DNA of 37,744 bases from Corallococcus praedator. GTDB lineage: Bacteria > Myxococcota > Myxococcia > Myxococcales > Myxococcaceae. Location of the stretch: positions 1-37,744 of the forward strand of contig NZ_RAWI01000043.1 in the NCBI RefSeq assembly GCF_003612125.1. Direction: 5' to 3'. Made by a program: the position numbers and the translations under genes. Below the pieces are notes generated by a model. That model was not told the DNA's origin. It saw only the letters and a list, made by a program, of their open reading frames with translations, and ran no database searches. Shown piece by piece: positions 1 through 37,744 of the stretch (position 1 is its first letter; each line of letters opens with the position of its first letter).

Positions 1-1901
1 GACGGGGGCGGGCGGGTGCTGGTGACGTCGCGCTCGCTGCGCGGCTTGCTCTTCTCCACGCGCAGCGTCTTGCTGCCGTGCTGCTTGCCGTTGAGGGCCT
101 CGAAGCCCGTCGAGTCTGCCTCCGCGACGAAGACGTACGCGAACGTGGGGCGCAGCTCCGCGCGCACCATCTTGCCCACCGGGGCGCCCGCGTCCTCCAT
201 CGCCGTGGCGATGCTGCCCGGCCCCAGGCCGTCGGCGGTCCCCAGGTTCACCCAGAGCTTCACCTCGCCCGGGCCCGGCTCCAGCGCGGCGGACGACACC
301 GGCGCGCCACGGCCGCGCTCACCCCGGTCCTCGCGGCGGGGCTCGTCGCGGCGCGGACGGCGCTCACGCTCAGCGGACTCCGCGCGCGGGGCGGGACGCT
401 CCGTGCGCTCACCCCGGTCCTCGCGGCGGGGAGGACGCTCACGCTCGCGCTCGCGGTCCTTGCCCCGGCGCTCCAGGGGCTTTCTCTGCTCCACCGGCTC
501 GCGCTTCTCCGTCTCACCGGCGGCCTGCGCCTTCTCCATGCGCAGGTGGCTGAAGAAGTACTTGATGAGGAACGCGATGAGGTCGTCCGCGTCGCTGCGC
601 GTCTTGAGCTGCGACGCCAGGGGCAGGAAGCCCTCGAAGATGCTGGAGCCCGTCGCCTCGCGGATCTCCCGCACGTGGCGCTCGGTCCACAGGTGCATGG
701 CCTCTTCCGGGGCCGGCATCTCGCGCATCTCGAACTTGATGCCGAACTTCTTCTCCAGCACGGAGAAGGTCGCCAGCTCGCGCCCGGAGAAGAGGTTGAT
801 GGCGGTGCCCTTGTTGCCGATGCGGCCGGTGCGGCCCACGCGGTGCAGGTACACGGCCGGGTCCTCCGGCAGGGAGTAGTTGATGACGTACTCCAGCCCG
901 GAGATGTCGATGCCGCGCGCCGCGATGTCCGTGGCGACCATGAAGGCCACCTCGCCGCGCTTCACCTTGCCCATCACCCGCTCGCGCTCCTTCTGCGGCA
1001 GGTCTCCGTTGAGCAATTCCGCGTCGAAGCCGTTGCGGTTGAGCACCGCCGTCACCAGCGCCGTGTCATCCCGCGTGTTGCAGAAGATGATGGCGTTGGA
1101 GGGCTCTTCCTTCTCCAGGATGTAGATGAGGTTGCGCGGCTTGGGGAACTGATCCGACACGTCGTAGCGGATGTGGTGGATGTGCTCCACCGTGAAGACG
1201 TCGCCGGACAACAGCAGCGTCTCCGCGTTCGTCGTGTAGCGCGCGATGAGGTTCTGGATGTCCGTGGGGACGGTGGCGCTGAAGAGCAGCACCTGGCGCG
1301 TCTTCGGAAGACGGTCGAGGATCCGCGTCACCTCCTCGTAGAAGCCCTGGTTCAGCATCTCGTCGGCTTCATCGAGGATGGCGTGGTCGCAGGCGTCCAG
1401 CTTCAGGTTGCCGCGGTTGATGTGGTCGAAGACGCGGCCGGGGGTGCCCACGATGATGGGCGTGCCCTCTTCCAGCGCGTCCTCCTGCTGCTTCATGGAG
1501 GCGCCGCCGTAGATGGCCGCCACCTTCACGCCCTTGTACTTGGCGAGCGTGGTGAGCTCCTCCGCCACCTGCAGCGCCAGCTCGCGCGTGGGGCAGAGGA
1601 TGAGGGCGCGCACGCGCTTCTCATCGGGGGAAATCTTTTCCAGCAGGGGCAGGCCGAAGGCGGCCGTCTTGCCCGTGCCCGTCTTGCTGCGGACGATCAG
1701 GTCCTTGCCCGCCATCGCGGGGCCGAAGGCCTTGGCCTGGACAGGGGTGGGATTCGTGTAGCCGCGATCCGCCAGCGCGCGGCGGAGGGGCTCGGAGAGG
1801 TTCATGTCTTCGAAGCTGATGTCCGCGATGTACTCGCCGGGACGCGTCGGGGCTTCGTCAGGCGCCGGGGCTCCCGGCGTGGGCTCTTGGATGTCGCTCA
1901 T
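1..1901 (-). CDS. DEAD-box ATP-dependent RNA helicase with DbpA-type RNA-binding domain (C-terminus off the window)
   Basis: This is an RNA helicase that unwinds structured RNA, probably in ribosome assembly or mRNA turnover (the CsdA/DeaD/DbpA group). I translated the minus strand from the ATG at 1901-1899; the frame is open to the left edge, so 633 codons are visible and the stop is missing. Visible motifs are Walker A SKTGTGKT (residues 72-79), PTREL (near 104), DEAD (177-180), SAT (208-210) and HRVGRTGR (353-360). An Arg/Glu-rich low-complexity linker follows (about 455-540), then a C-terminal stretch starting VKLWVNLG that fits the DbpA RNA-binding domain. The gene diverges from the sigma factor at 1970, with 68 bases between starts. 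No strong Shine-Dalgarno is visible before 1901. The family call is secure; the exact orthologue name is not. Confidence 0.93.
   Translation of the reverse strand, partial: MSDIQEPTPGAPAPDEAPTRPGEYIADISFEDMNLSEPLRRALADRGYTNPTPVQAKAFGPAMAGKDLIVRSKTGTGKTAAFGLPLLEKISPDEKRVRALILCPTRELALQVAEELTTLAKYKGVKVAAIYGGASMKQQEDALEEGTPIIVGTPGRVFDHINRGNLKLDACDHAILDEADEMLNQGFYEEVTRILDRLPKTRQVLLFSATVPTDIQNLIARYTTNAETLLLSGDVFTVEHIHHIRYDVSDQFPKPRNLIYILEKEEPSNAIIFCNTRDDTALVTAVLNRNGFDAELLNGDLPQKERERVMGKVKRGEVAFMVATDIAARGIDISGLEYVINYSLPEDPAVYLHRVGRTGRIGNKGTAINLFSGRELATFSVLEKKFGIKFEMREMPAPEEAMHLWTERHVREIREATGSSIFEGFLPLASQLKTRSDADDLIAFLIKYFFSHLRMEKAQAAGETEKREPVEQRKPLERRGKDRERERERPPRREDRGERTERPAPRAESAERERRPRRDEPRREDRGERGRGAPVSSAALEPGPGEVKLWVNLGTADGLGPGSIATAMEDAGAPVGKMVRAELRPTFAYVFVAEADSTGFEALNGKQHGSKTLRVEKSKPRSERDVTSTRPPP
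315..431. repeat. 27-bp direct repeat inside the helicase linker
   Basis: Positions 315-341 and 405-431 are identical over 27 bases. They are exactly 90 bp (30 codons) apart, in frame, and encode the same charged Arg/Asp/Glu segment of the helicase linker. This points to expansion of the low-complexity RNA-binding linker by in-frame duplication. Confidence 0.8.
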
Positions 1902-1969
1902 CAGGCATGGGCATAGCCCCTGCATTACCCTCTGGCAACAATCGCGGCACTTTGGGGTATGGAGCGCGC

Positions 1970-3097
1970 ATGGCGAATGGGAGGAAGAGAACCAATAGTC
2001 CGGCCCCCAAGGCCCGCGCGAAGCGGGCATCAGCCCCCGTCCGCCCGGACGCCGCCCGGGAGGAATCCGGGGTGGAAGCCGAGGAGGGAGAGGCCCTGGA
2101 TCCGGACTCCCTGGAGCCGGACCTGGCGGAACTGAACGAAGCAGAAGCGGAAATCGAGGAACCCGCGCCCCGCGCCGCCCGGGTGCCCGCGAAGGCCGCG
2201 GCCCTGGTGCGCGCGGAGAGCGCGTCCGCCCTCACCAACCGCGACCCGCTCCAGGCCTACATGGCCGAGGTGACGCGCCACCCGCTGCTCACCCGCGAGG
2301 AGGAGCATCAGCTGGCCAAGGACTACCAGGCCACGGGGGACGTGCGGGCGGCCTACCGGCTGGTGGCCTCCAACCTGAGGCTGGTGGTGAAGCTGGCGCA
2401 CGAGTACCACCGCAACCCGCTGTCGCTCCTGGACCTGGTGCAGGAGGGCAACATCGGGCTGATGCAGGCGGTGAAGAAGTACGACCCGGACCGGGGCGTG
2501 AAGCTCAGCAGCTACGCCGCCTGGTGGATCCGCGCGTACATCCTCCGCTACATCATGGACAACTGGAAGATGGTGAAGCTGGGCACCACCGAGGCCCAGC
2601 GCAAGCTCTTCTTCAAGCTGCGCCAGGAGCAGGACAAGCTCATCTCCCAGGGCTTCGAGGCCAGCCCGCGCCTGCTGGCCGAGCGCCTCAACGTCACCGA
2701 GCAGGACGTCGTGGAGATGGACCAGCGGCTGGGCCACGACGAGCTGTCCATCGACGCGCCGCTGGGCAACGACGGGGACTCCGGCGGCACGCGCGCGGAC
2801 CGCTACCTGCCGTCCACCGCGGTGCCCGCCGACGAACGCCTGGGCAGCGAACAGCTCAAGGCCCTCTTCCGGGAGAACCTGAACGCGTTCGCCCAGACGC
2901 TGGAGGGCAAGGAGCTCTACATCTTCGAGCACCGCCTCACCGCGGACGAACCGCTCACGCTCCAGGACATCGGAGACAAGTACGGCGTCAGCCGCGAGCG
3001 GGCCCGGCAGATTGAAGCGGCCCTCATCAACCGGATGCGCGAGTTCATGCGCGAGCGCATCCCGGACTTCGACATGGTGGCGGTGCCCAAGGGCTGA
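1970..3097 (+). CDS. rpoH: RNA polymerase sigma-32 (RpoH)-like factor
   Basis: Alternative sigma factor of 375 aa. Region 2 (about 125-195) contains NLRLVVKLAHEY and DLVQEGNIGLMQAV. The RpoH box RKLFFKLR (211-218) places it with sigma-32 rather than the housekeeping factor. Region 4 ends with the helix-turn-helix YGVSRERARQIE. The ATG at 1970 is preferred over the in-frame upstream start at 1907, because GGAG at 1961-1964 sits 5 bases ahead of it and the extra 21 residues look non-coding. An Ala/Glu-rich arm of about 90 residues precedes region 1.2, making the protein much longer than the usual 285 or so residues. Myxococcus has several sigma-32 paralogues used in development (SigB, SigC, SigE), so the heat-shock name may not reflect its job. 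It converges on the ketosynthase gene with 29 bases between stops. Confidence 0.92.
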   Translation: MANGRKRTNSPAPKARAKRASAPVRPDAAREESGVEAEEGEALDPDSLEPDLAELNEAEAEIEEPAPRAARVPAKAAALVRAESASALTNRDPLQAYMAEVTRHPLLTREEEHQLAKDYQATGDVRAAYRLVASNLRLVVKLAHEYHRNPLSLLDLVQEGNIGLMQAVKKYDPDRGVKLSSYAAWWIRAYILRYIMDNWKMVKLGTTEAQRKLFFKLRQEQDKLISQGFEASPRLLAERLNVTEQDVVEMDQRLGHDELSIDAPLGNDGDSGGTRADRYLPSTAVPADERLGSEQLKALFRENLNAFAQTLEGKELYIFEHRLTADEPLTLQDIGDKYGVSRERARQIEAALINRMREFMRERIPDFDMVAVPKG

Positions 3098-3126
3098 AGG
3101 CAGCCCCCGGGCGCCGGCCCCGGCCG

Positions 3127-4692
3127 CTACTTCCAGGGCCGGGAGATGATGCAGGCGTTGATGCCGCCCACGCCCATGGACAGCTTGCCCGAGCACCCCT
3201 CGGGCGCCGGCTCCTCGTGGTCGAACACGAAGTGCTTGTGCACCTTGGCGATCTGCTTGTTGAGCTCCGGGGCCGCCAGGGGCGTGGGGTAGACCTTGCC
3301 CTGTTCGGCGCCCAGGTACTGCGCCGTGAGCTCCCAGCCGCCGCCCGCGGACATGCCGTGGCCGAAGGTGCCCTTGCGCGCGGTGATGAGCACCGAGTCG
3401 GGCAGCACGTCGCGCAGGTTCTGCACCTCCAGGAAGTCGCCCGGGGTGGCGGTGGCGTGCAGGTCCCAGCTGCCCACGTCCTTGGGCTCGCAGCCGGCGG
3501 AGGCGAGCGCCTCGCGGATGGCCAGCGTGGGGCCTTCCTTGGACGGGGTGATGATGTGGTCGGCGTCCGCGGTGACGCCCACCGCGACGGGCTCCAGGCC
3601 CAGCGCCTTGTAGCCCTTCTGGGTGAAGTGCTCGTAGTCGCCCACCACCCACACCACCGCGCCTCCGGCGATGTGCGTGCCGCGCAGCGCGGTGAGGGGC
3701 TTGGACACGGCGGCGTCCGCGGAGATGACGCGCGCGTTGTAGAAGCCGCCCACCACCAGCGGGTTGGGCGCCGCGTCCGTCATGCCCAGCACCACCGCCT
3801 TGGCCTCGCCCAGGCGGATGGCGTTCATCGCGAGCTTCAGGCCGTAGCCGAACGACGAGCACGCGGCCACGGGCGCGAACGTCATGCCCGTAATCTGCCC
3901 CAGCATGGAGACCTGCGAGGCGGGCGTGTTGTGGATGTTCCACAGCACGTTGGAGGACACCGCGTTCCAGGGGGGCTCCGGGGAGCTCCACTTCTTCTGC
4001 AGGCGCGCGTTGCGCGTGCGCTTCTCCTTGATGACGGCGAGCTTGGCGGACTCCACGTCGCCCTCGTCGGGCACGCCCATGGCTTCAATCTCGCGCAGCT
4101 CCTCCAGGTACTCGCGCAGCTCCGGCGAGCGGCCGGCCCAGAAGTGCCACCAGTCGTCCTCCGCCTTGTCGCGCTCCACCTCCTCGATGGTGGAGGGCTC
4201 CGGGGGCATGCCGGGCAGGGCCTCGCGCGTCTCGCGCCACGCGCGCACGGCGCTGTTGTGCTCGGGGCTGGCCCAGAAGCGGTCCCACCGGCGCTGGGCG
4301 CGGTAGAGGTCCAGGGAGATGTTCTGGATGGTGGGCAGGTCGCCCAGGCCGGTGCCCACGTAGACGTGCGCGCGGGCGCCCAGGTCCTGGAGCTCCTTCT
4401 CGATGCCGGGGTTCTGCGACAGCGACTGGATGAAGGCGCCGATGGCGTACTGCGTGGGCTGCCCCATCTTCCGCTCCAACTGGGAGAAGCGGCTGCCGGG
4501 AAAGCGCGCGTCGATCCACGGCTTGTAGTCGGCCAGGTTGAAGGTGGGGTTGCCGACGAGGAAGTTGTCCGGACCGAAGCCGTTGAAGGGGGTCAGCCAG
4601 GTCTCGGAGGACGCGAGGTTCTTCGCGAACGCCTCGATGTTGGGGGAACGCGGGGCAACCACGCCCCAGCCGAAGATTCCGACTCTGCGCAC
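3127..4692 (-). CDS. Atypical beta-ketoacyl synthase (FabF-like fold, large insertion)
   Basis: A 521-aa condensing enzyme of the thiolase fold. The catalytic set is complete: Cys278 in AACSSFG, His412 in DLHATATPGD, and Lys440/His445 in RKGTFGHGMSAGGG, with a C-terminal GVGGINA signature. FabF has its cysteine near residue 163, so about 115 extra residues lie ahead of it here, mainly 125-240. This part is charged and Trp-rich and matches nothing I recognise. The start is GTG at 4692, chosen because AAGGA lies 8 bases upstream and the protein then begins with the usual VGIFGWG strand. The neighbour upstream on the same strand ends only 29 bases away, so the two are probably co-transcribed. 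No ACP, ketoreductase or acyltransferase lies nearby, so the substrate is unknown. Confidence 0.85.
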   Translation of the reverse strand: MRRVGIFGWGVVAPRSPNIEAFAKNLASSETWLTPFNGFGPDNFLVGNPTFNLADYKPWIDARFPGSRFSQLERKMGQPTQYAIGAFIQSLSQNPGIEKELQDLGARAHVYVGTGLGDLPTIQNISLDLYRAQRRWDRFWASPEHNSAVRAWRETREALPGMPPEPSTIEEVERDKAEDDWWHFWAGRSPELREYLEELREIEAMGVPDEGDVESAKLAVIKEKRTRNARLQKKWSSPEPPWNAVSSNVLWNIHNTPASQVSMLGQITGMTFAPVAACSSFGYGLKLAMNAIRLGEAKAVVLGMTDAAPNPLVVGGFYNARVISADAAVSKPLTALRGTHIAGGAVVWVVGDYEHFTQKGYKALGLEPVAVGVTADADHIITPSKEGPTLAIREALASAGCEPKDVGSWDLHATATPGDFLEVQNLRDVLPDSVLITARKGTFGHGMSAGGGWELTAQYLGAEQGKVYPTPLAAPELNKQIAKVHKHFVFDHEEPAPEGCSGKLSMGVGGINACIISRPWK

Positions 4693-4721
4693 GGGTGTTT
4701 CCTTCGCCGCCGGGGGGAAGA

Positions 4722-6176
4722 CTACAGCGGCTGGATCTTGAGGTTGTCGAAGTGGACGCGCGTCTGCCAGCCCGAGAAACCGAAGTACCGGTTGCGCGGG
4801 CCGTAGAGGGGAGAGGCGTCCTGGAGGGACAGGAAGGGCTTGCCGTCCACTTCCCACGACAGGAGTCCATCCCGCCGGGTGATGCGGAAGTGGAAGCGCT
4901 GGCCGGGGGTGACCACCGCGCCGTCGCGCACGGCGCGGTCGTTGGTGTGCTCGTGCTGGCGGGCGATGACGGACTGGGTGTTGCGCCAGCCGCCGAAGAT
5001 GAAGACGTAGCCGGTGGCGGTGTACTGCAGGCGCGGGTCCCCCGCGTAGAAGGAGCGGCCGTCGCCCCAGGCCTCCACCTTCATGTCGCCGTCGGCGCTG
5101 TCGGCCCAGGCGTCGAACTCGATGGAGGCGTTCTGGGGCAGGGGCTTCTTGAGCCACATGGGGCGGTTGCCCACGCCCTGCACCACCAGCGCGCCGTCTT
5201 CAATCTTCACGGCGGCGGGGTTCGTCACGTTCCACGCGTCGCCAATCGTGGCGCGGTTGAAGTCGTCCTCGGAGGGGCCCGCGGGCAGCTCGGGCTCCTG
5301 CTTCATGGCCGTGGCGGGCATGGAGTCCGGCGTGCCGATGCGCAGGTTGTCGAAGAACAGCTGCGACTCCCAGCCGGACAGGCCCAGCCGGTCATGCCCC
5401 TTGCCCTTGAAGGGGAACGGGTCATCCAGCTCCGCCACGAGCGTGCCGTCAATGGCCCACTTGAGCACGTTGCCGCGCCGCTCGATGCGCCAGTGGTACA
5501 CGCGGCCGGACTGCACGGGGGCGCCCACGCGGGACTCCACGCGCATGGCGGTGTCCTTCTTGAAGACGCCGGTGGCGACGAGGTCCGCGCCCTGGCCGCC
5601 GCCCTTCTCCGCGATGCGGGCCGCGCGGCGCTGGAGCGCGTCCAGCGCGGGCGCGTTGATGTCACGCCGGGCGATGACGGACAGGCTGTTGTTCCACCCG
5701 CCCTGCACCAGCACGTAGCCGGAGGCCGGGTCGCGCCCGTTGCCGAACAGCTCCACGCGGATGTCGCCGTCGGGGTACTCCGGGCGCACGTCGAACTCCA
5801 CCGCCACGTCGTCCGGCAGCGCGGCCTGGAGCCACAGCGGGTTGTTCTTGGGCGCGGGGCCCAGAAGCTCCCCGTTCGTCACGCGCCAGAAGGCGCCGGT
5901 GGAGAAGAAGTCGCGGGCGACGATGCCCGGGTCGTTGAAGGACTGCGCGTAGGGGAGGGTGGCGGTGATGTCCGCCTGCCCCCGGAAGAGCGCGTAGTGG
6001 ATGAGCGGGAACTGGAGGAGGACGACGATGCCGGCGAGGACGGCCCAGCCCCTGCGGGTGAGCCCGTCAGGCTTCCGCCACGCCTCGGCGGGGGAGGCCC
6101 CGGGAGCGGGCGGCAGGGGCGCCGCCGTGGGGGACTCGACCTGCTTCTCCTTGTCCTTGCGGCTGGCCTGGCCCAT
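4722..6176 (-). CDS. Membrane-anchored protein with two tandem LamG/DUF1080-like beta-sandwich domains
   Basis: A 484-aa protein. The N-terminus is cytoplasmic and charged (about 1-42). One membrane segment follows (GWAVLAGIVVLLQFPLIHYA, about 43-63), and then two copies of an extracytoplasmic domain of roughly 190 residues. The copies share recognisable landmarks: W.VTN, an IEFDA/VEFDV strand, GGW.N..SVIARR/Q, H.RI.RR..L.W.IDG and a closing FSGW...FDNL. Such folds bind carbohydrate or other ligands; no catalytic residues are evident. The gene precedes the ketosynthase by 29 bases and follows a membrane-protein gene by 81, all on the minus strand. The start is ATG 6176; GGAG lies about 14 bases upstream, so the ribosome site is weak. 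Domain assignment is by pattern and the function is unknown. Confidence 0.75.
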   Translation of the reverse strand: MGQASRKDKEKQVESPTAAPLPPAPGASPAEAWRKPDGLTRRGWAVLAGIVVLLQFPLIHYALFRGQADITATLPYAQSFNDPGIVARDFFSTGAFWRVTNGELLGPAPKNNPLWLQAALPDDVAVEFDVRPEYPDGDIRVELFGNGRDPASGYVLVQGGWNNSLSVIARRDINAPALDALQRRAARIAEKGGGQGADLVATGVFKKDTAMRVESRVGAPVQSGRVYHWRIERRGNVLKWAIDGTLVAELDDPFPFKGKGHDRLGLSGWESQLFFDNLRIGTPDSMPATAMKQEPELPAGPSEDDFNRATIGDAWNVTNPAAVKIEDGALVVQGVGNRPMWLKKPLPQNASIEFDAWADSADGDMKVEAWGDGRSFYAGDPRLQYTATGYVFIFGGWRNTQSVIARQHEHTNDRAVRDGAVVTPGQRFHFRITRRDGLLSWEVDGKPFLSLQDASPLYGPRNRYFGFSGWQTRVHFDNLKIQPL

Positions 6177-6257
6177 CGATGCTCGGGGAACTCCGGGGGA
6201 AATGGCGGCGGAATGTACGCCCCGGCCCCCCCGGCGTAAAGGATTGCCGGGAGGGGA

Positions 6258-6965
6258 CTACTTGACCCCCCACCGCTTCTCGAGCGCCCGCTGCTCCGCC
6301 TGGCGCAGCTTCTGCTTCTCGCGCTCGGCCTTGCGTTGATCCGACTCCTCGGGCGTGGGGCGCACGGCGAGCTGATAGACGCTGCCGGCCAGGGCGAAGA
6401 GCAGGGCCGCGATGATGACGCCCCAGGGACGGCTGGCCACGGCCTCCACCACGCCGCCGAACTGGTGCAGCGCCGCGAGCGCGCCAATCACGAACAGCCA
6501 CGCGCCCACCGCGGAGGCGACGATGCCGCTCACCTGCCGGTGCAGCAGCGCGCCCACGATGCCGCCCACGATGAAGCCCGGGCCGAAGCCGAGCAGGAAG
6601 TCGTTCTGCCCGGCGATCTGCCCCGCGACGAGGCCCAGGGGCACGCCCACGCCCACGAAGGTGATGGCGGGTGGGAAGAGGAAGCCCACCGCCATGAGTC
6701 CCGCGGCCACGAAGGTGGGCAGGCGCGGATCCAGCTCCATCATCCCCAGCTTCTGGGTGATGGCGCCCGTCCACACGAGGCCCAGCACCGCGCCCACGGG
6801 GCCAGCGACCAGACGGAACATCCGGCCTCCGCCCGCGAGCAGCAGCACCACGCCCACGGCCGCGAGCACGACGCCGGCCCACATGGGCAACAGCCGGTAG
6901 ATGCCCACCCAGCCGGAGGGGTTGAAGGTCTGGTAGGACTTGAGCGCCTGGAGGAAGCCTTCCAT
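6258..6965 (-). CDS. Multi-pass membrane protein of unknown function
   Basis: A 235-aa protein with about seven hydrophobic segments, rich in Gly, Ala and Val (for example VVLAAVGVVLLLAGG and FIVGGIVGALL). It ends in a basic, Gln- and Glu-rich cytoplasmic tail of about 40 residues that could form a coiled coil. The repeated Gly-rich helices resemble small DUF4203/TMEM198-type membrane proteins, but I cannot assign a family. It lies just upstream of the double beta-sandwich gene and downstream of a 90-aa tail-anchored protein gene, so a four-gene minus-strand operon running 7265 to 3127 is plausible. The start is ATG 6965. Confidence 0.7.
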   Translation of the reverse strand: MEGFLQALKSYQTFNPSGWVGIYRLLPMWAGVVLAAVGVVLLLAGGGRMFRLVAGPVGAVLGLVWTGAITQKLGMMELDPRLPTFVAAGLMAVGFLFPPAITFVGVGVPLGLVAGQIAGQNDFLLGFGPGFIVGGIVGALLHRQVSGIVASAVGAWLFVIGALAALHQFGGVVEAVASRPWGVIIAALLFALAGSVYQLAVRPTPEESDQRKAEREKQKLRQAEQRALEKRWGVK

Positions 6966-6992
6966 GGCGCGTCATCCTACCGACATTGGCCG

Positions 6993-7265
6993 CTAGGAAT
7001 AGCGGGTCAGCGCGAGCGCCAGCAGGACGGCCAGGATGACGGCGCCCAGCAGGGCGAAGCCGTAGAGGGCGCGGGGCGTGGCGGTGGCGCGCAGGAGGTC
7101 CTCGGCCCGCTCGCGGTCTTCCGGGGAGGGGGCCTGCGCCAGGATGCGCCGGGCGTCCTGGCGGGCGCCCACCACGTCCCCGGCGTCCTTGCGGGCCCAG
7201 GCCGCGCGCACTTCGTCGGAGCCGGGGGCGCCGGGCCCTGGGGGCGTCTGTCCGCCTTTCGCCAT
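6993..7265 (-). CDS. Small tail-anchored membrane protein
   Basis: A 90-aa protein. A Pro/Gly-rich N-terminus is followed by an Ala/Arg-rich helical stretch (about 20-62) and a single C-terminal membrane helix (YGFALLGAVILAVLLALAL) ending in TRYS. The cytoplasmic helix resembles half a TPR unit. It is the first gene of the minus-strand group and diverges from the DUF4159 gene at 7322, with 56 bases between the starts. A TATAGA hexamer lies 8 bases upstream of the ATG on the coding strand, at 7274-7279. Function unknown. Confidence 0.6.
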   Translation of the reverse strand: MAKGGQTPPGPGAPGSDEVRAAWARKDAGDVVGARQDARRILAQAPSPEDRERAEDLLRATATPRALYGFALLGAVILAVLLALALTRYS

Positions 7266-7273
7266 GGCGCGCG

Positions 7274-7312
7274 TCTATACCAGGGAATGTGGACACCCGC
7301 CGACGGTATAAG
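7274..7312. promoter_or_regulatory. Divergent promoter region with two TATA-type hexamers
   Basis: TATAGA on the minus strand (7274-7279) and TATAAG on the plus strand (7307-7312) lie 8-9 bases upstream of the start codons at 7265 and 7322. TATACC at 7276-7281 and GGTATA at 7305-7310 form a symmetric dyad. The spacing would give near-leaderless transcripts for both genes. No good -35 element is visible, so the reading is tentative. Confidence 0.35.
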
Positions 7313-7321
7313 CACGTCTCC

Positions 7322-8080
7322 ATGCCCGTGCGGTCCCTGTCCCGTCGAAGCCTCCTGCTCGCCACGTCCGCGCTCGTCCCGCTGCTGTCCCGGCGTGCGT
7401 CCGCCTTTGGCGAGAAGAGCCGGTTCATCCCCGCCGTGGCCCGGCACGGAGGCCGCTGGGACGGACGGCTGTCCGGCCTGCGGCGCCTTGCGTGGGAGCT
7501 GCAGCGGCGCACGTCCGTGGAGGTGGTGCCGGACGCGCGCCCGTTCGCGCTCAGCAGCCAGGACCTGTTCGAATACCCCTTCCTGTACTTCGGGGGGGAC
7601 GGGGCCTTCCCGCCGCTGACGGACGCGGAGGTGACGAACCTGCGCCGCTACCTCACGTACGGCGGCTTCGTGTTCGGGGACGCCAACGACGGCAGCGACG
7701 GGGACGGCTTCGATGCCAGCTTCCGCCGGGAGATGGCGCGCGTGCTGCCGCAGAATCCGCTGAAGGAGACGCCGGGGACGCACGTCGTCTTCAAGTCCTT
7801 CTTCCTGTTGGATGCGGCGCCCGGGCGGCTCTTGCACAAGCCGCTGCCGCTGGTGGCGAGCGTGGGCAAGCGCGCGGCGGTCATCTATTCGCAGAACGAC
7901 GTGGCGGGCGCGTGGAGCCGCAGCGAGTCCGGCGACTACGAGTTCGACGTGTCCCCCGGCGGCGAGCCGCAGCGCGAGCTGGCCATCCGCCTGGGCATCA
8001 ACCTGTGCATGTACGCGCTGTGTCTGGACTACAAGGACGATGCGGTGCACCTGCCCCTCATCCTCAACAAGCGGCGCTGA
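7322..8080 (+). CDS. Tat-exported DUF4159-family protein
   Basis: A 252-aa protein starting with a twin-arginine leader: SRRSLLL at residues 7-13, a hydrophobic stretch, and a likely cleavage site after SRRASA. The mature part has the DUF4159 look. This is a Rossmann-like fold with PFLYFGGDGAFPPLTDAEV and a conserved GGFVFGDAND loop, usually found beside VWA and GATase-like proteins, as here. An in-frame GTG at 7289 would add 11 residues; I prefer 7322 because it gives a normal Tat n-region, although neither start has a good Shine-Dalgarno. It is followed after 21 bases by the VWA gene. The family's biochemical role is not established. Confidence 0.8.
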   Translation: MPVRSLSRRSLLLATSALVPLLSRRASAFGEKSRFIPAVARHGGRWDGRLSGLRRLAWELQRRTSVEVVPDARPFALSSQDLFEYPFLYFGGDGAFPPLTDAEVTNLRRYLTYGGFVFGDANDGSDGDGFDASFRREMARVLPQNPLKETPGTHVVFKSFFLLDAAPGRLLHKPLPLVASVGKRAAVIYSQNDVAGAWSRSESGDYEFDVSPGGEPQRELAIRLGINLCMYALCLDYKDDAVHLPLILNKRR

Positions 8081-8101
8081 AGGACCCTGGCGCGCGACCG
8101 A

Positions 8102-10381
8102 ATGAACTCCCCGTCCTTCAACGCGTGGAAGCTCGTCAGCCTTTCGCCCCTGCCGGTGTGGGCGCTGGTGTTGTTGGCGGTGGGGCTCGTCGCCGGCATC
8201 GCGCTGGCGGCCTGGGGCGTGCGCCGGGAGCCGTCGCGTGGCCGGCGGCTGCTCTTGTGGGGGCTGCGCCTGGGCGCGGGCCTGGCTGCGTTCTTCTTCC
8301 TCCTGGAGCCCGGCATCCGGCACCTGCAGGTGGCGCGGATGAAGAACCGCGTGGCGGTGCTGGTGGACCGCTCGGCGTCCATGAACTTCCCGTCGGAGCC
8401 GGGCGGGCCCACGCGCAGCGCGCAGGTGGCGGCGTTCCTGGAGAAGGCCGCGCCCACGTTCGCGTCCTGGAAGGACCGCTTCACGGTGGAGGTGTACGGG
8501 GTGGACCCGGAGCTGTCCCCGGTGACGCCGGCGCAATTGGGCAGCGAGCCCGCGCGCGCGGGGACGACGGACCTGCTCGCGGCGCTGCGGTCCGCGTCGG
8601 CGGCGGGGCAGGGGTCGCGCAAATTGTCCGGGGTGCTGCTGTTCAGCGACGGCGCGGACAACGCGGAGTTGAAGGCCGGGGCGGTGGGCCGGGCTCGGGC
8701 GGCGCTGACGGACCTGGGCGTGCCGGTGTCCACGTTCCTGGTGGGGCAGGAGGCGCTGAAGGACCTGGCGGTGGAGGGCCTGAAGGTGGACGACTTCGCC
8801 TTCGTGCGCAACTCGCTCACGGTGGAGGTGGAGATCCACGGCCGGGGCTTCGCGGGCCAGGACATCCCGGTGGTGCTCAGCCAGGAGGGCAAGACGGTCG
8901 CGAACAAGCTGGTGCGGATGACGACCGCCGACGACGTGAAGCCTGTGTCCTTCACCTTCACGCCGGACCAGACGGGCCGGTTCGTCTACACGGTGACGGT
9001 GCCCACGTTCCCGGATGAGGCCGTGAGCGAGAACAACAGCCGGTCGTTCACGCTGAAGGTGATCCGCGACCGGGTGCGCGTGCTGCTGGTGGTGGGCCGG
9101 CCTTCGTGGGACGAGCGGTTCCTGCGCGGGCTGCTCAAGCAGGACGCGAACGTGGACCTGGTGTCGTTCTACATCCTGCGCACGCTGTCGGACGACCCGG
9201 GGGTGACGAACGAGCGCGAGCTGTCGCTCATCCCGTTCCCGATGGAGGAGATCTTCGACACGAAGCTGCACACGTTCGACGTCGTCATCTTCCAGAACTT
9301 CGGTTACTCGGACCCTTCGCTGTCCATCGCGGAGTACGAGCGCAACCTGGAGCGCTACATCCATGAGGGTGGCGCGTTCGTGATGATTGGCGGCGACAGC
9401 GTGCTGGGCGAGGGCCGCGCCAGCATGCCCACGCTGATGGAGGCGCTGCCGGTGGAAGCGGCGGGGCCGGCGAACCCGGAGCCCTTCAAGCCCCGGCTGA
9501 CGCCGGAGGGGTTGCGGCATCCGGTGACGTCCATTGGAACGGGCGCGGCGAGCACGGAAGGCACGTGGGGCGAGCTGGCGCCGATTCCGGGCGCGAACCT
9601 GACGCGGGCGCGGCAGGGCGCGACGGTGTTGATGGACCACCCGTTCGCGACGGTGGATGGGAAGAACGCGCCGCTGGTGTCGGTGTGGGACTACGGGCGG
9701 GGGCGGGCGATGGTGGTGGCCACGGACGCGACGTGGTCGTGGGCGTTCACGGCGCACCGGGATGGTTCGCCGAACCGCGCGTATGACCGCTTCTGGGGCA
9801 ATGCCTTGCGGTGGTTGGTGCGCGACCCGGACCTGACGACGCTGAAGGTGACGGCGGACCCTCCGTCGGTGGAGCCGGGGCGTCCGGTGGGCGTGGTGGT
9901 GCAGGCGCGGATGGCGGACTACCAGCCGGCGCAGGACGCGCAGGTGCGGGTGGAGCTGTTCTCGGTGGCGACGCAGAAGCCGGTGGCGGTGCAGACGGGC
10001 ACCACGGGGGCGGACGGCGTGGTGCGGCTGGAGTTCGCGCCGCCGGCACCGGGGCCGTACAAGCTGCTCGCGTCGGCGAAGAAGGGCGACACGGACCTGG
10101 GCAAGGGCGAGGACGCGGTGGCGGTGCGCGCGGTGGGCCCGGAGCTGTCGGACGCGTCGGTGCGGCCGCAGTTGATGGAGCAGATCGCCAGCGTCACGGA
10201 GGGCAAGGCGTACAAGCTGCCGATGGACGGGCTGCCGGACGTGCCGCTGTTGGATCCGCCGGTGGTGGAGGTGGGGCGCGCGAAGGACCAGCCGCTGTGG
10301 GATCGCTGGTACTACCTGGTGGCGCTCATCGCCCTGCTCGGCGCGGAGTGGTTCGCGCGGCGGCGGTTCGGGTACGTGTGA
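8102..10381 (+). CDS. Membrane VWA / glutamine-amidotransferase-like protein
   Basis: A 759-aa protein. Two N-terminal membrane helices (about 18-40 and 50-70) are followed by a VWA domain with the metal site DRSAS (89-93) and LLFSDGADNAE. Then come an Ig-like region (about 240-320), a class I GATase-like domain opening VRVLLVVGRPSWDERFL, and a second Ig-like domain (about 570-660). A final membrane helix (YLVALIALLGAEWF) lies near the C-terminus. The GATase fold shows no Cys nucleophile, so it is probably structural. This architecture normally travels with DUF4159, DUF58 and MoxR ATPase genes; only DUF4159 is present here. Co-transcribed with the gene 21 bases upstream. Third-position GC is very high throughout. 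Confidence 0.83.
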   Translation: MNSPSFNAWKLVSLSPLPVWALVLLAVGLVAGIALAAWGVRREPSRGRRLLLWGLRLGAGLAAFFFLLEPGIRHLQVARMKNRVAVLVDRSASMNFPSEPGGPTRSAQVAAFLEKAAPTFASWKDRFTVEVYGVDPELSPVTPAQLGSEPARAGTTDLLAALRSASAAGQGSRKLSGVLLFSDGADNAELKAGAVGRARAALTDLGVPVSTFLVGQEALKDLAVEGLKVDDFAFVRNSLTVEVEIHGRGFAGQDIPVVLSQEGKTVANKLVRMTTADDVKPVSFTFTPDQTGRFVYTVTVPTFPDEAVSENNSRSFTLKVIRDRVRVLLVVGRPSWDERFLRGLLKQDANVDLVSFYILRTLSDDPGVTNERELSLIPFPMEEIFDTKLHTFDVVIFQNFGYSDPSLSIAEYERNLERYIHEGGAFVMIGGDSVLGEGRASMPTLMEALPVEAAGPANPEPFKPRLTPEGLRHPVTSIGTGAASTEGTWGELAPIPGANLTRARQGATVLMDHPFATVDGKNAPLVSVWDYGRGRAMVVATDATWSWAFTAHRDGSPNRAYDRFWGNALRWLVRDPDLTTLKVTADPPSVEPGRPVGVVVQARMADYQPAQDAQVRVELFSVATQKPVAVQTGTTGADGVVRLEFAPPAPGPYKLLASAKKGDTDLGKGEDAVAVRAVGPELSDASVRPQLMEQIASVTEGKAYKLPMDGLPDVPLLDPPVVEVGRAKDQPLWDRWYYLVALIALLGAEWFARRRFGYV

Positions 10382-10400
10382 GGCGGCATGTTCTCCGCCT
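10381..10400 (+). terminator. Hairpin directly after the VWA stop codon
   Basis: AGGCGG (10381-10386) and CCGCCT (10395-10400) form a 6-bp stem with an 8-base loop, beginning inside the stop codon. No T-run follows, so termination is uncertain. It marks where the VWA operon ends and the toxin remnant begins. Confidence 0.35.
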
Positions 10401-10605
10401 GCTGGGCTCGCCGGTGTCGCTACACGCCTCGGGTGAGCCGAGCCGTGTCCAGGCCGTCTTCGATTTCAAGTTTCCGTGCCCGAGCGGCAATCCGTTGCAG
10501 TGGGGCCAGCATCCCCATCACGGCGCGTCCCAGGGCGAACTCTACGAACGGGCGTTGGGCATCAAGAGGGCGCGCCTCGTGGCGCCAGGATACGGAGTCC
10601 AGTGA
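10401..10605 (+). pseudogene. C-terminal stump of a probable polymorphic toxin, overlapping its immunity gene
   Basis: In frame 1 (TGA at 10603-10605), about 60 residues read like a real protein end: VQAVFDFKFPCP, then QGELYERALGI and RARLVAPGYG. I recall tails of this type, with FDFKFPCP and a GELYERALG helix, on myxobacterial toxin proteins encoded just upstream of DUF3396 genes; this is family memory, not a search. No start codon with a ribosome site precedes it. The frame runs straight back into the antisense-like shadow of the VWA gene, so the N-terminal body is missing. The stop overlaps the DUF3396 start as TGATG, the arrangement expected of a toxin-immunity pair. I infer that the toxin was deleted and the antidote kept. 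Confidence 0.5.
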
Positions 10606-11513
10606 TGTCTCCGTCGTGGCCGCGCATCCGCCTCCATGGGCATGACGGGGATGCGAGCATCCTCCGTGTGCGGGACGGCCTGGGCGCGGCGTTCTACCTG
10701 CGCAGTTCCCACGATGACGTGAAGGAGTCCGTGGCGCGGGTGCTGGAAACGTATCGTCGCGCCATCGCCCCACACACCCTGGGCTGGTACGCGGATGATG
10801 AAGGGAACTGGCAGCCGTTGGACGCGAGCGGCTGGCGCTTCATCGAACAGCGGTTGTCCTCACCGCGCGCCGCCGGGGTCTCCCTGTTGGAAGATGCGGA
10901 GACGATGACGGGCTATCGGTTCAGCTACCACGGACGGTGGTTGGGCCATCCGCTTCATCTGAACAGTCCAACCGTAACGTCCGCGGTGGGATTCGGGTTG
11001 CCTGCGGAAGACCCGAGCGCGGAGTTGCTCCGAAAGGTGTCCCTGGAGATGGCCACGCTGCTGCCCTTCGACTCAGGGCACGCGGGCTTGTGCTTCCAGT
11101 TCGACGAGGAGGCCCTGGGGCTGACCGAAGGCATCCGACCGCTGGCCTTCCTCTACCCCGGGCTGGACGTCCCGGAGCTGCGGCGGGATTCGCTGCGGAT
11201 CGGCACCCGGCTTCGGGGAACGCATTGGATGACGTTCCTGGGACCGACCGTGCTTGCCGACGTGGGCGGCGTCGATGCCTTGCGCACGCGGCTTCGTTCT
11301 CCGGGGACCACCGTCAAATCGCTAGCGTCAGGACGTGCGGTGGTGACGCTCGGCGAACAACCCCTCACAGGGGATTCACGACAGGGCGAAACGATGGAGG
11401 CCTATCGCGAGCTGTCCCGGCTCCTGGAGCCCTGGATGGACCTGGACCGTGAGGCCTGGGATGGCTTCTCGGAAGAGGACATGCGGCGCTGGGAGCGCCG
11501 CTTCCTGGATTGA
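10605..11513 (+). CDS. DUF3396-family protein (probable toxin immunity protein)
   Basis: A 302-aa soluble protein with no signal or membrane segment. GYRFSYHGRWL and the LCFQFDEEALGL region near the middle match the DUF3396 family. That family includes type VI effector immunity proteins and is heavily amplified in myxobacteria. The ATG at 10605 has GGAG 7 bases upstream (10594-10597). An in-frame ATG at 10476 would add 43 residues that are only the shadow of the toxin tail. The start overlaps the stop of that tail (TGATG), so translation was once coupled. The gene appears intact, so it may now act as an orphan immunity gene against toxins from kin. It ends convergent with sodC. Confidence 0.78.
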   Translation: MSPSWPRIRLHGHDGDASILRVRDGLGAAFYLRSSHDDVKESVARVLETYRRAIAPHTLGWYADDEGNWQPLDASGWRFIEQRLSSPRAAGVSLLEDAETMTGYRFSYHGRWLGHPLHLNSPTVTSAVGFGLPAEDPSAELLRKVSLEMATLLPFDSGHAGLCFQFDEEALGLTEGIRPLAFLYPGLDVPELRRDSLRIGTRLRGTHWMTFLGPTVLADVGGVDALRTRLRSPGTTVKSLASGRAVVTLGEQPLTGDSRQGETMEAYRELSRLLEPWMDLDREAWDGFSEEDMRRWERRFLD

Positions 11514-11524
11514 ACCCAGGCCAT

Positions 11525-11555
11525 GCTTCGCGGGGCCTGGCGTGCCCCGCGAAGC
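11525..11555. terminator. Strong hairpin between convergent DUF3396 and sodC genes
   Basis: GCTTCGCGGGG (11525-11535) pairs perfectly with CCCCGCGAAGC (11545-11555): 11 bp with a 9-base loop. It lies 11 bases past one stop and 15 from the other, so it can serve both strands. A T-run is lacking on both sides. Confidence 0.7.
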
Positions 11556-11570
11556 AGTGACTCGTGACTC

Positions 11571-12137
11571 CTACTTCTCCGCGACGCCGCAGGCGATGCG
11601 GCCGCCGGCGTCACCGGTGGGGTCGGTGTGGTAGTCGTCCAGCTTGGCGTGCACCACGACGGCGGAGCCGTCCTTGTCGAACATCGACTTCAGCTTGAGG
11701 CCCTGGGCGAAGACGTCGAACTGCACCTTGCCGTCCGCGGGGACGTAGAGGTTCGGCAGGTCGCCCTCGTGCTTGCCCTTGGGCGACATCACGCCGTGCT
11801 GCTTCTTCGACGGGTTGAAGTGGCCGCCCGCCGTCTTGAAGTCCGGCGCCTCGCACGTGCCCGTCTCGTGGATGTGGATGGCGTGCTCGCCCGCGGGCAG
11901 GTTCGTCAGCGTGCCCTTCACCAGCACGCCGGCCGGGCCCTGCTCGAAGGTCACCGTACCCACGTCCTTGCCCTGGGCGTCCTTCAGCGTCGCCTTCGCC
12001 GTCTCGCCCGGCTTGGGCGCGGGCTTCTTGGCCGCTTCCGTCGCCGCCGGAGCCGTGGCGGCCGGAGTCCCCGCATCCTGGGCCAGGGCGGGCGTGGTGG
12101 TCAGGGCAGCGGCAATCAGCAGGGCGCGAATCGTCAT
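11571..12137 (-). CDS. sodC: Periplasmic Cu/Zn superoxide dismutase
   Basis: A 188-aa protein that dismutes superoxide in the envelope. It has a signal peptide of about 19 residues (ends TPALA) and then a flexible Ala/Pro/Lys linker (20-45). Every metal ligand is visible: His88 and His90 in HAIHIHETG, His106 in GGHFNP, His114, His123 and Asp126 in KHEGDLPN, and His163 in VVVHAKLDD. The disulfide pair is Cys95 and Cys183, and the catalytic Arg180 is in GGRIACG. The start at ATG 12137 gives a proper signal peptide; an in-frame extension to 12194 does not. The gene stands alone, with 111 bases separating it from the methylase stop upstream and no recognisable OxyR- or SoxR-type site. Confidence 0.95.
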   Translation of the reverse strand: MTIRALLIAAALTTTPALAQDAGTPAATAPAATEAAKKPAPKPGETAKATLKDAQGKDVGTVTFEQGPAGVLVKGTLTNLPAGEHAIHIHETGTCEAPDFKTAGGHFNPSKKQHGVMSPKGKHEGDLPNLYVPADGKVQFDVFAQGLKLKSMFDKDGSAVVVHAKLDDYHTDPTGDAGGRIACGVAEK

Positions 12138-12248
12138 GGGTTCCAAGGCTCCAGGAAGGAGGGTTACGAAACGCCGCGACACTACCCGCCGCACGGCCCC
12201 ATCGCAGGAGAATGTCCACCCCCCCGCGCGTCGGGTGATGGGGAGTCA

Positions 12249-13826
12249 TCACTCCGGCAGGCTTCCCTCCAGCGGCACCGGCACCACCCGGGAAGCCCCG
12301 AACGCGGGCGCCCACACCCGCTGCACCGCCGCCCCGTTCAGGAAGCGCATCACCGCGCGGAACGCCTCCGCCGGGCCTCCCAGCGTCTCGGCCCAGGCCT
12401 GACCCCGGGGCGACAGGTTGGGCACCCTGGGGCCCAACTCCTCGCACGACTCGGCGCTCCGGGTGATGCCCAGGCCTTCGTCCCGCACACGCTGGGGCAC
12501 GTACAGCGGCGCGAACCTCGCGTGCCGGTGATCGTGCACGCAGCCGGGCTCCTCCAGCAGCGCCGCGGACAGGGGCAGCTCCCGCACGTTGAAGAGCAGC
12601 TTCACCGCGTCGTGGTGCGGATCATACGGGCCGCGCAGCCGGTGGTCCCCTCGCGGAATCAAGCGCCGGTCCAGGTAGCAGAACGCTCGCGCTTCGGGCG
12701 GCAGCGCGCCCCGGTGCCGGGCTCCGCCGTAGCGGAAGAACGGGCGCACGTGGCACGGGTCCACCTCCAGCGCCGGGCCCTGCTTCAACGCCCGCAGCTT
12801 GGGCAGCAGCCCGGGCTCCAGGCCGTACTCCCGCGCGAAGTCCTCCAGCGTGTCCTCCGTCGCGGCCGCGAAGGCCCGCAGGCGCGCGAGCAGCCGCTCC
12901 GCGTCCGCGTCCACCAGCAGCTCGTCGAAGCGCGTCTTCACCCCGGGCAGACTCACCGGGATGAGCGTGGTGAGCAGCTCGCCCCGCGCCCTCCAGTCCG
13001 CGTCCAGCACCGCGGCCTCCTGGGCGATGGGGGACAGCCGCCACTCGGGCGGCTCCGGCGTGAAGCACTGGCCCACGCCCTTGTGCTCGTAGCGCGGGGG
13101 CGGGGCCTCGCTTCCGGAGCGCGACGTCCACACCGTGATGCACGTGCGCACCTGCGTGCCCGTGAAGATGCCCGGCCCCAGGTCCACCACCTCGCGCAGG
13201 TGCAGCGCATCCAGCAGGGCACGGCGCAGCGGCGCGTAGATGAACGACTCCAGCAGGCTCGCGGGCGTGATGAAGGCCAGCGCTCCCGGATGCGTCGCCA
13301 GGCGCTTCATGGCGACGAGCAGGAAGAAGGCGAAGTCATCCCGCAGGCTGGTGCCGTGCGGCATCGCCAGGGGCACCAGGGCCCTCAGGCGCGCGTAGGC
13401 GTCCGCGTCCTTCAGCACCGGCGACGTGCCGTTGTAGGGCGGGTTTCCCACCCATAACTCGGTGTGCCCTTCCGGCGTCCCCGCGAGCAGGGGCTCCAGC
13501 CCGCCTCGCAGCGCGTCGCCCACGCGAACGTCCGCGCCCGGCACCCGGGCCTGACACAGGCGAGCGACCCCCGCGTCCAGCTCCAGGCCGCACAGCCTCG
13601 CGTCCGGCCGGTGCCGCGCCGCCGCCGCGAGGAAGGCCCCCGCGCCACAGGCCGGGTCCACCACCGTGAGCGGGCCCTGGCCCACGTGCCCGAGCGCGAG
13701 CGCCAGGGTGCGCTCCACGATGGGCGCGGGCGTGTAGAACGCGCCCACCGCCTTGCGGTTGATGCCGGGGAACTGGTGGACCAGCAGCTCCTCGTCCACC
13801 TCGGGCGTGTCGATGGCGCGGGGCAT
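12249..13826 (-). CDS. Class I N6-adenine DNA methyltransferase (orphan, Eco57I/TaqI-like)
   Basis: A 525-aa protein with SAM-binding motif I DPACGAGAF (57-65), the upstream YTP motif X (GAFYTPAPIVE, from 28), and catalytic motif IV NPPY (128-131). The order X-I-IV indicates the gamma class, which methylates adenine N6. The C-terminal half (about 330-525) probably carries target recognition. No restriction subunit or specificity subunit is adjacent, so it is either a solitary methylase or an Eco57I-like fusion that lacks an evident nuclease motif at its N-terminus. The start ATG 13826 lies 11 bases past the K+ channel stop, with AGGA about 10 bases upstream, so the two form one transcript. 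Its target sequence cannot be told from the protein. Confidence 0.83.
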   Translation of the reverse strand: MPRAIDTPEVDEELLVHQFPGINRKAVGAFYTPAPIVERTLALALGHVGQGPLTVVDPACGAGAFLAAAARHRPDARLCGLELDAGVARLCQARVPGADVRVGDALRGGLEPLLAGTPEGHTELWVGNPPYNGTSPVLKDADAYARLRALVPLAMPHGTSLRDDFAFFLLVAMKRLATHPGALAFITPASLLESFIYAPLRRALLDALHLREVVDLGPGIFTGTQVRTCITVWTSRSGSEAPPPRYEHKGVGQCFTPEPPEWRLSPIAQEAAVLDADWRARGELLTTLIPVSLPGVKTRFDELLVDADAERLLARLRAFAAATEDTLEDFAREYGLEPGLLPKLRALKQGPALEVDPCHVRPFFRYGGARHRGALPPEARAFCYLDRRLIPRGDHRLRGPYDPHHDAVKLLFNVRELPLSAALLEEPGCVHDHRHARFAPLYVPQRVRDEGLGITRSAESCEELGPRVPNLSPRGQAWAETLGGPAEAFRAVMRFLNGAAVQRVWAPAFGASRVVPVPLEGSLPE

Positions 13827-13837
13827 GCCCGGCCATC

Positions 13838-14722
13838 CTAGCCAGTTTCACCCTCGGTGCCGGGCGGGGTCCAATCCAGGGCCGTCCCACACCGCTTGCA
13901 GAAGCGCGCATCCGGGTCATGACCCTGTGCGCCACAGCCCGGGCAGGCCTGGGTGTCCACGTGCTGACGCGTGGCGGCAGCCAGCTCCACCGACACGATG
14001 CCCGTGGGCACCGCGATGATGCCGTAGCCCATCACCATCAGGATGGACGCGAGGAACTGCCCGGTGACCGTCTTGGGCGTGATGTCCCCGAAGCCCACCG
14101 TCGTCATCGTCACGATGGCCCAGTACATGGAGCGGGGGATGCTGTCGAAGCCGTTCGCCTCGCCCTCCACCATGTACATGAGCGCGCCCATGATGACGTC
14201 GATGCTCAGCACCGTGCCCAGGAAGACGATGATCTTCGGGCGGCTGGCGCGCAGGGCCGTCAGCAGCACCTCCGCCTGCCCCAGCAGGTGTCCCAGCTTG
14301 AGGATGCGGAAGACGCGCAGGAGGCGCAGCACGCGCACCACCAGCAGCGTCTGCGCCCCGGGGAACACCACGCTCAGGAACGACGGCAACAGCGCCATCA
14401 GGTCCACGATGCCGAAGAAGCTGCGCGCGTAGTGCAGGGGTCGGCGCACCGCGATGAGCCGCAGCACGTACTCCAGCGCGAAGAGCACGGTGAAGATCCA
14501 CTCAGCCACGTGCAGCGCGTCGCTGTAGTGCGTGCGCACCTGCGACACGCTCTCCAGCATCACCGCGGCCACGCTGAACACGATGGCCCACAGCAGGGCC
14601 ACGTCGAACACCTTCCCCGCCGGGGTGTCCGCTTCGAAGATGACGGTGTGCAGGCGGGCGCGGAAGCCGCCCACGGGGCTCTGCTCGGAAGGCCGGTTCA
14701 CGGCCGCGCAGCTTAGGCGCAA
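13838..14722 (-). CDS. Voltage-gated K+ channel with C-terminal zinc ribbon
   Basis: A 294-aa six-helix channel of the inner membrane. S4 is visible as spaced arginines (RVLRLLRVFRILKLG, 130-144). The selectivity filter TVGFGD (208-213) sits between pore helix and S6, and S6 ends in IIAVPTGIVSVE. After S6, two CxxC pairs (CPGC ... CKRC) form a zinc ribbon close to the C-terminus, a soluble domain seen in some bacterial channels that may sense or stabilise the tetramer. I chose TTG 14722, because GGAGG stands 5 bases ahead; GTG 14701 is an alternative that removes 7 residues. The methylase follows 11 bases downstream. The upstream region is shared with the divergent DUF4239 gene. Confidence 0.88.
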   Translation of the reverse strand: MRLSCAAVNRPSEQSPVGGFRARLHTVIFEADTPAGKVFDVALLWAIVFSVAAVMLESVSQVRTHYSDALHVAEWIFTVLFALEYVLRLIAVRRPLHYARSFFGIVDLMALLPSFLSVVFPGAQTLLVVRVLRLLRVFRILKLGHLLGQAEVLLTALRASRPKIIVFLGTVLSIDVIMGALMYMVEGEANGFDSIPRSMYWAIVTMTTVGFGDITPKTVTGQFLASILMVMGYGIIAVPTGIVSVELAAATRQHVDTQACPGCGAQGHDPDARFCKRCGTALDWTPPGTEGETG

Positions 14723-14756
14723 TCCTCCCTCCGTCGAGGATGGTGGGGGCCACGTC

Positions 14757-14801
14757 CCAGGGAGGGCGGTTTCGCGCCGGAACGTTCACGACCCTCCCTG
14801 G
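14757..14801. promoter_or_regulatory. Interrupted inverted repeat in a divergent intergenic region
   Basis: CCAGGGAGGG (14757-14766) and CCCTCCCTGG (14792-14801) are perfect 10-base inverted repeats separated by 25 bases. The spacer holds the 8-base palindrome GAACGTTC (14780-14787). The structure lies between the K+ channel and DUF4239 genes, so it may be a shared operator or mRNA structure. No regulator can be named. Confidence 0.45.
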
Positions 14802-14890
14802 TCCTGGACCCGCGGGCGCGTTGCCGTCACCGGCTCCCGGGTCCACCGTTCCTGGCTTCCATTTCCGTGGAGCGGAGGCTTTCCGGCGCA

Positions 14891-15652
14891 ATGCGAATCG
14901 TCGAAATGATGCCTACGTGGGGGCTCGCCCTGGGGGTGCTGGCATTGCTCTATCTGAGCCTGGAAGCCGGCTATTGGCTCAGCCACCGCAAGTCAGGGAT
15001 GGACGACGTGTCGGCGCTCCAGGCTTCGGTGCTCGGCCTGGTGGCGCTCCTGCTCGCCTTCTCCTTCTCCATGGCCTCTGACCGGTACACGCTGCGCCGC
15101 GACCTCGTCGTCAAGGAGGCGAACGCTATTGGCACGTTCTACCTGCGCACGGACTTCTTCCCCGAACCCACGCGCGGCGAGATGCGGACCCGGTTGCGCC
15201 GTTACACCGACATCCGGCTGGAGGGCTACGAGGCCGCGGGGAATCCGGAGCTCTTCGAGCAACTGCTCCAGGAATCGAATGCGCTCCAGGACGAGCTCTG
15301 GTCCCTGCTGAAAGGCGTGGCGCCACAGACCCCGACCGCGGTCCTGACCCTCTCCACCGAGGCCCTCAACGACCTGATTGACGTCTCCGGGGAGCGCCTG
15401 GCGTCAGCCCGCAACATCATTCCGAACACCATCTTCGCCCTGCTGCTCGTCGGGATGCTCGGCTCGGCGATGCTCCTGGGCTTCCGGCCGGATACGCGCA
15501 ATCGGGGCGGCATCCCCTGGCTCATCTTCGTGGTGATCCTCACCGCCGTGATGTTCACCCTCGTGGACCTGGATGTCCCCCTGCGCGGACGCATCCGTTC
15601 CGATCAAAAACCGCTGAGGGACCTCCAGCAGCAACTGCGCTCCATGCCCTGA
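14891..15652 (+). CDS. DUF4239-family (bestrophin-like) membrane protein
   Basis: A 253-aa protein. Two membrane helices lie near the N-terminus (GLALGVLALLYLSLEAGYWL and LGLVALLLAFSFSMA), a soluble helical region spans about 65-165, and two helices lie near the C-terminus (IFALLLVGMLGSAMLLGF and WLIFVVILTAVMFTLVDLD). This layout, with the DRYTLRRDLVVKEANAIGTFYLR segment after helix 2, is typical of DUF4239, a relative of bestrophin channels. I take ATG 14891 over the GTG at 14867, since GGAGG occurs 11 bases before the former and nothing precedes the latter. It is followed after 43 bases by the hydrolase gene and diverges from the K+ channel. Confidence 0.75.
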   Translation: MRIVEMMPTWGLALGVLALLYLSLEAGYWLSHRKSGMDDVSALQASVLGLVALLLAFSFSMASDRYTLRRDLVVKEANAIGTFYLRTDFFPEPTRGEMRTRLRRYTDIRLEGYEAAGNPELFEQLLQESNALQDELWSLLKGVAPQTPTAVLTLSTEALNDLIDVSGERLASARNIIPNTIFALLLVGMLGSAMLLGFRPDTRNRGGIPWLIFVVILTAVMFTLVDLDVPLRGRIRSDQKPLRDLQQQLRSMP

Positions 15653-15695
15653 CGCTCTCACTGCAATCGGCGTGGACGCCGTCCGTTCAGGAGAC

Positions 15696-16811
15696 ATGCG
15701 GACCCTGAAAGACATCCCGAAGCGCGCCCCCCTCTGCCTGCTGGGTCTGGGCCTCGCGCTGACTGCGGGCCTGGCCACCGCGGAGGAGGAAGCACCTCCC
15801 ACGCCCCAGGCCGTCATGCGCGAGGCGCGCCGCAGCGTGCTCCCGGACGGCATCGAGAAGGCGGAGGCGGTCCGCATCGGTGGCATCGACCAGTGGATTT
15901 CGGTCCGGGGACGCCACCGGGACAACCCGCTGCTGCTCTTCCTGCACGGAGGCCCGGGCTTCACGTCCCTGCCGTCCTCCTACTTCTACCAGGGCGAATG
16001 GGAGGAGTTCTTCACCGTCGCGCACTGGGACCAGCGGGGCGCGGGGAAGACGCACGCGCTCAACGCCCCGGACAAGGTGCGCCCCACCCTGACCGTGGAC
16101 CGCATGGTGGCCGACGCGGAGGAGGTGGTCGGCTACCTGCGCAAGACCTACGGCAAGAAGCGCATCGTGCTCGTGGGACACAGTTGGGGGACCGTGCTCG
16201 GGGTGAAGCTCGCGCAGCGCCATCCGGAATGGTTCGACGCCTATGTCGGCATCGGCCAGGTCGTGGACGTCCCCCGGAACGAAGCGCTGGGCTACGAGGC
16301 CACGCTCCAGGCGGCTCGCGCGGATGGGAACGCGAAGGCCGTCGCGGAGCTGGAAGCGCTCGCGCCCTTTCCGGATCCGAAGGATGCCGCGCGCCAGTTG
16401 GTGAACCTGCCGAAGGAGCGCCGGTGGCTGTCGCGCTATGAGAGCTACAACTGGCGCGACCGGAGCTGGCACGGCGCGGAGGTCTGGCGCTTCAGCCCGG
16501 ACGTCACGCAGAAGGACCTCCAGGCGCGGGATGAGGGCCTGGACGCAAGCTTCGTGGCGCTCTGGGGTGCCATCTCCCAGGTGGACTTCACGCCGGTGAA
16601 GCGCTTCGCGTGCCCGGTGTTCCTCTTTCACGGGCGGCATGACCTCACCACGTCCGCGCGCCTCATCGAGCCCTGGTACGACGCACTCCAGGCCCCCTCG
16701 AAGAAGCTCGTCTGGTTCGAGGACTCCGCCCACATGGTGCACGAGGAGGAGCCCGGCAAGGTGCTCGTCCGACTCGTGCAGGACGTGCTTCCCCTGACTC
16801 GGGGGAAGTAG
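15696..16811 (+). CDS. Exported alpha/beta hydrolase (prolyl aminopeptidase-like)
   Basis: A 371-aa protein with a signal peptide (cleavage expected after LATA, about residue 29). The oxyanion loop HGGPG (84-88) and nucleophile elbow GHSWGT (161-166, Ser163) identify the prolyl iminopeptidase branch of the alpha/beta hydrolases. A C-terminal acid (GRHDLTTS) and base (DSAHMVHEE) complete the triad. The signal peptide suggests that it acts in the periplasm or outside the cell, probably on short peptides. ATG 15696 is supported by AGGAG 4 bases upstream. A 14-bp hairpin follows the stop. The substrate is not determinable from sequence. Confidence 0.87.
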   Translation: MRTLKDIPKRAPLCLLGLGLALTAGLATAEEEAPPTPQAVMREARRSVLPDGIEKAEAVRIGGIDQWISVRGRHRDNPLLLFLHGGPGFTSLPSSYFYQGEWEEFFTVAHWDQRGAGKTHALNAPDKVRPTLTVDRMVADAEEVVGYLRKTYGKKRIVLVGHSWGTVLGVKLAQRHPEWFDAYVGIGQVVDVPRNEALGYEATLQAARADGNAKAVAELEALAPFPDPKDAARQLVNLPKERRWLSRYESYNWRDRSWHGAEVWRFSPDVTQKDLQARDEGLDASFVALWGAISQVDFTPVKRFACPVFLFHGRHDLTTSARLIEPWYDALQAPSKKLVWFEDSAHMVHEEEPGKVLVRLVQDVLPLTRGK

Positions 16812-16834
16812 CGCTTCTGCCTTGGAAGAAGAGA

Positions 16835-16876
16835 GGACGGAACCCGGGCCCCTTTGGAAACACCCGGGTTCCGTCC
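16835..16876. terminator. 14-bp perfect hairpin between convergent hydrolase and actP genes
   Basis: GGACGGAACCCGGG (16835-16848) pairs without mismatch with CCCGGGTTCCGTCC (16863-16876), leaving a 14-base loop. It lies 23 bases after one stop and 48 from the other. It is GC-rich with no T-run, like other terminator-type hairpins in this window. Confidence 0.7.
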
Positions 16877-16924
16877 CTGTCCCCCACGTCGAGGAAGAAA
16901 CCGTGGAGGACCGCCGAGCAGCCT

Positions 16925-18550
16925 TCAAACCTTGTGCGGAGCCTCCGGGATGCCGGGCGGCACCGAGCCCGCCACGCCGGGCGGCGTCACCACCGGGGGC
17001 GGAACCAGCGCGCCCACGTGCATGCGGTGCTGCACCTCCGCGAACCGCCGTGACGCCTCCGCCTCCGGCGACAGCAGCGACACCACCCAGCCCACCAGGA
17101 ACGACAGCGGGATGGTCACGAGCCCCGGGTTCTTCAGCGGGAAGGGCGCCGACGCGTGCCCCAAGAGCTCCACCTGCACCGTGGGCGACAGGAAGATGAG
17201 CAGCACCGCGCTGAAGGCGCCCGTCAGCATGCTCGCCACCGCGCCGCGCGTGGTGAAGCCCTTCCACAGCATGGACAAGAGCAGCGCCGGGAAGTTCGCG
17301 CTCGCCGCGATGGCGAACGCCAGGCCCACCATGAAGGCCACGTTCTGCCCCTTGAACACGACGCCCAGGATGATGGCCAGCACGCCCAGCAGCAAGCTCG
17401 CCAGCCGCGCCACCTTGAGCTGTTCGGCCTCCGGCGCGTGGCCCTTGCGCACGACGTGCGACCACAGGTCATGGGACAGCGCCGCCGCGCCCGACAGCGT
17501 CAGGCCCGCCACCACCGCGAGGATCGTCGCGAAGGACACCGCGGCGATGAAGCCCAGGAAGCCCGTGCCGCCCACCACTTCCGCGAGCATGGGCGCCGCC
17601 ATGTTGCCGCCCTTGTCCACCGCCGTGATGCCCTGCCGGCCCACCAGCACCGCCGCGCCGAAGCCCAGCACGAACGTCACCAGGTAGAAGAAGCCGATGA
17701 GGCCCGTGGCGTAGAACACGCTCGTGCGCGCCGCCTTCGCGTTGGGCACCGTGTAGAAGCGCATCAGGATGTGCGGCAGGCCCGCCGTGCCGAACATCAG
17801 CGCCACGCCCAGGGAGATGGTCTCCAGCGGGTTGGCCACCAGCTTGCCCGGGGCCAGCACCTCCGGCCCGTACATCTTCGCCGCCTCGTTGAAGAGCGCC
17901 GCCGGGTTCATGCCGAACTTCCACAGCACCGCCACCGCCAGGGCGGACGCGCCGCCCAGGAGCAGCACCGCCTTGACGATCTGCACCCACGTCGTGGCGA
18001 TCATCCCGCCGAACAGCACGTAGAGGATCATCACCGCGCCCACGATGACCACGGCCATCTCATACGAGAGGCCGAAGAGCAGGTGGATGAGGTTGCCCGC
18101 GCCCACCATCTGGGCAATCAGATAGAAGACGACGACGGTGAGCGTGCCCACCGCGGCGGACAGGCGCACCGGGGTCTGCTTCAGCCGGTAGGCCACCGCG
18201 TCCGCGAAGGTGTACTTGCCCAGGTTGCGCAGGGGCTCCGCGATGAGGAACGTCACCACCGGCCAGCCCACCAGCCAGCCCACCGAATAGATGAGCCCGT
18301 CGAAGCCGGACGTGGCCACGAGCCCCGCGATGCCCAGGAAGCTCGCGGCGCTCATGAAGTCGCCCGCCAGCGCGAAGCCGTTCTGCACCGCGCTGATGTT
18401 GCCGCCGGCGGCGAAGAACTCGGAGGTCGTCTTCGTGCGGCGCGCGGCCCAGTAGGTGATGGCCAGCGTGATGCTGACGAAGATGAGGAAGAAGACGATG
18501 GCCGTCGTGTTGGGCTGGCCAATCTGGGAGCCCGCGGTCGAGGGATTCAT
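16925..18550 (-). CDS. actP: Sodium/solute symporter, acetate permease type
   Basis: A 541-aa inner-membrane symporter of the SSS family with about 13 membrane helices. [30 protein letters not shown] near the N-terminus is the classic ActP/YjcG sequence for uptake of acetate and short carboxylates. The neighbours (DUF485 17 bases upstream, acs before it) support acetate as substrate. ATG 18550 has AAGGG 6 bases upstream. The C-terminal 35 residues are Pro-rich and probably disordered. It is the last gene of the porin-acs-DUF485-actP operon and ends at a strong convergent hairpin. Confidence 0.93.
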
Positions 18551-18567
18551 GAAGTGCCCTTTCGGCG

Positions 18568-18846
18568 CTAGCGGCGCAGCTCGTCGAGGATGTGGTCGTA
18601 CTTGCGGTTCGCCCACAGGATGTAGAGGCCCGTCAGCACCCAGGCGACCAGGATGGTGACCGCGCCCAGCACGATGCCAATGGACAGCCCCGGGATGAGC
18701 TGCTGCCCCATCAGCGGCCGGTTGAACGCCACGAGCAGGATGAAGCCCAGGTACGTCACGAGCATCGCCACCGTGAGCGCTCCCGCCACGCGCCAGCGCG
18801 CGGCGGCGAGTGCCTTCAGGACATCGTCCTTGGAATTGCCATACAT
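18568..18846 (-). CDS. DUF485 membrane protein (YjcH-like)
   Basis: A 92-aa protein with two membrane helices ([20 protein letters not shown] and [20 protein letters not shown]) separated by a short loop with Gly and Pro, ending in [15 protein letters not shown]. This matches DUF485/YjcH, the small partner encoded between acs and actP in many bacteria, including E. coli. GGAGG is visible 8 bases ahead of ATG 18846. The gap to actP is 17 bases and to acs 43, so all are co-transcribed. Its molecular role is not settled. Confidence 0.9.
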
Positions 18847-18889
18847 CGGTGTGCCTCCTCGGCAGTGAAAGGGAAGGGACCGCGGGCCT

Positions 18890-20854
18890 TCAGCGTCGCG
18901 AGGCCGGAGGCAGCCCCTTGGTCAGCAGTTCGTCCAGCACCGCGGGGTCCGCCAGCGTGCTGGCGTCGCCCAGGTTCTCCGTCTCCCCGCTGGCGATCTT
19001 CCGCAGCATGCGGCGGAGAATCTTCCCCGAGCGCGTCTTGGGCAGGCCCGACACCAGCACCACCCGGTCCGGCGCCGCGATGGGCCCGATGACGTGGCGC
19101 ACCTGCTCGCGCAGCGCGCCCATCATCTTCTCGTCCGGCGTGCGCACGAAGTCCGGCTTCACCGTCACGAAGGCGCACACGCCGGTGCCCTTCAGGTCGT
19201 GCGGGTAGCCCACCACGGCGGCCTCGGCGACGGCCTCGTGCGCGACAAGGGCGCTCTCCACCTCCGCGGTGCCCAGCCGGTGGCCGGACACGTTGAGCAC
19301 GTCGTCCACGCGGCCGGTGATCCAGTAGTAGCCGTCCTCGTCGCGGCGGCAGCCGTCGCCGGTGAAGTACAGGGGCAGGAATCTTGCGTAGTACGTCTCC
19401 ACGAAGCGCTCGTGGTGGCCGTACAGCGTCCGCGCCTGACCCGGCCAGGAGCGGGCCAGGCACAGGTTGCCGCTGACGCCGTTGCCCTCCAGCACCTTGC
19501 CCTCTTCATCCACCAGCACCGGCTCCACGCCGAAGAAGGGCAGGGTGGCGCTGCCGGGCTTGCACGGCGTCGCTCCGGGCAGGGGCGCGATGAGGATGCC
19601 GCCCGTCTCCGTCTGCCACCACGTGTCCACCACGGGGCAGCGGCCCTCGCCCACCACGTCGTGATACCAGCGCCACACCTCCGGGTTGATGGGCTCGCCC
19701 ACGCTGCCCAGCAGGCGCAAGGACTTGCGGGAGGACTTCGTGACGAACGCGTCCCCCTCCTTGATGAGGGAGCGCAGCGCGGTGGGCGCGGTGTAGAGCG
19801 TGGTGGCCTTCACGTCGTCCACCACCTGCCAGAGGCGGCCCGCGTCGGGCCAGGTGGGCGTGGACTCGAAGAGGACGGTGGTGGTGCCGGTGGAGAGCGG
19901 GCCGTACACGAGGTACGAATGGCCCGTCACCCAGCCCACGTCCGCGGTGCAGAAGTGCACGTCGTCCGGCTGCGTGTCGAAGATGTAGCGGAACGTGGTG
20001 GCCGCGTACACGAGGTAGCCCGCCGTCGTGTGCATCACGCCCTTGGGCTTCCCGGTGGAGCCCGACGTGTAGAGGATGAAGAGCGGATCCTCGGAGTCCA
20101 TCCACTCCGCGGGGCACACGCCCCGGTGCTTCTTCACCTCCACGTCCAGCCAGTGGTCGCGGCCCTCGCGCATCGGCACTTCCTTGGCCGTGCGGCGCGC
20201 GACGAGGACGGACGTCACCTGGGACAGGCCCTCCAGGGCCTCGTCGGTGATGGCCTTGGTGGCCACGTTCTTGGGGCCGCGCGGGCCTTCATTGGCGGTG
20301 ACGACGACCTTGGCGCTGCAGTCCAGCACGCGCTCGCGCAGCGAGTCCGCGGAGAAGCCGGCGAACACCACGGAGTGCACCGCCCCGATGCGGGCGCACG
20401 CGAGCATCGTGTACGCCAGCTCCGGCACCATGGGCAGGTAGACGATGACGCGGTCGCCCTTCTTCACGCCGTGCGCCTTGAGCACGTTGGCCACGCGGCC
20501 CACGTGGTGCTGCAGGTCGCGGAAGGTGATGACCTCGTAGTCGCCGGGCGTGTTCTTCGCCCAGATGATGGCGGCCTTGTCCGGGCGCGCCTTCGCGTGG
20601 CGGTCCACGCAGTTGACGGTGACGTTGAGCTTGCCACCCCCGAACCAGGTGAAGTCGGCGGCCTGCTCGTTCACCTCCCGGATGGTTTCGGGCGGGTGGA
20701 ACCAGGTGAGCTGCCGGGCCTGTTCGCCCCAGAAGGCGTCAGGCGCGTCCAGGCTCTGGCGGTAGAGGCGCTGGTAGTCCTCCAGGCTCTTCACGTGGGC
20801 GGTGCGGCGGAAGGCTTCCTTGGGCGCGACGAGCAGGTCCTGGGCGGGTGCCAT
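18890..20854 (-). CDS. acs: Acetyl-CoA synthetase (AMP-forming)
   Basis: A 654-aa enzyme that makes acetyl-CoA from acetate, ATP and CoA; usual length is about 650. Visible motifs are the P-loop-like YTSGSTGKPKGVMH, WWQTETGG, YFTGDG with GYYWITGRVDDVLNVSGHR (the hinge), and the C-terminal PKTRSGK. Its catalytic Lys611 is the known site of regulatory acetylation in this family. The start ATG 20854 follows the porin stop by 11 bases and has AGGA upstream. It is the metabolic core of the acetate operon and lies about 3 kb from a CbrA/CbrB-type regulatory pair, a family known in Vibrio and Pseudomonas to control acs. Confidence 0.96.
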   Translation of the reverse strand: MAPAQDLLVAPKEAFRRTAHVKSLEDYQRLYRQSLDAPDAFWGEQARQLTWFHPPETIREVNEQAADFTWFGGGKLNVTVNCVDRHAKARPDKAAIIWAKNTPGDYEVITFRDLQHHVGRVANVLKAHGVKKGDRVIVYLPMVPELAYTMLACARIGAVHSVVFAGFSADSLRERVLDCSAKVVVTANEGPRGPKNVATKAITDEALEGLSQVTSVLVARRTAKEVPMREGRDHWLDVEVKKHRGVCPAEWMDSEDPLFILYTSGSTGKPKGVMHTTAGYLVYAATTFRYIFDTQPDDVHFCTADVGWVTGHSYLVYGPLSTGTTTVLFESTPTWPDAGRLWQVVDDVKATTLYTAPTALRSLIKEGDAFVTKSSRKSLRLLGSVGEPINPEVWRWYHDVVGEGRCPVVDTWWQTETGGILIAPLPGATPCKPGSATLPFFGVEPVLVDEEGKVLEGNGVSGNLCLARSWPGQARTLYGHHERFVETYYARFLPLYFTGDGCRRDEDGYYWITGRVDDVLNVSGHRLGTAEVESALVAHEAVAEAAVVGYPHDLKGTGVCAFVTVKPDFVRTPDEKMMGALREQVRHVIGPIAAPDRVVLVSGLPKTRSGKILRRMLRKIASGETENLGDASTLADPAVLDELLTKGLPPASRR

Positions 20855-20865
20855 GGCGGAGGTCC

Positions 20866-21969
20866 TCAGTAGAAGAGCTGGAGCTGGGCGGTGCCGGTGA
20901 TGCCCGTGGTCGCATGGGCGATGTCCCCCACGCGCGACACGGCCACCTCCGTCTTCAGGTTGAAGGTGTGCTTCTGGAACCAGAGGTTGAGGCCGGGGCG
21001 CAGCGTGAGCAGGTCCTGCGCGGCCACGCGCCCGTTGAAGTACTCGCCGGAGAGGATGGGCTGCACGATTCCGAAGCGGTAGCCCAGCTCCACGAAGAAG
21101 CCCGTGCCGCTGCGCGGGTTGTCGAAGCCCTGCTGCCAGGAGAAGACGTTGCTCTGGAAGACGAACTCCTGGTCCGCGCCCACCGGCAGGTCCAGGAACA
21201 CGTCCGCCGCGAGCGCCACGGCGTCATGCACGCCGGACGCGGTGGCGATGGCGGAGTACTGGTAGTCGCCGCCCACGCCGAAGGACAGCAGGGGCTGGTC
21301 GGTGAAGTAGATGCCCCGGAGGAACTGGTCGTACTCGTGGCCCAGCACGTTGTAGCGCGCGTGGCCCACGGCGCGCGGCAGGTCGTCCGGGTTGACCACC
21401 TGCCCGTTCTCCAGCTTTGCGCCCTCCACGCCGTTCAGGATGGCGGCGCGGTACGTCCAGGGCCCGGCGAAGCCGCGCACCTGCACGCCCATGTCGCGCC
21501 ACACCTTGCCCACGCCCAGCGGGTAGCGGATGATGTCGGAGTGGTAGTCCACCGTCTGGAGCGCGATGGCGCCCTGGAGCGCCTGGTGCGACAGCGGGGC
21601 GAGGATGAAGCCCGCCTCCACCCACATCTTGTCGGCGACCTCGTAAGCGATGGTCGCGTCCTGGATGTAGAAGGCCGGGTTCCAGTCGCCGTTCTTGCCC
21701 AGGTTCGGCTGGTCGGTGTCGATGAAGAACGACAGCCGCTTGGTGATGGAGCCGAAGACGAGCAGGCGCACGCGGCGCAAGAAGAAGTCCGTGCTCACGC
21801 CCCCCGTGGGCGCCCCGTTCTTCACGAGCTGCATCTGCGGGTGCAGCAGCACGTCGACGTTGAGCACCGCGTCGTCGCCGAGCTGGATCTTCCCGGCCGC
21901 CGCGGGGAGCGCGGTCAGCAGGGCCGTCAGCACCATCCAGCGCGACAGGAGGCTTGGGGCAGGGCGCAT
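20866..21969 (-). CDS. Outer-membrane porin (OprO/OprP-like), first gene of the acetate operon
   Basis: A 367-aa protein with a signal peptide (cleavage near residue 25, PAAAG). Alternating beta strands end in the aromatic LQLFY expected for insertion by the BAM machinery. Landmarks such as FFLRRVRLLVFGSITKRLSFFIDTDQP and YPLGVGKVWRDMGVQ are those of the phosphate-selective porin O/P family. Its place ahead of acs suggests that it admits acetate or related anions across the outer membrane; this is inference. ATG 21969 gives a standard signal peptide, yet a sigma-54-like promoter at 21985-22000 would leave only about 5 bases of leader. In-frame ATG 21936 would leave 38 bases but a poor signal peptide. 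Confidence 0.8.
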   Translation of the reverse strand: MRPAPSLLSRWMVLTALLTALPAAAGKIQLGDDAVLNVDVLLHPQMQLVKNGAPTGGVSTDFFLRRVRLLVFGSITKRLSFFIDTDQPNLGKNGDWNPAFYIQDATIAYEVADKMWVEAGFILAPLSHQALQGAIALQTVDYHSDIIRYPLGVGKVWRDMGVQVRGFAGPWTYRAAILNGVEGAKLENGQVVNPDDLPRAVGHARYNVLGHEYDQFLRGIYFTDQPLLSFGVGGDYQYSAIATASGVHDAVALAADVFLDLPVGADQEFVFQSNVFSWQQGFDNPRSGTGFFVELGYRFGIVQPILSGEYFNGRVAAQDLLTLRPGLNLWFQKHTFNLKTEVAVSRVGDIAHATTGITGTAQLQLFY

Positions 21970-21984
21970 AGGCCCTGTCGCATG

Positions 21985-22000
21985 AGCAATGCCTGTTCCA
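21985..22000 (-). promoter_or_regulatory. Sigma-54-type promoter of the porin-acs-actP operon
   Basis: On the minus strand TGGAACAGGCATTGCT matches the -24/-12 consensus TGGCAC-N5-TTGCW with one mismatch. The invariant GG and GC are exactly 10 bases apart. The predicted start is about 21974, only 5 bases before the annotated ATG, which is the main argument against it. Confidence 0.45.
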
Positions 22001-22073
22001 CGCCCGCGTCCGTTGCGTTTCAGGACCTTGGGGGTTGGCTCGGCGCGTCAGGATGTGGCGGAAGGTGACAGGG

Positions 22074-22122
22074 CGTTACCCCCCGTAACGATTCTCGCAC
22101 TGCGTCGTAACGCCGGGGTAAC
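22074..22122. promoter_or_regulatory. Helically phased GTTAC/GTAAC half-sites (candidate activator array)
   Basis: CGTTAC-N5-GTAACG (22074-22090) is a perfect dyad. Two more GTAAC copies start at 22107 and 22118. Centres are 10, 22 and 11 bases apart, near whole turns of the helix. The array lies about 100-150 bases upstream of the predicted sigma-54 start site. Confidence 0.5.
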
Positions 22123-22129
22123 ACCGGGT

Positions 22130-22164
22130 GACACGGCCACGCGATGCGTCAGCGTGGCCGTGTC
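22130..22164. terminator. 13-bp perfect hairpin after the serine hydrolase gene
   Basis: GACACGGCCACGC (22130-22142) pairs perfectly with GCGTGGCCGTGTC (22152-22164) across a 9-base loop. It lies 97 bases past the hydrolase stop and just upstream of the GTAAC array. It may insulate the two minus-strand operons or serve as a regulator site. No T-run follows. Confidence 0.5.
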
Positions 22165-22260
22165 GTGTGTCGCGAGACATGAGGGCGCCCTTCAAGGCAG
22201 GGCGAGCGTGCGCGCGGGTTCGGGCGGGGGGGACAGGCCGCCGGGCGAGCCCCGGTAGGC

Positions 22261-23361
22261 TCAGGCCGCCGCGTCCTCCTCGGGTTGGATGCCCGCGTCC
22301 GCGTCAGTGTCCGGCAGCACCTCCGAGGTGTCGAGGCCCGCGGCTTCCAGGAGGATCTTCCGGCCCGTGGCGGGCAGGCTGAGGCCCGTCGTGGGGTGCC
22401 CGTTGGTGAGGAGCACCACCGCTGCGGCGTGTCCGGGCAGGAAGCCCACCCACGCCACGAAGCCGCCGTTGCCGCCGGCCTTGCTCACCACCTTCGCGCC
22501 GCCGGGCGCGTCGGTGATGTACCAGCCCAGGCCAATGGACTGACGGGCGGAGATCTCGAAGTGGGGCGTGTGCGCGAGCTTCATCGCGCGGTAGGTGAGC
22601 AGCGGCATGGAGGGGACGCGGAAGAGGTTGCCCTCCAGGAAGCGCAGCATGTCCGACGCGGTGGAGTTGAAGCCCACGCCCCGGTAGCCGAGGCGCTTGC
22701 CCTGGGTCGTGTAGCCCTGCGCGATGCGTTCGGGCCGGATGCCGGTGAGGTCCACGCGCGTGTCGCGCATCGCGAGCGGCTCCTGGATGTCCGTGGCGAA
22801 CAGCTCCGGGTAGCTGCGCCGCGCGGCGAAGGTGGTGGTGAAGCCCTGCGTCACCTCGCTCACGTTGGAGTAGCTGTAGTGCGCGCCCACGCGCGTCTCC
22901 GGGTTGAAGCGCGTCCAGAAGTCGAACATCGCTGGGGGCGGCACCTCCCCCCGGTACAGCGCGCCCGCGGGGTGGCCGGGCACGTTGGCGGACGGCATGC
23001 CCGCCGTCATGGTGCCCAGCGCCTGGGGCGTCACCTGCCGGATGACGGTGCCCTGCTGGCGGACCTCCCCCGGCAGGAAGCGGGTGATCTGATCCGTCAG
23101 CGCCAGCTTCCCCTCCACGATGCGCGCGGCGGCGAGCGTGTTGGTGAAGACCTTCTGCACGGAGCCGATGAGGAACAGCGTGTCCTCGGACACCGGTTGG
23201 TTGGCTTCACGGTCCGACAGGCCCGCGACGTAGTGGGCGCGCACGTCTCCGACGGCCACCGCCGCCGACACGCCAATCTCCGTCTGCGTGCCCAGGTAGT
23301 CCTTCATGGCCGCCGCGACGAGCTGCTTCAGCCGCGCGGGGTCCTGCGCTTCGGTCGGCAT
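22261..23361 (-). CDS. Serine hydrolase of the class C beta-lactamase / penicillin-binding family
   Basis: A 366-aa protein with the three family boxes: SVQK (Ser67, Lys70), YSN (164-166) and a KAG triplet in VVSKAGGNGGF. These place it with the serine beta-lactamase-like hydrolases (Pfam Beta-lactamase), which include esterases, D-aminopeptidases and AmpC. The substrate is not predictable. No signal peptide is present from ATG 23361, which has GGAG 8 bases upstream; an in-frame extension to 23409 adds only Arg/Ser-rich residues. The C-terminal 25 residues are acidic. It follows the 159-aa gene by 16 bases and so should be transcribed from the sigma-54-type promoter at 23917-23932. Confidence 0.85.
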   Translation of the reverse strand: MPTEAQDPARLKQLVAAAMKDYLGTQTEIGVSAAVAVGDVRAHYVAGLSDREANQPVSEDTLFLIGSVQKVFTNTLAAARIVEGKLALTDQITRFLPGEVRQQGTVIRQVTPQALGTMTAGMPSANVPGHPAGALYRGEVPPPAMFDFWTRFNPETRVGAHYSYSNVSEVTQGFTTTFAARRSYPELFATDIQEPLAMRDTRVDLTGIRPERIAQGYTTQGKRLGYRGVGFNSTASDMLRFLEGNLFRVPSMPLLTYRAMKLAHTPHFEISARQSIGLGWYITDAPGGAKVVSKAGGNGGFVAWVGFLPGHAAAVVLLTNGHPTTGLSLPATGRKILLEAAGLDTSEVLPDTDADAGIQPEEDAAA

Positions 23362-23377
23362 GGAATGGCTCCGGCGC

Positions 23378-23857
23378 CTACGACTCGTAGAGGGAGACGT
23401 CGCAGCCATTGCTGGTCATCTGGATCTTCATGTCCTCGGAGGAGCCGTTGAGGAAGAAGTAGACGGTGGTGCCATCGTCGGAGGCATCCAGGGTGCAGTA
23501 GAAGTTCTGCTTGCACGTCCAGATCTTCCCGTTGTCATCCTGGAACTGGACCCACCAGTAGTCGTGACCGATGGCGCCGGTCCAGTAGGTGGCCGGGAAT
23601 GAAGAGCTGGTGGCGTTCTGCGCGAGCGAGGGCCAGTTCCCCTGCTGCTGATAGCTGGGGTCGTTGTTGTAGCGGTGGCGCAGCGTCACGCCGCTGATGG
23701 CCGAACCCCACTGGTTGACGACGACGCAGTTGGCGGTGCGCTCCGTGGACAGGGGGGCGCCACCCTTCGCGGCGGTGCGGGCCGTGTCGGGACGCAGGCG
23801 GGTGTCGAAGCCGGACCGGGGCTGACCATTCGAGTCGAGGCGGGCGGAATTGCACAT
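23378..23857 (-). CDS. Small Trp/Asn-rich probable beta-sandwich protein
   Basis: A 159-aa protein. The first 40 or so residues are polar and probably disordered. The rest (about 41-159) is strand-rich, with VVVNQWGSAISGVTLRHRY, ATYWTGAIGHDYWWVQFQD, a WTCKQNFYC pair of cysteines and a further Cys near the end. The pattern resembles small secreted fungal and bacterial proteins described as up-regulated in daf-2 or lectin-like; I offer this only as a resemblance. No signal peptide is visible. ATG 23857 is supported by AGGAG 9 bases upstream; an in-frame ATG at 23878 would place that site inside the gene. It is the first gene of a two-gene operon behind a near-consensus sigma-54 promoter. Confidence 0.72.
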   Translation of the reverse strand: MCNSARLDSNGQPRSGFDTRLRPDTARTAAKGGAPLSTERTANCVVVNQWGSAISGVTLRHRYNNDPSYQQQGNWPSLAQNATSSSFPATYWTGAIGHDYWWVQFQDDNGKIWTCKQNFYCTLDASDDGTTVYFFLNGSSEDMKIQMTSNGCDVSLYES

Positions 23858-23916
23858 GGTGGGCTGCTCCTGATGCACCGGGGGTTGGATTCGTCCGGTG
23901 GATGCCAGGAGCCATG

Positions 23917-23932
23917 AGCAAGCGATGTGCCG
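23917..23932 (-). promoter_or_regulatory. Near-consensus sigma-54 promoter for the 159-aa protein / serine hydrolase operon
   Basis: On the minus strand CGGCACATCGCTTGCT differs from TGGCAC-N5-TTGCW only at the first base. GG and GC are 10 bases apart as required. The predicted start at about 23906 gives a 49-base leader containing AGGAG before ATG 23857. Confidence 0.7.
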
Positions 23933-23973
23933 CGCGTCGCTTCCCTCTGGGAGCCCGTGAGGGGCGCCGCCGT

Positions 23974-24024
23974 CGACGCGGTTCGACGCGTTTCGACGCG
24001 TCGAAACATGTCGGCATCGACGCG
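23974..24024. promoter_or_regulatory. Palindrome and CGACGCG repeat array (candidate enhancer site)
   Basis: GTTTCGACGCGTCGAAAC (23990-24007) is a perfect 18-base palindrome. CGACGCG occurs at 23974, 23984, 23994 and 24018: three at exact 10-base steps and a fourth 24 further. The array spans about -68 to -118 from the predicted sigma-54 start, where an NtrC-family activator would bind. It also lies just past the activator gene's stop. Confidence 0.65.
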
Positions 24025-24031
24025 TCGGACG

Positions 24032-28367
<4,336 letters not shown>

Positions 28368-28371
<4 letters not shown>

Positions 28372-28559
28372 GGGCGCAGGCTCCGGTGCGCCACCCAGCC
28401 GCCCAGGGCGATGACGCCCAGCCACACGACGAAGGGAAGGTAGGCGGGCGCGCCTTCCGCCAGCCACAGTCGCCGCAGCGGGGAGCCGAACAGCAGCACC
28501 GCGACGGCGAACACCAGCAGCGACGGCATGGCGGGAGGTTCCGCGGGAGGCCGCGACAT
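28368..28559 (-). CDS. Small two-helix membrane protein coupled to the kinase (CbrX-like)
   Basis: About 63 aa from ATG 28559: a short Pro-rich start, a membrane helix (MPSLLVFAVAVLLFGSPL), a loop, and a second helix (LPFVVWLGVIALGGWVA) ending HRSLRP. The stop overlaps the kinase start as ATGA, a sign of translational coupling. Pseudomonas CbrA is preceded by a small coupled gene, cbrX; placement and size match, but I cannot show sequence homology. The true start is uncertain. No Shine-Dalgarno is visible before 28559 or before in-frame ATG 28526, and the frame is open to 28664. The ATPase gene diverges at 28618. Confidence 0.65.
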
Positions 28560-28617
28560 GCGCGTGAGGATATCAGCCCCGTCGGGCGCGAGGGGGGCCG
28601 TGATAAGCCGGCGGCCC

Positions 28618-30156
28618 ATGGCTCCCCCGGAAGTCCCCCCCTTCTCCGAGCTGTCCCAGTTCACCCTCGACCGCGAATCCCTGCGGCTGCTGCCGGAGTC
28701 CTTCTGCCGCCGCCTGGGCGTCGCGGTGATGGGGAAGGTGGACGCCGCGCGGGAGCAGGCGCCGGTGACGGTGGCGATGCTGCATCCGGACGACCTGTCC
28801 GTGCGCTACCGCATCGCGGACTTCCTGCGGCGTCCCGTGCAGCCGGTGCGGCTGAACCGGTACGAAATCGACACCGCGCTGGAGGTGGGGTTCGGCGCGG
28901 GGCCCCACGTCTCGGTGGATGTGGTGCTGCGTCCGGGCACGCCCCTGTCGCAGAAGCCCACGCCGGTGGAGCTGGTGGACCACGTGCTGACGCGGGCGGT
29001 GGAGCAGGGCGCGTCCGACGTCCACCTGGAGAGCTACCCGGACGACGTGGACCTGCGCTACCGCGTCGACGGCATCCTGCATCAGGCGTACACGGACATC
29101 TCCCCGGACTCACTGCCGGAGGTGGTGGGCCGCATCAAGGTGCTGGCCGGGCTGGACATCTCCGAGCGGCGCAGGCCGCAGGACGGCCGGCTGCGCGCGC
29201 TCTACCACGGGGCGGCGGGGCCCAAGGCGGTGGACTTCCGCGTGAGCGTGGTGCCGTCGCCGTCCGGTGAGGACGTGGTCATCCGCCTGCTCGACGCCTC
29301 GGTGGGCCTGGTGCCGGTGGAGAAGCTGGGCATGACGCCGGAGGTGCAGGCGACGGTGCTCAGGCTGCTGGGCAATCCGGAGGGGCTGGTGCTGGTGACG
29401 GGGCCCACGGGCAGCGGGAAGACGACGACGCTGTACGCGGCGCTGGCCCGGCTCAACGACGGGCGCAAGAAGATCATCACCGCGGAGGACCCCATCGAAT
29501 ACCTGGTCCCCAAGGTGAACCAGAAGCAGGTGTCGCCGCAGATGCCGCACCTGACGTTGCTGCGCGCGCTGCTGCGCCAGGACCCCAACGTGATGCTGGT
29601 GGGGGAGATTCGCGACCTGGAGACGGGCAGCACCGCGCTGATGGCGGCCTCCACCGGGCACGTGGTGCTGGGCACGCTGCACACGGCGGATGCGATTGGC
29701 ACGGTCAGCCGCCTGCGGGGGCTGAAGCTGGAGGACGGGGACATCGCGGAGGCGCTGCTCGCGGTGCTGGCCCAGCGCCTGGTGCGACGCATCTGTCCGG
29801 AGTGCTCCGCGCCCGCGACGCCCACGCCGGAGCAGGTGGCGCTGCTGGGGCCACTCCTGGATGGCGTGCAGCCCCGGGCGGGGCAGGGCTGCGATGCGTG
29901 TCGTCACACCGGCTTCAAGGGCCGGGTGGGGCTGTTTGAATTGCTGGTGGTGGACCCCGACCTGCAACTGCTCATCGGCACCGGCGCGCCCGTCGTGCAG
30001 CTTCGCCGGCACGCGGTGGCCCGGGGCTTCCGCACGCTGGTGCAGGACGCCCTGGAGAAGGTGGCGCAAGGTGTCACCACGCTGCATGAGCTGACGCGCG
30101 TGGTGCCGTACCGCTACCTCGTCACGGAGCGGGAGGAGCGCGGCCGGGCGGGCTGA
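28618..30156 (+). CDS. GspE/PilB-family secretion ATPase
   Basis: A 512-aa ATPase powering a type II secretion or type IV pilus machine from the cytoplasmic face. The N-terminal T2SSE_N-like domain (about 1-100) is followed by Walker A GPTGSGKTTT (262-271), the Asp box AEDPIEY, Walker B VMLVGEIRD (325-333), the His box GTLHTADA, and a zinc site of Cys393, Cys396, Cys425 and Cys428. No other secretion genes lie in the window, so it is a stand-alone copy; myxobacteria carry several. An in-frame ATG at 28558 has a better ribosome site (GGGAGG 7 bases ahead) but would abut the divergent small gene; 28618 matches the usual protein start. The stop is 5 bases from the convergent kinase stop. Confidence 0.88.
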   Translation: MAPPEVPPFSELSQFTLDRESLRLLPESFCRRLGVAVMGKVDAAREQAPVTVAMLHPDDLSVRYRIADFLRRPVQPVRLNRYEIDTALEVGFGAGPHVSVDVVLRPGTPLSQKPTPVELVDHVLTRAVEQGASDVHLESYPDDVDLRYRVDGILHQAYTDISPDSLPEVVGRIKVLAGLDISERRRPQDGRLRALYHGAAGPKAVDFRVSVVPSPSGEDVVIRLLDASVGLVPVEKLGMTPEVQATVLRLLGNPEGLVLVTGPTGSGKTTTLYAALARLNDGRKKIITAEDPIEYLVPKVNQKQVSPQMPHLTLLRALLRQDPNVMLVGEIRDLETGSTALMAASTGHVVLGTLHTADAIGTVSRLRGLKLEDGDIAEALLAVLAQRLVRRICPECSAPATPTPEQVALLGPLLDGVQPRAGQGCDACRHTGFKGRVGLFELLVVDPDLQLLIGTGAPVVQLRRHAVARGFRTLVQDALEKVAQGVTTLHELTRVVPYRYLVTEREERGRAG

Positions 30157-30161
30157 CGGCG

Positions 30162-31742
30162 TCAGTCCAGCGTCGTGTCCAGTCCCTGGGGCAGCAGCAC
30201 GGTGAACGCGGAGCCCTGCCCGAGCGTGCTCCGGACCTGGACGATGCCGCCGTGGGCTTCGACGATCTGCTGGGTGATGAAGAGGCCCAGCCCCAGCCCT
30301 CCGTAGTTGCGCTCGGACACCGCGCGCACGAAGCGCTCGAAGACGCGGGGCTGGTGCTCCGGCGCGATGCCAATGCCTTCGTCCTGCACGGTGAGCAGGG
30401 CCAGCCTGGAGTCCATGCGCACGTGGACGCGGATGGGCTTTCCCGCGCCGTACTTGAGCGCGTTGGTGATGAGGTTGGTCAGCACCTGCTCCATCCGGGC
30501 CCGGTCCCAGTTGCCGGGGATGGGGGCGGGCGCCTCCAGCTCCACCGTGCAGCCCGCCTGCTGGGCCTGCGGCGTGTAGCGGGAAATCACCTCCCGTGCG
30601 AGCGCGGTCAGGTCCATGGGCGACCGGTCCAACCGCAGCTGGCCCATGCTGATGCGGGAGACGTCCAGCAGGTCCTCGATGAGGTCCGCGAGCTTGCGGA
30701 CCTGTCGGCGCGCCACATCCAGGTCGCGGGCCAGACGCACCACGGGCAGGGTGGCCTCCGGGTGGTTCTCCACGGCGCGCAGCAGGGACGTCAGCTTCAG
30801 TTGCAGCGGCGTCAGCGGCGTCTTCAGCTCATGCGAGGCGACGGACAGGAACTCGTCCCGGGCGAGCACGGCGTCCCGCAGCATCTCCACCTCGCGCCGC
30901 TCCTGGGTCTGCTTGCGCTGCGTGAAGTCGCGCGTCACCTTGGCGAAGCCCCGCAGTGTCCCTTGTGGGTCATACAGCGCGGTGATGACGACGCTGGCCC
31001 AGAAGCGGCTGCCGTCCTTGCGGATCCGCCAGGCCTCTTCCTCGAAGCGCCCCTCCTCCGCCGCCACCCGGAGGGCCCGTTGGGGCTTGTCCCGGGCCAC
31101 GTCCTCCGGGGGATAGAAGCGGCCGAAGTACTGCCCGAGGACCTCCTCGGCCCGGTAGTTCTTGATGCGCTCGGCCCCCGCGTTCCAGGTGCTGACGCGG
31201 CCTTCGGGGTCGAGCATGTAGATGGCGTAGTCCTGGATGTTCTCGACCAGCAGCCGGAAGCGCTCTTCGCTCTGGAGCAGGCGCTCCTGGGCCAGCTTGC
31301 GCTCGGTGAAGTCGCGCGTCACCTTGCCGAAGCCCTGCAGGGTCCCCTGGCCGTCGCGCAGCGCGGTGATGATGACGTTGGCCCAGAAGCGGCTGCCGTC
31401 CTTGCGCAGCCGCCACCCCTCCTCCTCGAAGCGGCCCTCCCGGGCGACCTGCTCCAGCTCCGCCTGGGGCTTGCCCCGGGCCACGTCCTCCGGGGGATAG
31501 AAGCGGCTGAAGTGCTGCCCGAGGATCTCCTCGGCCCGGTAGCCCTTGATGCGCTCGGCCCCCGCGTTCCAACTGGCGACGCGCCCCTCCAGGTCCAGGG
31601 TCAGGATGGCGTAGTCCCTGACGTTGTCGATGAGCAGGCGCAGCTGGGCATCCACGTCCGGGTTGCCGTGGCTGCTGACGTAGGTGATGCCCCCGTTGTC
31701 CGGGGATTCGGACTGGAGGCGGTCATCCAGGGAGCTTCGCAT
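30162..31742 (-). CDS. Soluble histidine kinase with two near-identical PAS domains
   Basis: A 526-aa cytoplasmic kinase without membrane segments. PAS1 (43-149) and PAS2 (171-277) are offset by exactly 128 residues and share long identical runs such as WNAGAERIK, RFYPPEDVAR and RKDGSRFWA. HisKA follows with His304 in ASHELKTPL, then a HATPase domain with NLITNALKYG, DEGIGIAPE and GGLGLGLFI. This NxxxxF-type PAS often senses light, redox state or a small ligand, but no cofactor residue is obvious. No response regulator is adjacent, so it is an orphan kinase. ATG 31742 is the best start; an in-frame GTG at 31850 would add 36 residues without any ribosome site. It converges on the secretion ATPase with 5 bases between stops. 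Confidence 0.88.
   Translation of the reverse strand: MRSSLDDRLQSESPDNGGITYVSSHGNPDVDAQLRLLIDNVRDYAILTLDLEGRVASWNAGAERIKGYRAEEILGQHFSRFYPPEDVARGKPQAELEQVAREGRFEEEGWRLRKDGSRFWANVIITALRDGQGTLQGFGKVTRDFTERKLAQERLLQSEERFRLLVENIQDYAIYMLDPEGRVSTWNAGAERIKNYRAEEVLGQYFGRFYPPEDVARDKPQRALRVAAEEGRFEEEAWRIRKDGSRFWASVVITALYDPQGTLRGFAKVTRDFTQRKQTQERREVEMLRDAVLARDEFLSVASHELKTPLTPLQLKLTSLLRAVENHPEATLPVVRLARDLDVARRQVRKLADLIEDLLDVSRISMGQLRLDRSPMDLTALAREVISRYTPQAQQAGCTVELEAPAPIPGNWDRARMEQVLTNLITNALKYGAGKPIRVHVRMDSRLALLTVQDEGIGIAPEHQPRVFERFVRAVSERNYGGLGLGLFITQQIVEAHGGIVQVRSTLGQGSAFTVLLPQGLDTTLD
30912..31616. repeat. Intragenic duplication of about 320 bp encoding the two PAS domains
   Basis: Segments 30912-31232 and 31296-31616 encode PAS2 and PAS1. 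They are offset by 384 bp and share long identical stretches, for example around 31101 and 31485. The similarity at base level implies recent duplication or ongoing gene conversion. Confidence 0.8.
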
Positions 31743-31927
31743 GCGCTGAAGCGTAATCCCTCGGAGGGGGCTCTCCGCCAGTGTCGCACGGTAGCTTTCT
31801 CCTCCGGACACTCCCGCCCGGGAGGTATGCGCCCAGGCGGGCGGCTCCACTGATCAGCAGGCAGGCGGGCGATCAACGATAGGATGCAGCCCGTCCGCAC
31901 TCCCGACAGGAGCGCGGAATCTCCCGC

Positions 31928-32836
31928 ATGGTCTCCCTCGTCGAGCAGTGGCCCCGTGTGCCACCCGAACTCCGCTGGTCGTCCTGGGAGCCCCTGCAGG
32001 GCGCCGGGCGGAGTCGCACGCTTCCTGCCGAGCCCGGGCTGTATCGCATCCGGCGCCGCGACCGCCCGTTCCTGGACTACCTGGGCCAGACACGGAACTC
32101 ACTCCGAGGACGGCTTGCGATGCTGAAGGGTGTCCATGGCGACGTCATGCCCTACCGAGACCCCCACACCGCGGCGCCGGCGCTCTGGGCCCTGCGTCAA
32201 TTGGAAGGGGCCACCTTCGAGGTCTCCGTGGTGGAGGTGCAGGGCAGTGTGCCGACGCGGAAGGGACTCGAAGCCCTGGCCATCGCGGCCCACCGTCAGG
32301 AGCATGGGCAGTCTCCCACCGTGAGCTTTGGCCGCATGCCCCAGGGCTTTCGCATGTCGAGCCCGAACAACGCGCTCCTCGTGTCCCAGGGCAAGCGCTT
32401 CCGGGGAGGACCCGCGGTCGGGTCGCTTGCGTGTCATTCGCCCGGCGTCCCGCCCGCTGGACCCCTGGAGGGCCCCGTGGAATCCCCGTCCTGGTGCGGG
32501 CACCGCTGGTCGCCGTGGATTCCCCTGGAGGAGGTGGACGCCCGCGCCGGGTCGCTCCTGGATGCGCGCGGGCTCTACCGGATCCGGGGAGTGGGCCAGC
32601 AGGCCCTGCTCTACGTGGGCGAGGGGAACATCGCGAACCGGCTCCAGGTCCACGCGAAGAAGGTCCTGGTGGCTGGACATGCCCAGGGCGTGCTGTTCGC
32701 CGCGGCGGAGCGACTGGAGTGCTCCTGGGTGGCCGGGTCCTGGCTGGACCACCAACGTCTGGAATTGGAGAACGACCTCATCGCGGCGCATGTGCTGCTC
32801 ACAGGCGCTCCTCCGGCCGCGCAATTCCTGGGTTGA
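31928..32836 (+). CDS. Protein with two tandem GIY-YIG-like nuclease domains
   Basis: A 302-aa soluble protein made of two diverged copies of one unit. Each opens RWSxWxPL (16-23 and 193-200). Each then shows GLYRIR (37-42 and 215-220), followed 14 residues on by YLG or YVG (51-53 and 229-231), an Arg in the next helix (R60/R62 and R238), and a late Glu (E115; E279 or E281). These are the GIY, YIG, Arg and Glu marks of the GIY-YIG nuclease fold. The middle has an N-rich loop, SSPNNALL, at 144-151. Whether both copies cut DNA is not known. It diverges from the PAS kinase and has AGGAG only at a long distance (about 14 bases), so ATG 31928 is probable rather than certain. Confidence 0.68.
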   Translation: MVSLVEQWPRVPPELRWSSWEPLQGAGRSRTLPAEPGLYRIRRRDRPFLDYLGQTRNSLRGRLAMLKGVHGDVMPYRDPHTAAPALWALRQLEGATFEVSVVEVQGSVPTRKGLEALAIAAHRQEHGQSPTVSFGRMPQGFRMSSPNNALLVSQGKRFRGGPAVGSLACHSPGVPPAGPLEGPVESPSWCGHRWSPWIPLEEVDARAGSLLDARGLYRIRGVGQQALLYVGEGNIANRLQVHAKKVLVAGHAQGVLFAAAERLECSWVAGSWLDHQRLELENDLIAAHVLLTGAPPAAQFLG

Positions 32837-32866
32837 ACCCAGACGCCCGCCTCGCGTCACGAAGGA

Positions 32867-32884
32867 TGGGAGCTTCCACTCCCA
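32867..32884. terminator. Hairpin between the GIY-YIG gene and the convergent cysteine-rich remnant
   Basis: TGGGAG (32867-32872) pairs with CTCCCA (32879-32884) across a 6-base loop, 30 bases after the GIY-YIG stop. The stem is modest and no T-run follows. Confidence 0.4.
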
Positions 32885-32929
32885 CCCTCCCGATGAAGCG
32901 GTGGCGTGCACCGCCTTGCGGCCGTCAGC

Positions 32930-33385
32930 TCAGAGGCCGTCCGCGTAGCACCAGCCCGTGGTGCGGTCGTAGCCGCCACCGGCGAGCGGATACCCGATGA
33001 AGCCCAGCTCCTCACCGGCGCCGCAGTCCGACCGGGCGCGGGCATAGCGCAGGCAGGTGCCGTGCCCCGTGCCGGCCAGGTCCACGCAGGCGCCGCGCGC
33101 GCCCTCGGTGCCGCAGAACTCGGCGAAGCCCAGGCTGCACGTCTCCCCGATGAGCGCCGGGTCGAAGGCGAAGCCGATGGGCTCCAGCACGGACTGCTCG
33201 ATGCACAGGCCGTAGACGCCGCAGACCGTGCCGCTCGGGCAGCCGGGGACGGCCGCCATCGGGTCACACGTGGCCAGACACTGCCGCGCCTCCGTGAACA
33301 GGTCCGTACAGGCGAAGCCCTGCGCGCAGTCCGTCGTCGCCAGCCCGCTGGAGGTCGGCGCCGCCGTATACGCGCACGCCTCGCC
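32930..33385 (-). pseudogene. 5'-truncated cysteine-rich secreted protein gene
   Basis: The frame read from 33385 to the TGA at 32930 encodes 151 residues with about a dozen spaced cysteines: GEACAYTAAP, DCAQGFACTDLF, QCLATCDP, GCPSGTVCGVYGLCIE and others. This is typical of myxobacterial cysteine-rich lipoproteins or surface proteins. The cysteine pattern starts well before the first ATG at 33259, so that ATG cannot be the true start. An in-frame TGA stands at 33386-33388, immediately upstream. No signal peptide is present. Beyond this point the base composition drops to about 45% GC. The gene therefore looks cut at its 5' end by an insertion or rearrangement. Confidence 0.6.
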
Positions 33386-33461
33386 TCAATTCGACGTCAC
33401 GTTTCCATCCATTTTGTTTGAGATGGGAATAACTGGGATTCTCAGCTTGCGAGTCTCAAGG
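33386..33461. other. Short AT-rich segment at the broken gene end
   Basis: These 76 bases are about 45% GC, against about 70% around them. On the minus strand they stay open in frame with the cysteine-rich remnant: ATG at 33412, eight codons, then TGA at 33386. GTCTCA (33453-33458) and TGAGAC (33471-33476) form a short inverted repeat at the far edge. This may be a mobile-element scar; no transposase or clear target duplication is visible. Confidence 0.4.
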
Positions 33462-33484
33462 TCGCGAAAGTGAGACGCGGACCT

Positions 33485-34057
33485 TCACGCGGGCCTGCGT
33501 TCGTAGCTCAAGAAGACGACGCCGCTTGGAAGGCTGCGGGACCCCGTGAGTTGGAGGCGATGGGGCGCGAAGCCCGCGTCGACGAGCTTGATGCCAGAGC
33601 CCACGATGACGGGATTGAGCTTGATGACATACGCGTCGATCTCCGGAAGCAGTTCGGCCGCGAGCGCCCCGCCACCGCACAGCCAGATACCCAACCCGTC
33701 CCGGGCCTTCAGCTCCCGCACGGTGGCCAGCGGGGTGCTGGAGAGCTTGACGGTGGGGTCGGGGCTCTGGGTGAGGGTGCGCGAGAACAGGTAATGCTCC
33801 AGGTGGGGATAGGCATTGGTGACGCCCGCGTCCAATCCCACCTGGTAGGTGTGTCGGCCCTCCAGGACCGTGTCGAAGTGCTTCCCCGGGCCGGAGAGGC
33901 CGCGCAATGCGCGGTAGGCGGCCGGGAGCGTCTCCGGATACTCGGCGGCGATCGCGTCCAGGTAGTCCGGCTCCAGGGCGAAGAAGTCGAAGGTGCCGTG
34001 GGGCGAGGCGATGAAGCCATCGAGGGTGGCGGCGACGTAATAGGTGAGCTTTCTCAT
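33485..34057 (-). CDS. Dihydrofolate reductase-family (RibD C-terminal) protein
   Basis: A 190-aa cytoplasmic protein. MRKLTYYVAATLDGFIA at the start, LEGRHTYQVG, and LCGGGALAAELLPEIDAYVIKLNPVIVGSGIKL near the end are the standard landmarks of the RibD_C/DHFR-like fold, which binds NADPH. Members reduce small heterocycles, but stand-alone copies like this one have no fixed substrate. ATG 34057 has AAGGA 5 bases upstream, preceded by AGGAGG. The gene diverges from the small anchored protein at 34191 and is not linked to riboflavin or folate genes here. Confidence 0.85.
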   Translation of the reverse strand: MRKLTYYVAATLDGFIASPHGTFDFFALEPDYLDAIAAEYPETLPAAYRALRGLSGPGKHFDTVLEGRHTYQVGLDAGVTNAYPHLEHYLFSRTLTQSPDPTVKLSSTPLATVRELKARDGLGIWLCGGGALAAELLPEIDAYVIKLNPVIVGSGIKLVDAGFAPHRLQLTGSRSLPSGVVFLSYERRPA

Positions 34058-34155
34058 GCGGATCCTTCCTCCTGTCCGCGTGGCTTACACCACCGAGCGA
34101 GGCTCCGGGCTCCCGGTGTGCCCGAGCTCCAGGGCGCCTGCTAGAACCGGACATC

Positions 34156-34174
34156 CGACCCCGTGGCGGGGTCG
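34156..34174 (+). promoter_or_regulatory. Leader hairpin before the 122-aa gene
   Basis: CGACCCCG (34156-34163) and CGGGGTCG (34167-34174) form an 8-bp perfect stem with a 3-base loop, ending 16 bases before ATG 34191 and just ahead of the ribosome site. It could modulate translation or protect the 5' end. Confidence 0.4.
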
Positions 34175-34190
34175 CAAGCGAGGCAGGTCC

Positions 34191-34559
34191 ATGCGGGTGC
34201 TGTGGTTCTTGGGAGGAGCGGTGACGGGGGCCATCCTGACGGTCGTCACCGGCGTCGTGCTCTGGTTGCAGGACACGGGGCCCGTGCGAGCACAGATCCA
34301 GGTGCGCGTGGAGAACCACACCGGACAGGACGTCCAGGAGGTCCGCCTCGAGCACGCGGATGGCCAGGTCGTCCAGCGCCTGCTGCTCAAGGGTGAATCC
34401 CTGGCCCTGTCCTACGTGCCCCGGGGCGAATCGTCATACAGGCTCGTCGCGGTCCTGGAGGATGGACGGGAGCTGAGGGGCGGCGCCGGCTACATCGAGC
34501 GGGGGGCTTCGACGCGGGAGGTGCTGGAGCCGGAGCGGGTGGTCTCCTCCGACCCGTGA
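34191..34559 (+). CDS. Small membrane-anchored beta-domain protein
   Basis: A 122-aa protein with an N-terminal membrane helix (VLWFLGGAVTGAILTVVTGVV) followed by a strand-rich extracytoplasmic domain: IQVRVENHTGQDVQEVRLEH and then SYVPRGESSYRLVAVLEDGREL. The helix is uncleaved or a signal anchor. The domain resembles small fibronectin- or transthyretin-like folds, but I recognise no family. ATG 34191 follows GAGG by 9 bases; an in-frame start at 34044 would add 49 residues that run through the upstream gene and are not believable. It diverges from the DHFR-like gene. Confidence 0.65.
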   Translation: MRVLWFLGGAVTGAILTVVTGVVLWLQDTGPVRAQIQVRVENHTGQDVQEVRLEHADGQVVQRLLLKGESLALSYVPRGESSYRLVAVLEDGRELRGGAGYIERGASTREVLEPERVVSSDP

Positions 34560-34638
34560 CGTCTGTCATTGCGCGGCGGCGGCCCACCCTGGCGCGTGCG
34601 CAAGAAGGCATGTCAGCGGTGATCCGTATCCTCGCCGC

Positions 34639-35775
34639 ATGTCCATCCTTGAAGGACTGCCCACGGTCTGCATGGGCATGCTGTCCACCAGTGGAGGTTC
34701 GTCCATCGCGGCGCTCAGCCTGGGCGCGGCGCTGAGGCAGGAGGGGCTCGCGGTCCGCTACCTGCATTGTGATCCGCTGGGCGCGCGCCCGGAGGGGACG
34801 CGGGTGTTGTCTCCGGAGCGGGCGCTGCTGGCCGCGCACAGCCTGGACGTGGACGCGGCCTTCACCAGTCCGCTGGAGGTGTGCGAACAGCTGCTGCGCC
34901 TCCATGACACGGCGCCCTTCGGGCTGCTGCACCTGCACAACCTCCAGGTCTTCGGCCTGCCCGCGTACTTCCTGCGGCGGCTGCGGGGCGTGCCGTACGT
35001 GGTGACCTTCCACGGCTCGGACGTGCTCAACGATGCGCTGCTCGGGACGCGGCCGGAGGTCACCCGCGAGGTGCTGCGGGACGCGGCGGCGGTGACGTGC
35101 GTGTCGCGCTACCTGGCGGACGCGCTGGCGCACCGGCTGCCGGAGCTGCCCCCGGCGGATGTCGTCCACAACTTCCTCCGGCCGGAGCTGCGGCGCCCGT
35201 GGACCCCGGGGGCGGAGCTGGCGGATCGGTTCCTCCACGTGTCATCCCTCCGGCCGGTGAAGCGGCCGGAGCTGCTGCTGGCGGCCTTCGCCCGTCTGCA
35301 CGCGAGCCGGCCCCACGCCACCCTGCGACTGGTCACCACCCACCGGGGGGCCATCCGGGCCCGGGAGCTGCTGGAGTCCCATCCGCTGCGCGACGCAATC
35401 ACGGTGCTGGTGGGGGAGGACGACACGGAGGTGCTGGCGCGCGAGTACCAGCAGGCCACGGCGCTGGTGCTCACCTCGCGCTTCGAGTCCTTCGGGCTGG
35501 TCATGCTGGAGGCCCTCGCGCACGGCCTGCCGGTGGTGGCGCCGGCGGTGGGCGGCATCCCGGAGGTGCTGGGGACGGACTGGCCCCTGCTCGTCCGGGG
35601 AGACACGGCGGACCCGGACGCCTACGCGGCGCGGATGGCCCAGGTGGCGGACGGCGCGGTGAAGCCCCTGCTGCGCGAGCGGGCCGAAGGGGTGCTCGCG
35701 CGCTTCGATGGTTCGCGGCAGGTGGCGGACTACGTGCGCGTCTACGCGCGGGCCCTGTCGGCGGGGTCGGCATGA
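34639..35775 (+). CDS. GT4-family glycosyltransferase (BshA-like)
   Basis: A 378-aa GT-B fold enzyme. The N-terminal domain has the donor-side SGGSS loop and HLHNLQ/VTFHGSDV. The C-terminal domain has SLRPVKRPELLLAAF and the GT4 signature ESFGLVMLEALAHGLPVVA with the E-x7-E pair, followed by GGIPEVLG. The best-known relatives by layout are BshA-type enzymes that put GlcNAc on malate, but capsule and antibiotic glycosyltransferases look alike, so the acceptor is open. The start codon at 34639 has no obvious ribosome site. The gene is followed after 55 bases by the asparagine-synthetase-like gene on the same strand. Confidence 0.78.
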   Translation: MSILEGLPTVCMGMLSTSGGSSIAALSLGAALRQEGLAVRYLHCDPLGARPEGTRVLSPERALLAAHSLDVDAAFTSPLEVCEQLLRLHDTAPFGLLHLHNLQVFGLPAYFLRRLRGVPYVVTFHGSDVLNDALLGTRPEVTREVLRDAAAVTCVSRYLADALAHRLPELPPADVVHNFLRPELRRPWTPGAELADRFLHVSSLRPVKRPELLLAAFARLHASRPHATLRLVTTHRGAIRARELLESHPLRDAITVLVGEDDTEVLAREYQQATALVLTSRFESFGLVMLEALAHGLPVVAPAVGGIPEVLGTDWPLLVRGDTADPDAYAARMAQVADGAVKPLLRERAEGVLARFDGSRQVADYVRVYARALSAGSA

Positions 35776-35830
35776 AGGCGGACGGACGCGCTGGGCCTTG
35801 GAGGCCCCTTCACGGACTGGGAGACGGTGC

Positions 35831-37573
35831 ATGCCGGGGCTGACGGGAGTGGTGGGGCCGGAGGCCGGGGCATTGCTGGAGCGGATGGAGGCCCGGCTGT
35901 ATCCGGTGGAGGGACAGGGCGCCCGGCGCGGCGCGGGGCCGGGGTTTGCATTCGCGCTCCGGGGGACGGGCGGCCTCCGGGAGCGCGCGGGCGTGTGTCT
36001 GGCCTTCGAGGGGCATGTGTTGGGCCGGCCATTCGGGGACGAGGCCGTGGCGGACGCGCTGCTCGACGCGTTCCTGGAGCGGGGGGAGCGGTTCCTGGAG
36101 GGATGGGACGGTTCGTTCCAGGTGTTCGTGCGCACGCCGGAAGCGACGTACCTCTTCATGGACCCCACCGCGTCGCGCCGGTGGTTCTTCCGGTCCGGGC
36201 CCTGGGGAATTGCGTTCTCCCCGGAGGTGGCGCCGCTGCGGACGCTGGCGCCATCCCCGGTGGACGGCGCGAACCTGGCGCAGTTCCTGGTGGGAGGGCG
36301 CTTCTTCGCGGGACACACGCTGCTGGCGGAGGTCCTCCAACTGCTTCCCGGCGAGCACCTGGTGCACCGCGACGGCCGGGTCGAGCGGCGGCGCACGGGT
36401 TCGGACACCGTGCGCCAGGACTCCGGCCTGTTCGACGTGAAGGCGACGCTGACGCGACTGGAGACGGCCCTGGAGCGCGCCATCCTCCAGCGGTGGACGC
36501 AGGCCCGTGCGCCCGCGCTGCTGTTGACCGGCGGTTGGGATTCGCGGTTCCTCTTCCACACGGTGGCGCGGCATGTGGAGGACACGTCGCGGCTGTGCAC
36601 CGTGACGTGGGGGCACGACCTGCGGCGGGAGGGGTCGGACGCGCGGGTGGCGCACGACATCGCGAAGCGCTTCGGCACGCGACACGTGGAGCTGAAGCGG
36701 AGCGTGGGGCAGGTCCCGGAAACGTTCGCCGCCATGTTCCAGGCCCAGTCCGGCATGACGGAGCTGGCCTTCGGTCACGCGGACGAACTGACGTTGTGTC
36801 AGCGGCTGGCGGAGCGGCACGGCGTGGGTTCGCTGTTCCGGGGCGACGAGTGTTTCGGGCCCACGGGGTGGAACGCGACGACGGTGGGAGGGGTGCTGGC
36901 GCGGTTGTCATTGCCCTTCACGCAAGACGTCGCGGGGCATGAGCGGTGGCTGGTGGGCGGAGGGGAGGAGGCATGGGCGGCGCGCGAGGAACAGGTGCGC
37001 CAGCGGGTGGCGGCGGCTCCGCAGGGACTGGAGGCACTCCGGGACACGCTCTACTTCCGGGAGCGTGTGCCCGCGTTCCTGCACCACCTCAACTACTTCA
37101 AGGCCCACCGGTTGGAGGTGTTCAATCCATTGATGGACCGCGAGGTGCTGGCGCTGTCACGGGCGCTGCCCGCGGCGTGGCGCACCGACAAACGGCTGTT
37201 CAAGGATTGTTACCGGCGGCGGTTCGCCAAACACCTGGACATTCCCTTCGCCGAAAGCAGCAATGGCGTGGACTGGGGGCGGATGCTGCGGCGCTCGCCG
37301 CGCGTGGTCGCGTTCTTGCGGTCGGGACTGGAGGCCCTGCCTTCGCCGTTGGTCCCCGAGGTCTTCGTGGAGCAGTTGGACGGATTGCTGCGGGGAGCTC
37401 CGGCGGGGGCCATGCCCGGCGGCTACCGGGTGGCGCCTGAACAACTGGTCATGCGCGCGTTCGTGCTGGGTCAGTGGTTGCGTGACAGTCCGACCTCGGA
37501 GATGGCCAATCGTTCAAAGAACTCACGGGCCCGTGCGGCGCCCGCGTCGGAGGTCAACGCGAAGCATGCGTAG
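35831..37573 (+). CDS. Asparagine-synthetase-like enzyme lacking the glutaminase cysteine
   Basis: A 580-aa protein with the two-domain plan of AsnB. The N-terminal Ntn-hydrolase domain begins MPGLTGVVG, where AsnB has Met-Cys-Gly, so the catalytic Cys is Pro and ammonia cannot come from glutamine. The C-terminal ATP-pyrophosphatase loop is TGGWDS (233-238), with Thr in place of Ser in SGGxDS. Relatives that lost the Cys, such as beta-lactam synthetase and lasso-peptide cyclases, activate a carboxylate by adenylation and form an amide or ring. ATG 35831 has GGGAG 7 bases upstream. The last 34 codons overlap a convergent gene and may be readthrough past an older stop. Substrate unknown. Confidence 0.78.
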   Translation: MPGLTGVVGPEAGALLERMEARLYPVEGQGARRGAGPGFAFALRGTGGLRERAGVCLAFEGHVLGRPFGDEAVADALLDAFLERGERFLEGWDGSFQVFVRTPEATYLFMDPTASRRWFFRSGPWGIAFSPEVAPLRTLAPSPVDGANLAQFLVGGRFFAGHTLLAEVLQLLPGEHLVHRDGRVERRRTGSDTVRQDSGLFDVKATLTRLETALERAILQRWTQARAPALLLTGGWDSRFLFHTVARHVEDTSRLCTVTWGHDLRREGSDARVAHDIAKRFGTRHVELKRSVGQVPETFAAMFQAQSGMTELAFGHADELTLCQRLAERHGVGSLFRGDECFGPTGWNATTVGGVLARLSLPFTQDVAGHERWLVGGGEEAWAAREEQVRQRVAAAPQGLEALRDTLYFRERVPAFLHHLNYFKAHRLEVFNPLMDREVLALSRALPAAWRTDKRLFKDCYRRRFAKHLDIPFAESSNGVDWGRMLRRSPRVVAFLRSGLEALPSPLVPEVFVEQLDGLLRGAPAGAMPGGYRVAPEQLVMRAFVLGQWLRDSPTSEMANRSKNSRARAAPASEVNAKHA

Positions 37574-37744
37574 CGTTCCACGTCCGCGGCGTTCATGCGC
37601 CGCTGCATGAAGCCCTGGGATTTGTGCTCGGCGATGAGCCAGTTGACGACGAGATGGAAGTCCAGCCGGCCCCCATGGCCAGACGGCCGCGCCCGGTCGA
37701 AGTCGAAGGGGTGGGTGTCGTTGCGCAGGGCGGTGAGCGGGTGG
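37471..37744 (-). CDS. Partial gene, possible PIG-L (LmbE) deacetylase C-terminus
   Basis: Reading the minus strand from the right edge gives 90 in-frame codons ending in TGA at 37471-37473, with strong third-position GC. The residues begin HPLTALRNDTHPFDFDRARP and continue through LVVNWLIAEHKSQGFMQRRM. The AEHKSQGFMQ stretch resembles the HxSQ end of PIG-L/LmbE deacetylases, which remove acetyl from GlcNAc-type sugars; this is a weak match. It overlaps the convergent asparagine-synthetase-like gene by 103 bases. If the call is right, glycosyltransferase, deacetylase and amide ligase would sit together. Confidence 0.45.
   Translation of the reverse strand, partial: HPLTALRNDTHPFDFDRARPSGHGGRLDFHLVVNWLIAEHKSQGFMQRRMNAADVERYACFALTSDAGAARAREFFERLAISEVGLSRNH

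What the first reader, a model, noticed from the sequence alone, without database searches (positions are those of the whole stretch)
23917..24024. A complete sigma-54 promoter with a palindromic enhancer array, beside its candidate activator gene
The minus strand carries CGGCACATCGCTTGCT (one mismatch to consensus, exact GG-N10-GC spacing), a 49-base leader with AGGAG, and a 159-aa gene plus serine hydrolase. At about -68 to -118 sit four CGACGCG copies, three at 10-base steps, and the perfect 18-base palindrome GTTTCGACGCGTCGAAAC. The gene just upstream encodes an NtrC-family protein with GAFTGA. Core, enhancer site, targets and activator are all within about 3 kb. That this particular activator binds here is inference.
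Basis: partly seen in the sequence, partly recalled or inferred. Interest (0 to 1): 0.75.

Follow-up and report, generated by a model that had tools for sequence, protein, structure and literature searches.

The report
Sigma-54 promoter of a myxobacterial regulon
The switch found here is real and conserved, but it looks like one member of a set of similar switches scattered through soil-dwelling myxobacteria, probably run by a regulator encoded elsewhere in the genome rather than by the regulator gene next door.

Summary
The sequence claims hold. A GG-N10-GC core (23918-23931, minus strand), CGACGCG array and palindrome (23990-24007) lie in front of a 159-aa PUD1_2-family gene and a serine hydrolase. 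The palindrome alone is not improbable (139 of 300 simulated windows have an 18-bp one); the array is (0 of 300). Core and palindrome are kept in 7 of 7 Corallococcus genomes with this gene.
The proposed activator is probably wrong. Downstream of NtrC the site is absent in 8 of 14 readable genomes, and in one of these the promoter and operon lie apart from NtrC. A different site, GTTAC-N5-GTAAC, before the porin-acs operon fits this NtrC better.
The same module recurs before an aegerolysin-like gene, lipases, phosphoesterases, other small proteins and, in another genus, a serine-hydrolase orthologue with no NtrC nearby. Palindrome-to-core distances cluster near 46, 56, 67, 79 and 100 bp: whole helical turns. 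One orphan activator, 'EBP-B', has the site upstream in 26 of 33 orthologues examined (1 of 36 paralogues) and occurs in all 21 module-bearing genomes. I infer it is the activator. No binding was measured.

The parts
23917..23932 (-). Sigma-54 -24/-12 core, CGGCACATCGCTTGCT
   Evidence: Sequence; GGCAC-N2-CG-S-TTGCTC in 7 of 7 orthologous promoters
23940..23953 (-). Second shared element (CTCCCAGAGGGAAG on the gene strand); GAGGG about 15-16 bp upstream of the GG; function unknown
   Evidence: GAG[GT]GA at 15 or 16 bp upstream of GG in 12 of 12 locus A and B promoters; a similar GAGGG is seen in the locus C promoters
23973..24028 (-). CGACGCG half-site array, proposed activator-binding region
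   Evidence: Copies at 23974, 23984, 23994, 24018; 0 of 300 simulated windows hold so dense a cluster
23990..24007 (.). Main palindrome GTTTCGACGCGTCGAAAC, centre 67 bp upstream of the GG
24017..24028 (.). Second palindromic site TCGACGCGTCGG, centre 91 bp upstream of the GG
23378..23857 (-). 159-aa target gene, PUD1_2 family (PF18457)
   Evidence: Pfam E 3.7e-9, 37.2 bits against cut-off 28.8, for the ORF from its upstream GTG; matches in 6 other Corallococcus genomes
22261..23361 (-). Serine hydrolase of the class C beta-lactamase fold, second gene of the operon (start at MPTEAQ chosen by eye from relatives; the longest ORF starts at 23409)
   Evidence: PF00144 E 3.9e-43; relatives at 64-66% identity sit directly under the same promoter module in three genomes of genus g41
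24032..25417 (-).
   Evidence: against
25414..28371 (-). Histidine kinase paired with the NtrC (start chosen by eye)
   Evidence: HisKA, HATPase_c and PAS_4 in Pfam
22075..22089 (.). GTTACGGGGGGTAAC palindrome upstream of the porin-acs operon, proposed site of the neighbouring NtrC
   Evidence: A GTTAC-N5-GTAAC site with a GG-N10-GC core downstream in 12 of 13 sources searched
21986..21999 (-). Second sigma-54-type core GGAACAGGCATTGC, in front of the porin gene

Best explanation
The feature is one promoter of a small sigma-54 regulon of the Myxococcaceae. Shown by sequence: the promoter has a YCGAC-NN-GTCGR palindrome, often doubled, a whole number of helical turns upstream of a -24/-12 core, and lies in front of the 159-aa PUD-family gene and serine hydrolase. 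Inferred: the palindrome is bound not by the adjacent NtrC but in trans by an orphan enhancer-binding protein, EBP-B (in this genome at contig C1159, 6008-7612). EBP-B has no receiver domain in Pfam, an FHA-like but unproven N-terminus, a AAA+ domain, and two Fis-type helix-turn-helix stretches. EBP-B would bind as a dimer or higher oligomer, contact RNAP-sigma-54 from one face of the DNA, and switch on a set of small proteins and lipid- or ester-cleaving hydrolases. The neighbouring NtrC more likely controls the porin-acs operon through GTTAC-N5-GTAAC.
For: Site and core conserved. The module recurs at several unrelated loci: by my sorting 30 of 42 family-scan matches belong to such promoters; the other 12 are near the reversed-pattern control level (17), and the 9 of these with a held locus lie in long open frames. 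In the genus scan 14 of 14 matches lie at two loci. Spacing is by whole turns: 12 clusters defined without a period, R 0.985, reached in 0 of 20,000 random sets; chance matches show no such phasing. The site precedes EBP-B in 12 of 15 Corallococcus, 2 of 2 g18 and 12 of 16 g41 loci, against 1 of 36 paralogue loci. The palindrome often stays in front of EBP-B where the small gene is lost. EBP-B is found in 21 of 21 module-bearing genomes. NtrC without the site, the separated G005 locus, and the serine hydrolase under the module away from NtrC argue against the neighbour. A separate NtrC candidate site exists.
Against: No binding or expression data. In the window's own genome (G000), and in G002 and G005, no full site was found upstream of EBP-B although its frame is intact; 4 of 16 g41 loci also lack it. 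EBP-B has GAYSGA rather than GAFTGA in Corallococcus. EBP-B and its targets share a phylogeny and the promoter groups may share ancestry, so co-occurrence and the spacing statistic are not fully independent. Myxobacteria have many activators, and another co-distributed one is possible. Structure predictions of the target proteins were poor.
Confidence: 0.72

Rival explanations
1. The adjacent NtrC-type response regulator binds the palindrome and activates the operon.
For: Adjacent, same strand, GAFTGA present; 6 of 14 readable genomes have the site right after the gene.
Against: Site absent after NtrC in the 8 readable genomes where the 159-aa gene does not follow it; G005 keeps the promoter away from NtrC; the module occurs at other loci and before a serine-hydrolase relative with no NtrC match nearby; a different site in front of porin-acs resembles the published CbrB half-sites.
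Confidence: 0.08
2. Another activator, co-distributed with the regulon but not EBP-B, reads the palindrome; EBP-B is only one of its targets.
For: EBP-B often lies downstream of a module-driven small gene, so it could be a regulated passenger; in G000, G002 and G005 EBP-B lacks the site.
Against: The site stays in front of EBP-B in several genomes where no small gene remains; paralogue loci lack it (1 of 36); EBP-B is in every module-bearing genome found.
Confidence: 0.15
3. Both regulators act: NtrC from nearby and EBP-B at the palindrome, integrating carbon status with another signal.
For: NtrC and operon are adjacent in 6 of 14 readable Corallococcus genomes, and the porin-acs promoter with its own array lies just downstream.
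Against: By eye no GTTAC-type site lies between NtrC and the 159-aa gene; G005 tolerates separation.
Confidence: 0.04
4. Chance or a non-regulatory repeat, such as a terminator of NtrC.
For: An 18-bp palindrome alone is expected in about half of such windows.
Against: Array density, conservation, recurrence at several promoters and whole-turn spacing; absent after NtrC where the target gene is absent.
Confidence: 0.01

Closest known systems
Sigma-54 promoters activated by enhancer-binding proteins (NtrC/NifA class, recalled)
   Same: GG-N10-GC core, upstream palindromic sites, AAA+ activator with Fis-type helix-turn-helix
   Different: A specific Myxococcaceae regulon; sites about 45-100 bp upstream of the GG in whole-turn steps; activator apparently a receiver-less protein with two helix-turn-helix stretches
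FHA-domain enhancer-binding proteins of Myxococcus xanthus (Jelsbak 2005; only the citation seen)
   Same: Activators without a receiver domain in the same bacterial family; N-terminus FHA-like by a weak profile comparison
   Different: Pfam FHA is not matched; no EBP-B match at E 1e-224 in ten g41 genomes, such as the 9.0-Mb G062
CbrA-CbrB of Pseudomonas (passages of PMC6296734 read)
   Same: The neighbouring kinase and NtrC pair resembles it (by eye); the porin-acs promoter carries GTTAC/GTAAC half-sites like the TGTTAC and GTAACA subsites reported there
   Different: Concerns the neighbouring system, not the palindrome in the finding; abstracts listed call CbrAB exclusive or unique to pseudomonads
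PUD-1/PUD-2 (PF18457; passages of PMC3683130 read)
   Same: The 159-aa gene product matches the family profile; the paper reports a beta-sandwich fold and homologues in two bacteria
   Different: No function known; here in a sigma-54 operon with a serine hydrolase

Membership tests
Sigma-54-dependent promoter | GG-N10-GC core close to TGGCAC-N5-TTGC (consensus recalled) | tested here: met
Sigma-54-dependent promoter | RpoN encoded in the genome | tested here: met
   Sigma54_AID, E 2.1e-15
Sigma-54-dependent promoter | Core conserved in orthologous promoters | tested here: met
   7 of 7
Sigma-54-dependent promoter | Transcript starts there and needs rpoN | not testable with these tools
   No expression data
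Sigma-54 enhancer-binding proteins (EBP-B) | Sigma-54 interaction AAA+ domain | tested here: met
   PF00158 E 8e-59 in the G000 copy
Sigma-54 enhancer-binding proteins (EBP-B) | GAFTGA motif (recalled) | tested here: inconclusive
   GAYSGA in the 15 Corallococcus copies, GAYTGA in three g18/g41 copies
Sigma-54 enhancer-binding proteins (EBP-B) | Fis-type helix-turn-helix | tested here: met
   HTH_8 above cut-off, two stretches
FHA-type enhancer-binding proteins | N-terminal FHA domain | tested here: inconclusive
   No Pfam FHA match in two EBP-B proteins at E 1, in 13 N-termini, or at the EBP-B place among 47 FHA matches in G000; profile alignment P 0.0072, probability 5%
CbrAB | Kinase with sodium/solute symporter domain | tested here: inconclusive
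   No symporter family among the Pfam hits at E 0.01; resemblance is by eye
CbrAB | TGTTAC/GTAACA-type subsites at a target promoter | tested here: inconclusive
   GTTAC/GTAAC sites present and like the subsites in passages; binding by this NtrC untested
PUD1_2 | PF18457 above cut-off | tested here: met
   37.2 bits against 28.8
Aegerolysin (127-aa locus B protein) | PF06355 above cut-off | tested here: not met
   14.8 bits against 22; called aegerolysin-like only

The most novel reading that the evidence does not exclude
A previously undescribed Myxococcaceae regulon, perhaps for attacking or remodelling membranes: an orphan double-helix-turn-helix sigma-54 activator, possibly reading phosphoproteins through an FHA-like domain, co-induces small aegerolysin- or PUD-like proteins with lipases, a phosphoesterase (perhaps phospholipase C-like) and a serine hydrolase. 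Evolution has moved its binding site only by whole helical turns.
Probability: 0.35. Interest if true: 0.68.

Novelty: new member of a known kind. Interest (0 to 1): 0.52.

Why it matters
It replaces a one-locus guess with a testable regulon of seven target types sharing one DNA code and one candidate activator. Orthologous promoters whose sites differ by 11 or more bp in whole-turn steps are natural experiments on helical phasing of sigma-54 enhancers. It also gives PUD-family proteins in myxobacteria a regulatory context that I did not see in the listings, and suggests a separate target site for the neighbouring CbrB-like system.

Tried and rejected
Palindrome as NtrC terminator: rejected, because it is absent after NtrC where the target gene is absent. 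Genome-wide enrichment of the bare 14-mer: none. Structure prediction of the 159-aa protein (mean pLDDT 54.3) and the 127-aa protein (43.8): too poor, so no fold search was run. PDB sequence searches with the 159-aa protein and with the EBP-B N-terminus: nothing convincing. All-bacteria scan: 16 of 23 hits are taken as chance, since tblastn with the five query proteins matched none of them apart from one weak NtrC match in L076. Paper searches: helical phasing with sigma-54, 0 papers; Corallococcus with sigma-54 enhancer-binding proteins, 0 papers; aegerolysin/Myxococcus/sigma, no relevant title among the 20 listed of 1,917.

Full report
What is there. The window lies in a 10.5-Mb genome (G000). 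On the minus strand the order is histidine kinase, NtrC-type regulator, intergenic region, 159-aa gene, serine hydrolase, then a porin and acetyl-CoA synthetase (the synthetase name is by eye). RpoN is encoded.

Chance. An 18-bp perfect palindrome somewhere in a window of this composition turned up in 139 of 300 simulations, and this window has a second one at 27408. The dense CGACGCG array turned up in 0 of 300. The palindrome at up to 2 mismatches occurs at one place in G000; the shorter 14-mer at up to 1 mismatch is not enriched.

Conservation. Seven of 16 Corallococcus genomes, G000 included, carry the 159-aa gene. All seven keep CGACGCGTCG at the main site and the GGCAC..CG.TTGCTC core. 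The centre-to-GG distance is 67 bp in five and 56 bp in two. A GAGGG element 15-16 bp upstream of the GG is shared with other promoters of the set; its role is unexplained.

The neighbour is probably not the activator. NtrC is present in 15 of 16 Corallococcus genomes at the strict cut-off. For 14 of these the downstream DNA could be read (G003 is cut by the contig end). The site follows NtrC in six, exactly those where the 159-aa gene follows it, and is absent in eight. In G005 the operon, promoter and palindrome are intact on contig C790 while NtrC is on C176. A different array, with GTTAC-N5-GTAAC and its own GG-N10-GC core, precedes the porin gene; it was found in 12 of 13 sources searched, among them genomes without the 159-aa gene (the thirteenth, L092, ends before the porin). 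It resembles the TGTTAC and GTAACA subsites reported for CbrB in Pseudomonas putida (passages of PMC6296734). The kinase's CbrA likeness is by eye; Pfam listed no symporter domain.

A second locus. In G001, G004 and G011, which lack the 159-aa gene, the palindrome stands before a sigma-54 core and a 127-aa aegerolysin-like gene (Pfam 14.8 bits, below cut-off 22), followed by a receiver-less activator that I call EBP-B. G007 and G012 have the same arrangement. In several genomes that have lost the small gene the palindrome remains directly in front of EBP-B.

A regulon. A genus-wide scan for CGACNNGTCG plus spacer plus GGCAY-N5-TTGC gave 14 matches in 16 genomes, all at these two loci, with 1 match for the reversed control. 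A family-wide scan with YTGC gave 42 matches in 96 genomes against 17 for the control. By reading contexts I assign 30 of the 42 to promoters of the set. Of the other 12, nine have held loci and lie in long open frames; three (one each in G015, G097, G108) have no locus and were not examined. The promoters of the set stand before: the 159-aa gene; the 127-aa gene; a class 3 lipase in six Corallococcus including G000 (C1170); a phosphoesterase-family protein in three g41 genomes; a 136-137-aa protein in three g41 and two g18 genomes; a 131-aa protein with EBP-B behind it in G110; and, in three g41 genomes (G085, G109, G112), a serine hydrolase 64-66% identical to the one in this window, beside a divergent kinase-like gene and without an NtrC match in the flanks held (the Pfam names of lipase and phosphoesterase were tested on one member each). 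An all-bacteria scan of named genomes gave 23 hits: seven (six Corallococcus records, one Myxococcaceae MAG) lie before a PUD or aegerolysin-like gene, and 16 look like chance.

Spacing. Twelve clusters, defined without reference to a period, give R 0.985 for the best period between 10 and 12 bp; 0 of 20,000 random sets reach this (distances). Where two palindromes lie in front of one core I used the nearer one. As a control, the 16 chance hits of the all-bacteria scan (R 0.41 at best; 331 of 2,000 random sets reach it) and ten chance families of the family scan (550 of 2,000) show no phasing, though several of their distances happen to lie near 66. The clusters are not fully independent, since promoters may share ancestry. 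At EBP-B loci of g41 I examined 16 of 17 (no locus was returned for G108): 12 have a palindrome-core pair, four do not.

EBP-B. The protein has a sigma-54 AAA+ domain and two HTH_8 stretches; in Corallococcus its loop motif is GAYSGA. The site lies within 750 bp upstream in 12 of 15 Corallococcus, 2 of 2 g18 and 12 of 16 g41 orthologues, against 1 of 36 paralogue loci held; that one is G075, which may be an orthologue. The chance rate is about 0.1 per 750 bp. G000, G002 and G005 lack a full site there. EBP-B is present in all 21 genomes found to carry modules by searches that did not use EBP-B (12 Corallococcus, 7 g41, 2 g18; for the modules, 17 and 67 for EBP-B). Counting together with four Corallococcus known, 35 of 96 family genomes have EBP-B; in the other 61 I count no promoter of the set. 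The cut-off used (1e-224) missed those four copies (G001, G009, G010, G013), so absences elsewhere are provisional. The N-terminus is FHA-like at best.

Mechanism and limits. I infer that EBP-B binds the palindromes and contacts sigma-54 polymerase from one face of the helix. That the promoter and array are real is supported by sequence and conservation; who binds, when, and what the targets do is inference. By eye the target proteins lack signal peptides; no tool tested this. That genus g41 is Myxococcus is recall from genome size only.

Novelty. Paper searches showed no account of this regulon in their listings; subscription journals are mostly not held.

Noticed in passing
21970-22130: The porin-acs operon has its own sigma-54-type core and a conserved GTTAC-N5-GTAAC array, resembling CbrB subsites; likely target of the neighbouring NtrC.
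   Followed up: yes
23940-23953: A GAGGG element at fixed distance upstream of the -24 box, shared by three promoter groups; no known factor assigned.
   Followed up: partly
L145 (G005 contig C790): A 962-aa gene of unknown kind lies upstream of the promoter region, where NtrC stands in relatives.
   Followed up: partly
L144 / G000:C1159:6008: EBP-B of the window's own genome has an intact frame but the site upstream of it has decayed to GTCGACGGGTCG.
   Followed up: partly
L098 (G009:C1:2566962 and 2566995): Two exact TTCGACGCGTCGAA sites 33 bp apart at a locus not examined.
   Followed up: no
L179, L182, L184: In genus g41 the serine hydrolase is beside a divergent gene that reads like a Ser/Thr protein kinase with an anti-sigma-like N-terminus (by eye).
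   Followed up: no
27408-27425: A second 18-bp perfect palindrome, GCGCCACGGCCGTGGCGC, inside the kinase gene; probably chance.
   Followed up: no
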